DNA of 64,000 nucleotides from Georgenia sp. SYP-B2076 (lineage in GTDB: Bacteria; Actinomycetota; Actinomycetes; Actinomycetales; Actinomycetaceae). Numbering within the stretch: the first letter of the stretch is position 1; the number at the start of each line of letters is the position of its first letter. A program made the translations under genes and the position numbers. The stretch spans positions 124,001-188,000 of the forward strand of contig NZ_RXOZ01000011.1 in assembly GCF_003991205.1 (NCBI RefSeq). The letters run 5' to 3'. The notes beneath the pieces are model-generated. The model searched no databases. It was not told where the DNA came from and saw nothing but the letters and a program-made list of their open reading frames with translations. This document shows positions 1 through 64,000 of the stretch, one piece after another.

Positions 1-1
1 C

Positions 2-970
2 TACGACGTCGCCCAGGCGGCGGGCGTGGCCCCGTCCACCGTCTCGCGCGCCTTCTCCCGTCCGGGGCGGGTCAACTCCGACACGGCCAACCGCATCCGC
101 CAGGTCGCCGCCGAGCTGGGGTACCGCACCAACCCGATGGCCAGGGCGCTGGCGACCACGCACACGGGCCTGCTCGCACTCGTGGTGCCCGACATCACGA
201 ACCCGGTGTACTTCGAGATCATCAACGGCGTCCAGGACGAGGCGGCCGAGGCGGGCTACACAGTCCTGCTGGTGGACTCGCGCGAGTCCGACACCCGCGA
301 GCGGCAGGCGCTGGAACGGGCGCTGCCGATCGTGGACGGCATCGTGCTGGGCACCTCCCGCATGTCCGACGCCGCCATCCGGATGATCGCGAAGCAGAAG
401 CCGATGGTCGCGCTCAACCGGGCGGTGCGCGAGATCCCCTCCGTCGTCCCCGACAACTCGCGGGGCGTGCGGCGCGCGCTCGAGCACCTCGGCGAGCTCG
501 GTCACGACCCGGTGACCTACCTCGCCGGCCCCGAGGCCTCCTGGGCCGACGGCATGCGCTGGCGCGGGCTTCGCGAGGCGTCCCTCGAGCTGTCCGTGCA
601 CGTGCGGCGCCTGGGCCCGCTCAGCCCCACCGTGGCCGGCGGGGTGGCGGCGGCGAAGGCGTGGCTCCAGACCCGGACCAGCGGGGTGATCGCCTACAAC
701 GACCTCATCGCCATCGGGTTCATCCGCTCCGTCACGGCCCGCGGCGTCCGCGTCCCCGAGGACGTCTCCGTGGTGGGCTACGACAACATCTTCGCCTCGG
801 ACCTCGTCACGCCGCCGCTGACGACGATCGCCACGCCGCGCCGGGCGCTCGGCGCGGCCGCCGTGCGCAACCTTGTCGCCCAGATCAGGGGTGCGCAGCC
901 CCGGGTCGGGCCGCCGGTCGTCGTCCCGGTCAAGCTCGTCGAGCGGGAGAGCACCGGCCCGCGTCTCTAG
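2..970 (+). CDS. LacI-family transcriptional regulator (5' end cut by window edge)
   Basis: DNA-binding repressor of the LacI/GalR family. The reading frame is open from base 2, so the true start lies outside the window. It begins inside the helix-turn-helix (YDVAQAAGVAPSTVSRAF), followed by the hinge and a periplasmic-binding-like effector domain starting near LLALVVPDITNPVYFEII and containing the family signature SVVGYDNIFASDLVTPPLTT near the C-terminus. About 322 residues are visible, so only a few are missing. It sits 202 bp upstream of uxaC-uxuB in the same direction, which suggests that it controls hexuronate catabolism; this link is inferred from position. Family assignment is secure, effector unknown. 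Confidence 0.93.
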   Translation, partial: YDVAQAAGVAPSTVSRAFSRPGRVNSDTANRIRQVAAELGYRTNPMARALATTHTGLLALVVPDITNPVYFEIINGVQDEAAEAGYTVLLVDSRESDTRERQALERALPIVDGIVLGTSRMSDAAIRMIAKQKPMVALNRAVREIPSVVPDNSRGVRRALEHLGELGHDPVTYLAGPEASWADGMRWRGLREASLELSVHVRRLGPLSPTVAGGVAAAKAWLQTRTSGVIAYNDLIAIGFIRSVTARGVRVPEDVSVVGYDNIFASDLVTPPLTTIATPRRALGAAAVRNLVAQIRGAQPRVGPPVVVPVKLVERESTGPRL

Positions 971-1117
971 CGGGCGCCGTCTCCGTCGGGCGCCGTCTCC
1001 AGCGCTCGCCGGCGGGCGCCCTCCCCAGCGAGCGCCCTCGGCCCGCCCGGGCGCCGTCCCCGCTGGTCGGCGGCCCGCCCGCGGCCCGTCGCCGTCGCCG
1101 AGCGGCCCCACCGCGTG

Positions 1118-1149
1118 GGCAACTGGCGGCAACAGATTGCCCTCGCAAG
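1118..1149. promoter_or_regulatory. Candidate LacI-type operator cluster before uxaC
   Basis: The 202-bp gap between the LacI gene and uxaC holds overlapping short palindromes just before the uxaC start: GGCAACAGATTGCC (1128-1141, GGCAA/TTGCC arms) and TTGCCCTCGCAA (1138-1149), plus a second GGCAAC at 1118-1123. Small palindromes of this kind are usual LacI-family targets. No good Shine-Dalgarno sequence or clear -10 box was found. The assignment to the upstream regulator is inference. Confidence 0.4.
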
Positions 1150-1172
1150 TCCGGGACCAGCACGATGGCGTC

Positions 1173-2600
1173 ATGACCAACTCTGACAACGACGTCCTGC
1201 ATGTCCATCCCGACCGGCTGCTGCCCTCGGAGCCCGGCCTGCGCAAGATCGCACGGGAGCTCTACGGCTCCGTCAAGGACCTGCCGATCATCTCGCCCCA
1301 CGGTCACGTCCCCGCCCAGTGGCTCGCCGACGACGTGCCCTTCGAGGACCCCACCTCCCTGCTCATCACCCCGGACCACTACGTCAACCGCCTCCTGCAC
1401 GCCAGCGGCGTCTCGCTCGCCGACCTGGGCGTGGGCCAGACCGACTTCAGCGACGAGCAGAAGCGCAACGCCTTCCGCCTGCTGTGCGCGAACTGGAAGG
1501 CCTACCGCGGCACGCCGGTGAAGTTCTGGTTCGAGTCCGAGCTGGCCGACATCTTCGGCATCGAGCTCGCGCCGACCGAGGCCAACGCGGACGCGATCTA
1601 CGACCAGATCGCCGCCGCCATCGCCACCCCCGAGTTCCGTCCCCGCGCCCTGTACAAGAAGTTCGGCATCGAGTTCATCGCGACGACGGACGACCCGGCC
1701 GACGACCTGCGCTTCCACGAGAAGCTCGCCTCCGACCCGACCTGGGACGGCAAGGTCGCGCCGACCTTCCGCCCCGACAAGTACCTCGAGCCCGCCACGC
1801 CCTCCTGGAACGGCCTGATCGACACGCTCGGCGAGGTCTCCGGCGTCGACACCGGCACGTACGCCGGGTGGGTCGCCGCCATGGAGAACCGCCGCGCGTT
1901 CTTCAAGGACCACGGCGCCGTGTCCTCGGACCACTCCCACCGCGACCCGGGCGCCGCCAAGCTCGACGCCGCCGAGGCCGAGCGGCTCTACGCCAAGGCC
2001 CGTGCCGGCGAGATCACCTCGGAGGAGGGCGACGCGCTGCGCCGGGACTTCGTGTTCCAGCAGGCCCGCATGGCCACCGAGGACGGCCTGGTCATGACGA
2101 TGCACCCGGCGGTGTTCCGCAACCATCACGCTGACAGCCTCGAGAAGTACGGGGCCGACGTCGGCGGCGACATCCCGATCCAGGCCGAGTTCACCCGGAA
2201 CGTCCAGCCGCTGCTCTCCGCGTTCGGCACCCACCCGAACTTCCAGCTGGTCCTGTTCACGATCGACGAGACCGTGTTCTCCCGCGAGCTCGCCCCGATG
2301 GCCGGGTTCTACCCGTCCGTGTTCGTGGGCGCGCCGTGGTGGTTCATCGACGAGCCGGACGCGATCCGCCGCTACCGCCGCGCCGTCACCGGCGCCGGCG
2401 CCGGCTTCGGCCGCACGTCGGGCTTCATCGACGACACCCGCGCGTTCCTGTCCATCCCCGCGCGCCACGACATGAGCCGCCGGCTCGACGCGGGCTACGT
2501 CGCCGAGCTCGTCGGCGAGCACCGCCTCACCATGGACGAGGCGCTCGACACCATGCACGACCTCGTCGTCACCCAGCCCCGGAAGGCGTTCAAGCTGTGA
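1173..2600 (+). CDS. uxaC: Glucuronate isomerase
   Basis: Cytosolic isomerase that converts D-glucuronate to D-fructuronate (and galacturonate to tagaturonate), the first step of hexuronate catabolism. The 475-residue product has the usual length for UxaC. It shows the amidohydrolase-type SPHGHV motif at residues 41-46, an ATTDDPADDL segment in the middle and the C-terminal GAPWWFIDEPDAI and SGFIDDTRAFLSIPARHD blocks typical of the family. The ATG at 1173 is chosen because homology starts directly after it (MTNSDNDVLHVHPDRLLPSE); the upstream in-frame stretch is low-complexity. No strong ribosome binding site is visible; a minute ATGGCGTCATGA frame overlaps the start. The stop overlaps the next gene by 4 bp, so the pair is translationally coupled. 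Confidence 0.96.
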   Translation: MTNSDNDVLHVHPDRLLPSEPGLRKIARELYGSVKDLPIISPHGHVPAQWLADDVPFEDPTSLLITPDHYVNRLLHASGVSLADLGVGQTDFSDEQKRNAFRLLCANWKAYRGTPVKFWFESELADIFGIELAPTEANADAIYDQIAAAIATPEFRPRALYKKFGIEFIATTDDPADDLRFHEKLASDPTWDGKVAPTFRPDKYLEPATPSWNGLIDTLGEVSGVDTGTYAGWVAAMENRRAFFKDHGAVSSDHSHRDPGAAKLDAAEAERLYAKARAGEITSEEGDALRRDFVFQQARMATEDGLVMTMHPAVFRNHHADSLEKYGADVGGDIPIQAEFTRNVQPLLSAFGTHPNFQLVLFTIDETVFSRELAPMAGFYPSVFVGAPWWFIDEPDAIRRYRRAVTGAGAGFGRTSGFIDDTRAFLSIPARHDMSRRLDAGYVAELVGEHRLTMDEALDTMHDLVVTQPRKAFKL

Positions 2601-4009
2601 GCCCTGAAACCACGACCCTGCCCCGGCTGACCCGCGAGAACCACGGCCGGCCCGCCGCGCCCGTGCGCATCGTGCACCTCGGGATCGGCAACTTCACCCG
2701 CGCGCACCAGGCCTGGTACACCGAGCACGCCCCGGACGCCGCGCAGTGGGGGATCGCCGCCTTCACGGGGCGCCGGCCCGACACCGCCGAGGCCCTCTCC
2801 CCGCAGGACGGCCTCTACACGCTCATCACGCGCCACGCCGAGGGGGACACCTTCGAGGTGATCGGCTCCCTGTCCGCGGTGCACCCGGCCAGCGACACGG
2901 CCGCATTCCTGGGCTACCTGCGCGCCCCGGAGACGGCGATCATCACCACCACCGTCACCGAGGCCGGCTACATGCGCGGCGCCGACGGCCACCTCGCGCT
3001 CGGCGACCCCGCCGTCGCGAGGGACGTCGAGGCCCTGCGGGCCGACCCCGAGGCGCCGACGACGACGACCCCCGCCAAGGTGGTGGGCGGCTTCCTGGCC
3101 CGCCGGGCGGCCGGCACCGGCGCCATCGCCGTGCTGCCCTGCGACAACCTTCCCGACAACGGCCCCACCTTCCGCGGCGTGGTCGAGGAGCTCGCCGCCG
3201 AGGTCGACCCCACCCTGCAGGAGTGGATGGAGGCCAACGTCTCCTGGGCCACCTCGATGGTGGACCGGATCACCCCGGCCACCACGGACGCCGAGCGCGA
3301 GGCCGTCGCCGCCGCCGAGGGCTACGACGACGCCTCGCCCGTGCCGACCGAGCCCTTCAGCGAGTGGGTCGTGGCGGGGGAGTTCCCCGCCGGGCGACCC
3401 GCCTGGGAGGAGTCCGGCGTCACGGTCGTCGACGACGTCCACCCCTTCGAGCAGCGCAAGCTGTGGATGCTCAACGGCTCGCACTCGCTCATGGCCTACG
3501 CCGCGACCGTCGTCGGGCACGAGACGGTCGCCGACGCCATCGCCGACCCGACCGTCCGCGGCTGGGTCGAGGAGTGGTGGGACGTCGCGGGGGAGCACCT
3601 GCAGGTCGGCGCGGAGGACGTCAAGGCGTACCGTGCGGCCCTCCTGGACCGCTTCTCCAACCCGCGGGTGCGCCACCTCCTCGCGCAGATCGCGGCGGAC
3701 GGCTCGCAGAAGATCCCCGTGCGGATCCTCCCGGCCCTGCGCCTCGAGCGCGAGGCCGGCCGCCTGCCCGACGGCCCGGTCCGGGCACTCGCCGCGTGGG
3801 TCCTGCACCTGCAGGGCCACGGCGCCCCGGTCAAGGACGCCCGCGAGGCGGACGTCGTCGCCGCCGCCCAGGGCACGGTCGCCGAGGCCACGACCGGGAT
3901 CCTGAAGGTCGTCGGCCCGGACCTCCTGCCCGACGACGAGCTCGTCGCGGCGGTCGTGGCCAAGGCCGACGAGCTCCTCGCCCTGGAGGGCACCGCCAAG
4001 AAGAGCTGA
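2597..4009 (+). CDS. uxuB: Mannitol dehydrogenase-family oxidoreductase, probable fructuronate reductase
   Basis: NAD(P)-dependent long-chain polyol/sugar-acid dehydrogenase of 470 residues. The N-terminal Rossmann fold shows IVHLGIGNFTRAHQAWYTE, and the catalytic set of the family is visible as K288, N293 and H296 in KLWMLNGSHS. The GTG start overlaps the uxaC stop (GTGA), a two-gene operon. Because UxaC makes fructuronate, the most likely reaction is fructuronate to mannonate (UxuB); tagaturonate reductase or mannitol dehydrogenase activity cannot be excluded from sequence. The later enzymes (mannonate dehydratase, KDG kinase and aldolase) are not in the window and may lie upstream or elsewhere. 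A strong hairpin 115 bp downstream ends the unit. Confidence 0.9.
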   Translation: MSPETTTLPRLTRENHGRPAAPVRIVHLGIGNFTRAHQAWYTEHAPDAAQWGIAAFTGRRPDTAEALSPQDGLYTLITRHAEGDTFEVIGSLSAVHPASDTAAFLGYLRAPETAIITTTVTEAGYMRGADGHLALGDPAVARDVEALRADPEAPTTTTPAKVVGGFLARRAAGTGAIAVLPCDNLPDNGPTFRGVVEELAAEVDPTLQEWMEANVSWATSMVDRITPATTDAEREAVAAAEGYDDASPVPTEPFSEWVVAGEFPAGRPAWEESGVTVVDDVHPFEQRKLWMLNGSHSLMAYAATVVGHETVADAIADPTVRGWVEEWWDVAGEHLQVGAEDVKAYRAALLDRFSNPRVRHLLAQIAADGSQKIPVRILPALRLEREAGRLPDGPVRALAAWVLHLQGHGAPVKDAREADVVAAAQGTVAEATTGILKVVGPDLLPDDELVAAVVAKADELLALEGTAKKS

Positions 4010-4123
4010 GCGCACAGCACCGAGCACGCCCGGGACGCCCGGGTCCCGTTCCACGTGGCAACTCTTTGCTGCGCGGCACGCCCTCGTGGCTTGATACGGG
4101 TGTCCCGCAAGTGGGTGCCAGGC

Positions 4124-4163
4124 GCCGGGCCGGTGCCGCTCCTCGGAGCGGTGCCGGCCCGGC
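4124..4163. terminator. Bidirectional terminator hairpin between uxuB and the PPOX gene
   Basis: Two stacked perfect stems, GCCGGGCCGG with CCGGCCCGGC and CCGCTCC with GGAGCGG, are separated by a TG/TG internal loop around a 2-base apex. The hairpin lies between two convergent genes. There is no long U-tract, as is common in high-GC actinobacteria. The rest of the 4010-4227 gap holds only GC-rich short repeats. Confidence 0.75.
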
Positions 4164-4227
4164 TTCGTCCCGGGCGAGCCCGGCCCGGGGAGCCGGGCTG
4201 GCGGAGCCGGCCTCCGCCGCGGACCGC

Positions 4228-4653
4228 TCAGTCGACCTCGGGCTCGGGCCCGAGGACGAAGCTCCGCCCGTCGACGGCGGTGGCCCTGATCTCCACGTAC
4301 ACGGGCTTGAACGTGCCGATCGAGGGTCGGAGCGGGAGGCGCGCGGCGGCCTCGATCTCCCTGTCGTTCTTGAGCTCCCGGGCCTCGCCGTGCACCACGA
4401 CGCTCCAGGCGGTGTCCTGACCGAGACTGTCGGTCTCGAAGGCCACCTGCCTGTTGATCGTGAGCTCGAGCAGCTTGCTGCCGGGCGACGTACGGAAGTA
4501 CAGCTTGCCGGCGTCGCTCGCGTAGTTGACCGGGAAGATGTCGGGCCGGTCCCCGACGCTGACCGCCAGGCGGCCGATGTTCGTCGTGCCCAGCAGCTCC
4601 CAGCACTGGTCGGCGGTGAGTGTGGTGACCTCTTCGTTGATGTCGTAGCCCAT
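4228..4653 (-). CDS. Pyridoxamine 5'-phosphate oxidase-family (split beta-barrel) flavin-binding protein
   Basis: Small 141-residue single-domain protein of the PPOX/FMN-binding split-barrel superfamily. The pattern LTADQCWELLGTTNIGRLAV, then PDIFPVNYASDAGKLYFRT, then the SGSKLLEL-like PGSKLLELTINRQVAFETD segment matches the short actinobacterial PPOX proteins that bind FMN, F420 or heme-related ligands. Substrate is unknown. The ATG at 4653 lies 5 bases after a GATACT -10 box on the minus strand, so the mRNA may be leaderless. It is divergent from the MarR gene; the 82-bp gap carries a DosR-like palindrome 40 bp upstream of the start. Neighbouring universal stress protein and this fold are both common in hypoxia or stress regulons (established pattern), which supports a stress role by inference. 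Confidence 0.88.
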   Translation of the reverse strand: MGYDINEEVTTLTADQCWELLGTTNIGRLAVSVGDRPDIFPVNYASDAGKLYFRTSPGSKLLELTINRQVAFETDSLGQDTAWSVVVHGEARELKNDREIEAAARLPLRPSIGTFKPVYVEIRATAVDGRSFVLGPEPEVD

Positions 4654-4658
4654 AGCCC

Positions 4659-4698
4659 AGTATCCAGCGCCTGTCGCCGACCCTGCATGACTTTGGTC
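4659..4698 (-). promoter_or_regulatory. PPOX gene promoter with DosR-like box
   Basis: On the minus strand the -10 box GATACT (4664-4659) lies 5 bases before the ATG. A palindrome GACTTTGGTC (4689-4698) is centred about 40 bp upstream of the start. It matches 9 of 10 central bases of the DosR/DevR core GACTTTAGTC, and the distance is what is expected for an activator overlapping the -35 region. The outer GG/CC bases of the consensus are poorly kept, so binding is uncertain. Confidence 0.45.
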
Positions 4699-4729
4699 AC
4701 GTCCCCGCGCCGTGGCGGGAAGCGCCCGA

Positions 4730-4747
4730 TAGAATATGCAAATGCAT
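4730..4747 (+). promoter_or_regulatory. MarR gene -10 box and overlapping palindromic operator
   Basis: TAGAAT (4730-4735) is a good -10 hexamer placed six bases before ATG 4742. Directly after it is ATGCAAATGCAT (4736-4747), a near-palindrome that covers the predicted start site and start codon. A binding protein here would block initiation, as expected for MarR autoregulation. The same site with one change occurs at 25631-25642. Confidence 0.5.
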
Positions 4748-5206
4748 GAAATTGCCGCCGAGACGCCCGCAGCCGGCACCCGGGTGGCGGCCGAGGCCTG
4801 GGAGTCGCTCTTCCGGGCACAGGTCACGCTCATGCGCCGGTTCGAGCGCGGCGGGGACTTCTCGCCGCTGCGGTCGCGCGAGTACGACGTGCTCTTCACG
4901 CTCAGCCTGGCCGACGAGGGGCGGATGCGCCTGCGTCACCTCAACGAGCAGATCCTCATGAGCCAGCCGAGCCTGAGCCGCATGGTCGAGCGGCTGGAGA
5001 ACCGCGGCCTCGTGCGCCGCGACCCCGCGCCCGACGACGCACGCGGCGTCCTCGTCGGCCTCACCGCGGAGGGGGCCGCGATGCAGCGCCGCATCGGCCG
5101 ACAGCACGTGCGCAGCATCCGGCGCTACGTCGGCGGCGCGCTGGACGAGGAGGAGCTCCGGACGCTGGTGGCGCTGACGACCCGGCTGCGGACCTACGAG
5201 CCCTGA
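4742..5206 (+). CDS. MarR-family transcriptional regulator
   Basis: Winged-helix regulator of about 154 residues, full length for the family. The recognition region is visible as LRHLNEQILMSQPSLSRMVE, followed by the wing ENRGLVRRDPAPDDARGVLV with the conserved D-x-R signature, and flanking dimerisation helices. ATG 4742 is preferred because a TAGAAT -10 box ends exactly six bases before it; an in-frame ATG at 4736 would add two residues. It is transcribed divergently from the PPOX protein. A palindrome over the start codon suggests autorepression, and a copy of that palindrome precedes the FMN reductase at 25 kb, which makes that gene a likely second target. MarR proteins often sense phenolics or oxidants (established), so the ligand may be of that kind (inference). 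Confidence 0.92.
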   Translation: MHEIAAETPAAGTRVAAEAWESLFRAQVTLMRRFERGGDFSPLRSREYDVLFTLSLADEGRMRLRHLNEQILMSQPSLSRMVERLENRGLVRRDPAPDDARGVLVGLTAEGAAMQRRIGRQHVRSIRRYVGGALDEEELRTLVALTTRLRTYEP

Positions 5207-5347
5207 CCTCACCCCGGCCCCACGGGCCGCGGCCGCTCACCGCGCACGAGGCGGACTCCCGAGCCTCGGCCAGGGGCCGCACGAGGTGCCGCTCGGCACG
5301 CCCGACGGGACGCATCCCTCCGGCAGGCCCGGGAGACGAACCGCTGG

Positions 5348-5353
5348 TAGCGT
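5348..5353 (+). promoter_or_regulatory. Candidate -10 box of the universal stress protein gene
   Basis: TAGCGT lies 54 bp before the start codon, giving a leader of about 48 bases that includes a GAAAGG ribosome binding site. A weak GGGAC/CCC partial palindrome at 5307-5320 is at a suitable distance for an activator, but it matches the DosR consensus poorly. Confidence 0.4.
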
Positions 5354-5407
5354 CACGCTGCTTCGAGCCTCTGCAGTGGTTCAACCCGGTCCTGCGAAAG
5401 GCCTCCC

Positions 5408-6307
5408 ATGGCGGAGTCAGAGACGCCCGAGGGCGCCGTGGTCGTCGGCCTTGACCGCTTCGCCCCCGCGCAGGTGGCCCTCGACGCCGCTGCCGACGAG
5501 GCGGCCCGGCGGCGGGTGGGCCTGCACATCGTCTACGCCTACCCGTGGCTGGCGCGGGCGCGCACGTGGGACTTCCAGCCGCCCCGGGAGGAGCTCGAGG
5601 CGGGCGAGCACCTCCTGCGCGGCGCCGCCGAGCGGGCCGGGGCGGCGCACCCCGGCCTCGCGGTGACCACGCGCGTCATCGTGCTGGACCCGGCCGCGGC
5701 CCTGGTCGACGCCTCCGCCATCGCGGCCGTCGTCGTGGTGGGCGCGGGCGGGCAGGACGCGCCCGCGGGCCATCTCGGCTCGGTCGCGCAGAAGGTGGTC
5801 GCCCACGCGCACGGGCCCGTGGTCGTCGTGAGGAACGCGCCGCCCCACCCGGACGGGCCCGTCGTGGTCGGCATGGACCCCGACGACGGGGCATCCGAAG
5901 CGATCGAGTACGCGTTCGAGGAGGCCGTGCGGCGCGGCGTGGGCGTCACGGTGGTCCAGGGCATCCAGGTCGAGGGGGCCCGGCGGGCGTGGGACGACCG
6001 CGCGGTGCAGCGGCGGCTGGACGAAGTCCTCACCCGCGCGGAGCAGGAGACCAGGACTCGCCTGGGCCAGTGGCGGTCGCGGTTCCCGGAGGTCCCGACC
6101 CGCCTGGAGCAGACCCGCGACCACCCGGTCGACGCCCTGGTGAGGGCAGCGGCTTCGGCAGGCATCGTCGTCGTGGGCAGCCGCGGGCGGGGCGACCTCG
6201 TCGGGCTCCTCGTCGGCTCGGTCAGCCGCGGAGTCCTCCACCGCGCCCCGGTCGTCGCGGTGGTGCGGACGCACCGTCCGCGGGCCAGGCCCGCGCCGGA
6301 ACGCTGA
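5408..6307 (+). CDS. Tandem universal stress protein (two UspA domains)
   Basis: 299-residue soluble protein made of two UspA folds. Domain 1 (about residues 10-140) ends with the nucleotide-binding pattern GAGGQDAPAGHLGSVAQKV and VVVVR; domain 2 (about 150-293) has VVVGSRGRGDLVGLLVGSVS, a good match to G-2x-G-9x-G(S/T), so at least the second domain should bind ATP. Tandem Usp proteins are typical of actinobacteria and are often induced by hypoxia or stationary phase (established). A GAAAGG ribosome binding site precedes ATG 5408. It is followed, in the convergent direction, by the K+ regulatory operon, whose kinase also carries an Usp-like domain. Molecular function beyond nucleotide binding cannot be read from sequence. 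Confidence 0.92.
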   Translation: MAESETPEGAVVVGLDRFAPAQVALDAAADEAARRRVGLHIVYAYPWLARARTWDFQPPREELEAGEHLLRGAAERAGAAHPGLAVTTRVIVLDPAAALVDASAIAAVVVVGAGGQDAPAGHLGSVAQKVVAHAHGPVVVVRNAPPHPDGPVVVGMDPDDGASEAIEYAFEEAVRRGVGVTVVQGIQVEGARRAWDDRAVQRRLDEVLTRAEQETRTRLGQWRSRFPEVPTRLEQTRDHPVDALVRAAASAGIVVVGSRGRGDLVGLLVGSVSRGVLHRAPVVAVVRTHRPRARPAPER

Positions 6308-6353
6308 CGCGGGGCGGTCCGGCGCGGGACCGGTCCGGAGGGCCGCGCCGCAG

Positions 6354-7040
6354 CTAGGTCGTCTCGAAGATGTAGCCCATCCCCGGCTGGGTCAGGATGT
6401 GGCGCGGGTGGGCGGGGTCACGCTCGAGCTTGCGCCGCAGCTGGGCGGTGTAGACCCGCAGGTAGCCCGTCTCGGTGGTGTAGCCGGGGCCCCAGACCGC
6501 CTGCAGCAGCTGGTGGCGCCCGACGAGCCGGCCGCGGTTGCGCACGAGGACCTCGATCATCGCCCACTCGGTCGGCGTCAACCGGACCTCCTCGCCTCCG
6601 CGCAGCACCCGCCGGCGCGCCAGGTCGATCGTGAGCTCGCCGGCCTCGACGACGGCTTCCTCCCCGTCGCCCGGGGCCGCCCGCCGCACGGCCGCCCGGA
6701 GCCGGGCCAGCAGCTCGTTCATGGCGAAGGGCTTGGTCACGTAGTCGTCGGCGCCCGCGTCGAGGGCGTCGACCTTGTCCTCGCCGTGCTGGCGTGCGGA
6801 GAGCACGACGATCGGCACGTGGCTCCAGCCGCGGATGCCGGCGATGACGTCGAGGCCGCTGAGGTCCGGCAGGCCAAGGTCGAGGAGCACCACGTCCGGG
6901 CGCCAGCTGGCCGTGAGGTCGAGGGCGTGCGTGCCGTCCGGGGCTGTGGCGACCGCCCAGCCGTGGGCGCGCAGGTTGATGGCGAGGGCGTGGACGAGCC
7001 CGGGCTCGTCGTCGACGACGAGGACGCGTGGACCGGTCAT
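6354..7040 (-). CDS. kdpE: KdpE-like response regulator (OmpR family)
   Basis: 228-residue two-component response regulator. The receiver domain carries the acidic pair D10/D11, the phosphoacceptor D54 in VVLLDLGLPDLSG and the lysine in DDYVTKPF. It is followed by an OmpR-type winged helix ending in GYTTETGYLRVYTAQLRRKLE and a final TQPGMGYIFE, characteristic of KdpE. Its start overlaps the kinase stop (ATGA), making it the last gene of a kimA-kdpD-kdpE minus-strand operon. Normally KdpE activates kdpFABC in response to low K+; no kdpFABC genes are in this window, so the likely target is the kimA-like operon promoter itself (inference). Confidence 0.93.
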   Translation of the reverse strand: MTGPRVLVVDDEPGLVHALAINLRAHGWAVATAPDGTHALDLTASWRPDVVLLDLGLPDLSGLDVIAGIRGWSHVPIVVLSARQHGEDKVDALDAGADDYVTKPFAMNELLARLRAAVRRAAPGDGEEAVVEAGELTIDLARRRVLRGGEEVRLTPTEWAMIEVLVRNRGRLVGRHQLLQAVWGPGYTTETGYLRVYTAQLRRKLERDPAHPRHILTQPGMGYIFETT

Positions 7041-8980
7041 GTGGCCACCTTCTCGGCGAGCGGGATCGTCAGCACCATGGTCAGGCCGCCGCCGGGGGTG
7101 TCCTCGGCCGCGAGACCGGCACCGACGGCGGACGCCAGTCCTTCGGTGACGGCCAGGCCGAGACCGAGGCCGTCGGGGGAGGAGTCCCCGAGCCGCTGGA
7201 ACGGCTCGAACATGTGCGCCTTGAGGTCGTCGGTGAGGCCGGGGCCCGTGTCGACCACCCGCAGCTCGACCTGCCGGTGGGTGGCCGACGCGGTGACCCG
7301 GACCTTGGCGCCGGGCGGCGTGTGACGCACGGCGTTGGCGACGATGTTCGCCATGGCGCGCTCGAGCAGGCCGGGGTCGGTGGAGACCAGCGGGAGCGAC
7401 TCCGGCACGTCGACGGCGACGACGTCGGGTCCGAACCCCTCCGTCGCGAGCGGCACGACCTCGTCCAGGCTGGTGGCCCGCAGCACGGGCCTCACACTGC
7501 CCGTCTGCAGCCGGGACAGGTCCAGCAGGTTGTCGATGAGCCGCTCCAGCCGCGCGGTCGAGGCGCCCACCGTGGCGACGAGGGCGTCGGTGTCCGCGGC
7601 GGAGAGGTGGACCTCCGGCGAGAGCAGCCCGTCGATCGCGGCACGGATGGTGGCCAGCGGGGTCCGCAGGTCGTGGGAGACGGCGGCCAGCAGCGCCGTC
7701 CGGGTGGCCTCGGCGCGCTCGAGCGCCTGCGCCTGCTCCGCCTGTTCCCGGAGCCTGCGGTTCTCCAGCATGATGCCCGCCTGGGAGGCGAAGGCTTCGA
7801 GGACGCGGCGGTCACCCGCCGCCAGGACGCGGCCACGCAGGGCAAGCACCCGGTCGTCGTCGATGCGCACCACCGTGTCGGCATCCCCCGGGCCCCCCGC
7901 CGGGCCGGCGCCGTCCTCGGCGAGGGAACGCCACGGACCTGCCGGGGCCGCCCGCTCGAGCAGGGAGACGGCCGTCAGAGCGAACGTCTCGCGGAGCCGG
8001 GCCACGAGCGCGACGGCGGTGTCCTCCCCGGTGAGGACCGAGCGGGAGACCTCGGCCAGTGCTGCGGCCTCGGCGCGGGCGCGGAAGGCCTGCCCGCTGC
8101 GCCGTGCGGCCAGGTCGACCACCGAGGCGACGGCCACGGCGACCAGCAGGAAGACGGCCAGGGCGAGCACGTTCTCGGTGTCCGCGATGATCAGGCGCCC
8201 GGTGGGCGGGGTGAAGAAGTAGTTGAGCGTCAGGAACCCGATGAGCGCGCCGATGACCGCGGGGGCAAGCCCACCCACGAGCGCCACGGCCACGGTGAGA
8301 GCGAGGAAGAGCAGGACCTCGGTCGGGAGCCCGATGCTCGCGTGGGGCCGGTGCAGGGCGCCGGTCAGGGCGGCGGGGCCGAGAACGGCGAGGGCCCACG
8401 CCAGGGCGGTGCGGCGACGGGACAGCATGGGCCGCCGTCCGCCCCGCTGCCGCCCGGTCGCGGCCCCGTCGCCGACGAGGTGCACGTCGATGCCGGGCGC
8501 GAGCCCCGCGATCGCGCTGCCCGTGGCCGCCCGCAGCACCCTGGTCACCCGCCCCCCGCGGGGGCGGCCCACGACGATCGTCGTGGCGCCGACGCCGATC
8601 GCGAACTCGGCAACAGCGGGGGCGACGTCCTCACCGAGCACGGCGTGGAACGTTCCGCCGAGCTCCTCGACGAGCCGACGCTGGGTCGCGAGGGGCGCCG
8701 GCGGGGCGCCCGCGGAGGAACCCCCGGTGAGCACGTGGACCGCGAGCAGCCCCCCGCCCCGCTCGCGCTGGGCCATGCGGGCCCCGCGTCGGATGAGGCG
8801 CTCGCTCTCCGGGCCGCCCGAGACGGCCACCACGACCCGCTCGGCGGTGCCCACGAGGCCATTGTGGGCGGCGCGAGAGGCCGAGAACAGGGCGCTCGGC
8901 GCGGGGCCCCGCGCCTGAAGGCGTGGGGCCCGGACCTCGTCCGGGGGAGACGGCCCGTCGCTTCCGGAACCGCCGCGCAT
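7037..8980 (-). CDS. kdpD: KdpD-like sensor histidine kinase lacking the N-terminal KdpD domain
   Basis: 647-residue membrane histidine kinase. Order: an Usp-like domain (about residues 45-165, VVVAVSGGPESERLIRRGAR to TTIVVGRPRGG), four closely packed transmembrane helices of the DUF4118 type (about 190-285, including GFLTLNYFFTPPTGRL), a GAF-like linker, the dimerisation/phosphoacceptor helix with H436 in AVSHDLRTPLATIRAA, and the ATPase domain with NIVANAVRHTPPGAK and DTGPGLTDDL. Classical KdpD is near 900 residues and begins with an about 210-residue ATP-binding KdpD domain; that part is absent here. The ATG at 8980 overlaps the transporter stop (ATGA), and the stop overlaps kdpE, so three genes are coupled. 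K+ or turgor sensing is inferred from family and neighbours. Confidence 0.92.
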   Translation of the reverse strand: MRGGSGSDGPSPPDEVRAPRLQARGPAPSALFSASRAAHNGLVGTAERVVVAVSGGPESERLIRRGARMAQRERGGGLLAVHVLTGGSSAGAPPAPLATQRRLVEELGGTFHAVLGEDVAPAVAEFAIGVGATTIVVGRPRGGRVTRVLRAATGSAIAGLAPGIDVHLVGDGAATGRQRGGRRPMLSRRRTALAWALAVLGPAALTGALHRPHASIGLPTEVLLFLALTVAVALVGGLAPAVIGALIGFLTLNYFFTPPTGRLIIADTENVLALAVFLLVAVAVASVVDLAARRSGQAFRARAEAAALAEVSRSVLTGEDTAVALVARLRETFALTAVSLLERAAPAGPWRSLAEDGAGPAGGPGDADTVVRIDDDRVLALRGRVLAAGDRRVLEAFASQAGIMLENRRLREQAEQAQALERAEATRTALLAAVSHDLRTPLATIRAAIDGLLSPEVHLSAADTDALVATVGASTARLERLIDNLLDLSRLQTGSVRPVLRATSLDEVVPLATEGFGPDVVAVDVPESLPLVSTDPGLLERAMANIVANAVRHTPPGAKVRVTASATHRQVELRVVDTGPGLTDDLKAHMFEPFQRLGDSSPDGLGLGLAVTEGLASAVGAGLAAEDTPGGGLTMVLTIPLAEKVAT

Positions 8981-10995
8981 CACAGCCCCCGCCTCGCGGC
9001 CTCCGCGCCACGCGGTTGCGGGACCGGCTTGTCGAGGTGGTCGACCTCGTGCAGCTGGAAGGGGACGGAGGCAAGCACCACCCCGGGCGTGAACAGGAGG
9101 CGGCTCTTCAGCCGCAGGGCGCTCTGGTTGTGCAGCGCTTGCTCCCACCAGTGGCTGACAACGTACTCGGGCACGAAGACCACGACCAGGTCCCGCGGGG
9201 ACGCCCGCCGCACCGAGCGCACGTACTCCACCACGGGGCGCGTGATCTCGCGGAACGGGGAGTCCAGCACGGTCAGCGGGACCGGGAGGCCGAGATCGTC
9301 CCAGGCGCGGCGCAGCGCCGCGGTCTCCTCGGCGTCGATGTCGACCGTGACGGCCTCGAGCGTGGAGGGCCGGGTGGCGCGGGCGTACGCCACGGCCCGC
9401 ATCGTGGCCTCGTGCAGCTTCGAGACCAGGACGATGCCGTGCACGCGCGAGGGGAGGGCGCGCGAGGCAGAGGGGTCCGCGACGACGAGGTCGCGCGCGA
9501 CCTGCCGGTAGTGCCTACGGATGGCCCTCATGGTCACGAACAACACCCCCATGAGCAGCAGGGTGATCCAGGCGCCGTGGCCGAACTTCGTGACGAGCAC
9601 GATGAGCAGCACCACCGCCGTCATCACGAAGCCGAAGCCGTTGATGGCCCTCGAGCGACGCATGCGCACCCTCGTCCGCCGCTCCATCTGCGTGCCCAGG
9701 TGGCGGGTCCAGTACCGCACCATGCCCAGCTGGCTGAGCGTGAAGGAGACGAACACGCCGACGATGTAGAGCTGGATCAGGCGGGTGACCTCGGCGTTGA
9801 AGGCGACGATGAACGCGATCGCCCCGGCCGCCAGGATGATGATGCCGTTGGAGAACGCCAGACGGTCGCCGCGGGTGTACATCTGCCGCGGCAGGAAGCC
9901 GTCATGGGCGAGGATGGAGCCGAGCGCGGGAAAGCCGTTGAACGCCGTGTTCGCCGCCAGGACGAGGATGAACCCGGTGGCGATCGTGACGAGCACGAAC
10001 AGGGCGGGAAGGCCGTGGAAGACGCTCGCGGCGATCTGCCCGATGACCGGGTCCTGCACGTACCCCGCCCCGACCGGTGTGCCGGCGCGGAGCAGCTGGT
10101 GCGCGGGGTCCTGCGCGAAGCGGATCCCCGTCGCCCCGGCGAGCAGGAGGATCCCCATGAGCATGGTGGCCGCGATGAGCCCGAGCAGGAGGAGGGTCGT
10201 GGCGGCGTTGTGGGCCTTGGGGCGCCGGAACGCGGGCACGCCGTTGCTGACCGCCTCGATCCCGGTCAGGGCGGCGGACCCGGAGGAGAAGGCCCGCAGG
10301 ACGAGGAACGCCCCGGCGACTCCGGTCAGGCCCTGGCTGAACGCCGGGTCGGGGGCGATCTCGAGCCCGGCCGAGGCGGCCGGGCGCAGCGTCCCCGTCA
10401 GCTCCTGCCAGGCCCCGACGGCGATCATGAGCCCGATGGCGCCCATGAAGAGGTAGACAGGGATGGCGAAAGCGGTCCCGGACTCGCGCACCCCGCGCAG
10501 GTTGAGCAGCGCGAGCACCGCGACGACGGCGACGCCCAGGGCCACCTCGTGCCCGTGGGCGGCGGGGATCGCCGTCGCGAGGTACTGCATCCCTGAGGCG
10601 ACCGATACCGCCACGGTCAGGACGTAGTCCACGAGTAGGGCGCTGGCGACGGTCAGCCCGGCGCGCGAGCCCAGGTTCTCGCGCACCACCGCGTAGCCGC
10701 CGCCGCCCGACGGGTAGGCGTGCACCGTCTGGCGGTAGGAGGCCACCACCGTGAGCATCACGGCCACGACCGCGACGCCCACCCACGGGGACAGCGTCAC
10801 GGCCGCCATGCCCGCGAGGGAGAGCGTCAGCAGGATCTCGTCCGGGGCGTAGGCGACGGACGAGAGGGCGTCGGAGGCGAAGACCGGAAGGGCGATCCGC
10901 TTGGGGAGCAGCGTCGTTCCCATGCGGTCGCTGCGCACGGGCCGCCCGACCAGCGCGCGCTTGAGCACCTCGGGGATGGTCAGGGCGGCGCTCAT
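8980..10995 (-). CDS. kimA: KimA-like potassium importer (APC-superfamily permease)
   Basis: 671-residue integral membrane protein with about 12 helices followed by a cytosolic C-terminal region of roughly 200 residues. Blocks shared with Bacillus KimA (YdaO), as I recall that sequence, include FASDALSSVAYAPDEILL, SYRQTVHAYPSGGGGYAVV, LLVDYVLTVAVSVASG, SGSAALTGIEAVSNGVPAF, VLAANTAFNGFPALGSILA and GDRLAFSNGIIILA. KimA is a high-affinity K+:H+ symporter inhibited by c-di-AMP through its C-terminal domain (established for Bacillus). Linkage to kdpD/kdpE supports K+ rather than amino acid transport. A GGGAGAAC ribosome binding site precedes ATG 10995. It heads the operon. An unspecified APC amino acid permease is the alternative call; confidence in the K+ role is moderate to high. 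Confidence 0.85.
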   Translation of the reverse strand: MSAALTIPEVLKRALVGRPVRSDRMGTTLLPKRIALPVFASDALSSVAYAPDEILLTLSLAGMAAVTLSPWVGVAVVAVMLTVVASYRQTVHAYPSGGGGYAVVRENLGSRAGLTVASALLVDYVLTVAVSVASGMQYLATAIPAAHGHEVALGVAVVAVLALLNLRGVRESGTAFAIPVYLFMGAIGLMIAVGAWQELTGTLRPAASAGLEIAPDPAFSQGLTGVAGAFLVLRAFSSGSAALTGIEAVSNGVPAFRRPKAHNAATTLLLLGLIAATMLMGILLLAGATGIRFAQDPAHQLLRAGTPVGAGYVQDPVIGQIAASVFHGLPALFVLVTIATGFILVLAANTAFNGFPALGSILAHDGFLPRQMYTRGDRLAFSNGIIILAAGAIAFIVAFNAEVTRLIQLYIVGVFVSFTLSQLGMVRYWTRHLGTQMERRTRVRMRRSRAINGFGFVMTAVVLLIVLVTKFGHGAWITLLLMGVLFVTMRAIRRHYRQVARDLVVADPSASRALPSRVHGIVLVSKLHEATMRAVAYARATRPSTLEAVTVDIDAEETAALRRAWDDLGLPVPLTVLDSPFREITRPVVEYVRSVRRASPRDLVVVFVPEYVVSHWWEQALHNQSALRLKSRLLFTPGVVLASVPFQLHEVDHLDKPVPQPRGAEAARRGL

Positions 10996-11033
10996 GCCAC
11001 CGTTCTCCCACTCGGGCGGGGGGGTCGAGCAGG

Positions 11034-11084
11034 ATCCTTACGGACCCTTGACAGGCCGGCAGGCGTTCTTGACGGGACCATGAC
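11034..11084 (-). promoter_or_regulatory. kimA-kdpDE upstream region with phased direct repeats
   Basis: Upstream of kimA a TAAGGAT element (minus strand, 11040-11034) may serve as the -10 region. Beyond it, CTTGAC occurs at 11047-11052 and 11068-11073 (21 bp apart) and CATGAC at 11079-11084 (11 bp further). Direct repeats in phase with the DNA helix are the usual targets of OmpR-family regulators, so these may be KdpE sites. No ydaO-type c-di-AMP riboswitch is recognisable in the 219-bp gap. Confidence 0.4.
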
Positions 11085-11151
11085 GGCCCCGGCCCCGGCG
11101 CGGCGCGCCCGGCATCGGGCGCGGCCCGGGCCCGGCCCGGCCCGGGCGCGT

Positions 11152-11187
11152 GACGGGGCGGGCCGCCGATCGGCGGCCCGCCCCGTC
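11152..11187. terminator. Perfect 36-bp palindrome, terminator after dps
   Basis: GACGGGGCGGGCCGCCGA is followed directly by its exact reverse complement. It lies 27 bp downstream of the dps stop codon on the minus strand and would form a very strong hairpin with almost no loop in RNA. It probably ends dps and insulates the kimA promoter region. Confidence 0.8.
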
Positions 11188-11214
11188 CTCTGCGTCCCTC
11201 GGACCGTGCGTGGC

Positions 11215-11667
11215 TCAGACCACGTCGGCGGTGGCGCGCAGCATCCAGGCCTGCTTCTCCAGGCCGGTCGCGACGCCGATCAGCAGGTCGGCGCTGAGGT
11301 GGTCCTTCTCGTCGAGCTCGTCGAGGTGCGCCTTGATGCGGTCCGACGTCGTCTGCAGCCGCTCCTCGAACTGGCGCACCACCTTGTCGGTGGCGACCGG
11401 GCCGCCCTCGAGCGGCTCGAGGCCCGAGGTCTCCGCCACCGTCGCCGGCCGGGCGTCCGGGGTCCCGCCGGTCGCGACGAGCCGCTCGGCGACCTCGTCG
11501 GACGCGGCGCGGACCTGCGCGACGATCTCGTCGAGCTGGAGGTGGATCGCACGGAAGTGGGGTCCGTGAAGGTTCCAGTGCGCCTGCTTGCCCTGCAGCG
11601 CCAGGTCCACGAGGTCGACGAGGGCCTCCTGCAGGCTCGTCTCGACGATCTTCAGCGGCTTCGCCAT
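11215..11667 (-). CDS. dps: Dps-family DNA-protection / ferritin-like protein
   Basis: 150-residue four-helix-bundle protein that stores iron and shields DNA as a dodecamer in stress. The intersubunit ferroxidase ligands are visible in KQAHWNLHGPHFRAIHLQLDE (H, then H and D-E with the expected spacing). ATG 11667 is selected by an AAGGAG ribosome binding site 8 bases upstream; a longer in-frame start at 11724 would add a charged, non-homologous leader. A TATGGT -10 box at 11725-11720 precedes a leader of about 46 bases. The tail is short, without an obvious Lys-rich DNA-binding extension. Single gene, ended by a perfect palindrome. Confidence 0.94.
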   Translation of the reverse strand: MAKPLKIVETSLQEALVDLVDLALQGKQAHWNLHGPHFRAIHLQLDEIVAQVRAASDEVAERLVATGGTPDARPATVAETSGLEPLEGGPVATDKVVRQFEERLQTTSDRIKAHLDELDEKDHLSADLLIGVATGLEKQAWMLRATADVV

Positions 11668-11732
11668 CGGTGTCGCTCCTTCCGTGCCCCATTCGGGGCG
11701 GTCTTGGTGGGTTCTTTTCACCATAGGCCGGA

Positions 11733-11820
11733 CCGGCGGGGCCCGCCCGTCGAGCCGGCGGGGCCCGCCCGTCGAGCCGGCGGGGCCCGCCCCTCGAGCC
11801 GGCGGGGCCCGCCCGTCGAG
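11733..11820. repeat. Four tandem 22-bp GC-rich repeats upstream of dps and leuS
   Basis: Unit CCGGCGGGGCCCGCCCGTCGAG begins at 11733, 11755, 11777 and 11799, with one C-for-G change in the third copy and a decaying fifth copy after 11821. Each unit contains a small palindrome (GGCGGGGCCCGCC-like). The block lies between the divergent dps promoter and the leuS leader. It encodes nothing in a credible frame; it may be a slippage-generated spacer or a transcription-separating element. Confidence 0.85.
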
Positions 11821-11895
11821 CCGGTGGTGGGCGCGCGGCGGTGCCTCCCGGCGGCGGCGCGGGGAGGGAGCCGCCGCTGCGATAGCCTGGGACCC

Positions 11896-11931
11896 ATGAC
11901 GGCCGTGGTGCTCCTTACCCAGCCGCGCTGA
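11896..11931 (+). CDS. Putative leuS leader peptide MTAVVLLTQPR
   Basis: An 11-codon frame starts with ATG seven bases after a TAGCCT -10 box (11883-11888), so it would be translated from a leaderless transcript. It contains consecutive leucine codons CTC CTT (11911-11916), the second being rare in this GC-rich genome, and ends 120 bp before leuS. Leaderless uORFs with codons for the cognate amino acid are a known layout of actinobacterial attenuators. Only two leucines are present, so sensitivity would be modest; function is inferred. Confidence 0.55.
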   Translation: MTAVVLLTQPR

Positions 11932-11939
11932 CCCCAGCG

Positions 11940-12011
11940 GGCGCCCGACTCCAGGGCGCCGCCCCGGCGCGGCTCACCTCCTGTCCCCGGGAGGTCTTCT
12001 CTTGTCAGGAG
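11940..12011 (+). promoter_or_regulatory. leuS leader alternative hairpins (candidate attenuator)
   Basis: After the leader peptide, GGCGCCC (11940-11946) pairs with GGGCGCC (11954-11960). Next, ACCTCC (11976-11981) can pair with GGAGGT (11990-11995), followed by a pyrimidine-rich CTTCTCTTGT stretch like a terminator. The overlapping segment CTCCTG (11978-11983) can instead pair with CAGGAG (12006-12011). The two pairings exclude each other, the hallmark of an attenuation switch. The leucine codons CTCCT of the leader are also complementary to the same AGGAG. Confidence 0.45.
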
Positions 12012-12051
12012 CACGCGCAGCACCCCCTTGAGGCGAGGAACGAAGCCACTC

Positions 12052-14979
12052 ATGAGCACGCACGACGAAGCCACCACCATGGTCGAGACCAGCCACCGCT
12101 ACACCGCTGCCCTTGCGGGCGAGATCGAGAAGGCATGGCAGGACCGGTGGGAGGAGCGCGGCACCTTCCGTGCCGACAACCCCACGGGTGACCTCGCGCC
12201 AGCGGAGGGCGACGTTCCCGCCGAGAAGTTCTACCTCCTCGACATGTTCCCCTACCCCTCCGGCAAGGGGCTGCACGTGGGCCACCCGCTGGGCTACATC
12301 GCCACCGACGTCGTCGGGCGCTACCAGCGCATGAAGGGCAAGAACGTCCTGCACGCCCTGGGCTACGACGCCTTCGGGCTGCCGGCCGAGCAGTACGCCG
12401 TCCAGACCGGCCAGCACCCTCGGGTCACCACCGAGGAGAACATCGCCAACATGCGCCTCCAGCTGCGCCGCCTGGGCCTGGCCCACGACGACCGGCGCAC
12501 CTTCGCCACCACGGACCCCGAGTTCGTGCGCTGGACGCAGTGGATCTTCCTGCAGATCTACGGCTCGTTCTACGACACCGAGGCCGTTCGCGCCGACGGC
12601 GGCCGCGGCCGGGCCCGGCCGATCGCCGAGCTCGAGGCCCAGCTGGCCGCGGGGACCCGTCCCACCCCGGACGGTCGTCCCTGGGCCGAGCTGAGCAAGG
12701 ACGAGCGGCGCGAGGTCATCGACTCGCACCGGCTGGCCTACATCTCCGACGCGCCGGTCAACTGGGCGCCCGGCCTGGGGACCGTGCTCGCGAACGAGGA
12801 GGTCACCGCGGACGGCCGGTCCGAGCGCGGCAACTTCCCGGTGTTCAAGCGGAACCTGCGCCAGTGGAAGCTGCGCATCACCGCCTACGCCGACCGGCTC
12901 GTCGACGACCTGGACACCATCGACTGGCCCGAGAAGGTCCGCTCGATGCAGCGCAACTGGATCGGCCGGTCCGAGGGCGCCCACGTCGACTTCCACGTGC
13001 CCGGGGTCGACGAGCCGCTGACCGTGTTCACCACCCGCCCGGACACGCTGTTCGGCGCCACCTTCATGGTCGTCGCCCCCGAGCACCCGCTGCTCGCGGA
13101 CGGGGCCGTCCCCGCTGCCTGGCCCGCGGGCACGAAGGACGCCTGGACCGGCGGCGCCGCGACGCCCGCCGAGGCGGTCAGCGCCTACCAGCGCCAGGCC
13201 GCGGCCAAGACCGACACCGAGCGCCAGGACGCCGAGCGGACCAAGACGGGCGTGTTCACCGGCATCGTCGCGACCAACCCGGTGGGCGGCGGCTCGGTCC
13301 CCATCTTTGTCGCCGACTACGTCCTCATGGGCTACGGCACCGGCGCGATCATGGCGGTCCCCGCCGAGGACGCGCGCGACTACGAGTTCGCGACCGTCTA
13401 CGAGCTCCCCGTCATCCGCACGGTGCAGCCCCCCGAGGGGTTCGAGGGTGGCGCCTTCACCGGTGAGGGCCCCACGATCAACTCCGCGAACGAGGAGATC
13501 TCCCTCGACGGACTGCCCATGGCCGAGGCCAAGCGAGCCATGACCGACTGGCTTGAGGCCAAGGGCCTGGGCCGCGGCGCCACGACGTTCCGTCTGCGTG
13601 ACTGGCTGTTCTCCCGCCAGCGCTACTGGGGCGAGCCCTTCCCCGTCGTCTACGACGACGAGGGCCACGCCCACGCGCTGCCCGAGTCGATGTTGCCGGT
13701 CGACCTGCCGGAGGTGCCGGACTACTCCCCGCGCACGTTCGAGCCCGACGACGCAGCCTCCTCCCCGGAGCCGCCGCTCGGCCGGGTGCCCGAGTGGGTC
13801 GAGGTTGAGCTCGACCTCGGCGACGGCCTGAAGACCTACCACCGCGACACCAACACCATGCCGAACTGGGCCGGCTCGTCCTGGTACGAGCTGCGCTACC
13901 TGGACCCCCGCAACACGGGCGCGCTCGTCGACCCGGCCGTCGAGCAGTACTGGATGGGGCCGCGTCCCGCGACGACGACGCCGGGCGGCGAGGCCGTGGC
14001 GGCCAACGTCTCCGGCGGCGCGGACCTGTACGTCGGCGGCGTCGAGCACGCCGTGCTGCACCTGCTCTATGCGCGGTTCTGGCACAAGGTCCTCTTCGAC
14101 CTGGGCCACATCTCCAGCTCCGAGCCCTTCCACAAGCTCTTCAACCAGGGCTACATCCAGGCCTACGCCTTCGCCGACGACCGCGGCCAGTACGTCCCCG
14201 CCGAGGAGGTGGTGGAGGTGCCTGGCGCCGACGGCGCCGAGCCGACCTACTCGTGGAACGGCCAGGAGGTCTTCCGCGAGTACGGGAAGATGGGCAAGTC
14301 CCTGAAGAACATCGTCACCCCGGACGACATGTACGCCACGTACGGGGCCGACACCTTCCGCGTGTACGAGATGTCCATGGGCCCCCTCGACGTCTCCCGC
14401 CCCTGGGACACGCGCGCCGTCGTCGGCTCGCAGCGCTTCCTCCAGCGGCTGTGGCGCAACGTGGTCGACGAGCGCACCGGCGAGACGACCGTTACGGACG
14501 CCCCGGCCGGCGAGGAGACGCGCCGGCTCGTGGCCCGCACGATCGTCGAGGTCGAGACCGAGATGTCGGCCATGCGCGTGAACACCGCGATCGCGCGGAT
14601 GATCGTGCTCAACAACCACCTCACCGCGCTCGGGACCGTGCCGCGGGAGGCCATCGAGCCGCTCGTGCTCATGGTCGCGCCCGTCGCCCCGCACATCGCC
14701 GAGGAGCTGTGGTCCCGGCTCGGTCACCCGGCGTCCCTGGCGCACGAGCCCTTCCCGACTGCGGACCCGGCTCTGCTGGTCGAGGACACCGTGACGTGCG
14801 TGGTCCAGGTGGCCGGGAAGGTCCGCGACCGCCTCGAGGTGCCCGCCTCGATCGGTGAGGACGACCTGCGCGCCCTGGCGATGGAGTCCGAGGCCGTGCG
14901 GCGCACGCTCGACGGCAAGGCGGTGCGCACGGTCATCGTGCGGGCCCCGAAGCTCGTCAACATCGTCCCCGGCAAGTAG
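12052..14979 (+). CDS. leuS: Leucyl-tRNA synthetase
   Basis: Class Ia aminoacyl-tRNA synthetase that charges tRNA-Leu, 975 residues. The HIGH-type motif is HVGH at residues 75-78 in [16 protein letters not shown]; the KMSKS-type loop is KMGKS at about 746-750 in [17 protein letters not shown]1 editing domain with [19 protein letters not shown] and [19 protein letters not shown] lies in between, and a C-terminal anticodon-binding and tRNA-interacting region ends the protein. ATG 12052 follows GAGGCGAGGAAC; a start at 12028 is possible but less natural. It is longer than the about 860 residues of E. coli LeuS because of insertions around residues 180-230 and 630-650, usual in actinobacteria. 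It appears to be controlled by the upstream leader peptide region. Confidence 0.98.
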
Positions 14980-15138
14980 GTGCGGCGGTCTGGCTGGTCC
15001 GCCGGCCGGGGCGGCATCCCGGCGCGGCGCCTGCGGATGGCCTGTCCGGCAGGTGGGCTGCTCCGTGGACAGGTGAGCGCGGCGCGCGACGATCCTTCAC
15101 AGTAGGAGGAACAGCACCGACCAGCCTGGAGCGAACAG

Positions 15139-16167
15139 ATGGAGACTGCCTCGGCCGAGGCCCGCGCGACCGTCGAGCGTGGCGCGCTCGACGGCGAGCC
15201 GACCTGGACCCTCACGCACCCCGACGGCGCTCGCCTGGTGGTCGCCGAGACGGGGGCGACGGTCCTGGCGTGGCAGGCCCCCGGCCGTGACGGCGCCCTG
15301 GTCGACCTGATCGACGGCTACACCTCCGGCGCCGAGATCGCCGCGCGGGACGGTTATCGCGGCGCCGTCCTCGCGCCCTGGTCTAACCGGGTGCGCGATG
15401 CCAGGTATGTCTTCGGCGGCGTCAGCCACGACCTCGCGCCGGGCGAGACCGACGGGCGTGAAGCCCTGCACGGGCTGGTGACGGCCGTGCGCTGGACCCG
15501 CGCCCAGGCCGGGGTGCGCGACAGCGACCGCGTGCTCCACCTGACCGCGACGCTCGCGCCCGGCGACCACCCCGGCTACCCGTTCGCGCTCGAGCTCTCG
15601 GCGACGTACTCGCTCGGGATCGGTGCCGAGGGAGAGGCGCGCCTGGGGCTGGAGCTTGTCGCGGCCAATGTCGGCGACACACCGGCGCCGGTGGCGCTCG
15701 GCTGGCACCCGTACCTTCGGCTGCCCGGGCACGCGACCATCGACGACCTCGAGGTCACCGTCCCCGCACGCGCCCGCGTGCTCACCGACGAGTCGCTGAT
15801 CCCGCTCCCGGGCGAGCAGGCGTACGCCGGGACGGCGGCGCCGGTGCGGTTCGCGCCCCTGGCCGGCGTGTCCCTCGACGACGCCTTCACGGGCCTGGTG
15901 CCGGACGACGACGGAGTGGTCGCCACCGTGCTGCGCTCCCCGCGCACGGGCGAGAGCCTGACGGTGGAGCAGGAACCCTTCCAGGCGCGCGTCGTGCACG
16001 TCTTCACCGGCGACATCCTCGAGCGCGGGCCCCGCGCGTCTCTCGCGGTCGAGCCGTGCCAGCTGATGACCGACGCGTTCAACCGCGCGGACAGCGCGGA
16101 GGGACTCGTGCTGGCGCCGGGGGAGCAGCGGCAGCTCGTCAGCGACATCGTCTACCGGCGCGGCTGA
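15139..16167 (+). CDS. Aldose 1-epimerase family protein (galactose mutarotase-like)
   Basis: 342-residue beta-sandwich protein of the galactose-mutarotase-like superfamily, which interconverts alpha and beta anomers of aldoses. Visible markers are LAPWSNRVRDARYVFGGV (substrate-binding NR), EALHGLV with the catalytic-region histidine, GWHPYLRLPGHATIDDL (second histidine) and a C-terminal LAVEPCQLMTDAFNR segment providing the usual Glu. The ATG at 15139 has GGAG ten bases upstream; a better-looking GGAGG at 15105 has no in-frame start codon. Sugar specificity is unknown. It stands alone between leuS and a convergent oxidoreductase; no signal peptide, so cytosolic. Confidence 0.9.
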   Translation: METASAEARATVERGALDGEPTWTLTHPDGARLVVAETGATVLAWQAPGRDGALVDLIDGYTSGAEIAARDGYRGAVLAPWSNRVRDARYVFGGVSHDLAPGETDGREALHGLVTAVRWTRAQAGVRDSDRVLHLTATLAPGDHPGYPFALELSATYSLGIGAEGEARLGLELVAANVGDTPAPVALGWHPYLRLPGHATIDDLEVTVPARARVLTDESLIPLPGEQAYAGTAAPVRFAPLAGVSLDDAFTGLVPDDDGVVATVLRSPRTGESLTVEQEPFQARVVHVFTGDILERGPRASLAVEPCQLMTDAFNRADSAEGLVLAPGEQRQLVSDIVYRRG

Positions 16168-16218
16168 GGCTAGCTTCTCGCCGGCGGAGCCGCTCGGCCG
16201 GGCCCGCCGGCCGCGCCG

Positions 16219-17205
16219 TCACCCGAACAGCTCGGCGAGCGCCGCGTCCGCGGCGTCCTGCTCCGCCCGGTCGTGGGTCGACGTCGTGGCCATGACCTCG
16301 TCCGCGCCCGTGCGCGCGACGAGCGCGGCGAGCTCGGCGGCGACCTCGGTGGGCGCGCCGTAGACCGCCTGTGCGAGGAAGGACTCCACCGTCGACTCCT
16401 GCCGAGCCGTCAGGGTCCGGGACCGGATGGCCGCGACGTCCTCCAGCGGCGGGAACGCGCCGGTGGTCCGGGACGCCGCCATGGCCCACGCCTCGGGGAG
16501 CAGGAGCTCGCGGGCCGTGGCGCGCGACCGGGCGACCATGGTCATGACGCTGATGATCACGTGCGGCCGGTCGTCGGGGCCGGCCGGCCGGAAGTCGCGC
16601 CGGTAGCGCTCGATCGGCGCGGGCGACCCGAGCACCGGGCCGCCCACGACGACGGGAAGACCGGCCGCCGCGGCGAGTTCGAGCCCGCGCGCGCCGGCCA
16701 GGACGAAGATCGGCGGAGCCGGCACCCGGGGCATCGCGGTGACCGGCCCGCGCCCGTGGAGGTAGTCGCGCACCTCGTCGATCGCCTGCAGGAAGTCCGC
16801 CGGTTCCGCCCTCGTCGCCCCCAGGGCGGCGCGCACCGGCGCCGTGAAGCCGAGGGACCGGCCGAGGCCGAGGTCGACCCGCCCGGGGTAGAGGCCCGCG
16901 AGCACGGCGAACTGCTCGGCGACGACGAGGGGGCGGTGGTTGGGCAGCATCACGCCGCCCGAGCCCACGCGGATGCGGCCGGTCCCGGCGGCGACGGCGG
17001 CGGCCAGCACCGCGGGGCTGCCGCTGGCGATGCCCGGCACGCCGTGGTGCTCGGCGACCCAGAAGCGGTGGTAGCCGAGGGCCTCGGCCCGGCGGGCGCG
17101 GGCGACCGTGCTGCTCAGCGCCCGGGAGTCGGGCTCCCCGCCGCGAGTGCGGGAACGGTCGAGCAGGGAGAGGGGGAGGGGCAGGGCGTCGGGCACGCTG
17201 CCCAT
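16219..17205 (-). CDS. LLM-class (luciferase-like) flavin-dependent oxidoreductase
   Basis: 328-residue TIM-barrel flavoprotein of the bacterial luciferase-like superfamily. Characteristic segments are ARRAEALGYHRFWVAEHHGV, VGSGGVMLPNHRPLVVAEQFAVL and LYPGRVDLGLGRSLG, with a C-terminal GAPTEVAAELAALVARTGAD block. It matches the subgroup annotated as alkanal monooxygenase-like or MsnO8-type LLM proteins; the substrate is unknown and cofactor could be FMN or F420. Two starts are possible: ATG 17205, or GTG 17196, which lies seven bases after a GAGAAT -10-like box and would make the mRNA leaderless. It converges on the aldose epimerase gene. Confidence 0.9.
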   Translation of the reverse strand: MGSVPDALPLPLSLLDRSRTRGGEPDSRALSSTVARARRAEALGYHRFWVAEHHGVPGIASGSPAVLAAAVAAGTGRIRVGSGGVMLPNHRPLVVAEQFAVLAGLYPGRVDLGLGRSLGFTAPVRAALGATRAEPADFLQAIDEVRDYLHGRGPVTAMPRVPAPPIFVLAGARGLELAAAAGLPVVVGGPVLGSPAPIERYRRDFRPAGPDDRPHVIISVMTMVARSRATARELLLPEAWAMAASRTTGAFPPLEDVAAIRSRTLTARQESTVESFLAQAVYGAPTEVAAELAALVARTGADEVMATTSTHDRAEQDAADAALAELFG

Positions 17206-17247
17206 TCTCTCCGGGAGTCACGCGGGGGGCCGGGGCGCCCGCGCTCC

Positions 17248-17313
17248 GGTCGGGTCGCCCTGGCGAGGCCGGGGCGCTGGCGGCTCGGGTCGGGTCGCCC
17301 CGGCGAGGCCGGG
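17248..17313. repeat. 26-bp direct repeat pair in the LLM / DUF853 intergenic gap
   Basis: The segment GGTCGGGTCGCCCNGGCGAG followed by GCCGGG occurs at 17248-17273 and 17288-17313, 40 bp apart, with one mismatch. It lies between two minus-strand genes and may contribute to ending DUF853 transcription or be a simple duplication. Confidence 0.6.
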
Positions 17314-17331
17314 CCCCCGCTCGTCGCTCGC

Positions 17332-19278
17332 CTACCGCCGCCGGGTGCCGAAGATCGAGCGGGTGATCTCCCGGCCGAGCTGCGTGCCCGCCGAGCGCAG
17401 GAGCGAGTCGAAGGCGCTGGAGCGGCGCCTTGCCGCGCGCTCGGAGGCCGTGCGGGCCTTGGCCTCCTCCCGCTCCCTCTCCGCCTGCTGCTTCGCCAGC
17501 TCGCGCTCCCGATCCTTCGCCGCCTTGTCCGCGGCCTTCTCCGCCTGCTGCGCCCGCTCGCGGGCGCTCGCCGCCGCCTCGGCGCTTGCCGTCGCCGCCT
17601 CGGCGGCCGCCCGCTGCTGCGTCACCCGCGCGGCGAGGAGCTCGTAGGCGGACTCGTTGTCCACGGCGACGGCGTACCGGGCGGCGAGGGGCGAGGCGGT
17701 GACGACCCGCTCGATGGTGGCGACCGCCGCCGTGCCCATCGACGAGCGTGGCGCGCGGATGCGGGTGGGCGCCACCGGCGTGGGGGCGCCGGTCTCGGCG
17801 AGCACGGTCACGACGGCCTCGCCCGTCCCCAGCGAGGTGAGGACGCCGCCCAGGTCGTAGGGCGAGGTGGGGAAGGTGCGCACGGTCTCGCGCAGGGCGT
17901 CGGCGTCCTCCGGCGTGAAGGCGCGCAGGGCGTGCTGGACGCGGGCGCCGAGCTGGCCGAGCACGTCGGCCGGCACGTCCTTGGGGGTCTGGGTCACGAA
18001 GAAGATGCCCACGCCCTTGGACCGGATGAGCCGGACGGTCTGGACAACCTGCGTCAGGAACTCCTTGGACGCGCCGGTGAACAGCAGGTGCGCCTCGTCG
18101 AAGAAGAACACGAGGCGGGGCCGCTCGGGGTCGCCCACCTCGGGCAGCGAGCCGAAGAGGTCGGCGAGCAGCCACATCACGAACGTCGAGAACAGCGCCG
18201 GGCGGTCCTGCAGGTCGGGCAGCTGCAGCGCGGAGACCACGCCCCGGCCGTCGGGTGCCGTGCGCAGGAGGTCCGTCGTCTCGAAGGCCGGCTCGCCGAA
18301 GAAGACGTCGGCGCCCTGCGCCTGCAGGGCGGAGATCTCGCGGAGGATGACGCCCGCCGTCGCCGTCGAGATCCCGCCGATCGCCTTGAGCTCGTCCTTG
18401 CCCTCGCCGGTGAGGTACGCGACGGTCGCGCGCAGGTCCTTGAGGTCGAGCAGGGCCAGCCCCTGCGCGTCCGCCCAGTGGAAGATCAGCTGCAGGCTGG
18501 ACTCCTGGGTGTCGTTGAGCCCGAGCACCTTGGCCATGAGGAGCGGGCCGAAGTCCGTGACCGTGGTGCGGATCGGGGTGCCGGTGCCCATGCCGCCGAG
18601 CGAGAGCAGCTCGACCGGGAAGGCGGCCGGGGACCAGTCCTGGCCCAGCGCGCGGGTGCGGGCGAGCAGCTTCTCGCTGCTCCTGCCCTGTTCCAGCATG
18701 CCGGACAGGTCGCCCTTGATGTCCGTGAGGAAGACGGGCACGCCCGCCGCCGAGAGCTCCTCGGCGAGGAGCTGCAGCGTCCGGGTCTTCCCCGTGCCGG
18801 TGGCGCCCGCGACGAGACCGTGCCGGTTGAGCATCCGCAGGGGGAGGGTGACCTGCGCGCCCGCGACGGGCGCGCCGTCGTCCAGCAGGGCGCCCAGGGG
18901 GATCGTCAGCCCGTCGAAGGTGTATCCCGCGGCGACCTCCTGGGCGTACCCCTTCAGCGCCGACGACGCCGCCGGGGCCGGCGACGGGCCCGGTGCCGGG
19001 GCAGGCGGCCGGGTCGGGGTGGTGGGCGGCCCGGCCGGCGTGATCGGTGGCGTCGCCGTCGCTGCGGCAGCGGGCGACGGTGGTGGCGCCGGTGCGGGAG
19101 TCGGCGGGGGAGCCTGCGGCGCGGGCGCGCCGCTCCCCGCCGCCGCGAGCGCGGCGTCCAGCGCCGCCTGCGCGGCGGCCGCCTTGGCCTTGGCGGCCTC
19201 GGCCGCGGCCCGGGCCGCCTCGGCGCGCAGCCGGGCGATCTCTGCCGGATCGGGCACGAGCGTTGCGTCATCGGCCAT
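17332..19278 (-). CDS. DUF853 / HerA-like helicase-type ATPase
   Basis: 648-residue P-loop ATPase of the DUF853 (YjgR) family, relatives of HerA. An alanine-rich coiled coil (about residues 10-48) and a long Pro/Ala linker (to about 105) precede the ATPase. The Walker A motif is GATGTGKT near residue 160 and Walker B is RLVFFFDEAHLLF, followed by the sensor-like VGIFFVTQTPKDVPADVLGQ. A second alanine- and charge-rich coiled coil (about 545-625) ends in an RRR tail. Its start lies six bases after TAGGAT, suggesting a leaderless mRNA, and it is divergent from degV. DUF853 proteins are widespread but functionally uncertain; a role in DNA handling is inferred from HerA similarity. No NurA nuclease partner is nearby. 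Confidence 0.9.
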   Translation of the reverse strand: MADDATLVPDPAEIARLRAEAARAAAEAAKAKAAAAQAALDAALAAAGSGAPAPQAPPPTPAPAPPPSPAAAATATPPITPAGPPTTPTRPPAPAPGPSPAPAASSALKGYAQEVAAGYTFDGLTIPLGALLDDGAPVAGAQVTLPLRMLNRHGLVAGATGTGKTRTLQLLAEELSAAGVPVFLTDIKGDLSGMLEQGRSSEKLLARTRALGQDWSPAAFPVELLSLGGMGTGTPIRTTVTDFGPLLMAKVLGLNDTQESSLQLIFHWADAQGLALLDLKDLRATVAYLTGEGKDELKAIGGISTATAGVILREISALQAQGADVFFGEPAFETTDLLRTAPDGRGVVSALQLPDLQDRPALFSTFVMWLLADLFGSLPEVGDPERPRLVFFFDEAHLLFTGASKEFLTQVVQTVRLIRSKGVGIFFVTQTPKDVPADVLGQLGARVQHALRAFTPEDADALRETVRTFPTSPYDLGGVLTSLGTGEAVVTVLAETGAPTPVAPTRIRAPRSSMGTAAVATIERVVTASPLAARYAVAVDNESAYELLAARVTQQRAAAEAATASAEAAASARERAQQAEKAADKAAKDRERELAKQQAEREREEAKARTASERAARRRSSAFDSLLRSAGTQLGREITRSIFGTRRR

Positions 19279-19284
19279 GCCCGG

Positions 19285-19338
19285 ATCCTAGGCGGCGGAC
19301 GGGCGCCGCGCGGGCCGCGGCGTCGACGCCCCTAGGGT
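19285..19338. promoter_or_regulatory. Divergent pair of leaderless promoters (DUF853 and degV)
   Basis: On the minus strand TAGGAT (19290-19285) ends six bases before the DUF853 ATG; on the plus strand TAGGGT (19333-19338) ends six bases before the degV ATG. Both match the TAnnnT leaderless layout seen repeatedly in this window. The 66-bp gap leaves room for two back-to-back promoters and little else. Confidence 0.6.
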
Positions 19339-19344
19339 GAGGGG

Positions 19345-20247
19345 ATGCCACCGCCCGAGCACATCGCCGTCGTCACCGACTCGACCGCGAGCCTGCCGGC
19401 GGAGGTGGCCGCGGCGTACGGCATCGCCGTCGTGCCGCTGCACGTGGTCGTCGACGGCGTCGAGCAGCTCGACGACGCCGTGGGCGGCGACGCGCTGGCC
19501 GCGCAGATGGCGGCCGGCGCCAGGGTCACCACGTCCCAGCCCTCCGTGGGCGAGCTGGTGGAGGCCCTGCGCGCGGCGTCGGACCACGGGCGCCGCGACG
19601 TGGTCAGCCTCCACCTCTCGGGCGAGCTGTCCGGCACGGTCGCGGGCGCCCGCCGGGCCGCCGCGCTCCTCGCGGACGACGGCGTGCGGGTCCACGTCGT
19701 CGACTCGCGCACCGTGGCCGGGGGCACCGGGCTGGCCGCCATCGCCGCCGCGGAGGCGGCCACGGCGGGCCGGCGCGCCGAGCAGGTCGTCGCGGTCGCC
19801 CGGGAGACGGCGGCGAAGGCGACGGTCCTGTTCGCGGTGCCCGACCTGGCGTGGCTGCAGCGCGGCGGACGGGTCGGGGCGGGCGCCGCCCTGGTGGGTT
19901 CCGCGTTGGGGATCCGGCCGGTGCTGGGCATCAGCGACGGGCGCATCGCCGTGGTCGAGACCGCGCGCGGGCTGGCGCGGGTGCGCCGACGGGTCCTCGA
20001 CCGTGCGGTGCGCGCGGCCGGTGGGCCCGGCGCGCGCGTGCCGCACCCGCCCGCCGTCCGGGTCCGGGTCGCGGTGCATCACTTCGGCCGTCCCGACGAG
20101 GCGGCGGCGCTGCAGGACCAGCTCGCCGAGGCCCTCGCCGGGACGGGTGCGCTGGTCGTCGAGGCGCTGCGCAGCGAGCTGACCGCCGTGGTCGGCGCGC
20201 ACACCGGGCCGGGCGTGATCGGCATCGTGGTCGCGCCCGCTCCCTGA
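19345..20247 (+). CDS. DegV-family fatty-acid-binding protein
   Basis: 300-residue DegV protein. DegV proteins bind a fatty acid; in some bacteria they are the FakB subunit that presents it to the kinase FakA (established). The family hallmarks are the N-terminal VVTDSTASLPAEVAAAYGI, TSQPSVGEL, LSGELSGTVAGARRAA and the VVDSRTVAGGTG segment, followed by an alpha-helical domain with DLAWLQRGGRVGAGAALVGS. No FakA-like kinase (DAK2 domain) is in the window. The ATG at 19345 follows TAGGGT by six bases. The gene stands directly upstream of the com genes in the same direction, but a 130-bp gap with its own promoter suggests separate transcription. Confidence 0.92.
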   Translation: MPPPEHIAVVTDSTASLPAEVAAAYGIAVVPLHVVVDGVEQLDDAVGGDALAAQMAAGARVTTSQPSVGELVEALRAASDHGRRDVVSLHLSGELSGTVAGARRAAALLADDGVRVHVVDSRTVAGGTGLAAIAAAEAATAGRRAEQVVAVARETAAKATVLFAVPDLAWLQRGGRVGAGAALVGSALGIRPVLGISDGRIAVVETARGLARVRRRVLDRAVRAAGGPGARVPHPPAVRVRVAVHHFGRPDEAAALQDQLAEALAGTGALVVEALRSELTAVVGAHTGPGVIGIVVAPAP

Positions 20248-20377
20248 CCCACCGGCTCCCGGCCGGCAGGGCGGGAGGGGAGGCGCGCGACCCACAGGAC
20301 GCGCTGCTGCCACCGCGTCCACAGGCGCGAGGGGGACGGCCGCCGCGGTGGGGGTGCCCGCTCCTAGCGTGTCGCGG

Positions 20378-21271
20378 GTGGAGTCCCGGGGGAGCAACGA
20401 GCGGCTGAGCCGCCTGACGCGCGCCGCGTACTCGGCGGCCGCCGGGCACCTCGAGCTCGACCCCGAGGGGGAGCGGGCCGGTGGCGGGCGCCGCTGGGCG
20501 CCGTCCGCGCGGGCCGCGACCACCGCCGCGGCGGTCGTGCTGCTGATCGCCCTCGTCCTCGCGCTGCGGGTGTGGGTCGCCAGTCCCTCGGATCCGGTGC
20601 CGTTGCCCCCGGCGGCGTCGGGGATGACCGGTGACCCCACCGCCGGCGCCTCCGGGGAGGGTGCCGCCCCGCCGGCCGACGGCGGCGCGGCCGGCGACGG
20701 CACGAGTGGCGGGGGTGACACCGGCTCGAGTGGCGCGGGCGGCGACGGCACCAGCGGCGCCCGGGGCGCGGCGGGAGCCGGCGGGGGTGCGGGATCGGCG
20801 GCGGTCGTCGTCGTGCACGTGGCCGGCGCCGTGACGCGCCCGGGGATCGTCGAGCTGCCGGGCGGCTCGCGCGTGGCGGACGCCGTCGCCGCCGCCGGCG
20901 GCCCGGTTCCCGAGGCGGAGCTCACGGCGGTGAACCTCGCGCGGCTGCTGGCCGACGGCGAGCAGGTCTACGTCCCGCGCGTCGGCGAGGCGCCGCCCGG
21001 GGCCGCCGGTGACAGTGGTGCCGGGGCCACCGGAGGCGCGGGCGGCGACGGTGCCGGCGACGGCGGCGCCGGGCCCGGCGCCCCCGTCGACCTCAACACC
21101 GCCGACGCCGCCCAGCTCGACGCCCTGCCCGGTGTCGGCCCGGCCATCGCCCAGCGCATCCTCGAGTGGCGCGACCTCAATGGTCCCTTCACCACGGTCG
21201 ACGAGCTCGACGAGGTCGCCGGCATCGGGCCGACGATCTTGGAACGCCTGCGGCCCCTGGTGACCGTGTGA
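20378..21271 (+). CDS. comEA: ComEA-like DNA-binding competence protein
   Basis: About 297 residues. A cytosolic N-terminus is followed by one transmembrane segment (about residues 44-62, AAAVVLLIALVLALRVWV), a Gly/Ala/Ser-rich spacer, a SLBB-type domain (VVVVHVAGAVTRPGIVELPG) and a C-terminal helix-hairpin-helix domain (VDLNTADAAQLDALPGVGPA and the EVAGIGPTILERLR hairpin) that binds double-stranded DNA outside the membrane. GTG 20378 is preferred because TAGCGT (20365-20370) ends seven bases before it; GTG 20348 would add ten residues. The stop overlaps the comEC start (GTGA), a coupled pair as usual. Natural transformation is not proven in most actinobacteria carrying these genes. Confidence 0.93.
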   Translation: MESRGSNERLSRLTRAAYSAAAGHLELDPEGERAGGGRRWAPSARAATTAAAVVLLIALVLALRVWVASPSDPVPLPPAASGMTGDPTAGASGEGAAPPADGGAAGDGTSGGGDTGSSGAGGDGTSGARGAAGAGGGAGSAAVVVVHVAGAVTRPGIVELPGGSRVADAVAAAGGPVPEAELTAVNLARLLADGEQVYVPRVGEAPPGAAGDSGAGATGGAGGDGAGDGGAGPGAPVDLNTADAAQLDALPGVGPAIAQRILEWRDLNGPFTTVDELDEVAGIGPTILERLRPLVTV

Positions 21272-23790
21272 GCGCCGACGGCCCACGCCGGGGCGCGGAT
21301 CCCGCACAGCCGCGCGCGCCCGCGCCCGTCGACGCGCGGCTCGTCCCGGCGGCTCTCGCGGCGTGGCTCGGCGCATTCGTCGCCGTCGCGCGGACACCGC
21401 CCGAGGTCCTGGTGCTCGCGGCGGTAACGGGTGCCGGTGCCCTGCTGGCCGCCGTCGCATTGGCGCGCGCGCGCCGGGCCGGACGGCGGCGCGAGGCATC
21501 CGCCACCACGGGCGCGGCCACGACGCAACCGCACTCTCGTGGGCACCCGCGGACGACACGGCGCCCCGGCGCCCGGCATCGTGGCGCCCCGACGTCCCCG
21601 CCTGCGGCGGCGGCCCTGCTCACCGTCGTCGTCCTGCTGGCCGTGCTCCTGACCACGGCGGCCCACCTGCACGCCAGGCACTCGGGCCTGCTCGCCGACC
21701 TCACCACGAGGGGCGCGAGCGCGGTGCTCACCGGACGGGTGGGCACCGAGCCGCGCGCCGTCGCCCAGCCCCAGGGGCGGGGGAGCGCGCCGCGCTACCG
21801 CCTGATGCTGCGGGTGGAGGAGGTCGCCGGCCGTGGCGAGACGTCGGGCGCCGCCGCGACCGTGGTGCTGGTCGGGCCGCTGGCGTGGGCCGAGGTGCCG
21901 CTCGGCGCCCAGGTCCGGGTGCGGGCCGGCCTGGTCGCGACCGCGCCGGGCGACGGCCCGGCCGCTCTCGCCTTCACCGACCGGACCCCGGAGGTCCAGG
22001 CGGGCCCGGGGTGGCCGCTCGCCGCGGTGAACCACCTGCGCGGGTCCCTCCGTGCCGTGACCGCGGACTTGCCGGCCCAGGCGCGCGGGCTGGTCCCGGG
22101 TATCGCCGTCGGCGACGACCGGGCGCTGCCGCCGGAGCTGGCGGCGGACATGCGCGCGACGTCGCTGACCCACCTGACGGCCGTCTCGGGCGCGCACATC
22201 GCGATCCTGCTGGGCGCGGTCCTCGGCGCCCTCGTCTGGCTGCCCCGCGCCTGGCGGGTCGGGCTGGGCGCCGTCGCCCTCGTCGCGTTCGTGACCCTGG
22301 TCCGGCCGGAGGCGAGCGTGCTGCGCTCGGCGGTGATGGGCGCGGTGGTGCTGGCCGCCCTGCTGCTCGGCCGGCCGGCCCGCGCGCTGCCGGGCCTGTG
22401 CGCCGCGGTGACGCTGCTGCTCGTGGCCGACCCCTGGCTGGCCCGGAGCTACGGCTTCGTGCTCTCGGTGCTGGCCACCGGCGGCCTCGTGCTCCTCGCC
22501 CGCCCCTGGGCGCGGTGGCTCTCCCACCTCGTGCCCCGGTGCGTCGCCACCGCCCTGGCGGTGCCGGCCGCGGCCCAGGCGGTGTGCGCGCCGGTGGTCG
22601 TGCTGCTCACCCCGGCCCTGTCCACCTACGCGGTGCCCGCCAACCTCCTCGCGGCCCCGGCGGTCCCGCCGGTCACGGTGCTCGGCGTCGCCGCCACGCT
22701 GCTCGCGCCGGTCTGGCCGGCGGGTGCCCACGCCCTGGCGGTGACGGCGGGCTGGTGCACCTGGTGGATCGCGGCCGTCGCCGGCACCTTCGCGGCGCTG
22801 CCCGGCGCGCAGCTGCCGTGGCCGCCCGGCGCGGGCGGCGCGCTCGCCCTGGCGCTGGCGACGGTCGTCGCGGTGAGGGTCCTGGCCCGGCTCAGGCCGG
22901 GCCCGGCCGGGTGGCGCCGCGCCGCGCCGGTGGTCGTCGTGGTGGCGACCCTCGCCGTCGTGCCGTGGCCGCGTGTGACCGGGTGGCTGCCCGGCGGGTG
23001 GCCCCCCGCCGGCTGGGTGGTGATCCAGTGCGACGTCGGCCAGGGCGGCGCGGTCCTCGTCCGGTCCGGGGAGCGCGCGGCGGTGATGGTGGACGTCGGG
23101 CCCGTCGACGGCCGGGCCGAGGCGTGCCTGTCCGCTGCGGGCGTGGAGCGCCTCGACCTGCTCGTCCTCACCCACGGTCACGCCGACCACGTGGGCGGCC
23201 TGACCGCGGTGCTCGCGACGGTCGACGTCTCCGCCGCCCTGCTGACGCCGGGCGACGGCCCCGGCTCGTCGACCGCGCGGGTGCTCGAGCAGCTGCGGGA
23301 CATCCCCGTGACACGGCCGGTGGCCGACGGCGGCGGCACCCGAGGCCGGGCGGGCGCGGTGGACTGGGAGGTGCTCTGGCCCCCGGCCGCCGCCGTCGCG
23401 CGCCTGCGCGGCGACGACGGTGTCAACGACCTCTCCCTCGTGCTGCGCCTGAGCGTCCCGGGTGTGGCGGTGGTGGCGCTCGGTGATGTCGAGCTGGCGG
23501 GGCAGGCGGGGCTCGTGCGCCGGCTCCGCGGCGCGCCCGCCGCGGCCGACGTCGTCGTGATGGCCCACCACGGCTCCGCCCTCCAGGACGACGCCCTCGC
23601 GGGCATGCTGCGCCCCCGGCTGGCGGTGGTGAGCGTGGGCAGCGGCAACGAGTACGGCCACCCCGCGCCGGACGCCGTCACCCTGTACGGGCGCCTCGGC
23701 GCGGTCGTCCAGCGCACGGACACCTGCGGGCCGATCGCCGTCGTGCGCGACGGCGATGGGCTCGCCACCGTCTCGGGCTGCCCGCCGTGA
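21268..23790 (+). CDS. comEC: ComEC/Rec2 competence membrane channel
   Basis: 840-residue polytopic membrane protein. An N-terminal membrane region with a DUF4131/OB-like part leads to the Competence domain with THLTAVSGAHIAILLGAVLG, several hydrophobic helices, and a C-terminal metallo-beta-lactamase domain with VIQCDVGQGGAVLVRSG and the metal-binding LTHGHADHVGGL. In the established model ComEC transports single-stranded DNA into the cytosol and the C-terminal domain may degrade the second strand. The intact THxHxDH motif supports a catalytic domain. The GTG start overlaps comEA by 4 bp. The order comEA-comEC-holA is the standard actinobacterial arrangement. Confidence 0.95.
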   Translation: MSADGPRRGADPAQPRAPAPVDARLVPAALAAWLGAFVAVARTPPEVLVLAAVTGAGALLAAVALARARRAGRRREASATTGAATTQPHSRGHPRTTRRPGARHRGAPTSPPAAAALLTVVVLLAVLLTTAAHLHARHSGLLADLTTRGASAVLTGRVGTEPRAVAQPQGRGSAPRYRLMLRVEEVAGRGETSGAAATVVLVGPLAWAEVPLGAQVRVRAGLVATAPGDGPAALAFTDRTPEVQAGPGWPLAAVNHLRGSLRAVTADLPAQARGLVPGIAVGDDRALPPELAADMRATSLTHLTAVSGAHIAILLGAVLGALVWLPRAWRVGLGAVALVAFVTLVRPEASVLRSAVMGAVVLAALLLGRPARALPGLCAAVTLLLVADPWLARSYGFVLSVLATGGLVLLARPWARWLSHLVPRCVATALAVPAAAQAVCAPVVVLLTPALSTYAVPANLLAAPAVPPVTVLGVAATLLAPVWPAGAHALAVTAGWCTWWIAAVAGTFAALPGAQLPWPPGAGGALALALATVVAVRVLARLRPGPAGWRRAAPVVVVVATLAVVPWPRVTGWLPGGWPPAGWVVIQCDVGQGGAVLVRSGERAAVMVDVGPVDGRAEACLSAAGVERLDLLVLTHGHADHVGGLTAVLATVDVSAALLTPGDGPGSSTARVLEQLRDIPVTRPVADGGGTRGRAGAVDWEVLWPPAAAVARLRGDDGVNDLSLVLRLSVPGVAVVALGDVELAGQAGLVRRLRGAPAAADVVVMAHHGSALQDDALAGMLRPRLAVVSVGSGNEYGHPAPDAVTLYGRLGAVVQRTDTCGPIAVVRDGDGLATVSGCPP

Positions 23791-23879
23791 CGCGCGGGGC
23801 AGCAGCCCCTGCGCGGCCTGTGAGTGACCACCCGTGAGCCGCTCGCGGCGATGTCGGTGCGTCGTGGCAGGCTAGGACC

Positions 23880-24884
23880 GTGCCACCCACCCGCCGCAAG
23901 ACTGTTTCCGCCGGCCTGACCTGGGACCAGGTCCCGCTCGCCCCCGTCGTGCTCGTCAAGGGCACGGAAGGCCTGCTCGCCGACCGCGCGGTCGACCGCG
24001 TGCTGGAGCTCGCGCGCCAGGAGGACCCGGCCGTCGAGGTCACGCATCTCGAGGCGGCCGCGTACGAGCACGGCCAGCTCGAGCTCGTCGCCAGCCCGTC
24101 CCTCTTCGGCGAGCAGCGCTGCGTGGTGATCGACAGCGCGGAGGCGATGACGGACGCGTTCCTCGAGGACGCGCTCGTCTACCTGCGGGCCGTGCCCGAC
24201 GACGTCTGGCTGGTGGTCCGCCATGGGGGCGGCACGCGCGGCAAGAAGCTCCTCGACGCCATCGGCGGGGCCGGCTTCCCGGTCGTGACGTGCGAGCCCG
24301 TCAAGCGGGACGCCGACAAGGCCGACTTCGTGCGCGCGGACTTCCGGCGCGCCGGCCGCAAGATCGATCCCGACGCGGTGCAGGCCCTGGTGGAGGCGGT
24401 GGGCGCGGACCTGCGCGAGCTCGGCGCCGCCACGAGCCAGCTGGTCGCGGACACGACGGGCACCATCTCCGCCGAGGTGGTCCTCCGCTACTACGGCGGT
24501 CGGGTCGAGGCGACCGGCTTCAAGGTGGCGGACGCGGCCGTCGCCGGGCACGCCGGGGACGCCGTCGCGCTGCTGCGTCACGCGGTGGCCACGGGGACGG
24601 GCCCCGTGCCGATCGTCGCCGCGCTGGCCATGAAGCTCCGCACCCTCGCCAAGGTCGCGGCCACCCGCGGCCGCTCCGGCGTCTCCGCTGGCGAGCTCGG
24701 GCTCGCCCCCTGGCAGATCGACCGTGCGCGCCGGGACCTGGACGGCTGGACGCCGGAGGGGCTGGCCAACGCCATCACCGCGGTCGCGGCGGCCGACGCC
24801 GAGGTCAAGGGGCTCAGCCGGGACCCCGTCTTCGCGGTCGAGCGCGCGGTGCTGCGCGTGGCCGCCGCCCGCGCCCACCGCTGA
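23880..24884 (+). CDS. holA: DNA polymerase III subunit delta
   Basis: 334-residue clamp-loader delta subunit, which opens the beta sliding clamp. N-terminal VVLVKGTEGLLADRAVDRVL and a degenerate AAA+ fold with LVVRHGGGTRGKKLLDAI and KADFVRADFRRAGRKIDPDA lead to domain III with KGLSRDPVFAVERAVLRVAA at the end, all normal for actinobacterial HolA. The GTG at 23880 starts the conserved PPTRRKTVSAGLTWDQVPLA; a CAGGCT element six bases upstream may be its -10 box. Position after comEC is conserved. It ends at a strong hairpin shared with the convergent FMN reductase gene. Confidence 0.94.
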   Translation: MPPTRRKTVSAGLTWDQVPLAPVVLVKGTEGLLADRAVDRVLELARQEDPAVEVTHLEAAAYEHGQLELVASPSLFGEQRCVVIDSAEAMTDAFLEDALVYLRAVPDDVWLVVRHGGGTRGKKLLDAIGGAGFPVVTCEPVKRDADKADFVRADFRRAGRKIDPDAVQALVEAVGADLRELGAATSQLVADTTGTISAEVVLRYYGGRVEATGFKVADAAVAGHAGDAVALLRHAVATGTGPVPIVAALAMKLRTLAKVAATRGRSGVSAGELGLAPWQIDRARRDLDGWTPEGLANAITAVAAADAEVKGLSRDPVFAVERAVLRVAAARAHR

Positions 24885-24908
24885 CCGGCGCCGCCGGCCC
24901 ACCACGCG

Positions 24909-24947
24909 CCACGACGGCGGCACTCACCAGGAGTGCCGCCGTCGTGG
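24909..24947. terminator. Bidirectional terminator between holA and FMN reductase
   Basis: A perfect 17-bp stem, CCACGACGGCGGCACTC with GAGTGCCGCCGTCGTGG, surrounds the 5-base loop ACCAG. It stands between two convergent genes, 24 bp after holA and 50 bp before the end of the reductase. Confidence 0.88.
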
Positions 24948-24997
24948 GTTCACGTCCGCGACGTGGTGACCGGCAGCGCCGGTCGGTCAGCGTGCGG

Positions 24998-25579
24998 TCA
25001 GGCGTTCGCGCCGGCGAGCTGGTCCGCGCGCACCGACTCCATGGCCTTGGTCCACGGGACGAGCTGGTCCAGCATGGGCTCGACGGACGAGGTGGCCGGC
25101 TCGGTGGGGGCGAAGACCGAGAAGTTCTCGAAGTCCGTGAACAGGGACATGAGCACGGCGTTGCGCACGTGGGCGACCTGCATCTCGGAGAGGATGCCGC
25201 GCAGGTGCTCGACGGCGCGGGCACCGCCGGCGGAGCCGTAGGAGACGAACCCGGCGGCCTTGTTGTTCACCTCGCCGGCGAGGTAGTCCAGGGCGTTCTT
25301 CAGGGCGCCGGTGATGGAGTGGTTGTACTCGGAGACGACGAAGACGTAGCCGTCGAACTCGGCCATCTTCGCGGACCAGGCCTGGCCCTCGGCGGAGGCG
25401 GCGGGGCCCCAGGACGGCGGGGTCGCCTCGGCCCACACGGGCAGGTTGAAGTCGGCGATGTCGACGACCTCGAACTCGGCGTCCGAGCGCTTGTCGGCGA
25501 TGGACTTGACCCAGTTGGCCACGTTCAGGCTCTGACGGCCGGGACGGACGCTGCCGGTGATGATGGCGATCTTCGTCAT
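24998..25579 (-). CDS. NADPH-dependent FMN reductase family protein
   Basis: 193-residue flavodoxin-like reductase (chromate/quinone/azo reductase group). The FMN phosphate-binding loop is GSVRPGRQS at residues 9-17 and the isoalloxazine-binding segment is SEYNHSITGALKNALDYL near residue 84. A consensus AGGAGAAGC ribosome binding site precedes ATG 25579. Its upstream region holds ATGCCAATGCAT, almost identical to the palindrome over the start of the MarR gene at 4.7 kb. Such reductases detoxify quinones or supply reduced flavin and are typical MarR-family targets (established), so control by that MarR protein is a reasonable inference. Confidence 0.93.
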   Translation of the reverse strand: MTKIAIITGSVRPGRQSLNVANWVKSIADKRSDAEFEVVDIADFNLPVWAEATPPSWGPAASAEGQAWSAKMAEFDGYVFVVSEYNHSITGALKNALDYLAGEVNNKAAGFVSYGSAGGARAVEHLRGILSEMQVAHVRNAVLMSLFTDFENFSVFAPTEPATSSVEPMLDQLVPWTKAMESVRADQLAGANA

Positions 25580-25627
25580 GCTTCTCCTTCAGGAAGGTGC
25601 GAATAGGACGGGCATGGCCCGCTCACG

Positions 25628-25645
25628 TACATGCCAATGCATACA
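25628..25645 (-). promoter_or_regulatory. Candidate MarR operator upstream of the FMN reductase
   Basis: ATGCCAATGCAT (25631-25642), flanked as TAC and ACA, matches the MarR-gene palindrome ATGCAAATGCAT at 11 of 12 bases. It lies 52 bp before the reductase start codon, within the expected promoter region; no confident -35/-10 pair could be chosen. Confidence 0.5.
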
Positions 25646-25752
25646 CCTGGTGGTCTGTTCCCGAACGGGGCGAGTGTGACGGACGGCACGGTTGTCTTGA
25701 TGCTTCAAGTCCGGCGGCTGGCCGGGCGCTACGCGCCGGGCCGCCGCAGGAT

Positions 25753-25758
25753 TACCCT
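25753..25758 (+). promoter_or_regulatory. Candidate -10 box for the MFS gene; remainder of the 305-bp gap
   Basis: TACCCT ends six bases before GTG 25765, an in-frame codon of the MFS reading frame. However, the stretch 25765-25884 uses many T-ending codons, unlike neighbouring coding DNA, so it looks like an untranslated leader of about 120 bases. Apart from this box and the MarR-type palindrome, nothing recognisable is present between 25580 and 25884. Confidence 0.4.
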
Positions 25759-25884
25759 CGGCGCGTGAGCGATCCCGTCCGGGCGAGCCGCGACCCCCGT
25801 CCCGCAGCGTCGGGCCGTCCTGGGCGGTGGCCCCGCACCGGCGGTCACCGTGGTGGGGTTCGAGAGAGGGAAGAGGTGGGCCCT

Positions 25885-27288
25885 GTGCCCCGGATCGACG
25901 AGAGCGCGGCGGCCGCCGCGCCGACCCTGAGCCGCTCCCAGCGGCTCGACCGGCTGCCCTTCACCCGGGAGCACGGACGGCTGCTGGGCGGAGCGGGGAT
26001 CGGCTGGGCGCTGGACGCGATGGACGTCGGCCTCATCTCGTTCGTCATGGCGGCCCTGTCGCGGCAGTGGCAGCTCTCGGACACGTCGCTGAGCCTCATC
26101 GGGTCGATCGGCTTCGTCGGCATGGCGCTCGGCGCCACCCTCGGCGGCCTCCTCGCGGACCGGATCGGCCGGCGCAACGTCTTCGCGTTCACCCTGCTCC
26201 TCTACGGCCTGGCCACGGGTGCGTCCGCACTGGCCACCTCGGTCGGTGCCCTGCTGGTCCTGCGCTTCATCGTCGGTCTCGGGCTGGGCTCGGAGCTGCC
26301 CGTGGCCTCCACGCTGGTCAGCGAGTACGCGCCCGCCCGGATCCGCGGCCGGCTCGTGGTGATCCTCGAGGCCTTCTGGGCCGTGGGCTGGTTGCTGGCT
26401 GCACTGCTGGGCTATCTCGTCGTCGCCGGTTCCGACAACGGGTGGCGGTGGGCGCTGGCCCTGGGCGCCGTGCCGGCGGTCTACGCCCTGTACGTGCGCC
26501 GGTCCATCCCGGAGTCCGTGCGCTTCCTCGAGTCCACGGGGCGGCACGCCGAGGCCGAGGCCGCGGTCCAGAGGTTCGAGGGCTCCACGCCGATGTTCGG
26601 TGGCGCGGCCGGCCCCGTGGCCCCGCCGGCCGCCGCCGGCGATGCCCCGGCCGACGGTGCGGTCACCGCTCCCGCTGACGCTCCGGTCACCGCGACGGGC
26701 CTCAGCGCCCTGTGGGGCGCGTCGCTGCGCAGTCGCACGCTGGGACTCTGGCTGGTCTGGTTCTTCGTGAACTTCGCCTACTACGGCGCGTTCACCTGGC
26801 TGCCGACGCTGCTCGTGGCGGACGGCATGACCATGGTCAAGTCGTTCCAGTACACGCTCATCATCACCGCCGCCCAGCTGCCCGGCTACGCCGTGGCGGC
26901 CTACCTCATCGAACGGTGGGGCCGGCGTCCGACGTTGGCGAGCTTCCTGGTCGGCGCGGCGGGCGCCGCGGCGCTGTTCGCCGTGGCCAGCACCCCGGCC
27001 GGCGTGCTCACCGCCGGCTGCCTGCTCTCGTTCTTCTGCCTCGGCGCCTGGGGCGCCCTGTACGCGGTGACCCCGGAGATGTACCCCACCGCGGTGCGCG
27101 GCACGGGCGCCGGCTGGGCCTCGGGCTTCGGGCGCCTCGCCTCGATCCTCGCCCCGCTCGCGGTGCCCGTGCTGAACCGCGCGGGCGACCTCTGGCTCGT
27201 CTTCACCGTGTTCGCCGGCGCTTTCGTGATCGCCGCGGCCGCCGCGCTCCTGCTCCAGGAGCGCAAGGGCGTGGCCCTGGAGCAGTAG
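25885..27288 (+). CDS. MFS transporter (sugar/aromatic-acid porter type)
   Basis: 467-residue membrane transporter with 12 predicted helices in two halves separated by a cytosolic loop (about residues 210-270, Ala/Pro-rich). Helix 1 carries WALDAMDVGLISFVMAAL, the D-x-M-D pattern of metabolite:H+ symporters; the loop 2-3 signature is GLLADRIGRRNVFAF and loop 4-5 contains ASTLVSEYAPARIRGRLVV. It resembles niacin, benzoate or sugar porters; substrate cannot be told. GTG 25885 is chosen from an AGAGG ribosome binding site and the onset of normal codon use; GTG 25876 and GTG 25765 are in-frame alternatives. It is not obviously in an operon; a small hairpin follows. Confidence 0.9.
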   Translation: MPRIDESAAAAAPTLSRSQRLDRLPFTREHGRLLGGAGIGWALDAMDVGLISFVMAALSRQWQLSDTSLSLIGSIGFVGMALGATLGGLLADRIGRRNVFAFTLLLYGLATGASALATSVGALLVLRFIVGLGLGSELPVASTLVSEYAPARIRGRLVVILEAFWAVGWLLAALLGYLVVAGSDNGWRWALALGAVPAVYALYVRRSIPESVRFLESTGRHAEAEAAVQRFEGSTPMFGGAAGPVAPPAAAGDAPADGAVTAPADAPVTATGLSALWGASLRSRTLGLWLVWFFVNFAYYGAFTWLPTLLVADGMTMVKSFQYTLIITAAQLPGYAVAAYLIERWGRRPTLASFLVGAAGAAALFAVASTPAGVLTAGCLLSFFCLGAWGALYAVTPEMYPTAVRGTGAGWASGFGRLASILAPLAVPVLNRAGDLWLVFTVFAGAFVIAAAAALLLQERKGVALEQ

Positions 27289-27343
27289 CTCCGGCGCCGC
27301 GCCGCCCGCGGCGACCGCGCACGCAACGTTCACCGACCCGACA

Positions 27344-27362
27344 CCGGACGCTTCAGGTCCGG
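27344..27362 (+). terminator. Small hairpin after the MFS gene
   Basis: CCGGAC and GTCCGG form a 6-bp stem around GCTTCAG, 55 bp downstream of the MFS stop and 38 bp before the mannosyltransferase start. It is short, so termination would be weak. Confidence 0.4.
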
Positions 27363-27399
27363 ATGCCGTGGGGCCGCCTGCGCCCGTCACGGTGGCCCC

Positions 27400-28554
27400 G
27401 TGCGCGTCCTGGTCGTGACCGAGTCCTTCCTGCCCTCCGCCAACGGGGTCACCACGTCGGTGCTCCGGGTGCTGGACCACCTCGCCGCCCGCGGTCACGA
27501 GGCGCTCGTGGTCTGCCCGGGGCCGGCGCCGAGCACCTACGCCGGCTTCCCCGTCGTCGAGGTGCCGGCGATCACCTACCGCGGCTTCCGCGCCGCCGTC
27601 CCGGGCGTCGCCCTGGCGCGCCTGCTGGACCGGTTCGTGCCCGACGTCGTGCACGCCGCCTCACCGTTCGGGCTCGGCGCGCAGGCGCTCGTCACCGCGC
27701 ACCGCCGGGGGGTCCCCACGGTGGCGATCTTCCAGACCGATGTGGCGGGCTTCGCCGGCAGGCACGGGCTCGCGGTCGCGGGGCCGACCATCTGGCGCTG
27801 GCTCCGCCGGGTGCATTCCCACGCCGACCTGACCCTGGCACCCTCGAGCGCCACCCTCGCCGAGCTGGCCGCGCACGGGATCGCCAGGACGCGGTGGTGG
27901 GGCCGCGGCGTCGACGCCCGGGCGTACCACCCACGCCACCGCACCAGCCCGGCCGGCGCGGCGCTGCGTGCGTGCCTGCTCGACGGGGCCGGCGAGGGCG
28001 CGGCGCTCGTCGGCTACGTGGGCCGCCTCGCCCCCGAGAAGCGGGTGGACCGCCTCGCCGGGCTGGCCGACCTGCCCGGCGTGCGCCTCGCCGTCGTCGG
28101 GGACGGCCCGTCTCGTTCGGGGCTCGAGCGGGCGGTCGCGGGCACCGGCGCCCGCTTCCTCGGGCGCCTCGACGGCGTGGAGCTCGCCCGGGCGTACGCC
28201 GCGCTCGACGTCTTCGTCCACACCGGCACCATGGAGACCTTCGGCCAGACGCTCCAGGAGGCCATGGCGAGCGGCGTCCCGGTCGTCGCGCCGGCCGCCG
28301 GCGGACCCCTGGACGTCGTCGCCGAGGGGCAGACCGGGTACCTGTACGCCCCGGAGGACGACGGCGCGCTCGCGCGCGCCGTCGCCGTGCTGGCCGCCGA
28401 CCCGGCGATGCGGGCACGGATGGGTGAGGCGGGCCGGCGCCGGGTGCTGCCGCGATCCTGGGAGGCGCTGGGCGACGCGCTGCTCGAGCACTACGCCGAG
28501 GCCGTCGACGCCGCGGCGGCCGTCCGGCACGCCGCATGGCCGCTGGTTCGCTGA
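27400..28554 (+). CDS. mgtA: GT4-family glycosyltransferase, MgtA/PimB-like mannosyltransferase
   Basis: 384-residue GT-B glycosyltransferase of family 4. The N-terminal acceptor domain starts VVTESFLPSANGVTTSVLRV, and HAASPFGLGAQALVTAHRRG and FQTDVAGFAGRHGLAVAGP follow; the donor domain contains GYVGRLAPEKRVDRLAGLAD and the E-x7-E motif in METFGQTLQEAMASGVPVVA. This whole layout matches corynebacterial and mycobacterial MgtA (GDP-mannose-dependent alpha-mannosyltransferase acting on glycolipids); the exact acceptor in this organism is unknown. GTG 27400 begins the conserved MRVLVVTESF. It is a single gene ended by a strong hairpin. Confidence is high for GT4 and moderate for mannose transfer. 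Confidence 0.88.
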   Translation: MRVLVVTESFLPSANGVTTSVLRVLDHLAARGHEALVVCPGPAPSTYAGFPVVEVPAITYRGFRAAVPGVALARLLDRFVPDVVHAASPFGLGAQALVTAHRRGVPTVAIFQTDVAGFAGRHGLAVAGPTIWRWLRRVHSHADLTLAPSSATLAELAAHGIARTRWWGRGVDARAYHPRHRTSPAGAALRACLLDGAGEGAALVGYVGRLAPEKRVDRLAGLADLPGVRLAVVGDGPSRSGLERAVAGTGARFLGRLDGVELARAYAALDVFVHTGTMETFGQTLQEAMASGVPVVAPAAGGPLDVVAEGQTGYLYAPEDDGALARAVAVLAADPAMRARMGEAGRRRVLPRSWEALGDALLEHYAEAVDAAAAVRHAAWPLVR

Positions 28555-28557
28555 CGT

Positions 28558-28593
28558 CGCGGGCGGCGCCGCCCGCACGCGGCGCCGCCCGCG
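28558..28593. terminator. Strong terminator after the mannosyltransferase gene
   Basis: CGCGGGCGGCGCCGC and GCGGCGCCGCCCGCG form a perfect 15-bp stem around CCGCAC, three bases after the stop codon, followed by TTCG. Confidence 0.88.
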
Positions 28594-28651
28594 TTCGGGC
28601 ATGACGAAACGGCACCGCACCTCGAGGGGTACGGCGCCGTCGCGCGTGCTG

Positions 28652-28675
28652 GGCTGACGGCCGGGGCCGTCAGCC
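28652..28675. terminator. Terminator hairpin after rpsT
   Basis: GGCTGACGGC and GCCGTCAGCC form a perfect 10-bp stem with a 4-base loop, 8 bp beyond the rpsT stop on the minus strand. Confidence 0.8.
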
Positions 28676-28683
28676 GGGCCGGC

Positions 28684-28944
28684 TCAGAGGCCGGCGACCC
28701 GCTTGGCCAGCTTGGACTTGCGGTTCGCGGCCTGGTTGGCGTGGATGACGCCCTTGCTCACGGCCTTGTCGAGCTTGCGGCCCGCGGTCTTGAGGGCCTC
28801 GGTCGCCGTGTCCTTGTCACCGGCCACGACGGCCTCGCGAACCCGACGCACGTGCGTGCGCAGCTCGGCCTTCACAGCCTTGTTGCGGAGGCGCGCCTTC
28901 TCGTTGGTGCGGATGCGCTTGATCTGGGACTTGATGTTCGCCAC
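28684..28944 (-). CDS. rpsT: 30S ribosomal protein S20
   Basis: 86-residue basic protein of the small ribosomal subunit that binds 16S rRNA. The sequence starts [20 protein letters not shown] and ends [20 protein letters not shown], clearly S20. Translation starts at GTG 28944, as in many actinobacterial rpsT genes. It has its own TTGACA promoter and its own terminator, so it is a single-gene unit. Position near holA and lepA is conserved in actinobacteria; here three other genes intervene between holA and rpsT. Confidence 0.98.
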
Positions 28945-28955
28945 GTAAGGACTCT

Positions 28956-28984
28956 CTCGTACGTTCGCCGGAGCGATCTGTCAA
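28956..28984 (-). promoter_or_regulatory. rpsT promoter
   Basis: On the minus strand a consensus -35 TTGACA (28984-28979) is followed after exactly 17 bases by TACGAG (28961-28956). Transcription would start about 5 bases before the GTG, so the leader is very short. Confidence 0.7.
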
Positions 28985-29032
28985 CGGTCGGTGAGGGATT
29001 TTCGCCGCGACCGGGACTGGGGCGTGGGGATA

Positions 29033-29084
29033 CCTTGTGGTTGGTCGGTGGCTGGGCAGCCGCCGACCGGGCGGCAACCCAAGG
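29033..29084. other. Multi-stem structured element of unknown function
   Basis: Nested complementary arms are visible: CCTTG/CAAGG, GGTT/AACC, GGTCGG/CCGACC and GGCT/AGCC closing the tetraloop GGGC, with single-base bulges and one 7-base asymmetric loop. The element sits upstream of the rpsT promoter and downstream of the MazF-like gene. It could be a terminator remnant, a small RNA or a leader structure; no known riboswitch class is recognised. Confidence 0.4.
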
Positions 29085-29105
29085 AACGACCTTACCAGCA
29101 GGGGC

Positions 29106-29155
29106 CCGGAACCCGCACCGGGCGGCGGCGTGAGCGGCGTCTCCCTGGGTTCCGG
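29106..29155 (-). terminator. Candidate terminator of the MazF-like gene
   Basis: CCGGAACCC and GGGTTCCGG are perfectly complementary 9-base arms separated by 32 GC-rich bases that can fold further. The structure starts 40 bp beyond the stop codon on the minus strand. Confidence 0.45.
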
Positions 29156-29195
29156 TCCGTGCAGGACCCGCGTGCGCCGGCCCGCGAGGGCACCC

Positions 29196-29897
29196 TCAGC
29201 CGCGGTGGTGCGCGCGCAGCGCGTCGGCGACGGCGGCGTAGCGGCGCGCGTCCAGCGCCGCCCCCTCGCGGCGCACGGCCACGGTGTCGACCCAGAGCAG
29301 GCGGTCGATGCGCACCTCGCTCTCACGACCCTGGCGGTCCCAGGCGCCGGAGCCGACGTCGACCCAGTGCCGGCCCCAGCGGGCCTCGTCGGCGCGGTCG
29401 CGGTCGTGGTCCTTGGACGTCATCTGCGCCACCACGAGGCCCGCGCCCTCCCGGGCCAGGACGAGCACGGGGCGGTCCTTGCCGCGCGCCGCGTCGTCGT
29501 CGTAGGGCACCCAGGTCCACACCACCTCACCGGGGTCCGGCTGGTCGTCGTCGCTCGGGCTGTAGGTGAGCTCGGGCAGCCCGAGGCGGGCGACGTCGTA
29601 CGCCCGGGTGGTCCGTGAGGCCGCCCCCACCTGCTGCTCGCCGGGGCTCGCCGTGGGAGAGGTGCCGCCGCGGCGCCGCGGGCCGGCGGGCCGGGCGTGC
29701 GGGCGGGACCTCGTCGCCGGCGCGCCGGCCCCGTGGGACGTCCCTGCTGGGCGCGGCGTCCTGGCGGGCGTCCCGGGCGTGGTGCGGGGCGAGGTTACGG
29801 GCGTGGCGCCGCCGCGGGACTTGCGCAGGTAGCCGCCCACCGCGGAGGCGGCGACGGTCCCGGCGATCTTCAGCGCTCGGCGCCACATAGTGCTCAT
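29196..29897 (-). CDS. Long PemK/MazF-fold protein without adjacent antitoxin
   Basis: 233 residues. A short hydrophobic or amphipathic N-terminal segment (ALKIAGTVAASAVGGYL, about residues 7-23) and a Pro/Thr/Arg-rich linker of about 70 residues precede a PemK/MazF-like domain with PGEVVWTWVPYDDD, GKDRPVLVLAREGAGLVVAQ and MTSKDHDRDRADE. Classical MazF toxins are near 110 residues and paired with a small antitoxin; no such partner is adjacent, so toxicity is doubtful. Proteins of this long form are common in actinobacteria and usually annotated as PemK/MazF toxins. ATG 29897 is eight bases after TAGCCT, suggesting a leaderless mRNA. Function unknown. Confidence 0.82.
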   Translation of the reverse strand: MSTMWRRALKIAGTVAASAVGGYLRKSRGGATPVTSPRTTPGTPARTPRPAGTSHGAGAPATRSRPHARPAGPRRRGGTSPTASPGEQQVGAASRTTRAYDVARLGLPELTYSPSDDDQPDPGEVVWTWVPYDDDAARGKDRPVLVLAREGAGLVVAQMTSKDHDRDRADEARWGRHWVDVGSGAWDRQGRESEVRIDRLLWVDTVAVRREGAALDARRYAAVADALRAHHRG

Positions 29898-29990
29898 GAC
29901 CGCCAAGGCTAGTGGGGGCATCGGTCACGGGCCTCGGCGGGGCGTTCCTTCGTACCTCGCCCTCACCGGCGGGGGAGCGGTGCGTACCCG

Positions 29991-30557
29991 TCAGCGGGCG
30001 AGCAGCAGCACGGCGGTGACGACGGAGCCGAGCACGGAGAGCGGGACGGCCCCGACGGTGCCGAGCAGCGCCACGATCGTGACCCGGAGGTCGTCCCTGA
30101 GATAGGGCGCCTGCACCGGCCCGCCGGCCGCGCGCAGGGCGGCACGCTGGGCGGCCTCGACCCGGGGGAGGAACCGCGCGGTGCGGACCGCGCCCTCCGC
30201 CATGGCGGCGCTGAGCGCGTCCAGCTCCTGCTGGACCGGACTGGGTTCGACGCCGCCGACGACGACGAGGTCGCGCGAGGACGCGCCGATCGTCCGGTGC
30301 AGATGCAGGTCGGCGGTCTGGGCCTGGAGCCGTTCGCGGCGCACCGCGAGGACGACCACCGGGACGCCCAGCGCCCCGGCGAGCGCGAGCGGCACCCAGG
30401 CCCCCCAGCCAGAACCGGTGAGGCCCAGCACGAGGGCGAGCAACGTGAAGACGGCGACGCCGGCACCGGCGACGCGGAGCAGCACGCCGCCCGGGCGGCG
30501 CGCCACACGCACCAGGGTGGGGACCACCTGGCCCAGCAGGTCTCCGGTCGCGGTCAT
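29991..30557 (-). CDS. Small membrane protein of unknown function
   Basis: 188 residues. Two closely spaced transmembrane helices (about residues 23-67, VAVFTLLALVLGLTGSG and WVPLALAGALGVPVVVLAV), a cytosolic helical region of about 80 residues, and a C-terminal hydrophobic segment (LLGTVGAVPLSVLGSVVTAV). No family was recognised. ATG 30557 is chosen because the upstream frame loses coding character. It is divergent from the lepA leader and has no operon partners. Codon use is like its neighbours, so it appears to be a genuine gene. Confidence 0.7.
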   Translation of the reverse strand: MTATGDLLGQVVPTLVRVARRPGGVLLRVAGAGVAVFTLLALVLGLTGSGWGAWVPLALAGALGVPVVVLAVRRERLQAQTADLHLHRTIGASSRDLVVVGGVEPSPVQQELDALSAAMAEGAVRTARFLPRVEAAQRAALRAAGGPVQAPYLRDDLRVTIVALLGTVGAVPLSVLGSVVTAVLLLAR

Positions 30558-30716
30558 GGATCCAGGCTCGCACGCCGCGGCCCGCCGGAACGAGCGCTCG
30601 CCCCTGGGCGAACATCGGGAACCCGCCCGCGCGGCGGCGTCCGCGGGCGGTGCGGCGAAGTCCGCCCCGCCGCACCGTCGTCGGCCCGGCGGGGGCATGG
30701 GACGATAGGACAAGTC

Positions 30717-30752
30717 ATGTCCGACGTGCGCGGCTTCGCGCACCAGCCGTAG
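30717..30752 (+). CDS. Short upstream ORF of lepA ([11 protein letters not shown])
   Basis: An 11-codon frame begins five bases after TAGGAC (30706-30711), so it could be read from a leaderless mRNA, and stops ten bases before the lepA GTG. Its middle contains the perfect hairpin GTGCGCG/CGCGCAC with loop GCTT (30726-30743). The stop overlaps the purine-rich AGAGGTAG used as lepA ribosome binding site, a layout that would couple the two translations. No special codon content is visible; existence of the peptide is inferred. Confidence 0.45.
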
Positions 30753-30762
30753 AGGTAGCTGC

Positions 30763-32622
30763 GTGTCACCGATTCCCACCCCGGCCCTGGCCGCGCAGAT
30801 CCGCCCGGCGGCGACCCCGCCGGCGCTCCTGCGCAACTTCAGCATCATCGCGCACATCGACCACGGGAAGTCCACGCTGGCCGACCGCATGCTGCAGCTG
30901 ACCGGGGTGGTCGGGGAGCGGGCCATGCGCGCCCAGTTCCTCGACCGCATGGACATCGAGCGCGAGCGCGGCATCACGATCAAGTCGCAGGCCGTGCGCA
31001 TGCCGTGGCAGGTGGGGGACCAGCCGTACGCGCTCAACATGATCGACACCCCCGGCCACGTCGACTTCTCCTACGAGGTCAACCGCTCGTTGGCCGCCTG
31101 CGAGGGCGCCGTGCTGCTCGTCGACGCGGCGCAGGGCATCGAGGCGCAGACCCTCGCCAACCTGTACATGGCCATGGAGAACGACCTCACCATCATCCCG
31201 GTCCTGAACAAGATCGACCTGCCCGCCGCCCAGCCGGAGAAGTACGCCGAGGAGCTCGCCAACCTCATCGGCGGCCGGCCGGAGGACTGCCTGAGGGTCT
31301 CCGGCAAGACCGGCGAGGGCGTGCTCGAGCTGCTCGACACGATCGTCGCCAAGGTGCCCGCGCCGACCGGTGACGCGAACGCACCGTCCCGCGCCATGAT
31401 CTTCGACTCGGTGTACGACACCTACCGAGGCGTCGTCACGTACGTGCGCGTCATCGACGGCCAGCTCAGCCCGCGCGAACGCATCCAGATGATGTCCACC
31501 CGCGCCACGCACGAGCTTCTGGAGATCGGCGTCATCTCGCCCGACCCCATCCCCTCCGGGGGACTGGGGGTCGGCGAGGTCGGCTATCTCATCACCGGCG
31601 TGAAGGACGTGCGCCAGTCCAAGGTCGGTGACACCGTCACCAACCTCTCGAAGCCGGCCGCCGAGGCGCTGTCGGGCTACCGAGAGCCCAAGCCGATGGT
31701 CTTCTCCGGGCTGTACCCGATCGACGGCTCGGACTACCCGGCGCTGCGCGACGCCCTCGACAAGCTCAAGCTCAACGACGCCGCCCTCGTCTACGAGCCG
31801 GAGACGTCGGTCGCGCTCGGCTTCGGGTACCGCTGCGGCTTCCTCGGCCTCCTCCACCTGGAGATCGTCCGCGAACGGCTCGAGCGCGAGTTCAACCTCG
31901 ACCTCATCTCGACGGCGCCGAACGTCTTCTACGACGTCGTCGCGGAGGACGGCTCCGAGATCCGCGTCACCAACCCCAGCGAGTTCCCCGAGGGCAAGGT
32001 GTCGAGCATCCGCGAGCCGGTGGTGCGCGCGACGATCCTCGCCCCGAGCGAGTACGTCGGGACCATCATGGAGCTCGCCCAGGGCCGGCGCGGGAACATC
32101 CTCGGCATGGACTACCTCTCCGAGGACCGCGTGGAGATGCGGTACACGCTGCCCCTCGCCGAGATCGTCGGCGACTTCTTCGACCAGCTGAAGTCCAAGA
32201 CCCGTGGTTACGCCTCCCTCGACTACGAGCCCGAGGGCGACCAGGAGGCGGACCTGGTCAAGGTGGACATCCTCCTCAACCACGAGCACGTGGACGCCTT
32301 CTCCGCGATCGTGCACCGGGACAAGGCGTACGCCTATGGCGTGACGATGGCCGAGAAGCTCAAGGACCTCATCCCGCGCCAGCAGTTCGAGGTGCCCATC
32401 CAGGCCGCGATCGGCGCGCGCGTGATCGCCCGCGAGACCATCCGGGCGCTGCGCAAGGACATGCTGGCCAAGTGCTACGGCGGTGACATCACCCGTAAGC
32501 GCAAGCTGCTGGAGAAGCAGAAGGAGGGCAAGAAGCGCATGAAGAACATCGGCCGGGTCGAGGTGCCTCAGGAGGCGTTCATCGCCGCCCTCACCTCCGA
32601 CGCGCCCACCGGCAAGAAGTAG
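30763..32622 (+). CDS. lepA: Elongation factor 4 (LepA), ribosome back-translocase
   Basis: 619-residue translational GTPase. G1 is [10 protein letters not shown]2 lies in [14 protein letters not shown]3 is DTPGHVDF, G4 is NKIDLP and G5 follows. Domains II, III and V resemble EF-G, and the LepA-specific C-terminal domain ends [20 protein letters not shown] with the Lys/Arg-rich segment. LepA assists stalled or assembling ribosomes (established). GTG 30763 follows an AGAGGTAG ribosome binding site that overlaps the stop of a short upstream ORF. A 37-bp gap with a strong ribosome binding site leads to the MOSC gene, probably co-transcribed. Confidence 0.97.
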
Positions 32623-32659
32623 CGTCGCTTCGCTCCCCGACCGGAAGGAGGACCCGCAC

Positions 32660-33319
32660 GTGGCCACAGTTCTCGGCGTCTGCCGGGTGGCGGACCTCCA
32701 CCCCGACGCGGGCGCCGTCGGCGTCACCGCGATCGACAAGCGGCCCGTGGAGGGCCCGGTGCGGGTGGGGCCGTTCGGCCTCCGCGGGGACGTCCAGGCG
32801 GACCGCAAGCACCACGGGGGGACGGAGAAGGCGCTCTACGCCTTCGACCAGGCCGAGGCCGACCACTGGGCGGACGCGCTCGGCCAGGACGTCCCGCCCG
32901 GGCGGTTCGGGGAGAACCTGCGCGTCACCGGCGTGGCCGTCGACGACGCCGAGATCGGCGAGTGCTGGCGCATCGGCGAGGACCTCGAGGTCGAGGTCAC
33001 CGGCCCACGGACGCCGTGCGCCACGTTCGGACGATGGCTGCGGCAGGACGGCTGGGTCAGGCGGTTCACCCAGCACGGGCGCGCCGGCGCCTACCTCCGC
33101 GTCCTGACGCCGGGGTCGGTCGCGGCGGGGGACGCGGTCACCGTCGTGCACCGGCCCGGCCACGGCGTGAGCGTGGCCGGGTGGTTCGCCGCGAACCACC
33201 CCGACGCCGCCCGCGCGCTCCTCGCGCACGAGGCCGACACGGGCTGGGAGATGGCCTCGTACCTGCGCAAGCACGTCGACAGGGCCGCGGGCCGGACGGC
33301 GGCGGCCGAGCGAGGGTGA
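32660..33319 (+). CDS. MOSC-domain protein (YiiM-like)
   Basis: 219 residues with the MOSC beta-barrel found in molybdenum cofactor sulfurases and the YiiM/YuaD group. Visible motifs are RGDVQADRKHHGGTEKALYA, PPGRFGENLRVTGVAVDDAE and GPRTPCATF, where the conserved Cys is the presumed ligand or catalytic residue. YiiM reduces N-hydroxylated base analogues in E. coli (established); that activity here is only possible. GGAAGGAGG upstream of GTG 32660 is the best ribosome binding site in this area. It follows lepA in the same direction and converges with the DUF1326 gene with only 6 bp between stop codons. Confidence 0.9.
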   Translation: MATVLGVCRVADLHPDAGAVGVTAIDKRPVEGPVRVGPFGLRGDVQADRKHHGGTEKALYAFDQAEADHWADALGQDVPPGRFGENLRVTGVAVDDAEIGECWRIGEDLEVEVTGPRTPCATFGRWLRQDGWVRRFTQHGRAGAYLRVLTPGSVAAGDAVTVVHRPGHGVSVAGWFAANHPDAARALLAHEADTGWEMASYLRKHVDRAAGRTAAAERG

Positions 33320-33325
33320 GTCCCG

Positions 33326-33937
33326 TCAGGCCGCCCAGGCGAACGGCGCCGAGTGGCCGTTCGTCCCCGGGCTGTCCATGCTGACGCCGAACGCGTGCAC
33401 GCGGGAACGGGTCGCCCTGGCGAGCGTCAGCACGGGCGCGGGGAACGTCATGCCGGTCAGGTGCGCGACCTCCTCGCCGCCCGGTGGCACCCAGTCCTCG
33501 ATCTCCATGTCGATGGTGTCGCCGACGCGGAGGCGGTGCGCCCGGCCGTCGTCCGCGTAGGTGATGGCAGCGCGTTCGGCACCGATCATCTCGCCGACCA
33601 GCGGGGCGACCGCCGCCCAGATGCCGCCGCGCTGCCCGGAGAACACCGCTCCAAGAGCCCCGAACTGTTCGTCCGTCGCGGCGTCGTCGACGTAGAGGCC
33701 CACCTTCCACCCACCCTCGCTCATGAGGGCCGGTGCGTCGACCACCAGCACAGCGACGCGCCCGCCGACGTCGACGCCGTCGACCGCCCCCTTCTCGACG
33801 TTGAACGCTAGGACGACGGTGCACCGGTCCTGGCCGGCCGGCAGGTTGGCCGGCAGCGTCAGCCCGGAGGTCGTGCACGGGCAGACCATCCCGCACGGAC
33901 AGTGCTCGAAGTACGTTCCTGACATGTCCCAGGCCAC
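33326..33937 (-). CDS. DUF1326 domain protein with double CPC motif
   Basis: 203 residues of the DUF1326 family. The N-terminus contains EHCPCGMVCPCTTSG, a Cys-rich motif that could bind a metal or form disulfides; it is followed by a beta-rich body with GGWKVGLYVDDAATDEQFGA and a C-terminal DWVPPGGEEVAHLTGMTFPA. No signal peptide is visible, so cytosolic. GTG 33937 is chosen from the AGAGGAG ribosome binding site seven bases upstream; ATG at residue 5 is also possible. Family function is unknown. Single gene, convergent with the MOSC gene. Confidence 0.85.
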   Translation of the reverse strand: MAWDMSGTYFEHCPCGMVCPCTTSGLTLPANLPAGQDRCTVVLAFNVEKGAVDGVDVGGRVAVLVVDAPALMSEGGWKVGLYVDDAATDEQFGALGAVFSGQRGGIWAAVAPLVGEMIGAERAAITYADDGRAHRLRVGDTIDMEIEDWVPPGGEEVAHLTGMTFPAPVLTLARATRSRVHAFGVSMDSPGTNGHSAPFAWAA

Positions 33938-34104
33938 GAGGACTCCTCTCCCGGGCCAGGAGCCAGGATCGTCAGCTCGACCGGCGGGGTCTTCACCGCG
34001 GTGTGGCACCTGGCCTGTGACGTGCCCGCATTTTCCGCCCTCTGGGCGCGGCCGTCAACGGCCAGCCCTCGCTGCCTCGGCGCCCGGTGTGGACCGTGGT
34101 CGGT

Positions 34105-34130
34105 CGTATGTGGGTGCCCGGTCATACGTT
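34105..34130 (+). promoter_or_regulatory. HNH gene promoter with inverted repeat
   Basis: TACGTT (34125-34130) is a -10-type hexamer ending six bases before ATG 34137. Inverted arms CGTATG (34105-34110) and CATACG (34123-34128), 12 bases apart, overlap it and could be an operator. Confidence 0.45.
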
Positions 34131-34136
34131 GTGACC

Positions 34137-35714
34137 ATGGTCACAGACGACGGGGACGCGGGGACGGAAGCAGGCACGACGCCGCCCCCGGCGCCCACCC
34201 CGCCGGTCGGTTTGGCCGGGGCTGGTGCCGGGGCCGCCTTGTCGGCTGGTGCATCGCACGCGGCTCCGGGCGGCGTGGACGCCGTCCCGGGCGACCCTCA
34301 CCTCGCCGACCCCGACCTCGCCGAAGCCTTCAGATACGGCGTGACGTCCCCGGCAGCGATCACCCTGGAGCGCACACCCACCGGCCCTGCGCTGGCGGCC
34401 CGACTGGCGGCGGTCAACCTGGCCGACGTGGATGACGCGACGGTCATCGAGGTGATTGCGGGCTATGAGCGTGAGATAGCCCGACTGGTGTCGACCCAGG
34501 CCATGGCGGTTGCCGAGCTCCAGGCCCGGCGAGACCGCACCCACGGCCGCGGCACCGACGCGAACCGGTTGGCCGTCTCGGAGGTACAGGCCCGGCTGGG
34601 AATCACGCAGCACGCGGCAGAGGCGAAGGTGAACCTGGCGCTCGGGCTTCAGGAGTTTCCCGCGGTCGCCCACGCACTGACCGCGGGCAGGATCGATGCC
34701 CGCAAGGCGGACATTCTCCTCACCCACGACTCGTTGACACCGGCGGAGAGGCGAAGGCTCCACGCCCAGCTCCTGGCCGCGGCCGGCGGGCTGACCGGCC
34801 CGCAGCTCAAGGCCCAGATCGCGACGGCAGCCCTACGGGTGGACCCGGATGCGGGAAAGAAGCGCCGAGCCCAGGCGGTGCGGGACCGCACCGTCTCCTT
34901 CGACGATGGCGGCGACGGGATGATGTGGGTGGCCGCATTCATCCGCGCCGACCACGGCGCCGCCGCCCGCGTGGTCCTCGAGGCGTTGGCCGCCGCGAGC
35001 AAGACAGACACGGACAACCGAACGGTCGACCAGCGTCGGGCGGACGCCTTTGCCGACATCTTCGGGGGCATCCTCGAGCGCGGCGTGGATCTGCAGGGCC
35101 AGCCATTGCCCACGTTCCACGGCCAGCGCGCACTCGTGCAGGTGACCATCGGCGCCGGCACGCTGCTCGGTATCGACGACGAGCCGGCGGTTCTGGGCGG
35201 GCACGGGCCCATCTCGGCCGAGCTGGGCCGGGAGATCGCCCTGGACGGGACGTGGCGGGGACTGTTCACGGACGCCGCCGGGTGCTTCGCCGCACTGGGT
35301 TCCAAGAAGTACCGGCCGGGGGCAGACCTCTCGCGCACGGTGATCGCGCGCGACGTCACGTGCTCCTTCCCGGGCTGCCGGCAGCCCGCCTGGCGCGCTG
35401 ACCTGGACCACATCGACTCCTACGATCCGGCCGTGGCCGATCTGCTGGAGCAGACCACCAAGAACCGCATGCAGGCCCTGTGCCGCCGCCACCACAACCT
35501 CAAGACCGCCAAGTTCTGGCATGCAAGCCGGGACGAGGTGAGCGGAGCAATCACGTGGACGGCTCCGACCGGCCACGTCTACATCCGCGCACCCGACCGG
35601 CCGCCGGGGCCCCCGCCGCCTCCGGCTCGTGCCCCGGCCGCAAACGGACCGCAGCCGCCTGGTATCCGGTTCCGAGGCGACGGGTCCGACGTCGGGGACG
35701 CGCCCCCATTCTGA
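34137..35714 (+). CDS. DUF222/HNH endonuclease family protein (13E12-repeat type)
   Basis: 525 residues. A DUF222 region occupies about residues 75-390 (VIEVIAGYEREIARLVSTQA, LTPAERRRLHAQLLAAAGG, RRADAFADIFGGILERGVDL) and is followed by an HNH nuclease motif near residues 405-460: CSFPGCRQPAWRADLDHIDS, then NRMQALCRRHHNLKTAKFWH. All HNH residues (the DLDH pair, N and the C-x2-H-H region) are intact. A Pro-rich tail ends the protein. Multi-copy DUF222-HNH genes are a hallmark of actinobacteria (13E12 family); many are thought to be selfish or mobile-derived, but no flanking mobile element is visible here. Codons are slightly less GC3-extreme than neighbours, compatible with later acquisition. 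A leaderless start at ATG 34137 fits the TACGTT box. Confidence 0.92.
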   Translation: MVTDDGDAGTEAGTTPPPAPTPPVGLAGAGAGAALSAGASHAAPGGVDAVPGDPHLADPDLAEAFRYGVTSPAAITLERTPTGPALAARLAAVNLADVDDATVIEVIAGYEREIARLVSTQAMAVAELQARRDRTHGRGTDANRLAVSEVQARLGITQHAAEAKVNLALGLQEFPAVAHALTAGRIDARKADILLTHDSLTPAERRRLHAQLLAAAGGLTGPQLKAQIATAALRVDPDAGKKRRAQAVRDRTVSFDDGGDGMMWVAAFIRADHGAAARVVLEALAAASKTDTDNRTVDQRRADAFADIFGGILERGVDLQGQPLPTFHGQRALVQVTIGAGTLLGIDDEPAVLGGHGPISAELGREIALDGTWRGLFTDAAGCFAALGSKKYRPGADLSRTVIARDVTCSFPGCRQPAWRADLDHIDSYDPAVADLLEQTTKNRMQALCRRHHNLKTAKFWHASRDEVSGAITWTAPTGHVYIRAPDRPPGPPPPPARAPAANGPQPPGIRFRGDGSDVGDAPPF

Positions 35715-35800
35715 TCGCACCGACCGGCCAAGCCGATCACCGCCCGGACACGTCCACCTCCACGCGACCACGTCCACCGCCGTGCCGGCACTCCGCCGCC

Positions 35801-35832
35801 GCGTCGGCACACCGTAGCGGGTGTGCCGACGC
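35801..35832. terminator. Terminator between HNH and GNAT genes
   Basis: GCGTCGGCACACC and GGTGTGCCGACGC form a perfect 13-bp stem around GTAGCG in the gap between two convergent genes. The remaining 35715-35884 sequence shows nothing else. Confidence 0.85.
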
Positions 35833-35884
35833 CGACGCGGACAGGACGCCGACGGGGGCAACGCGTGCCGACTGCGCTGCGCAG

Positions 35885-36457
35885 TCATGGCCGTTCCTCA
35901 ACCGCCAGCCGCATCACCCGCTGCGGGCCGTGGCCGCCGCCGAGATAGCGGCCGACGTCGGTGAAGCCGCCGGCGGTGTACGCGCGGACACCGGCGGGGT
36001 TGCGTTCGTTGACGGTGAGGTACAGCCACCGGGCGGCGGGCGCGACCTCGCGGACCAGTGCCGGCAGCAGGCGCACCGCGGTGCGCCCGTGCCCGCGGTG
36101 CTGGCTCGAGGCGTCGATGTAGAAGGCGCGCAGGAGCGCCGCCTCGGCGGGGCGGTCGGTGAGGCTGTCGAGGTAACCGACCGCGTCCAGGACCCCGAAC
36201 CCGACGGCGGCGCCGTCGTACTCGACGACGAAGGGGGTGCGGTCGGGGTCGGCGTCGGCCGCGGGCAGGGTGAGCGCGGCGCGCGAGCTGTACTGCTCCT
36301 GGTCGGGCAGGGGGCGGAGCCGCACCGCCGCGGCACGTCGCGCGCGGGTGGCTTGGTCCGTGCGGTCCAGGCGGTACACGGCCGTCAGTGCCGGGTCGGC
36401 GCGGGGCCCGCCGGCGTGACGCATCTCAGGGTCGCCGGGGGTCTCGGGAGCGCTCAC
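35885..36457 (-). CDS. GNAT-family N-acetyltransferase
   Basis: 190-residue acetyltransferase of the GNAT fold. The acetyl-CoA-binding motif A is seen as FYIDASSQHRGHGRTAVRLL (Q/R-x-x-G-x-G/A pattern), followed by LYLTVNERNPAGVRAYTAGG, typical motif B. Substrate unknown. GTG 36457 lies eight bases after TATCCT on the minus strand; an ATG at 36487 would extend the protein by ten residues into the hemW start. It is divergent from hemW. No further context for function. Confidence 0.85.
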   Translation of the reverse strand: MSAPETPGDPEMRHAGGPRADPALTAVYRLDRTDQATRARRAAAVRLRPLPDQEQYSSRAALTLPAADADPDRTPFVVEYDGAAVGFGVLDAVGYLDSLTDRPAEAALLRAFYIDASSQHRGHGRTAVRLLPALVREVAPAARWLYLTVNERNPAGVRAYTAGGFTDVGRYLGGGHGPQRVMRLAVEERP

Positions 36458-36477
36458 AGTGGGAGAGGATAGAGGCC

Positions 36478-37776
36478 ATGCCCGCACTTCCCGACGGCGA
36501 GACGCCGCCCGACGACGGCACCCTCCCGCCGTCCGCGGCGGCCGGGGCCGCGCGCCGAGACCTGGGCGTCTACCTCCACGTGCCCTTCTGCCGCGTGCGC
36601 TGCGGCTACTGCGACTTCAACACCTACACCAACGCCGAGCTCGGCGGCGGGGCGAACGCGGCCAGCTACGCGAGCACGGCGCTGCGCGAGATCGACCTCG
36701 CCGCGCGGATCCTCGCGGACCCGGCGCTGCTCGCGGCGGGCATGCCCCAGCGTGAGGTCTCGACCGTCTTCGTCGGCGGCGGGACGCCCACGATGCTGCC
36801 CGTCGCCGATCTCGCCAGGATGCTCGACGGCGTCCGCCGCACCTGGGGCCTGGACCCGGGGGCCGAGGTGACCACCGAGGCGAACCCCGACTCCGTCGAC
36901 GCCGCCTCGCTGGGGGCGCTGGCGGCGGCCGGTTTCACCCGCGTGTCCTTCGGCATGCAGTCCGCGGTCCCGCACGTGCTGGCCACGCTCGACCGCACCC
37001 ACGACCCGAGGCGCGTGCCCGACGTCGTCGGCTGGGCACGTAGGGAGGGCCTCGACGTCTCCGTGGATCTCATCTACGGCACGCCGGGGGAGTCGATGGC
37101 GGACTGGCGCGCCAGCCTCGAGGCCGCCGTCGCGATGGAGCCCGACCACGTCTCCGCCTACGCGCTCGTGGTCGAGCCGGGCACGAAGATGGGCGCCCAG
37201 GTCCGCCGTGGCGAGCTGCCCCTGCCCGACGACGACGACGCGGCGCGTAAGTACGAGCTCGCGGAGGAGATCCTCACCGCCGCGGGCCTGCGCTGGTACG
37301 AGGTGAGCAACTTCGCGCGGGTCGACCCCGCCGACGGCGTCACGACGGGTGCCGGGGGCGCGCTGGGCACCCCCCGCCACGCGAGCCGGCACAACCTCTC
37401 CTACTGGCGCGACCAGGACTGGTGGGGAGTCGGCCCGGGCGCGCACAGCCACGTCGGGGACGTGCGGTGGTGGAACGTCAAGCACCCGCGCACCTATGCG
37501 CACCGCCTCGAGCAGGGCCTGAGCCCCGCCGCCGGGCGCGAGACGCTCGACGCGGCGACCCGCGAGCTCGAGCGCGTCATGCTCGGTGTGCGCCTGGCCG
37601 AGGGGCTCGAGCTCGCCCCGGGGACGGGCGCGGTACCGGTGGACCGGCGGGCGACCGTGGCCGACCTCATCGGTCGCGGGCTCGTCGAGTTCGCGCCGGC
37701 GCGCCGCGGGCGCATCGTCCTGACGCTGGACGGTCGCCTGCTCGCCGACGCGGTGGTCCGGGCGCTGACCGCCTGA
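36478..37776 (+). CDS. hemW: Heme chaperone HemW (radical SAM, formerly HemN-like)
   Basis: 432-residue radical SAM protein. The iron-sulfur ligands are C38, C42 and C45 in PFCRVRCGYCDFNTYT. Further family blocks are STVFVGGGTPTMLPVADLAR, EANPDSVDAASLGALAAAGF, RVSFGMQSAVPHVLATLDRT and GVGPGAHSHVGDVRWWNVKH. The single spacing C-x3-C-x2-C without the extra cysteine of true HemN supports HemW, which binds heme and hands it to target proteins (established). ATG 36478 has AGAGG a few bases upstream. The neighbourhood hemW-DUF3097-hrcA-dnaJ is conserved in actinobacteria. A short direct repeat covers the stop codon. Confidence 0.95.
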   Translation: MPALPDGETPPDDGTLPPSAAAGAARRDLGVYLHVPFCRVRCGYCDFNTYTNAELGGGANAASYASTALREIDLAARILADPALLAAGMPQREVSTVFVGGGTPTMLPVADLARMLDGVRRTWGLDPGAEVTTEANPDSVDAASLGALAAAGFTRVSFGMQSAVPHVLATLDRTHDPRRVPDVVGWARREGLDVSVDLIYGTPGESMADWRASLEAAVAMEPDHVSAYALVVEPGTKMGAQVRRGELPLPDDDDAARKYELAEEILTAAGLRWYEVSNFARVDPADGVTTGAGGALGTPRHASRHNLSYWRDQDWWGVGPGAHSHVGDVRWWNVKHPRTYAHRLEQGLSPAAGRETLDAATRELERVMLGVRLAEGLELAPGTGAVPVDRRATVADLIGRGLVEFAPARRGRIVLTLDGRLLADAVVRALTA

Positions 37777-37836
37777 CGGCGACGATCTAGGGCGCCGCCT
37801 GACGGCGACGATCCCGGTGACCCGCTCCGGTCACCG
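37771..37836. repeat. Direct repeat over the hemW stop plus terminator hairpin
   Basis: GCCTGACGGCGACGATC occurs at 37771-37787, covering the hemW stop codon, and again at 37797-37813, a 26-bp period. Next to it, CGGTGACC and GGTCACCG (37815-37836) form an 8-bp hairpin around CGCTCC, a likely terminator between convergent hemW and DUF3097. Confidence 0.6.
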
Positions 37837-37853
37837 ACCCCGGTGGGCCGCGC

Positions 37854-38744
37854 TCACTCCGGGACGGCGGTGACGAAGTCGATGAGCTCCTCCATCCGGC
37901 CGAGCAGGGCCGGGGAGAGGTCCTTGTAGTCGCGGACCCGGCCGAGGATGCGCTTCCAGCCGTGGGCGATGTCGGCCTGGTCGGCGTGCGGCCAGCCGAG
38001 GGCCTCCAGCGTGCCGTGCTTGATGTCCACGCCGCGCGGCACGTCGGGCCACGCCGTCAGGCCCAGCCGTTCGGGGCGGACCGCCTGCCAGACGTCGATG
38101 TACGGGTGGCCGAGCACGAGCACGTGCGCCCCCGCGGCGCCCGCGGTGGCCTTGGCGGCGATGCGGGACTCCTTCGACCCCGCCACCAGGTGGTCAACGA
38201 GGACCCCGGCGCGACGGCGGGGCCCGGGCCGGAACTCGCGCAGCACCGCCTCGAGGTTGTCGACGCCGTCGAGCATCTCCACGACGACACCCTCGACGCG
38301 GAGGTCGTCCCCCCAGACCTTCTCGACGAGCTCCGCGTCGTGACGGCCCTCCACATAGATGCGCGAGGCCCGGGCGACGCGCGCGCGGTGCTGGTCCACC
38401 GCGATGGAGCCCGAGGCGGTCAGCCTCCGCCCCCCGGCGGTGGCAGGCCCGCTCGGGCGGGCCGGTGCGGCCGCCGGGGGAGTCAGCCGCACCGGCTTGC
38501 CCTCCACCCAGAACCCGGCGCCGAGCGGGAACGTCCGCGTGCGGCCCTTGCGGTCCTCCAGGACCACGACGTGCATCCCGCCGGACTTCTCCACGCGCAC
38601 CACCGCGCCCACCCAGCCCGTCTGGACCTCCTCGACCACGAGCCCCCTCTCGGCCGGGAGGTCGCGGGTGGTGGCCCGGGTGGCGAAGGCGCCGCTGCGG
38701 TGCGGGTCTGAGGCAAGGATGTCGGTCCCGTAACGGTCGCTCAC
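37854..38744 (-). CDS. DUF3097 family protein
   Basis: 296-residue soluble protein of the actinobacterial DUF3097 family. N-terminal MSDRYGTDILASDP and a beta-rich VEEVQTGWVGAVVRVEKSGG segment precede a conserved region with ASRIYVEGRHDAELVEKVWG, which looks Toprim-like (VEGxxD), and HVLVLGHPYIDVWQAVRPER with an acidic tail. The Toprim resemblance suggests nucleic acid handling but is only my reading. GTG 38744 follows TAGGCT by six bases, a leaderless layout. Its conserved position beside hemW and hrcA is typical; function is unknown. Confidence 0.85.
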   Translation of the reverse strand: MSDRYGTDILASDPHRSGAFATRATTRDLPAERGLVVEEVQTGWVGAVVRVEKSGGMHVVVLEDRKGRTRTFPLGAGFWVEGKPVRLTPPAAAPARPSGPATAGGRRLTASGSIAVDQHRARVARASRIYVEGRHDAELVEKVWGDDLRVEGVVVEMLDGVDNLEAVLREFRPGPRRRAGVLVDHLVAGSKESRIAAKATAGAAGAHVLVLGHPYIDVWQAVRPERLGLTAWPDVPRGVDIKHGTLEALGWPHADQADIAHGWKRILGRVRDYKDLSPALLGRMEELIDFVTAVPE

Positions 38745-38801
38745 CCAGGCAGCCTAGGCAGGTGTGGTGCTTCCCACCGGCCGGCGCGCGGGCGTGGCGC
38801 G

Positions 38802-38833
38802 TAGGATTAGCACTCAGAACGTCAGAGTGCTGA
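38802..38833 (+). promoter_or_regulatory. CIRCE operator and hrcA promoter
   Basis: TTAGCACTC (38807-38815), nine bases, then GAGTGCTGA (38825-38833) is a CIRCE element with one mismatch from the consensus second arm GAGTGCTAA. The -10 box TAGGAT (38802-38807) abuts it, so HrcA bound here would block transcription of hrcA-dnaJ. The transcript would have a leader of about 120 bases carrying most of CIRCE. Confidence 0.92.
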
Positions 38834-38934
38834 TGCGGCGCCGCCGCAGAGCCGCTCACCTGCGGGGGTGGTCGGTGGCAGGCTGCGCACAGAGGGTGCC
38901 GAGCGCCGTGGCCGTGCACCAGGGAGGAGGAGCG

Positions 38935-39954
38935 ATGAGTCAGGACCGTCGGTTGGACGTCCTGCGCGCGATCGTGCAGGACTATGTCGAGACGCGTGAG
39001 CCGGTGGGCTCGCGCATCCTCGTCGAACGGCACTCCCTCGGCGTGTCGCCCGCGACCATCCGCAACGACATGGCCGCGCTGGAGGAGGAGGGCCTGATCG
39101 CCCAGCCCCATACGTCCGCCGGCCGCGTGCCGACGGACAAGGGCTACCGGCTCTTCGTCGACCAGATCTCCACGCTCAAGCCGCTGTCCATGGCGGAGCG
39201 GCGCGCCATCCAGAGCCTCCTCGACGGTGCCGTCGACCTCGACGACGTCGTCGAGCGCACCGTGCGCCTCCTCGCGCAGCTCACCCACCAGGTCGCCGTC
39301 GTGCAGTACCCGTCGCTGCGCCGCTCCGCGCTGCGGCACCTCGAGCTGGTGCCGCTGAGCCCGCAGCGGCTGCTGGTGGTCATCATCACCGACACCGGCC
39401 GGGTGGAGCAGCGCAGCGTCGAGACCGCGGCCGAGATCGACCCGGGCGTCATCGCCGAGCTGCGGGCGCGCCTCAACGTCATCTGCGCCGGCCGGCGGCT
39501 CCCCGCCATCTCGCACACCCTCGCGTCGCTGCCCGAGCAGTTCGCCCCCGAGCACCGCCCGCTGGTCGAGGCGGTCGCCGACGTGCTCGTCGACACGCTC
39601 CGCCTGGAGACGGAGGAGCGCATCGTGATGGCCGGCACGGCCAACCTCGCGCGCTCCGACCTCGACTTCACGCGGACCATCGGCCCCGTCCTCGAGGCGC
39701 TCGAGGAGCAGGTGGTCATGCTGCGCCTGTTCTCGGAGATGGAGGAGGACGCCGTCGCCGTGCGCATCGGCGCCGAGAACCACCACGAAGGCCTCGCCGA
39801 GGCGTCTGTGGTCACGAGCATCTACGGTGGTGCGGCACCCTCCGAGGGCGTCGCCCGTCTCGGTGTGCTCGGCCCCACACGCATGGACTACCCCGGGACG
39901 ATGGCGGCGGTGCGCGCCGTCGCCCGCTACATCTCCCGCATCCTCGCCGGATGA
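38935..39954 (+). CDS. hrcA: Heat-inducible transcription repressor HrcA
   Basis: 339-residue repressor that binds CIRCE. The N-terminal winged helix reads [20 protein letters not shown] and [20 protein letters not shown], followed by [20 protein letters not shown]; the C-terminal GAF-like dimerisation domain ends with [23 protein letters not shown] 38935 has a strong GGGAGGAGG ribosome binding site. HrcA activity needs GroEL (established). A CIRCE site upstream shows autoregulation, and dnaJ follows 66 bp downstream in the same heat-shock operon. Confidence 0.97.
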
Positions 39955-40020
39955 CCGGCACCAGACACCTCCGGGGCCGAGCCGCCGGAGCCCAGCACCC
40001 AGCCCCCAGCAGAGAGTGAC

Positions 40021-41145
40021 GTGGTGAACGACTACTACGAGATCCTCGGCGTGTCCCGCCAGGCGAGCCACGAGGAGATCAAGAAGGCCTACCGCAAGCT
40101 GGCCCGAAAGCTCCACCCGGACGTCGCCGGCCCGGACGCCCAGGACAAGTTCAAGGACGTCACCCGTGCCTACGAGGTGCTCTCCAACCCCGAGAAGCGC
40201 CAGATGTACGACGTCGGAGGTGAGCAGGCCTTCAGCGGCGGCGGTGCCCCGGGCGGCTTCGGCGGCTTCCAGGACATCTTCGAGACCTTCTTCGGTGCGG
40301 CCGCCGGCGGGGCGCCCCGCGGCCCGGTGCCCCGCGGGCGGCGCGGGCAGGACGCCCTGGTCCGCCTCGACATGGAGCTCGAGGAGGTCGTCTTCGGCGC
40401 CACCCGCGAGCTCCAGGTGGACACGGCCGTCGTGTGCCCCACGTGCGAGGGCACGTGCTGCCGGCCCGGCACGCAGCCGCGGACCTGCGAGGTCTGCCAC
40501 GGCCGCGGCTCGGTCCAGCGTGTGACACGGTCCTTCCTCGGCCAGGTCATGTCCACCGCCCCGTGCTCGGCCTGCCAGGGCCACGGCACCGTCATCCCCG
40601 ACCCGTGCCCGGACTGCGCCGGCGAGGGCCGCGTGCGCACCCGCCGCACCCTCAAGGTCGAGGTCCCCGCCGGCGTCGACTCCGGCACCCGCATCCGGAT
40701 GACCGGTCAGGGCGAGGTCGGCCCCGGCGGCGGACCGGCCGCCGACCTCTACGTGGAGATCCGCGAGCGGTCCCACCCCACCTTCGTGCGCCGCGGCGAC
40801 GACCTGCACTGCACGATGGGCATCCCCATGACCGCGGCCGCGCTGGGCACCGTCCTCGAGGTCGACACCTTCGACGGCCTGCGCGCGGTGGACGTCGAGC
40901 CCGGCACCCAGCCCGAGGAGGTCCTCACGCTCCGCGACCTCGGCGTCGGGCACCTCAACCGCCCGGGTCGCGGCGACCTGCACGTGCACCTCGACGTCCA
41001 GGTCCCCACCCGCCTCGACGACCGTCAGCGCGAGCTCCTGGCCGAGCTCGCCGCCCTGCGCGGCGAGGAACAGCCCGAGCCCCGCCTCGCCACGAGCGGC
41101 TCCGGCGTGTTCTCCAAGCTCCGCGACAAGCTCGCCGGCCGCTGA
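40021..41145 (+). CDS. dnaJ: Molecular chaperone DnaJ (type I, DnaJ2 of actinobacteria)
   Basis: 374-residue Hsp40. The J-domain has [20 protein letters not shown] and HPD in [10 protein letters not shown], followed by a short G/F region, a zinc-binding domain and two C-terminal client-binding folds. Four Cys repeats are present: [24 protein letters not shown] and CPDCAGEG; the first ends with Cys instead of Gly and is followed by another Cys (TCC), a deviation that may be a lineage trait. Two start codons GTG GTG occur at 40021 and 40024. It is the second gene of the CIRCE-controlled hrcA-dnaJ unit and stimulates DnaK ATPase. Confidence 0.96.
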
Positions 41146-41164
41146 GCGACCCGGGGACCAGGCC

Positions 41165-41944
41165 ATGACCACCGCCGTCTTCCACGCCGGGGGCCGCGAG
41201 CTCGACGCCGCAGCCCCCGGGTCCGTGGTCACGCTCACCGGCGCCGAGGCCCGCCACGCCTCCACCGTGCGCCGGATGCGCGTGGGCGAGGAGGTCGAGC
41301 TCGTCGACGGCGCCGGCCTGCGCGTCGGCGGCACCATCACCTCGGCCGGGAAGGATGCCCTGCGCGTCCAGGTCGCCGACGTGCGCCGGGAGGCCCCGCC
41401 GGCGGCGCGCCTCGTCCTCGTCCAGGCCCTCGCCAAGGGCGGCCGGGACGAGATGGCGGTCGAGACGGCCACCGAGCTCGGCGTGGACGCCGTCGTGCCC
41501 TGGCAGGCCGAGCGGTCGGTGTCGGTCTGGGCCGGTGCGAAGGTCGCGCGCGGGCGTGAGCGGTGGGCCGCCGTCGTGCTCGCGGCGGCCAAGCAGTCCC
41601 GCCGGGCCTGGGTGCCCGAGGTCCGCGCGCCCCTGACGTCACGCGACCTCGTCCCGGCCGTGGCCGCGACGGTCGCCGCGGGCGGGGCGGTGCTCGTCCT
41701 GCACGAGCGGGCGAGCGTCCCGCTGGCCGCCGCGCGCCTCCCGTCCGCCGGCCCAGGGCCGGAGCGCCCCACGGACGTCACCGTGATCGTCGGCCCCGAG
41801 GGCGGCATCTCCGACGCCGAGATCAGCGCCCTGGAAGGTGCCGGCGCCCAGCCGGTGCTCGTCGGGCCGCACGTGCTGCGCACCTCGACCGCCGGCCCGG
41901 CCGCCCTGGCCGTCCTCGCCCAGCGCCTCGGGCGCTGGGGCTGA
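41165..41944 (+). CDS. rsmE: 16S rRNA (uracil1498-N3)-methyltransferase RsmE
   Basis: 259-residue SPOUT methyltransferase. The N-terminal PUA-like domain contains TLTGAEARHASTVRRMRVGE, and the C-terminal knot shows VTVIVGPEGGISDAEISALE and LVGPHVLRTSTAGPAALAVL, the S-adenosylmethionine-binding trefoil of RsmE. The middle KGGRDEMAVETATELGVDAV and AAAKQSRRAWVPEV are also conserved. It follows dnaJ by 19 bp, the standard actinobacterial order. A 13-bp hairpin downstream closes the unit before phoH. Confidence 0.95.
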   Translation: MTTAVFHAGGRELDAAAPGSVVTLTGAEARHASTVRRMRVGEEVELVDGAGLRVGGTITSAGKDALRVQVADVRREAPPAARLVLVQALAKGGRDEMAVETATELGVDAVVPWQAERSVSVWAGAKVARGRERWAAVVLAAAKQSRRAWVPEVRAPLTSRDLVPAVAATVAAGGAVLVLHERASVPLAAARLPSAGPGPERPTDVTVIVGPEGGISDAEISALEGAGAQPVLVGPHVLRTSTAGPAALAVLAQRLGRWG

Positions 41945-42017
41945 CCCGCCGCGACCGGCCGCCCACCACGACCGGCCACGTCACGGACCCCGGCCGCCCA
42001 CCGCGACCGGCCCCACC

Positions 42018-42065
42018 TATCCGCCCGGCCCTGCGGTAGGGCTCCGGCGGCCGGGCGGATATCCT
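42018..42065 (+). promoter_or_regulatory. Hairpin terminator overlapping the phoH promoter
   Basis: TATCCGCCCGGCC (42018-42030) and GGCCGGGCGGATA (42049-42061) form a perfect 13-bp stem that probably ends rsmE transcription. The second arm runs into TATCCT (42060-42065), a -10 box for phoH. The upstream gap holds a short repeat of CCGCGACCGGCC. Confidence 0.55.
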
Positions 42066-42131
42066 GGTGCCGGCTCGGCGCGGATGCGCCGTCACGATCT
42101 ACAGGAGAGACAAGGGCCCAGGCCCGACCTC

Positions 42132-43202
42132 ATGTCGCAGAACCCACCTCCAGCCAGCGGCGACGGCACAGCAGGTCACGTGCAGCACCTGGTCACCGTC
42201 CCCGACAACGTCCCCATGGTCGCCCTCCTGGGGCAGCGCGACGAGGTGCTGCGCGCGATAGAGGGCGGGTTCCCCGCCGTCGACGTCCACGTCCGGGGCA
42301 ACGTCGTGACCCTCACCGGCCCCAGCGGCGACGTGTCGCTGGCCGAGCGCCTCGTCGACGAGCTCGCGCAGGTGGCCGACGCCGGCCAGCCACTGAGCGC
42401 CGACGCCGTCGCGCGGGCCATCGCGATGCTGGTCGCCCCGAGCGCGGAGCGGCCGGCCGACGTGCTGACCACCAACATCCTCTCGAGCCGCGGGCGCACC
42501 ATCCGGCCCAAGACCGTGGGCCAGAAGCACTACGTCGACGCCATCGACAAGTCGACCATCGTCTTCGGCATCGGCCCCGCGGGCACCGGGAAGACCTACC
42601 TCGCCATGGCGAAGGCGGTCGGTGCCCTGCAGGCGAAGCAGGTCAACCGGATCGTGCTCACGCGCCCGGCCGTCGAGGCGGGCGAGCGCCTCGGCTACCT
42701 GCCCGGCTCCCTCAGCGACAAGATCGACCCGTACCTGCGCCCGCTGTACGACGCCCTGTACGACATGCTCGATCCCGAGTCGATCCCCAAGCTCATGGCC
42801 GCCGGGACCATCGAGGTCGCGCCGCTGGCGTACATGCGCGGGCGCACCCTCAACGACGCCTTCATCATCCTCGACGAGGCCCAGAACACCTCTCCCGAGC
42901 AGATGAAGATGTTCCTCACGCGCCTCGGCTTCAACTCCCAGGTGGTCGTCACCGGCGACGTCACCCAGGTGGACCTGCCGACCGGCACGAAGTCCGGCCT
43001 GCGGGTGGTCCAGGAGATCCTCGACGACATCGACGACGTCACGTTCTGCCGCCTGACCAGCGCGGACGTCGTCCGGCACCGGCTCGTCGGCGAGATCATC
43101 GACGCGTACGCGCGCTGGGACGCCACCGCCGCCGGTCACGGCGACCGGGCGTCGGAGCGCCCCGAGCGTCGGGACCACCAGGCGCGAGGAGAGCGGCGAT
43201 GA
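42132..43202 (+). CDS. ybeZ: PhoH-family ATPase
   Basis: 356-residue PhoH-like P-loop ATPase (YbeZ). An N-terminal RNA-binding-like region with [20 protein letters not shown] is followed by Walker [35 protein letters not shown] and Walker [21 protein letters not shown], ending with [20 protein letters not shown]. It acts with YbeY in 16S rRNA processing or ribosome quality control in E. coli (partner known, details uncertain). ATG 42132 starts the homologous region; the ribosome binding site is weak, with AGGAGAG lying too far upstream. The stop overlaps ybeY (ATGA), so both are made together. Confidence 0.94.
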
Positions 43203-43651
43203 GCACCGAGATCAACAACGAGTCCGGGTACGACGTCGACGGCGAGGAGTTCGCCGCCCTGGCGCGGTACGTGCTCGAGGAGATGCGGGTGCACCCGCAG
43301 GCCGAGCTGTCGATCCTGTTCGTCACCACCGACGTCATGTCCGAGCTGCACGAGCGGTGGATGGACGAGCCCGGCCCCACCGACGTCCTGTCCTTCCCCA
43401 TGGACGAGATGCGCCCCGGGCGGGCCGGCGAGGAGCCGCAGCCGGGCACCCTCGGCGACATCGTGCTGTGCCCGGAGGTGGCCGCCGAGCAGGGCCGCGC
43501 CGCGGGGCACTCCACCGTCGAGGAGATGCTGCTGCTGACCACCCACGGCATCCTCCACCTCCTGGGCTACGACCACGCGGAGCCGGAGGAGGAGAAGGAG
43601 ATGTTCGCCCTCCAGCGACGCCTCCTGCTGACCTTCCTGGCCGGGCGCTGA
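43199..43651 (+). CDS. ybeY: rRNA maturation RNase YbeY
   Basis: 150-residue metalloprotein of the UPF0054 family. The zinc-binding motif H-x3-H-x5-H is complete in [20 protein letters not shown], and the conserved [13 protein letters not shown] and [16 protein letters not shown] blocks precede it. YbeY is an endoribonuclease required for 3'-end maturation of 16S rRNA (established). The start overlaps the phoH stop by 4 bp, and corC starts 10 bp after its stop; phoH-ybeY-corC-era is one conserved operon. Confidence 0.96.
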
Positions 43652-43661
43652 GGCGCCGACC

Positions 43662-44972
43662 ATGAGCGGGATGATCAACCAGGTCCCCGAGGTCTGGCTC
43701 GGCGTCCTCGCGGTCCTCGGCGTCGTCGTCGGCGCGGCCCTCAGCGCGGGGGAGGCCGCCCTGCAGCGCATCACGCGCACCGCCGTCGGCGAGATGGCGG
43801 CGGGGCGCCGGAAGAACGCCGACGCCGTCGCCCGGCTCGTGGAGCGGCGCCACATCGCGATGGGCGCGGTGTCCTTCGTGCGCGTGCTCGCCGAGATGAC
43901 GGCCGCCGTGTGCGTGACCCTCGTGGTCGCCGACCTGCTGCCCCGCTGGTGGCACGTGCTGCTCGTGGCCGTCGCGGTGACCGCGTTCCTCCTGGCCCTC
44001 GTGGTCCAGGTCAGCCCGCGCCGCCTCGGCCGGCGCAACCCGGTGGGCGTGCTCCAGGTGCTCGCGCCGGTGATGTCCGTGCTCGCCGTCGCCGGCGCCG
44101 GCGTCCACCGGGTGGCGCGGGCCCTCGCCCCGCGGCCCTCGCGGACCGCCGACGAGACCCGCGCGGAGCGGGAGGAGGACCTGCGCGACATGGTCGACCG
44201 GGTCAGCGAGTCCGACCAGATCGAGGAGGAGGAGCGAGAGCTGCTCCACTCCGTGTTCGAGCTCGGCCGGACGCTGACCCGCGAGGTCATGGTCCCGCGC
44301 ACGGACATGGTCACCATCGACGTCGACCAGCCGCTGGACAAGGCGATCAGCCTGTTCACGCGCTCGGGGTACTCCCGGGTGCCGGTCGTGGGGGAGTCGA
44401 CGGACGACCTGCGCGGCGTGCTCTACCTCAAGGACGTCATGCGCCGGGTCCACCACCGCAACGACGCCGCGCACCTCACCGTCGCGGACGTCATGCGCGA
44501 GCCCACGTTCGTGCCCGAGACGAAGCTCGTGGACGACCTGCTCCGGGAGATGCAGGCCGACAGCGTGCACATCGCCATGGTGGTGGACGAGTACGGCGGC
44601 ATCGCCGGGCTCGTGACCATCGAGGACCTCCTCGAGGAGCTCGTCGGCGAGATGGTCGACGAGCACGACCGCGCCGAGCCCGAGGTCGAGCACCTCGCGG
44701 ACGGGACGGTCCGCGTGCCCGCCCGGCTGCCCATCGACGAGCTGGGCGAGCTCTTCGGGCTGGAGATCGACGACGACGACGTCGACTCGGCCGGCGGCCT
44801 GCTCGCCAAGGCGCTCGGCAAGGTGCCGCTGCCCGGCTCGGAGGTCGACGTCCTCGGCCTCCACCTCGTCGCCGAGCGCGCCGAGGGCCGGCGCCGGCGC
44901 ATCTCCACCATCCTGGCCTCGCCCGTTCTCGAGGCCGCCCCGCACGACGACGAAACCCAGGTGCACCTATGA
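43662..44972 (+). CDS. CorC/HlyC-family membrane protein with DUF21 and CBS domains
   Basis: 436 residues. The N-terminal DUF21 (CNNM-like) region has three or four hydrophobic helices (about residues 10-150, including [20 protein letters not shown]), then a CBS pair (about 205-330: [52 protein letters not shown]) and a C-terminal CorC/HlyC transporter-associated domain (about 345-425). The family acts in Mg2+/Co2+ efflux (established for CorB/CorC); the name hemolysin is historical. It overlaps era by the ATGA motif, so translation is coupled. Confidence 0.93.
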
Positions 44973-45952
44973 GCTTCCCATCCGACGACGAGCTCATGGC
45001 GGGGCCCAACGCCCTCGACGACGCCCTGATCACGCCCGGCGACTGGCCGGAGGACTTCCGTGCCGGGTTCGCGTGCCTGGTCGGGCGGCCCAACGCCGGC
45101 AAGTCGACCCTGACCAACGCCCTGGTCGGGCAGAAGGTCGCGATCACCTCCGGGCGCCCGCAGACCACCCGCCACACCATCCGCGGCGTCGTGCACCGCC
45201 CGGACGGCCAGCTCGTGCTGGTCGACACGCCGGGGCTGCACCGGCCCCGCACGCTGCTCGGCCAGCGGCTCAACGACCTCGTGCGCGAGACCCTCTCCGA
45301 GGTCGACGTCATCGTGTTCTGCATGCCCGCCGACGAGAAGGTGGGCCCCGGCGACAAGTTCATCGCCCGCGAGCTCACCCAGCAGCGCACGCCGGTCATC
45401 GCCGTGGCCACCAAGGCCGACAAGGTCGGGCGCGAGGCCCTGGTCGCCCACCTGCTCGAGATCGACAAGCTGGGCGACTGGGCCGAGATCGTGCCGGTCT
45501 CCGCCGTCAAGGACGAGCAGGTCGACGTGCTGACGGACCTGCTCATCGAGCGGATGCCGGTGGGCCCGCCGCTCTACCCGAGCGGGGAGCTGACGGACGA
45601 GCCCGAGAACGTGATGATCGCGGAGCTCGTGCGCGAGGCCGCGCTGGAGGGCGTGCGCGACGAGCTGCCGCACTCCCTCGCAGTCCTGGTCGACGAGATC
45701 ACCGAGCGGCCGCAGGAGGAGGACGACCCTCGCCCCCCGATGCTCGACGTCCGCGTCAACCTCTACGTGGAGCGCAGCTCGCAGAAGGCGATCATCATCG
45801 GCAAGGGCGGGGCGCGCCTGCGCGAGGTGGGGACCCAGGCCCGGCGCGGCATCGAGGCGCTCCTCGGCTCCCGCATCTTCCTCGACCTGCACGTGACGGT
45901 GGCCAAGGACTGGCAGCGGGACCCCAAGCTGCTCCAACGCCTGGGCTTCTGA
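44969..45952 (+). CDS. era: GTPase Era
   Basis: 327-residue GTPase needed for 30S subunit assembly. G1 is GRPNAGKST, the effector region is [10 protein letters not shown]3 is DTPGLH, G4 is TKAD and the C-terminal KH domain carries [20 protein letters not shown], which binds the 3' end of 16S rRNA. A short acidic N-terminal extension of about 25 residues precedes the GTPase. The start overlaps corC. It ends the phoH-ybeY-corC-era operon, fitting with YbeY processing of the same 16S end. A dispersed inverted repeat follows the stop codon and may act as terminator. Confidence 0.97.
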
Positions 45953-45960
45953 CCCCCGCG

Positions 45961-46036
45961 GTGAGCGGTCAAGTCCTAGCAACCAACCTGTCGGCGTGAG
46001 CGGTCAAGTCCTCCCAGCGAGGACTTGACCGCTCAC
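45961..46036. repeat. Dispersed repeat cluster A (GAGCGGTCAAGT core), terminator-like hairpin
   Basis: GTGAGCGGTCAAGTCCT occurs at 45961-45977 and 45996-46012, and its exact reverse complement AGGACTTGACCGCTCAC at 46020-46036. The last two copies form a perfect 17-bp hairpin with loop CCCAGCG, 43 bp after the era stop. The same core recurs four times at 52.2-52.5 kb. It resembles a REP-like intergenic palindrome; no known family was recognised. Confidence 0.9.
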
Positions 46037-46137
46037 GCCCCCTCGCTCCCTCCCTCCCCGCCCGCCGCGCGAGGGCTGTGGGCGGCACCACCCGCGGCCC
46101 AGACGGCGGGGCGGCCGGGACGAACTACCCTGTCGAG

Positions 46138-47640
46138 GTGAGACACGGGAGGCTGGCCGCCAGCATCACGCTGGTGCTGCTGCTGGGCCTCATCGGCTCG
46201 CTCGCCGGCCCGGGCTGGAGCCCGCAGCCGCTGGGGCACACGCTCGTGCCAGAGACGGCGGGCACCGCGATCGGGTCCGACGCGCTCACCCCGCCGGTCG
46301 GGACCTATGAGGTCGCCCGCGCGGTCGTAGGCGTCCGGCTCGCGCCCGACGTCACCGTCCAGGCGACCGTCGCCTCGCCCGTCGGGGCGCCGGGCCCCCG
46401 GCCCGCGATGCTGTTCATGCACGGCGCGGGCACGGCGACCCACGAGAACTTCCGTGACATCACGACCGCGCTGGCCAGCGCCGGGATCGTCACGATGGTC
46501 CCGGACAAACGCGCCGACACGTACACGACGCGCGAGCGGGACTACCCCGAGATGGCCCAGGACTACCTCCAGTCGTTCGCGGTGCTGCGGGGCTGGCCCG
46601 GCGTCGACCCCGACAGGGTGGGCATCTACGGCGAGAGCGAGGGCGCGATGTCGGCGCCCATCGCCGCCGCGGGCAACGACGACGTCGCGTTCGTCGTCCT
46701 CGTCTCCGCACCCGTCCTCCCGCTGCGCGAGCAGGGCGCGCTGGCCGCGGACTCGTACCTGCGCGAGGTGGGCGTGCCCGACCGCATGCTGCGGGCCATC
46801 CCGCGGCTGGTCGGCGGGTCGCTGCCGGGCGGCGGGTTCGAGTACTTCGACTTCGACGTGTCCCGCTACCAGCAGCACATGACCCAGCCGGTCCTCATGG
46901 TCTACGGCACGCAGGACTACTCCATGCCGATCGTCCAGGGCGCCGAGCTGCTCATCTCGGACCTTGCCGAGGCCGGCAACGAGCAGTACACCGTGCGCTA
47001 CTACGACGGCGCGAACCACGGCATCCGCATCGGGAAGGACCTGGCGCCCGGCTTCACCCAGGACCTCGCGCGCTGGACCCTGGGCCTGCCGGAGACCGCT
47101 GACGCGCCGCCGCGCATCGCGGGCGCCGAGCCCGTCCAGGCGTTCCGCGCGGACCCGGTGGACCGCCCGCGCTGGTACGCGAGCGGCGACATGATCGTCT
47201 ACACCTTCCTCGTCGGCCTGGGGCTCCTCGCCCTCGCCGCCGTGGCCGCCCTCGCGGGGCAGGCGCCGCGGCTCGCGAGGCGCCGGCCCTCCGCCATGGC
47301 GCCGCCCCTGGGGCGGTACACCGCCGCCCTGAGCCTGGCGACGGTGGCCACCTGGGTGGTCTTCCTGGCCTACCTCGTCTCGATCGCGAGCCTCGCGCTG
47401 AACTACCGCACCAACGCCTTGATCGTGCAGGGCGGGTGGATCGTCGTCCAGATCGTCGGCATCCTCGCCGCCGCGCTGCTCGTCCTCACCGTCGACGGCG
47501 CCTGGCGGCGGCGGCGCGCGCCCCGCGGCCGGGTCACCATGGGCCGGGCGGGCTGGGCCTCGCTGACCTGCGCCGTCGCCGGCAGCGTCGTGCTGCTGGT
47601 CAACGCCGCCTACTGGGGCGTCTTCCCGGCCGTGCTGTGA
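46138..47640 (+). CDS. Membrane-anchored alpha/beta-hydrolase with C-terminal transmembrane helices
   Basis: 500 residues. An N-terminal hydrophobic segment (about 8-28, ASITLVLLLGLIGSLAG) acts as signal anchor; an alpha/beta-hydrolase domain (about 60-320) has MLFMHGAGTATHENFRDI as oxyanion region, nucleophile S167 in IYGESEGAMSAP, acid D in YGTQDYSMPIV and His in YDGANHGIRIG. Four C-terminal helices (about 355-500) follow, an unusual addition. The enzyme domain should face outside; substrate unknown, perhaps an ester or peptide at the envelope. GTG 46138 lies six bases after TACCCT, a leaderless layout. It precedes a PP2C phosphatase by 124 bp. Confidence 0.82.
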   Translation: MRHGRLAASITLVLLLGLIGSLAGPGWSPQPLGHTLVPETAGTAIGSDALTPPVGTYEVARAVVGVRLAPDVTVQATVASPVGAPGPRPAMLFMHGAGTATHENFRDITTALASAGIVTMVPDKRADTYTTRERDYPEMAQDYLQSFAVLRGWPGVDPDRVGIYGESEGAMSAPIAAAGNDDVAFVVLVSAPVLPLREQGALAADSYLREVGVPDRMLRAIPRLVGGSLPGGGFEYFDFDVSRYQQHMTQPVLMVYGTQDYSMPIVQGAELLISDLAEAGNEQYTVRYYDGANHGIRIGKDLAPGFTQDLARWTLGLPETADAPPRIAGAEPVQAFRADPVDRPRWYASGDMIVYTFLVGLGLLALAAVAALAGQAPRLARRRPSAMAPPLGRYTAALSLATVATWVVFLAYLVSIASLALNYRTNALIVQGGWIVVQIVGILAAALLVLTVDGAWRRRRAPRGRVTMGRAGWASLTCAVAGSVVLLVNAAYWGVFPAVL

Positions 47641-47764
47641 GCAGCCCCGTGTCAACGCCCGGCTTTGCGTCGGTGAGCGTGCGCCGCGTGCACCGCGTGC
47701 ACCGGTGGGCCCGTGTGGGCGCGGCGTGGCACGCTCGGCACAGGGCACGGACGGAAGGGGACGC

Positions 47765-48538
47765 ATGGTGACGTGGGGCATGGCCACCGACGCCGGTGGC
47801 CACCGGGCCGCCAACGAGGACGCCGCGCTCGCGCAGCCGCCCGTGTTCGCCGTCGCGGACGGCATGGGCGGCCACGCCCGCGGCGAGATGGCAAGCCAGA
47901 TGGTCGTGGAGGAGCTCGCGGCCCTCGCCGGCCGGCCGCCGGCGCGGATCGGCCCCGCGGACGTCGGGGCGGCCGTGGACCGGGCCGTGGCCCGCATCCG
48001 CGAGACCATGGCCGCGGAGGCGGGAGCCGCCTTCGACCCCGTCCGGGACACCGCCGGCACCACCGTCGCCGGTGTCGTGCGCACGCAGGACGACGACGGC
48101 ACACCCAGCTGGCTCGTCCTCAACGTCGGCGACTCGCGCGTCTACCGCTACTCCGACGGCGCCCTCCGCCAGGTCAGCGTCGACCACTCCCTCGTGCAGG
48201 AGATGGTCGACGCGGGCGAGCTGGACGCGGCCGCCGCCCGGACCCACCCGCGCCGCAACGTCATCACGCGTGCCGTCGGCGCCGCCGCCGAGACCGAGAT
48301 CGACTTCTGGGTCCTGCACCCCGGGCCCGGGGAGCGCCTCCTGATGTGCACGGACGGGCTGGTGGGCGAGCTCGAGGACGCCGAGATCGCCGAGGTGCTC
48401 GCCGCCGTCCCGGACGCGCAGGAGGCGGCGGACGCCCTCCTGCGCCGGGCGCTCGACGGCGGGGCCAACGACAACGTGACGGTCGTCGTCGTCGATCCGG
48501 CTGACGCCGGCGCGCCGGCGCCCACCGCGCCCGGCTGA
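47765..48538 (+). CDS. PP2C-family Ser/Thr protein phosphatase
   Basis: 257-residue metal-dependent phosphatase, essentially the catalytic domain only. Signature motifs are TDAGGHRAANEDA, FAVADGMGGHARGEMA, VLNVGDSRVYRYSDGALRQV, LMCTDGLVGELEDAEI and NDNVTVVVVD, with all metal-binding Asp residues in place. It is likely cytosolic and counters Ser/Thr kinases such as PknB (inference; no kinase gene is nearby). GAAGGGGA precedes ATG 47765. The last dozen codons (ADAGAPAPTAPG) are encoded by the first copy of a 34-bp tandem repeat that continues past the stop codon, so repeat-number change could alter the tail. Confidence 0.94.
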   Translation: MVTWGMATDAGGHRAANEDAALAQPPVFAVADGMGGHARGEMASQMVVEELAALAGRPPARIGPADVGAAVDRAVARIRETMAAEAGAAFDPVRDTAGTTVAGVVRTQDDDGTPSWLVLNVGDSRVYRYSDGALRQVSVDHSLVQEMVDAGELDAAAARTHPRRNVITRAVGAAAETEIDFWVLHPGPGERLLMCTDGLVGELEDAEIAEVLAAVPDAQEAADALLRRALDGGANDNVTVVVVDPADAGAPAPTAPG

Positions 48539-48610
48539 CGCCGGCGCGGCGGCGCCCACCGCGCCCGGCTGACGCCGGCGCGGCGGCGCCCACCGCGCCC
48601 GTCTGACGCC
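48498..48610. repeat. Three tandem 34-bp repeats at the end of the PP2C gene
   Basis: Units starting CGGCTGACGCCGGCGCG begin at 48498, 48532 and 48566, with a partial fourth at 48600. The first copy is coding; the second supplies the stop codon (GGC TGA), because 34 is not a multiple of three and each copy is read in a different frame. Confidence 0.85.
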
Positions 48611-48681
48611 CGGCCCCGTGGAATTCTGAGACACCGGGGGCCGCAACGTGACGATGTCACCGCCGCGCGCTAACCTCACAC

Positions 48682-48744
48682 TCGTGCGCATGGCTCACCA
48701 CGGGCGGCACCTGCTGCTCCTTCCTTGCCGCGACGAGGCCCTGT
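48682..48744 (+). CDS. leuA leader peptide (four leucine codons)
   Basis: A 20-codon frame, MRMAHHGRHLLLLPCRDEAL, starts at GTG 48682, seven bases after the -10 box TAACCT (48669-48674), hence a leaderless leader peptide. It has four consecutive leucine codons CTG CTG CTC CTT (48709-48720) and ends at TAA 48744, inside a terminator-like hairpin 73 bp before leuA. An in-frame ATG at 48688 is also possible. This is the classical attenuation layout; leuA leader peptides have been predicted in actinobacteria before. Confidence 0.82.
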
Positions 48745-48764
48745 AAGGCCGGCTCCTCGTCGCG
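48725..48764 (+). promoter_or_regulatory. leuA attenuator hairpin
   Basis: GCCGCGACGAGG (48725-48736) and CCTCGTCGCGGC (48753-48764) form a perfect 12-bp stem. The first arm overlaps the last codons of the leader peptide just after the leucine run, so a ribosome stalled on leucine codons or one that finishes translation would affect folding differently. The leucine-codon stretch TTCCTT can also pair with the leuA ribosome binding site GAGGAA, giving a possible second level of control. Confidence 0.75.
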
Positions 48765-48816
48765 GCGGTTGTCGTGCCTGGCCACCGAGCACCCGCACCA
48801 GCGACGAGGAACCACG

Positions 48817-50574
48817 ATGAAGACGCAAGACCACATCAGCGCGCAGCAGCCCTCCGGCATGCCGGTGGCGAAGTACCGGCCCTTCCAGGAGACCAACGGG
48901 GTAGACCTGCCGGACCGGCAGTGGCCCACCCGGCGCACCACCCGCGCCCCGCGCTGGCTGTCCACCGACCTGCGTGACGGCAACCAGGCGCTGATCGAGC
49001 CGATGAACGCCGAGCGCAAGCGCACGATGTTCGACCTGCTCGTCAAGATGGGCTACAAGGAGATCGAGATCGGCTTCCCGGCCGCCTCGCAGACCGACTT
49101 CGACTTCGTCCGCTCCCTCGTGGAGGACGACGCCGTGCCCGACGACGTCACCGTCTCGGTGCTGAGCCAGTCCCGGCCCGAGCTGATCCACCGGACCATC
49201 GACTCCCTCGTCGGCTTCCCCCGCGCCACGGTGCACCTGTACAACGCGACCGCGCCCGTCTTCCGGGAGATCGTCTTCCGCAGCGACCGCGAGGCCACCA
49301 AGGAGCTGGCCGTCTCCGGCACCCGCGAGGTCATGGCCTACGCGGAGAAGGTCCTCGGCGACGAGACCACCTTCGGCTACCAGTACTCCCCGGAGATCTT
49401 CGTCGACACCGAGCTGGACTACGCCCTCGAGGTCTGCGAGGCCGTCATGGACGTGTGGCAGCCGGAGGGCGGCCGGGAGATCATCCTCAACCTGCCCGCC
49501 ACCGTCGAGCGGGCCACGCCGAACGTCTACGCCGACCAGATCGAGTGGATGAGCCGGCACCTGTCCCGCCGCGACCACATCGCCCTGTCGGTGCACCCGC
49601 ACAACGACCGCGGCACCGGCGTCGCCTCCGCGGAGCTGGGCATGCTCGCCGGCGCGGACCGCGTCGAGGGCTGCCTGTTCGGCCAGGGCGAGCGCACCGG
49701 CAACGTCGACCTCGTCACGCTCGGCCTGAACCTGTTCAGCCAGGGCATCGACCCGATGATCGACTTCTCGGACATCGACGGCGTGCGCCGCACCGTCGAG
49801 TCCTGCACGCAGATGGACGTCCACCCCCGCCACCCCTACGGCGGCGACCTCGTCTACACCTCGTTCTCCGGCTCGCACCAGGACGCCATCAAGAAGGGCT
49901 TCGGCGTCCGCGAGGAGAAGGTCGCGGCCGCCGGCGGCGACGAGCGCGCCGTCGTCTGGGAGCTGCCCTACCTGCCGATCGACCCCAAGGACGTGGGCCG
50001 CAGCTACGAGGCCGTGGTCCGGGTCAACAGCCAGTCCGGCAAGGGCGGCGTGGCGTACCTCCTCTCCTCCACGCGGCACCTGGACCTGCCCCGCCGCCTG
50101 CAGATCGAGCTCTCGGGCATCGTCCAGAAGCACACAGACGCCTACGGCGGCGAGATCGACGCCGAGCAGCTGTGGTCGATCTTCGCCGACGAGTACCTGC
50201 CCCACACCGCCGCGATGGGCCTGGCGCCGTGGGGCCGCTTCGCGCTCAAGGGCACCACGGTCACCACCGCCGGGGAGGGCACCGGCGCGGTCCTGACCGT
50301 CACGCTCGTCGACGGCGGCGAGGAGAAGGTCGTCGCCGCCACCGGCAACGGGCCGATCGACGCCTTCACCAACGCGCTGCGTGAGGTCGGTGTGGAGGTC
50401 GGGGTCCTGGACTACGCCGAGCACGCGCTCTCGGAGGGCGGGGACGCCACGGCCGCCGCCTACGTCGAGTGCGAGGTGGACGGCCAGGTCCTGTGGGGGG
50501 TGGGCATCGACCCGTCCACCATGACCGCGTCGTTCAAGGCGATCGTCTCCGCCGTCAACCGCGCGCAGCGCTGA
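48817..50574 (+). CDS. leuA: 2-Isopropylmalate synthase
   Basis: 585-residue enzyme that condenses acetyl-CoA with 2-oxoisovalerate, the first committed step of leucine synthesis. The catalytic TIM barrel shows RWLSTDLRDGNQALIEPMNA, LSVHPHNDRGTGVASAELGM and VEGCLFGQGERTGNVDLVTL (the last two being the metal-binding HxH region and the second signature). The long actinobacterial form has a C-terminal regulatory domain (about residues 440-585) where leucine feedback inhibition acts. ATG 48817 follows GACGAGGAACC. Expression seems controlled by the leucine leader peptide and hairpin upstream. Confidence 0.98.
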   Translation: MKTQDHISAQQPSGMPVAKYRPFQETNGVDLPDRQWPTRRTTRAPRWLSTDLRDGNQALIEPMNAERKRTMFDLLVKMGYKEIEIGFPAASQTDFDFVRSLVEDDAVPDDVTVSVLSQSRPELIHRTIDSLVGFPRATVHLYNATAPVFREIVFRSDREATKELAVSGTREVMAYAEKVLGDETTFGYQYSPEIFVDTELDYALEVCEAVMDVWQPEGGREIILNLPATVERATPNVYADQIEWMSRHLSRRDHIALSVHPHNDRGTGVASAELGMLAGADRVEGCLFGQGERTGNVDLVTLGLNLFSQGIDPMIDFSDIDGVRRTVESCTQMDVHPRHPYGGDLVYTSFSGSHQDAIKKGFGVREEKVAAAGGDERAVVWELPYLPIDPKDVGRSYEAVVRVNSQSGKGGVAYLLSSTRHLDLPRRLQIELSGIVQKHTDAYGGEIDAEQLWSIFADEYLPHTAAMGLAPWGRFALKGTTVTTAGEGTGAVLTVTLVDGGEEKVVAATGNGPIDAFTNALREVGVEVGVLDYAEHALSEGGDATAAAYVECEVDGQVLWGVGIDPSTMTASFKAIVSAVNRAQR

Positions 50575-50607
50575 GCCGGGCGGGGTGCGGGCTGGGATGA
50601 TGGTGCG

Positions 50608-51339
50608 GTGAAGCTCTACCGGGACGAGGCCGTGGTGCTGCGCACCCACAAGCTCGGTGAGGCCGACCGCATCATCACCCTGCTCACCCGCGAGCACGGG
50701 CAGGTCCGGGCCGTGGCCAAGGGCGTGCGGCGCACGTCCAGCAAGTTTGGGGCGCGGCTCGAGCCGTTCGGCGTCGTCGACATCCAGCTCCACCTGGGCC
50801 GGAACCTCGACACGATCACCCAGGTCGACACCATCGCCCCGTACGGCCGGTCGATCGGCGCCGACTACTCCCTGTACACGACGGCGACCGCGATGGTGGA
50901 GACCGCCGGGCGGTTCACGGAGATCGAGCGCGAGCCCGCGCCGCAGCAGTACCTCCTCCTCATCGGCGCCCTGCACGCCCTGGCGACCCGGCGCCACGCC
51001 GCGTCCCTCGTGCTCGACTCGTACCTCCTGCGCTCCCTGTCGGTGGCCGGCTACTCGCCGAGCTGCTACGACTGCGCCCGCTGCGGCGCCCCCGGTCCGC
51101 ACCGGGCATTCAACCCGGCGGCCGGCGGCGCGATGTGCGACGCGTGCCGCCCCCCGGGCTCGGCGTCGCCCGCGCCGGAGACGATGTCGCTGCTCGGGGC
51201 GCTGCTCTCCGGGGAGTGGACCGAGGCCGACGGCTCCGACGTCCGCCACCGCAGGGAGGCCTCCGGCCTGGTCGCCGCCTACCTGCAGTGGCACCTGGAG
51301 CGTCAGCTCCGGTCGCTGCGCATGGTCGAGCGCGCATGA
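50608..51339 (+). CDS. recO: DNA repair protein RecO
   Basis: 243-residue recombination mediator that works with RecF/RecR to load RecA on gaps. An N-terminal OB-fold has [20 protein letters not shown] and [20 protein letters not shown]; the helical C-terminal part carries a four-cysteine zinc-binding site, [13 protein letters not shown] and [14 protein letters not shown] 50608 lies six bases after GATGAT, a possible leaderless promoter. The stop overlaps uppS (ATGA); recO-uppS is a conserved actinobacterial pair. Confidence 0.96.
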
Positions 51340-52214
51340 GCGAGTTCGAGTCCGTGCTGCGTACCTTCCCCGGCGCGGCCGCGGGATCCGCCCGGCCCGA
51401 CGACGCAGCCCGGCCCGACGGCGGCCGTGGCGCCCCGGCGCCGCCGCCCCCGCACCCGTCGGGCGTGCGGGCCCCCCAGATGGACCGCCGCTTTGTCCCG
51501 CGTCACGTCGCCGTGGTCATGGACGGCAACGGCCGCTGGGCCAACGCACGCGGCCTGCCGCGCGTGGAGGGGCACAAGGCGGGGGAGGCCGCGCTCCTCG
51601 AGGTGGTGGCCGGAGCGATCGAGCTCGGCATCACCCACGTGTCCGCCTACGCGTTCTCCACGGAGAACTGGAAGCGTTCACCGGAGGAGGTCCGGTTCCT
51701 CATGGGCTTCAACCGGGACGTGCTGCACCGCCGGCGCGACCAGATGGACGGCTGGGGCGTGCGGGTGCGGTGGGCCGGCCGCCGGCCCCGGCTGTGGCGC
51801 TCGGTCATCTCCGAGCTCGAGCGCGCCGAGGAGCAGACGAGGCACAACGACGTGTGCACGCTGACCATGTGCGTGAACTACGGCGGCCGCGCTGAGATCG
51901 CCGACGCCGCCAAGACGATCGCGCGCGAGGTCGCGGCCGGGCGGCTCGACCCGGAGAAGGTCACGGAGAAGACGGTGGCCCGGTACCTCGACGAGCCGGA
52001 GCTGCCGGACGTCGACATGTTCCTGCGCACCGGCGGGGAGCAGCGCACGAGCAACTTCATGCTGTGGCAGTCGGCCTATGCGGAGATGGTCTTCATCGAG
52101 GACGCCTGGCCGGACGTGGACCGGCGGACCCTGTGGCGCGCGGTGGAGACGTACGCCCGCCGCGACCGGCGCTACGGGGGAGCGGTCGACAAGCCGGTGG
52201 CCTCGGCCCCCTGA
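51336..52214 (+). CDS. uppS: Isoprenyl (polyprenyl diphosphate) synthase, cis-type
   Basis: 292-residue cis-prenyltransferase that makes the polyprenyl carrier lipid for cell-wall and glycan synthesis. The catalytic region is [20 protein letters not shown], with [32 protein letters not shown] and the C-terminal [20 protein letters not shown], all family signatures. A Pro/Ala-rich N-terminal extension of about 50 residues is usual in actinobacteria. Product length (C50 or C55) cannot be read. The start overlaps recO. Gene end lies 10 bp before the second cluster of dispersed repeats. Confidence 0.96.
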
Positions 52215-52223
52215 CCCCATGTG

Positions 52224-52462
52224 GCGAGCGGTCAAGTACTCGCACGACGGCCGCGCCCCCAGGTCGCGACGGCGCCCCCGGGTCGCGAGCGGTCAAGTGC
52301 TCGCACGCCCCGCTCCTGGTCGTACTCGCCGGGACGAGGTCGTAGGTCCCGGAGTATGACTTCGTCCGGCCGGGCACGACCGGTGGATCCCGATCGGCTC
52401 CGAGGAGTTGTCAGTACTTGACCGCTCACCGAGGGGAGGGGTTGGGAGGACTTGACCGCTCG
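52224..52462. repeat. Dispersed repeat cluster B (GAGCGGTCAAGT core, four copies)
   Basis: Copies with core GAGCGGTCAAGT lie at 52224-52242 and 52285-52304 on the plus strand, and inverted copies at 52413-52429 and 52447-52461. The arrangement is two direct copies facing two inverted copies around a 108-bp centre that contains a further inverted pair (GGACGA and TCGTCC). The cluster fills the uppS/DedA convergent gap and supplies the stop and last codons of the DedA-like gene. Same element as cluster A. Confidence 0.88.
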
Positions 52463-52974
52463 GGGTCCCGGGGGGCGGGGGTGACGCGCGAGCGGCGACG
52501 GCGCACGAGGACGGTGGCCGTGATGACGACGGCGACCGCGGCGATGCCCGCGATGCCCCACGGAGAGCCCGCGGCGGCCGCGAGCGCCGCGTCCCAGACG
52601 GCGAAGCCGATGGTCGAGTAGATCGCCGCCCAGGCCAGCGCGCCCGGCACCTGGGCCAGGGCGTACCGCCCCCAGTGGATGCGCAGCACGCCCGCACCGG
52701 CGTTGACCATCGTCTGGAAGCCGACGGTGAGGTACGAGACGGGCACCACGACGAGCCCCCACCGGCGGATGGCCTCGATCCCGCGGGCGGTGCCCTCGCC
52801 CTGCAGCCAGTCGTAGGCCCGCCGCCGCCACCCGCCCCGGGGGTGGGACCGGCGCAGTGCCTGCTCGGTGAGAATCCGCCCGGCCCAGTAGGTCCCCTGG
52901 CCCCGGATCGTGGCGCCGAGGTAGAGGAAGGCAAAGACCAGCCAGAAGGGCCAGCTCGCCAGGAAGTCAGGCAC
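52426..52974 (-). CDS. DedA-family membrane protein, short form
   Basis: 182-residue membrane protein with a VTT/DedA-like domain: FLASWPFWLVFAFLYLGATI, then WGLVVVPVSYLTVGFQTMVN, AGAGVLRIHWGRYALAQVPG and two C-terminal helices (about 118-155). It lacks part of the usual N-terminal region, and DedA proteins are normally 200-220 residues. DedA relatives recycle polyprenyl phosphate or phospholipids across the membrane (recently established for some). GTG 52974 overlaps zur by 8 bp, so it is the last gene of the znu operon. Its C-terminal codons (ERSSPPNPSPR) and stop lie within dispersed repeat copies. Confidence 0.78.
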   Translation of the reverse strand: MPDFLASWPFWLVFAFLYLGATIRGQGTYWAGRILTEQALRRSHPRGGWRRRAYDWLQGEGTARGIEAIRRWGLVVVPVSYLTVGFQTMVNAGAGVLRIHWGRYALAQVPGALAWAAIYSTIGFAVWDAALAAAAGSPWGIAGIAAVAVVITATVLVRRRRSRVTPAPRDPERSSPPNPSPR

Positions 52975-53434
52975 GCGCGTCCCCGCCGTGCCCCGTCTCA
53001 GCCCGCCGAGGCCCCTCGTCCTCGTCCCCGCCGCCCGCGCTCACGAGCTGGCGCGCCGCGCAGGCGGCGCACGTGCCGAACAGCTCGGCCGTGTGGTCCA
53101 CCCCGACGAACCCGTTCTCGCGCGCCACGCTCGCCGCCCACCGTTCGACCGGCTCACCGGCCACCTCGACGGTGCGCCCGCACACCCGGCACACGAGGTG
53201 GTGGTGGTGCTCCTGGCGCGCGCAGCGCCGGTACAGGGTCTCGCCGTCGTCGATCCGCAGGACGTCGACCTCCCCGGAGTTCGCGAGGACCTGCAGCGTC
53301 CGGTACACGGTCGCGAGCCCGATCGGCTGCCCGTGCGCGCGGAGCATCTCGTGGAGCTGTTGGGCGCTGCGGAAGTCGGTCGTGCGCTCGAGGAGCGCGC
53401 TGACCGCCGAGCGCTGCCGCGTCATGCGGACCAT
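52967..53434 (-). CDS. zur: Fur-family regulator, probable zinc uptake regulator Zur
   Basis: 155-residue Fur-family repressor. The winged helix includes TRQRSAVSALLERTTDFRSA and GLATVYRTLQVLANSGEVDV; metal sites are visible in HHHHLVCRVCGRTVEV and the C-terminal CAACAARQL, which together give structural and regulatory zinc ligands. ATG 53434 has AGGGGG upstream; ATG 53425 would overlap the znuB stop as ATGA. Its place inside the znuACB operon identifies it as Zur rather than Fur. It should bind two palindromes over the znuA promoter and so control its own operon. Confidence 0.92.
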   Translation of the reverse strand: MVRMTRQRSAVSALLERTTDFRSAQQLHEMLRAHGQPIGLATVYRTLQVLANSGEVDVLRIDDGETLYRRCARQEHHHHLVCRVCGRTVEVAGEPVERWAASVARENGFVGVDHTAELFGTCAACAARQLVSAGGGDEDEGPRRAETGHGGDARA

Positions 53435-54348
53435 GTCGCCCCCTGCTCGAGCTGGACGTCGTCCTCGACGTCGAGGTGCGGGTCGAGGACCCGCCTGGGG
53501 CGCACCACCAGCGGGCGGACCACGGACACGACGGCGTAGACGGCGACGGCGAGGACGACGATCGTCGCGCCGGGGGAGAGGGGCAGGAAGTACGTCAGCG
53601 ACAGCCCGACGACGCTGACCGCCACGCCGACGACCATCGCGATCGTCATCGTCGTGCGGAAGGAGCGGCTGAACAGCTGGGAGATCGCCACCGGCACGAT
53701 CATCACGGCCGAGACCAGGAGGACCCCGACCACGCGCATGGACACCGACACGGTCATCGCCGCCATGACGGCGATGAGGATGTTCAGCCCGCGCACGGGC
53801 AGCCCGCTCGCCCGGGCGTACTCCTCGTCGTGGCACAGCGCGAACAGCGCCGGACGCAGGCCGAGGCCGGCGCCGAGGATGAGGACGGCGAGGCCGAGCG
53901 TGAGCCACACGTCCGTCGTCGACACGGTGGCGATCGATCCGAAGAGGTAGCCGTTGAGGTTCGCGGAGGTGCCGCCCGCGATCCCGATGATGAGCACGCC
54001 GCCGGCGATGCCGCCGTAGAACAGCAGCGCGAGCGCGAGGTCCCCGCTGGTCTTGCCCCTGGCGCGGACCACCTCGATGAGCACGGCGCCGACGACCGAC
54101 GCGAGGATCGCGCCGGGGACGGCGAGCACGTCACGCGGGGTCAGCCCGGCGATGCTGCCGGCGAGCCAGCCCATGGCGACGCCGGTGAGGGCGACGTGGC
54201 CGATGCCGTCACCGAGCAGGGCGAGGCGCCGCTGGACGAGATAGGTGCCCATGACCGGGGCGGCCACCCCCACGAGAACCGCGACGAGGAGCGCCCGCTG
54301 CATCAGCGGCGTCTGGACCATGAGCAGGAGCGTGTCGAAGAAGGCCAT
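53422..54348 (-). CDS. znuB: Zinc ABC transporter permease
   Basis: 308-residue membrane permease of the ABC-3 family with eight or nine helices. Conserved blocks are LVQRRLALLGDGIGHVALTG near residue 40, GKTSGDLALALLFYGGIAGG and NLNGYLFGSIATVSTTDVWL. It forms the channel through which zinc moves, with ZnuC as ATPase. The start overlaps znuC and the stop overlaps zur, both by short ATGA-type overlaps. An acidic tail follows the last helix. Confidence 0.95.
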   Translation of the reverse strand: MAFFDTLLLMVQTPLMQRALLVAVLVGVAAPVMGTYLVQRRLALLGDGIGHVALTGVAMGWLAGSIAGLTPRDVLAVPGAILASVVGAVLIEVVRARGKTSGDLALALLFYGGIAGGVLIIGIAGGTSANLNGYLFGSIATVSTTDVWLTLGLAVLILGAGLGLRPALFALCHDEEYARASGLPVRGLNILIAVMAAMTVSVSMRVVGVLLVSAVMIVPVAISQLFSRSFRTTMTIAMVVGVAVSVVGLSLTYFLPLSPGATIVVLAVAVYAVVSVVRPLVVRPRRVLDPHLDVEDDVQLEQGATWSA

Positions 54349-55133
54349 CACAGGTCCACCCGCAGGTTGGGGACGTGGGCGTCGAGTCGCCCGGCGTCGT
54401 CGTCGTGGGCGTGGACGTGGTCGTGGAGCGCGTCGTCGTGCCCGACGGCGGCCGGCAGGCGGGCGCCGTCGTGCACCACGCGGCCGTGCCGCAGGAGGAT
54501 CGCCCGCTCGAGCAGCGCGCCCAGCTCGCCGAGCTCGTGGAGGACGACGAGGATGGTCGTGCCACGCCCGTGCAGGTCTGCGAGGGTGGCGGCGAGGGCC
54601 TCCTTGGACCGCTTGTCGATGCCGGCCAGCGGCTCGTCCAGGATGAGGAGCTCGGGTTCGCGCACGAGCGCGCGGGCGATGAGCACCCGCTGGTGCTGGC
54701 CGCCGGAGAACACCTGGACGCTGTCGTCGGCCCGGTCGGCCAGGCCCACCTGCGCGAGCGCCTCGAGGGAACGCTTGCGGGCGTCGCGCGGGAGCCGCAG
54801 CCGGCCGTTGTCGACCAGGCCGGAGGTCACCACCTCGAGCGCGGTCGCGGGCACGCCACCGCTGGCGGTGACCCGCTGCGGCACGTAGCCCATCCGGGCC
54901 CACGGCACGTCCCGGCGGTGACCGCCGACGTCCCGGCCGAAGAGCCGGGCGTGCCCCCGGGTGATCGGCACGATCCCGACGAGCGACTTCACCAGCGTGG
55001 ACTTTCCCGAGCCGTTGGCGCCGAGCAGCGCCACGATCTCCCCGCGCCCGACGGTCAGGGAGATCCCGCGCAGGATGGTGGAGGTGCCCAGGACCACGGT
55101 CAGGTCCTCGGTGACGATCGGCGGGGCGTCCAT
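54348..55133 (-). CDS. znuC: Zinc ABC transporter ATP-binding protein
   Basis: 261-residue ABC ATPase. Walker A is ALLGANGSGKST, the signature is VFSGGQHQRVLIARALVRE and Walker B is LLILDEPLAGIDKRSKEA, with the switch histidine in VVLHELGELG. The C-terminal tail is histidine- and aspartate-rich (HDDALHDHVHAHDDDAGRLD), a likely zinc-sensing or buffering segment as in several ZnuC proteins. ATG 55133 begins the homologous part; GTG 55151 is an alternative. A 77-bp gap separates it from znuA, the largest within the operon. Confidence 0.94.
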   Translation of the reverse strand: MDAPPIVTEDLTVVLGTSTILRGISLTVGRGEIVALLGANGSGKSTLVKSLVGIVPITRGHARLFGRDVGGHRRDVPWARMGYVPQRVTASGGVPATALEVVTSGLVDNGRLRLPRDARKRSLEALAQVGLADRADDSVQVFSGGQHQRVLIARALVREPELLILDEPLAGIDKRSKEALAATLADLHGRGTTILVVLHELGELGALLERAILLRHGRVVHDGARLPAAVGHDDALHDHVHAHDDDAGRLDAHVPNLRVDL

Positions 55134-55210
55134 GGGGCTCAATGGTTCCACGGACGCGGCTCGCCGTGCGCCTCGGCCGTGCGGGCGGGCAGCCGTGCCG
55201 GCGCGCGCGC

Positions 55211-56176
55211 TCACGCGCACTGGAGCGCACCCTTGAGGGCGGCGAGGTTGGCGCGCATCGTGTTGTCGTAGTCGACGCCCTGGTCGATCCGGGCATCGAG
55301 GGGGTCGAGCACCGCGACGTCGAGTCCGAGGTCCCCGGCGATTGTGTCCGCGACCGAGGAGCCGGCGCCGGGCTCGGCGAAGATGGTGTTGACGCCGTGC
55401 GCGTGGATCTCCTCGCTGACCTCCGCGACATGCGCAGGGGAGGGCTCACCCTCCGGGTCGAGGCCCGCGATGGCGACCTGCTCGAGTCGGTAGCGCTCAG
55501 CGAGGTAGCCGTACGCCTGGTGGGCGACGACGATGGTGCGGGTGGCACACGTCGCCAGCCCGTCCGTGAACGCCGCGTCGAGCTCTCCCTGCCGGGTGGC
55601 GAACGCGTCCGCGTTCGCCCGGTAGTCGGCGGCGTGGGCGGGGTCGGCCGTCGCGAGCTCCTCACCGAGCGCCCGGCCGACGTCCGCGAGGCGGGTCGGG
55701 TCGAGCCAGAAGTGGGGGTCCGCCCCGGAGTGGTCATGCCCGGCGTGGGCACCGCTCTCGTGGGCGTGGTCCCCGCTCGCCCCGGTGGGCGCGGTCGCCC
55801 CCGCGACTTCCTCCTCGGGCGTCAGCAGGTTCGCGTGGTCGGCCGCGTCCAGGACGTGCGCGGGATCGGACTGTGTGACGGCGTCGTCGACTGCCGCCTG
55901 GAAGCCCGAGAGGTAGACGACGAGGTCGGCCCTGGTGAGCTGAGCGACGGCGTTGGGGGACAGCTCGAGCTCGTGCGCGTCGACGCCGGGCGGCGTGAGG
56001 GGCGTGACGTGCACGTGCTCGCCACCGACCTGCTCAGTCATGTACTGCAGCGGGTAGATGGCGGCCATCACCTCCAGCGGTCCGCCGTCGCTCCGCGGTG
56101 CGGACGTCGAGCAGGCGGCCAGGGCGAGCGCGCTGGCCGCGGCCACGGCGAGGCCGCGCCAGCGAGGGGTCTTCAT
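55211..56176 (-). CDS. znuA: Zinc ABC transporter substrate-binding lipoprotein
   Basis: 321-residue cluster A-I solute-binding protein. A lipoprotein signal peptide, AVAAASALALAACSTS, has the lipobox LAAC with Cys at about residue 22. The mature protein shows AIYPLQYMTEQVGGEHVHVT, PPGVDAHELELSPNAVAQLT (His ligand), a His/Asp-rich loop GDHAHESGAHAGHDHSGADP, HFWLDPTRLADVG (His ligand) and VVAHQAYGYLAERYRLEQVA, all typical of ZnuA. It captures extracellular zinc for ZnuBC. The ATG 56176 is seven bases after a GAGAAT -10 box with a TTGACA -35, so its mRNA is leaderless, and Zur boxes overlap both elements. Confidence 0.96.
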   Translation of the reverse strand: MKTPRWRGLAVAAASALALAACSTSAPRSDGGPLEVMAAIYPLQYMTEQVGGEHVHVTPLTPPGVDAHELELSPNAVAQLTRADLVVYLSGFQAAVDDAVTQSDPAHVLDAADHANLLTPEEEVAGATAPTGASGDHAHESGAHAGHDHSGADPHFWLDPTRLADVGRALGEELATADPAHAADYRANADAFATRQGELDAAFTDGLATCATRTIVVAHQAYGYLAERYRLEQVAIAGLDPEGEPSPAHVAEVSEEIHAHGVNTIFAEPGAGSSVADTIAGDLGLDVAVLDPLDARIDQGVDYDNTMRANLAALKGALQCA

Positions 56177-56214
56177 GAGGATGATTCTCAGGACAGCTGA
56201 GAATGGATGTCAAC
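56176..56214 (-). promoter_or_regulatory. znuA promoter with two Zur-box-like sites
   Basis: On the minus strand TTGACA (56213-56208) is followed after 18 bases by GAGAAT (56189-56184) and, seven bases later, the znuA ATG. TGAGGATGATTCTCA (56176-56190) and TGAGAATGGATGTCA (56198-56212) resemble actinobacterial Zur boxes (TGAnAATGATnnTCA-like). They are 22 bp apart, on the same face of the helix, covering -10/start and -35. An overlapping palindrome ATTCTCAG/CTGAGAAT is also present. Confidence 0.8.
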
Positions 56215-56341
56215 TGCCGTTGGTGTGACGCCCACCACGTGGCCGCCGCCGACCGGGCGCCAGAAAGTCCCCGACCGGCCCGGCATGGTTAGGTGGAGCA
56301 CCGCAAGGGCGTGCACAGCAGTGCCCGCGCGCCCTTGGGCA

Positions 56342-56422
56342 CCCGCGTCAGCCAGGCGCGGGTCCAAGCCCGCGTCAGCCAGGCGCGGGTTCGAGCCCCC
56401 GTCAGCCAGGCGTGGGTCCGCA
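56342..56422. repeat. Three tandem 27-bp hairpin repeats before glyS
   Basis: Units begin at 56342, 56369 and 56396. Each has CCCGCG, TCAGCCAGG and CGCGGG (third copy slightly decayed), so each can fold into a 6-bp stem with the same 9-base loop. The array ends 22 bp before the glyS GTG and just upstream of its ribosome binding site. GGGTTCGAGCC in the second unit looks like a tRNA T-arm but no tRNA is present. Confidence 0.8.
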
Positions 56423-56444
56423 CGATGAACCGGAGTGATCTGAA

Positions 56445-57830
<1,386 letters not shown>

Positions 57831-57834
57831 CCGC

Positions 57835-57874
57835 CGTCCCGCCGGGCGACGTACGTGGGGCGCTCGGCGGGACG
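57835..57874 (+). terminator. Terminator hairpin after glyS
   Basis: CGTCCCGCCG (57835-57844) and CGGCGGGACG (57865-57874) form a perfect 10-bp stem with a 20-base loop, a few bases after the glyS stop. Confidence 0.7.
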
Positions 57875-57978
57875 CCCCGTCGCTGCCGCGGCGGGCCGGC
57901 CCTGGCCGAGGCCGGGCGGGCGGCGCGCCGGGGCGTGCCCTCCCGCACGGGCGGCGTCGCCCCGGAGAGCATGGGTGG

Positions 57979-59222
57979 GTGCCCCACAACCACAACCGCG
58001 GCCCGGATGCCCCGGACCTGGCGCCGGCGGAGTCCCGGCGCGTCCGCACGATCCTCGCGCTGCTCGTCGCGCCGCTGCTGGCGGCAACCGTCGTCGGTCT
58101 GGCGCTCCTGTGGCCGCGCGGCGAGACGCCGATCGGCAGCGTGCCGCTCGCCGGGTCCGGCATGACGATCGAGGCGGGAACCGTGGTCGAGGTCGCGGAG
58201 GACGCGTCCGGCGCGGGCGGCCAGGTGCGGGTGGAGCTGAGCACGGGGATCGGCGAGGGCCAGGTGGTCCCCGTCCAGGTGCCGCCCGAGGTCATGACCA
58301 ACGGCATGGACGTAGGCGACGATATTCGTCTGATGTTTACCCCGCAGGCAATGGGCACGGGAAGCCCCTACGTGTTCTGGGACTTCCAGCGCACCGCCCC
58401 GGTGGGTTGGCTGGCGCTGGGCTACGCCGCCGTGGTCTTGGCCGTCGCACGGTGGCGGGGCCTCGCGGCGATGCTGGGGCTCGCGGCGTCCCTCGCGATC
58501 ATCGTCGTGTTCGTGCTGCCGGCCCTCATGCTCGGGCACCCGCCACTGCTGGTGGCGCTCGCCGGCGCGGCAGCCATGTGTTCGCGTCGCTGTACCTGGC
58601 GCACGGTGTGTCGATCCGGACCACGACGGCGCTGCTCGGTACCTTCCTCGGACTCGCCATCACCGTGGTGCTGGCGATGTGGAGCACTCGGGCGGCGAAC
58701 CTCACCGGCACGAGCTCAGAGCACGCGGTCATGCTCTCCTCCACGTTCCCCAACCTGTCGCTGACCGACCTGCTGATGTGCGGGATCGTCATCGCCGGTC
58801 TCGGTGCACTGAACGACGTCACCATCACCCAGGCCTCGGCCGTATGGGAGCTGCACGCCGCGAACCCCGCGCTGCCCCGGCGGACCCTGTTCACCAGCGG
58901 CATGCGCATCGGGCGGGACCACATCGCCTCGACCGTGTACACGCTCGCGTTCGCCTACGTGGGCACCGCGCTCCCGGTGCTCATGGTGGCGGCGCTGATG
59001 GACCGCGCCGCGCTGGACACCCTCATGGCGGGCGAGATCGCCGAGGAGGTCGTGCGCACGCTCGTGTCCTCGGTCGGCCTGGTCCTCGCGATCCCCGCCA
59101 CCACCGGCATCGCCGCGCTGCTGGTGCGCACCAGCGCGGGCCGCGGCAGGGTCCGCGGCGGCGACGTCCGCAGCGGTGGCGCGCGTTCGGTGGCGGGCAC
59201 CGTCCCCGCCCCCACCCTGTGA
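57979..59222 (+). pseudogene. YibE/F-family membrane protein gene interrupted by a frameshift
   Basis: The N-terminal half, from GTG 57979, encodes a helix (about residues 24-44), an extracytoplasmic beta-rich domain and two helices up to LGHPPLLVALAGAA. Homology then shifts frame near 58575-58578 into FASLYLAHGVSIRTTTALLG and continues with NLTGTSSEHAVML, NDVTITQASAVWELHAANPA and two more helices to 59222, all typical of YibE/F. Restoring one base (for example CATCGTG for CATGTG) would join the frames into a roughly 414-residue protein. The N-terminal frame alone runs on to 58764 with non-homologous residues. Either a real mutation or a sequencing error; codon use remains normal, so any inactivation is recent. 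Confidence 0.85.
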
Positions 59223-59254
59223 CGAGGTCGCGCACCATCTCACGCCGCGCCGGG

Positions 59255-59283
59255 TTGGGCCGCGCGGTGGCCTCGTGGACAAT
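59255..59283 (+). promoter_or_regulatory. dusB promoter
   Basis: TTGGGC (59255-59260), 17 bases, then GACAAT (59278-59283), followed after six bases by the dusB GTG. It is one of the clearest -35/-10 pairs for a leaderless gene in the window. Confidence 0.65.
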
Positions 59284-59289
59284 GGCCCG

Positions 59290-60516
59290 GTGAATGGACT
59301 GCAGATCGGAGCCGTGAGGCTGGGGAGCCCGGTCATCCTGGCCCCCATGGCGGGCGTGACCAACCCTCCGTTCCGCCAGCTGTGCCGCGAGGCCGGCCTG
59401 GCCGGTCTGCGCGCGGCGACGGACGACTCCGCGCCCGGCACCGTCGCGCCCGGCACCGTCGCGCCCGCCGGCCTCTACGTGACGGAGATGATCACCTCCC
59501 GCGCGCTGGTCGAGCGGACCCCCGAGACGATGCGGATGATCACCCCGGACCCGGCGGAGCCGGTCCGCTCCGTGCAGCTCTACGGCGTCGACCCCGCCAC
59601 CATCGCCGCCGCCGTGCGCATCCTCGTGGCCGAGGACCGCGCCGACCACGTCGACCTCAACTTCGGCTGCCCCGTCCCCAAGGTCACCCGCAAGGGGGGC
59701 GGTTCTGCGCTGCCGTGGAAGCGAGACCTGTTCGAGGCCATCGTTACCGGCGCCGTCGCCGCCGCGCGAGAGGCCTCGGTCGGCCGTGACCATGAGATTC
59801 CCGTGACGGTCAAGATGCGGATGGGGATCGACACCGACCACCTGACCTACCTCGACGCCGGACGGATCGCCGAGCGCGCCGGCGTCGCAGCAGTCGCCCT
59901 GCACGCCCGCACCCTCGCCCAGCACTACTCCGGCGAGGCGCAGTGGGACACGATCGCCCGGCTCAAGGAGGCCGTGACCCAGGTCCCGGTGCTCGGCAAC
60001 GGCGACATCTGGTCCGCCGAGGACGCCCTGGCGCTGATGGCCCGGACCGGCTGCGACGGTGTCGTCGTCGGCCGCGGGTGCCAGGGCCGCCCGTGGTTGT
60101 TCACCGACCTGGTGGCTGCCTCACACGGGTCGGACCTGCGGGTGACGCCCGGGCTGCGCGACGTCGCCGCGGTCATCCGGCGCCACGCCGAGCTCATGGT
60201 CGAGCACTTCGGGGAGGAGGACCGCGGGCTGCGCGAGATGCGCAAGCACATGGCCTGGTACCTCAAGGGCTACGTCGTGGGCGGGGAGGCGCGCCGCGAC
60301 CTGGGCATGGTCTCCTCGCTCGCCGAGCTGGACGAGCGCCTCGCGGCCCTCGACCTCGACCAGCCCTACCCGGGGGCCGGCGCCGAGGGGCCGCGCGGGC
60401 GGGCGGGCACCCCGAAGACGCCGCACCTGCCCGATGGCTGGCTGTCGAGCCGCGACATGGACGAGGATCTGCGCACCATGCTCGCCGAGGCGGAGCTCTC
60501 CGTCTCCGGAGGCTGA
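59290..60516 (+). CDS. dusB: tRNA-dihydrouridine synthase
   Basis: 408-residue FMN-dependent TIM-barrel enzyme that reduces uridines in tRNA. PVILAPMAGVTNPPFRQLCR starts the barrel, the catalytic Cys lies in LNFGCPVPKVTRKGGGSAL, phosphate binding is at VKMRMGID and GNGDIWSAEDALALM, and the C-terminal helical domain contains MRKHMAWYLKGY. Between the first strand and LYVTEMITSRALVE an Ala/Pro/Thr-rich insertion is encoded by an internal 15-bp repeat (near 59440-59470, GCACCGTCGCGCCCG). A DusB-like C-terminal extension of about 40 residues ends the protein. GTG 59290 has a leaderless promoter. Confidence 0.95.
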   Translation: MNGLQIGAVRLGSPVILAPMAGVTNPPFRQLCREAGLAGLRAATDDSAPGTVAPGTVAPAGLYVTEMITSRALVERTPETMRMITPDPAEPVRSVQLYGVDPATIAAAVRILVAEDRADHVDLNFGCPVPKVTRKGGGSALPWKRDLFEAIVTGAVAAAREASVGRDHEIPVTVKMRMGIDTDHLTYLDAGRIAERAGVAAVALHARTLAQHYSGEAQWDTIARLKEAVTQVPVLGNGDIWSAEDALALMARTGCDGVVVGRGCQGRPWLFTDLVAASHGSDLRVTPGLRDVAAVIRRHAELMVEHFGEEDRGLREMRKHMAWYLKGYVVGGEARRDLGMVSSLAELDERLAALDLDQPYPGAGAEGPRGRAGTPKTPHLPDGWLSSRDMDEDLRTMLAEAELSVSGG

Positions 60517-60556
60517 CGCCGGCCCGTCGTCAGCCTCCATCCTCAACGGTGCGCCG

Positions 60557-62350
60557 TCAGCGGGTGGCCCAGACCGTCGTGTCGCCCGGCACGAGCACGC
60601 CGCCGTCGTTCGCGACCCGCACGGCGCCGCTCGCCAGGACGACGCGCCACCCCTGGGGCAGCGCCACCTCGGCCGCGCCCAGGTTCGTGAGCACGAGGAC
60701 GTCGCCGGGACCGCCGGCCCCGACGGCCAGAGCCAGCACGGTCGCGCTGTCCTCGAAGCCCGGCAGCCACGCGACCGAGCCCGTCCCGAGGCCGAGCTCG
60801 CGGCGCAGCCGCAGGGCCGTCCGGTAGAGCTCCAGGGTCGAGCCCGCGCGCCCGGCCTGGCGGTCGACCGCCAGCTGAGCCCACTCCGCCGGCTGGGGCA
60901 GCCAGCTCGCGCCGGTGGGGGAGAAGCCGAAGGCGGGGGCGGCGGCCTCCCACGGCAGGGGCACGCGGCAGCCGTCGCGGCCCTTCTCCGCGCCGTGCGT
61001 GCGGAAGAAGGTGGGGTCCTGGCGTGCGTCGTCGGGCAGGGTGGTGTGCTCCGGCAGGCCGAGCTCCTCACCCTGGTAGACGTAGGCCGAGCCGGGCAGC
61101 CCGAGCATGAGCAGCGACGCCGCGCGGGCGCGGCGCAGGCCGAGGGCCGCATCGGGCTGGGGGTCGGCCGCGCCGATGCCGTTCGGGCCCTTGCCGGTGC
61201 GCGCCAGGCCCAGGCGGGAGGCGTGCCGGACGACGTCGTGGTTGGACAGCACCCAGGTCGTGGGGGCACCGACGAGGTCGTTGGCGCGGTAGGAGGAGGC
61301 GATGACCGCGCGCAGGTCCGGCGCCCGCCACTGCGAGACGAGGAAGGGGAAGTTGAAGGCCTGGTGCATCTCGTCGGGGCGCACGTACCTGGCCAGCCGC
61401 TCGACGGGCTCGACCCACGCCTCGGCGACCAGCACGCGGTCGCCGGGGTACTCGGCCAGGACCCGGTGCCAGGAGCGGTAGATCTCGTGGACGCCGTCCT
61501 GGTCGAACATCGGCGCGCGGACGGGCTCCGCGGCGGGACGGGGCGGCGCTCCCGGGCCGCCCGACGTCGGATCCTCCACGCCCTCGACCATGCTCACGTG
61601 GCCGGACCAGTCCGGCAGGCCGGGTGCCTTCACCAGGCCGTGGGCGACGTCGACGCGGAAGCCGTCGACGCCCCGGTCAAGCCAGAAGCGCAGCACGTCC
61701 TCGAACTCGGCGCGCACCTCCGGGTTGTCCCAGTCCAGGTCGGGCTGCGTGGAGTCGAACAGGTGCAGGTACCACTGGCCGTCGTCCGCCCACGCGCTGC
61801 CGGGGGCGTCGGCCCGGTCACGCACCCGCGTCCACGCCGGGCCGCCGAAAACGGACTCCCAGTTGTTCGGCGGCTCCTCGCCGCCCGCGCCGCGGCCCTC
61901 GCGGAAGATGTACCGGGAGCGCTCGGCGCTCCCGGTGCCGGCGGCCAGCGCGGCGGCGAACCAGGCGTGCTGGTCCGAGGTGTGGTTGGGCACCAGGTCG
62001 ACGATGACGCGCAGCCCAAGCTCGCGGGCGCGGGCCAGCAGGGCGTCGGCGTCCCCGAGGGTGCCGAACCGCGGGTCCACGGCGCGGTAGTCGGCGACGT
62101 CGTAGCCGCCGTCGGCCTGCGGGGACCGGTAGAACGGGGAGAGCCAGAGCGCGTCCACACCGAGCGCCGCGAGGTGGTCCAGCCGCGCCGTGATGCCCGC
62201 CAGGTCACCCATGCCGTCGCCGTCCGAGTCGGCGAAGGAGCGCGGGTAGACCTGGTAGATCACCGCCTCACGCCACCACTGGCTGCCGCCCTCCGGGGCG
62301 GCGGCGTGGATGGTCAGGGCAGGTGCGGTGCGCGTGGTGGCCTCGGTCAC
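60557..62350 (-). CDS. GH13 alpha-glucosidase (oligo-alpha-glucosidase type)
   Basis: 597-residue glycoside hydrolase family 13 enzyme. The barrel begins WWREAVIYQVYPRSFADSDG; conserved regions are DLVPNHTSDQH (region I), DGFRVDVAHGL with the nucleophile Asp (II), VLVAEAWVEP with the acid/base Glu (III) and WVLSNHDVVRHA with the transition-state Asp (IV). QPDLDWDNPEVRAEFEDVLR and NNWESVFGGPAW mark the alpha-glucosidase/trehalulose-type subgroup. A beta-sheet C domain follows, ending PGDTTVWATR. No signal peptide, so it acts on imported maltose-type oligosaccharides. GTG 62350 has AGGAGAACC. LacI gene and a second GH13 gene lie upstream on the same strand, an alpha-glucoside utilisation cluster. 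Confidence 0.94.
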   Translation of the reverse strand: MTEATTRTAPALTIHAAAPEGGSQWWREAVIYQVYPRSFADSDGDGMGDLAGITARLDHLAALGVDALWLSPFYRSPQADGGYDVADYRAVDPRFGTLGDADALLARARELGLRVIVDLVPNHTSDQHAWFAAALAAGTGSAERSRYIFREGRGAGGEEPPNNWESVFGGPAWTRVRDRADAPGSAWADDGQWYLHLFDSTQPDLDWDNPEVRAEFEDVLRFWLDRGVDGFRVDVAHGLVKAPGLPDWSGHVSMVEGVEDPTSGGPGAPPRPAAEPVRAPMFDQDGVHEIYRSWHRVLAEYPGDRVLVAEAWVEPVERLARYVRPDEMHQAFNFPFLVSQWRAPDLRAVIASSYRANDLVGAPTTWVLSNHDVVRHASRLGLARTGKGPNGIGAADPQPDAALGLRRARAASLLMLGLPGSAYVYQGEELGLPEHTTLPDDARQDPTFFRTHGAEKGRDGCRVPLPWEAAAPAFGFSPTGASWLPQPAEWAQLAVDRQAGRAGSTLELYRTALRLRRELGLGTGSVAWLPGFEDSATVLALAVGAGGPGDVLVLTNLGAAEVALPQGWRVVLASGAVRVANDGGVLVPGDTTVWATR

Positions 62351-62437
62351 GGTTCTCCTCGTGGGGTTGGCGTCCTGGCCCGGTCGACCAGGGGGATGTC
62401 GGGTCCGGCGCCACCTGGGACGCGGTCCGGACGGTGG

Positions 62438-62457
62438 CGCGCGTGGTCGCACGCGCG
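62438..62457. terminator. Hairpin between the LacI and GH13 genes
   Basis: CGCGCGTG and CACGCGCG form a perfect 8-bp stem around GTCG within the 178-bp gap. It may partly end the LacI transcript; no operator or promoter for the GH13 gene could be picked with confidence. Confidence 0.4.
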
Positions 62458-62528
62458 GGCGCCGGCGACCTTGTCCATGCTGCCACGCGGGTCGAGGCCG
62501 CGCACGACCCGCCTCCGCACAGGTCTAG

Positions 62529-63590
62529 CTAGCCGCGCCGGGCGCCGTTGCTCGCGGCACCGACAAGGGCGGGACGGGCGCCGTCGGCCACGGCACCGGT
62601 CGAGCTGCGCACGATGAGCTCGGGCACGAAGAGCAGGTCGGTGTGCGGCGCGGCTGCGCCACCGATCTCGGCGACGAGGGTCGCCACCGCGGCCTGGCAC
62701 ATCGCCGGGACCGGCTGGCGCAGCGTGGTCAGGGGCGGGTCGGTGAAGGGGATGAGCACGGAGTCGTCGTAGCCGATCACGGAGAGGTCGTCGGGCACCG
62801 ACATCCCCCGCGAGCGGGCCGCCCGCACCACGCCGAGCGCCATGAGGTCCGAGCCGCAGATCACCGCGGTGCAGCCCGCCTCGATCAGTGCGGAGCCCGC
62901 GCCGGCGCCGCCCTCGACCGTGTACAGGGTCGTGACCACCTGCGGGTCCGCGACGGCGAGGTAGGCGGACATCGCCTCACGGAAGCCCTCGCGCTTGAGC
63001 CGGGCGGGGACGAAGCGGTCCGGGCCGATGGCCAGGCCGATGTCGCGGTGCCCCTGCGAGGCCAGGTGACGGACGGCGAGGTCCATGCTCATCCGGTCGT
63101 CGGTGGAGAAGGACGGCGCGACGACGTCGGGGTTGGTGCCGTTGACGAGCACGAAGGGCACGCCGCGCTCACGCAGGCGCTGGTAGCGCGTGGGGTCGGC
63201 GCTGCTGTCGGCGTGCAGCCCGGAGACGAAGATGATGCCGTCGACCTCGTGCTCGATGAGCATCTCGACGTACTCGTCCTCGGTGGTGCCGCCCGGTGCC
63301 TGGGTGCACAGCAGCGGCGTGATGCCGACGGTGGCGAGCATCGACTCGATCGCCTGGGCGAAGGCGGGGAACACCGGGTTCGACAGCTCCGGGACGATGA
63401 GCCCCACGAGCCCGGCGGAGCGGGCGCGGACCTTGTCCGGGCGCTCGTAGCCGAGGAGGTCGAGCGCCGCGAGCACCGCACGCCGGGTCTCGCCCGCCAC
63501 GCTCGGCCTGCCGTTGAGGACGCGCGACACGGTCGCGGTGCTCACGCCGGCCTGTTCTGCGACGTCGGTCAGCCTGGTGCGCCCTCGCAT
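62529..63590 (-). CDS. LacI-family regulator of the alpha-glucosidase cluster
   Basis: 353-residue repressor. The helix-turn-helix reads TRLTDVAEQAGVSTATVSRV, followed by the hinge and a sugar-binding domain with GLVGLIVPELSNPVFPAFAQ, VNGTNPDVVAPSF, and SVIGYDDSVLIPFTDPPLTT. Placed between two GH13 genes on the same strand, it probably senses maltose- or isomaltose-type sugars and represses the cluster (inference). Full length, ATG 63590. A possible operator lies 58 bp upstream. It is a different subfamily from the LacI protein at the window start. Confidence 0.94.
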   Translation of the reverse strand: MRGRTRLTDVAEQAGVSTATVSRVLNGRPSVAGETRRAVLAALDLLGYERPDKVRARSAGLVGLIVPELSNPVFPAFAQAIESMLATVGITPLLCTQAPGGTTEDEYVEMLIEHEVDGIIFVSGLHADSSADPTRYQRLRERGVPFVLVNGTNPDVVAPSFSTDDRMSMDLAVRHLASQGHRDIGLAIGPDRFVPARLKREGFREAMSAYLAVADPQVVTTLYTVEGGAGAGSALIEAGCTAVICGSDLMALGVVRAARSRGMSVPDDLSVIGYDDSVLIPFTDPPLTTLRQPVPAMCQAAVATLVAEIGGAAAPHTDLLFVPELIVRSSTGAVADGARPALVGAASNGARRG

Positions 63591-63647
63591 GTTCCGGTCC
63601 CGACCTTCTCTGTGGCGCGTGCGCCCCGATGCGCACGCCTACCGTCC

Positions 63648-63663
63648 GCAAACTTACTGCAAG
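63648..63663 (-). promoter_or_regulatory. Candidate operator upstream of the LacI gene
   Basis: GCAAACTTACTGCAAG, read on the minus strand as CTTGCAGTAAGTTTGC, contains TTGC twice, 11 bp apart, in a locally AT-richer patch. It resembles the TTGCA-rich operators of actinobacterial alpha-glucoside regulators but is not a clean palindrome. Confidence 0.35.
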
Positions 63664-63697
63664 ATCCTGCGGGCGTGCACGAGCGGCCGCCGCGGCC

Positions 63698-64000
63698 TCA
63701 CTCCAGCGCGATCCACACCGTCGTGTCCCCGGGCACCGCGATCTCCCCGTCCACCGGCAGGGGCAGGTCCTGGCTGGCGTGCAGGATCTCCTTCTCGAAC
63801 GGCACATGCACGGGCCCGGCACCGAGGTTGACCAGCACCAGCACGTTGCGGTTGAGGAACGCCAGCACGTCCTTTCCTGGCGGGTCGTCGACCCAGGCCA
63901 GGGGGCCGGTGCCGAGCCGGAGCTCGTGGCGCAGCCGCATCGCCTGCCGGAAGCGCTCGAACGTGCTGCCCGGCACCCCCTTCTGCTCGGCAGTGGCGTC
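63698..64000 (-). CDS. GH13 alpha-glucosidase, C-terminal part (cut by window edge)
   Basis: About 100 residues of a reading frame that stays open to the window end; the start and catalytic domain lie outside. The visible part is the C-terminal beta-sheet domain: FRQAMRLRHELRLGTGPLAW, DVLAFLNRNVLVLVNLGAGP and GEIAVPGDTTVWIALE. It closely parallels the end of the GH13 enzyme at 60.6 kb (TALRLRRELGLGTGSVAWLP and PGDTTVWATR), so this is probably a paralogous alpha-glucosidase. It is upstream of the LacI gene with 107 bp between, likely the same transcription unit or regulon. Confidence 0.85.
   Translation of the reverse strand, partial: DATAEQKGVPGSTFERFRQAMRLRHELRLGTGPLAWVDDPPGKDVLAFLNRNVLVLVNLGAGPVHVPFEKEILHASQDLPLPVDGEIAVPGDTTVWIALE

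Follow-up and report, generated by a model that had tools for sequence, protein, structure and literature searches.

The window, a 64-kb stretch of DNA from Georgenia sp. SYP-B2076, carries three minus-strand genes in the order kimA, KdpD-like kinase gene, kdpE (Table 1). An earlier note on this DNA had claimed a KimA-type transporter, a KdpD-like kinase and KdpE at this place, and all three are present. The ATGA overlaps that it described apply to the kinase and kdpE genes; at the kimA/kinase border the stop and start codons overlap as TGATG, with one base in common. The best PDB match of the response regulator was KdpE 4kny (E 1.6e-60), and the protein is an OmpR/PhoB-type regulator nearest to KdpE; the best NCBIfam model was also KdpE, at 228 bits and below the cut-off of 325. 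A gene with a ferritin-like domain (11215-11724, minus strand), presumably Dps-type, lies directly upstream of kimA on the same strand. Crude gene lists place other genes upstream of kimA in the congeners G002, G004 and G008. On the plus strand, a gene convergent with kdpE (5408-6307) encodes a protein with two Usp stretches, which could be a partner of the kinase because UspC helps E. coli KdpD (PMC11018627).

Table 1. Coordinates of the genes and of the predicted sequence elements of the kimA-kdpDE locus in the window.
Feature	Position	Strand	Basis
kimA, KimA-type K+/H+ symporter (predicted), 671 aa	8980..10995	-	PDB match and conserved residues
KdpD-like histidine kinase without KdpD N-terminal domain	7037..8854 (probable GTG start)	-	Pfam domains
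kdpE response regulator, 228 aa	6354..7040	-	PDB match to KdpE 4kny; receiver and winged-helix domains
Likely KdpE operator site 1, CCGTCATGGTCCCGTCAAG, 11-base direct repeat	11068..11086	-	17.1 bits
Likely KdpE operator site 2, CTGTCAAGGGTCCGTAAGG	11036..11054	-	11.6 bits, third-best in window
Putative remnant of kdpC 3' end with kdpD start codon, joined to Usp-coding part	8852..8880	-	Junction match

The kinase was matched above cut-off by the Pfam models Usp, DUF4118, HisKA and HATPase_c. The GAF part that had been listed with these domains gave no Pfam match up to E 0.01, and the region in question does align with other KdpD proteins. The KdpD N-terminal serine-kinase domain (PF02702, here KdpD-N), described as missing, indeed had no Pfam match in the protein. 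The NCBIfam KdpD equivalog scored 172.5 bits against a cut-off of 1123. The reported length of 647 residues holds for the reading frame open from the first ATG, at 8980, to 7037. The start is probably GTG 8854, giving 605 aa, judging by the similarity of this codon and its preceding bases to the kdpC/kdpD junction in relatives that have the pump.

The sequence CACAAT, six bases before GTG 8854 (8852-8866, minus strand), resembles a leaderless -10 box, of the kind that marks leaderless starts. Boxes of the form xACAAT also precede the kdpD starts of the pump-bearing loci L082, L170, L172 and L076, hinting at an internal promoter for kdpDE. A sigma-70 consensus scan returned 0 sites, the consensus being uninformative for this GC-rich genome.

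The assembly that was searched comprises 4.28 Mb in 37 contigs and is 99.83% complete. It contained no match to KdpA (PF03814) and none to PF02702, and on both searches a pump hidden elsewhere in the assembly was rejected. Of nine genomes of the genus one, G004, had KdpA, and the absence of kdpFABC noted earlier is upheld at the level of the genome. The locus does not form a KdpFABC-KdpDE system, in which the pump is under KdpDE control, since the genome lacks a KdpA match.

The kinase (E 1e-50), KdpA and PF02702 were then counted in 198 genomes of the order and were found in 86, 79 and 78 genomes respectively, PF02702 being taken above cut-off. Where kinase and pump occurred together PF02702 was kept in 77/77 genomes, G138 being counted by two fragmentary matches. 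Where the kinase occurred without the pump it was kept in one of nine, G165, which has no KdpA and retains a full KdpD. The association of pump and KdpD-N had a Fisher p of 1.7e-10, a value that ignores kinship; three of the nine pump-less genomes belong to one family (f5), and two are incomplete (G073, 73%; G064, 88%). Only four independent pairs were starred on the kinase tree, three of them in agreement, none opposed and one without difference (p 0.25). All 80 named loci keep KdpD-N, including 34 that have no KdpA in the fetched stretch, a count that refers to the stretch only. The loci L077, L078, L164 and L167 (genomes G058, G040, G074 and G116) carry kdpDE without KdpD-N and without kimA, and have no 12-bit site in the stretch.

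A trace of the lost genes appears to be preserved in front of the Usp-coding part of the kinase gene. In the pump-bearing loci L082, L170 and L172 the kdpC end and kdpD start read ACAATGGnnnCGTGA, with variants in some other relatives. The 14-base element ACAATGGnnnCGTG stands immediately before the Usp-coding part in the window (G000) and in G002 and G008; elsewhere among 178 loci, only L082, L170 and L172 had it. This pattern, which was written after the sequences had been seen, occurred 0 times in 100 shuffles of the window. The 29-mer of the window that ends at the GTG was 22/29 identical to the kdpC/kdpD junction of Cellulomonas cellasea (L082), and none of the 2568 other GTG-ending 29-mers of the window was as good against five junctions. 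The same 29-base test was weak for the congeners, with 18/29 for G008 (17/2568 window 29-mers as good) and 17/29 for G002 (48/2568). On the strength of the 22/29 match the ancestor of the window very likely had kdpC adjoining kdpD, the window kinase very likely starts at GTG 8854, and KdpD-N was very likely removed in frame between the kdpD start codon and Usp. With the kdpC end left standing between the two gaps, the losses of pump and KdpD-N were probably separate events.

The kinase was present in 4 of the 9 genomes of the genus. The pump-bearing congener, G004, has the order kimA-kdpA-kdpB-kdpC-kdpD-kdpE with a full kdpD, and a small frame before kdpA that we take to be kdpF-like. G002 is collinear with G004 over both flanks and lacks 5.4 kb, from the kimA end to the Usp part. 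A kinase tree was built from 54 rows, comprising 23 hand-picked loci out of the 80 named ones and 31 others; kinase pieces of 250 residues or fewer were left out, and the rows of the KimA and KdpE trees were hand-picked. The window kinase grouped with those of G002 and G008 (99/95), followed by G004 and then Cellulomonas.

A single clean deletion was not established as the whole history of the genus, since the KimA and KdpE trees conflict with the kinase tree. Both of the former nest G004 inside the pump-less congeners (AU p 0.002 for KdpE). The kinase tree places it outside them, with an AU p of 0.055 for grouping G004 with G002 and G008. Between G004 and G002 identity is 97% for KdpE and 88% for kimA and only 65% for the kinase, and synonymous divergence is 0.18, 0.39 and 0.55 respectively. 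The nesting and the uneven identities favour an account in which the pump-less form is old in the genus and G004 regained kdpFABC and a full kdpD by recombination, or in which several separate losses took place; we give this account slightly less than an even chance. Against it, the four kinases of the genus fall within full-length, pump-linked KdpD proteins on the kinase tree, with G004 outermost, and the fossil junction indicates that the ancestor of the window had kdpC beside kdpD. The locus may have been shaped by recombination of its middle segment or by several deletions. The choice concerns the history of the locus and not its wiring.

Beyond the genus, adjacency of kimA and kdpDE was looked for around the fetched kinases, which are a part of the 86 kinase genomes, and kimA-kdpDE was also found in other families. 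On the kinase tree G057, G064 and G179 make up a second clade (100/99), and G050 stands at a third place. Given the starred branches, the kimA-linked label must change three times or more, and judged by this tree the kimA-kdpDE pairing had at least three origins. The KimA partners of the two larger kinase groups also fall in different clades. No Usp match was found by tblastn in the kinases of G057, G064, G179 and G050. In G179 the module (L169, 779-4895) consists of kimA, kinase and kdpE without KdpD-N or Usp, and a canonical kdp system lies elsewhere in the genome.

Candidate operators were sought by an expectation-maximisation motif search of the regions upstream of kdpA (60 sequences, at most 450 bases each). 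The motif found de novo was CGTAAGGgAcCCGTCAA, an 11-base direct repeat, and was refined to a 19-base matrix; a motif at width 22 was rejected as it looks like the kdpF coding start. Site 1, about 70 bases before kimA, is the best match of this matrix in 64 kb on both strands, and 0/300 random first-order sequences were as good. Five sites in the window reach 10 bits. The place of the motif upstream of kdpA suggests that KdpE would bind it.

For comparison, 260 bases upstream of each kimA were scored on the kimA strand only, leaving out genes of 45% identity or less, those with starts aligned beyond residue 59, upstreams shorter than 150 bases and duplicate upstreams. A gene counted as unlinked if its fetched stretch had no KdpD-like kinase; in 26 of the 28 cases that stretch covers only ~1.5 kb on either side. 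A direct-repeat site was present in all eight fetched loci of the order in which kimA adjoins kdpDE. The seven tandem kimA genes (window, G002, G004, G008, G057, G064 and G179; kdpABC intervenes in G004) scored 17.1-25.5 bits, with 0/300 random first-order sequences as good in each case. In G050, where kimA and kdpDE are divergent, the intergenic region holds a 17.7-bit site on the kdpDE strand, and the kimA strand scores -2.3. The 28 unlinked kimA genes had a best score of 11.1 (p 0.013), a next best of 7.5 and a median of -3.6. The scores of linked and unlinked genes differed with a Mann-Whitney p of 2.9e-5, and 0/2000 column-permuted matrices did as well. The window's genome encodes two further KimA proteins, 78% and 55% identical, and upstream of their genes no site was found (-5.3 and -9.4 respectively). 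In G004 the site precedes kimA (25.4) and none precedes kdpF (-0.2), a layout that would fit an insertion of kimA between site and pump. Among looser-linked kimA genes, which are mostly from Streptomyces and include the G050 kimA strand, 4/26 scored at least 15 on the kimA strand. The Streptomyces loci L084, L085, L094, L096 and L100 have full-length kdpDE ~3 kb upstream of kimA and no kdpA in the stretch; of these only the kimA of L096 scores above 15, as do those of L106 (Streptacidiphilus), L127 (Actinomadura) and L128 (Streptomyces, with kdpA).

The pump was not found, a direct-repeat element stands before kimA and KdpD-N is gone, and on these grounds KdpDE has probably been rewired from the KdpFABC pump to the KimA symporter. 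The dedication of the sensor pair to KimA that the earlier note had proposed is supported by the KdpE-type operator before kimA and by the kimA-kdpDE loci of other families. It is unlikely that kdpDE is instead a leftover of pump loss, beside kimA by chance and decaying or controlling something else. Three genomes (G058, G040 and G074) do have pump-less kdpDE where the fetched stretch contains neither kimA nor a site reaching 12 bits. On the other side, the site before kimA is the top site of the window, and kimA linkage must have been gained or lost at least three times on the kinase tree. Moreover, kinase, KdpE and linked kimA all have dN/dS below 0.5 across the congeners (0.27-0.47, 0.09-0.15 and 0.19-0.24 respectively; 0.31-0.37 for the window kinase against three congeners).

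The transporter had one PDB sequence match at E 0.001, KimA 6s3k (E 1.4e-112, 6s3k residues 5-604). In the alignment to 6s3k all 15 residues checked in the K+ site, the coupling path and the c-di-AMP pocket were identical. These include the K+-site and coupling residues D36, Y43, D117, T121, T230, E233 and Y377, taken from PMC6994465, and the pocket residues R337, H579, N580, Q581 and S582, taken from PMC10284832; P479 of KimA is replaced by L. The same residues were identical in all 8 kdpDE-linked KimA proteins examined. The KimA assignment is confirmed by this closest solved homologue and the 15/15 residues, and a placement outside KimA, the outcome that would have contradicted it, was not obtained. 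Pfam places AA_permease_2 above its cut-off and K_trans below, but that the protein is an amino-acid permease, with a KdpDE link that is not about K+, is highly improbable and was rejected given the sole PDB match to KimA and the seven K+-site and coupling residues kept in all 8 linked proteins.

With the transporter taken as KimA, the c-di-AMP link of the earlier note is plausible for this protein, the pocket being kept and a diadenylate cyclase domain being encoded in 13/14 genomes tested, the window's among them. It does not extend to the sensor. The published c-di-AMP motif of KdpD-USP, (A/G/C)xSxSx2N(Y/F) (PMC8214093), had no match to its AxSxSxxN part in kinase residues 41-175, the loop at that place reading AVSGGPES, and c-di-AMP sensing by the kinase Usp domain was rejected. 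A phmmer search of the Usp part against the PDB gave nothing usable. Because the kinase Usp lacks this motif, we infer that c-di-AMP acts at the transporter and not at the sensor. An Rfam scan of 4000-14000 gave three matches, all far below gathering scores and none a K+ or c-di-AMP riboswitch; riboswitch control of kimA was rejected, as no riboswitch family matched near the gene.

With KdpDE rewired to KimA, low K+ would lead the kinase to phosphorylate KdpE, and KdpE~P would bind the two direct-repeat sites at 11086-11036 and raise kimA-kdpD-kdpE transcription. The additional KimA would bring K+ in with H+, and at ample K+ c-di-AMP would shut KimA directly. KdpE binding, the K+ response, K+ import and c-di-AMP inhibition of KimA are predictions from sequence.

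The KdpD N-terminal domain is reported to be a serine kinase for KdpB (PMC11018627), which in E. coli it phosphorylates so that the pump stops; it would have lost this substrate with the pump and then been deleted in frame. More generally, and more tentatively, at slightly worse than even odds, KdpDE may be a portable K+ sensor that is passed to KimA on pump loss, KdpD-N then being cut out separately since KdpB is its only substrate. If true, such loci amount to natural knock-outs in which one kinase activity of KdpD is dissected from the other. The 2024 tandem serine/histidine kinase model (PMC11018627) would predict that genomes without the pump lose KdpD-N. The survey described there took 5495 species annotated with the pump, which leaves pump-less species outside it, and pump-less genomes are therefore an independent evolutionary test of the model, with ready-made histidine-kinase-only forms.

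KdpDE is known from textbooks as the regulator of a single pump. In at least three lineages it appears to act on another class of K+ importer, with a control site before the importer, which suggests how bacterial K+ sensing can be rewired. Like the E. coli type of KdpFABC-KdpDE system, the locus combines homologues of KdpD and KdpE and a K+ importer in a single gene set, and it has a direct-repeat element like that before kdpFABC in relatives. It differs in that no pump was found, the predicted importer is a secondary K+/H+ symporter and KdpD is without its N-terminal serine kinase. With Bacillus subtilis KimA (6s3k; PMC6994465, PMC10284832) it shares the transporter family and the checked K+-site and c-di-AMP-pocket residues, but the window gene has a KdpE-type site and kdpDE in place of a riboswitch match nearby. 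In the split KdpD of PMC11018627 the histidine-kinase part is likewise a separate chain that lacks the KdpD domain. In that arrangement the serine-kinase chain persists alongside the pump, whereas neither was found in the window's genome, and the window's histidine kinase retains a Usp domain.

A KimA-like protein and KdpDE also occur in one actinobacterial genome in Streptomyces (PMC10117811), the accessible text of which describes no kimA-kdpDE linkage. Of the 34 named loci whose fetched stretch has no KdpA, 19 have a kimA there together with kdpD; the KdpD proteins of these loci keep the N-terminal domain, unlike the window kinase. In the accessible part of PMC11767460 KimA and KdpD/KdpE are listed for Glutamicibacter endophyticus with no word on linkage. 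No report of kimA under KdpDE was found in the literature covered, most subscription papers being outside its scope. Each component is already known; what appears new is the wiring, together with the joint loss of pump and KdpD-N.
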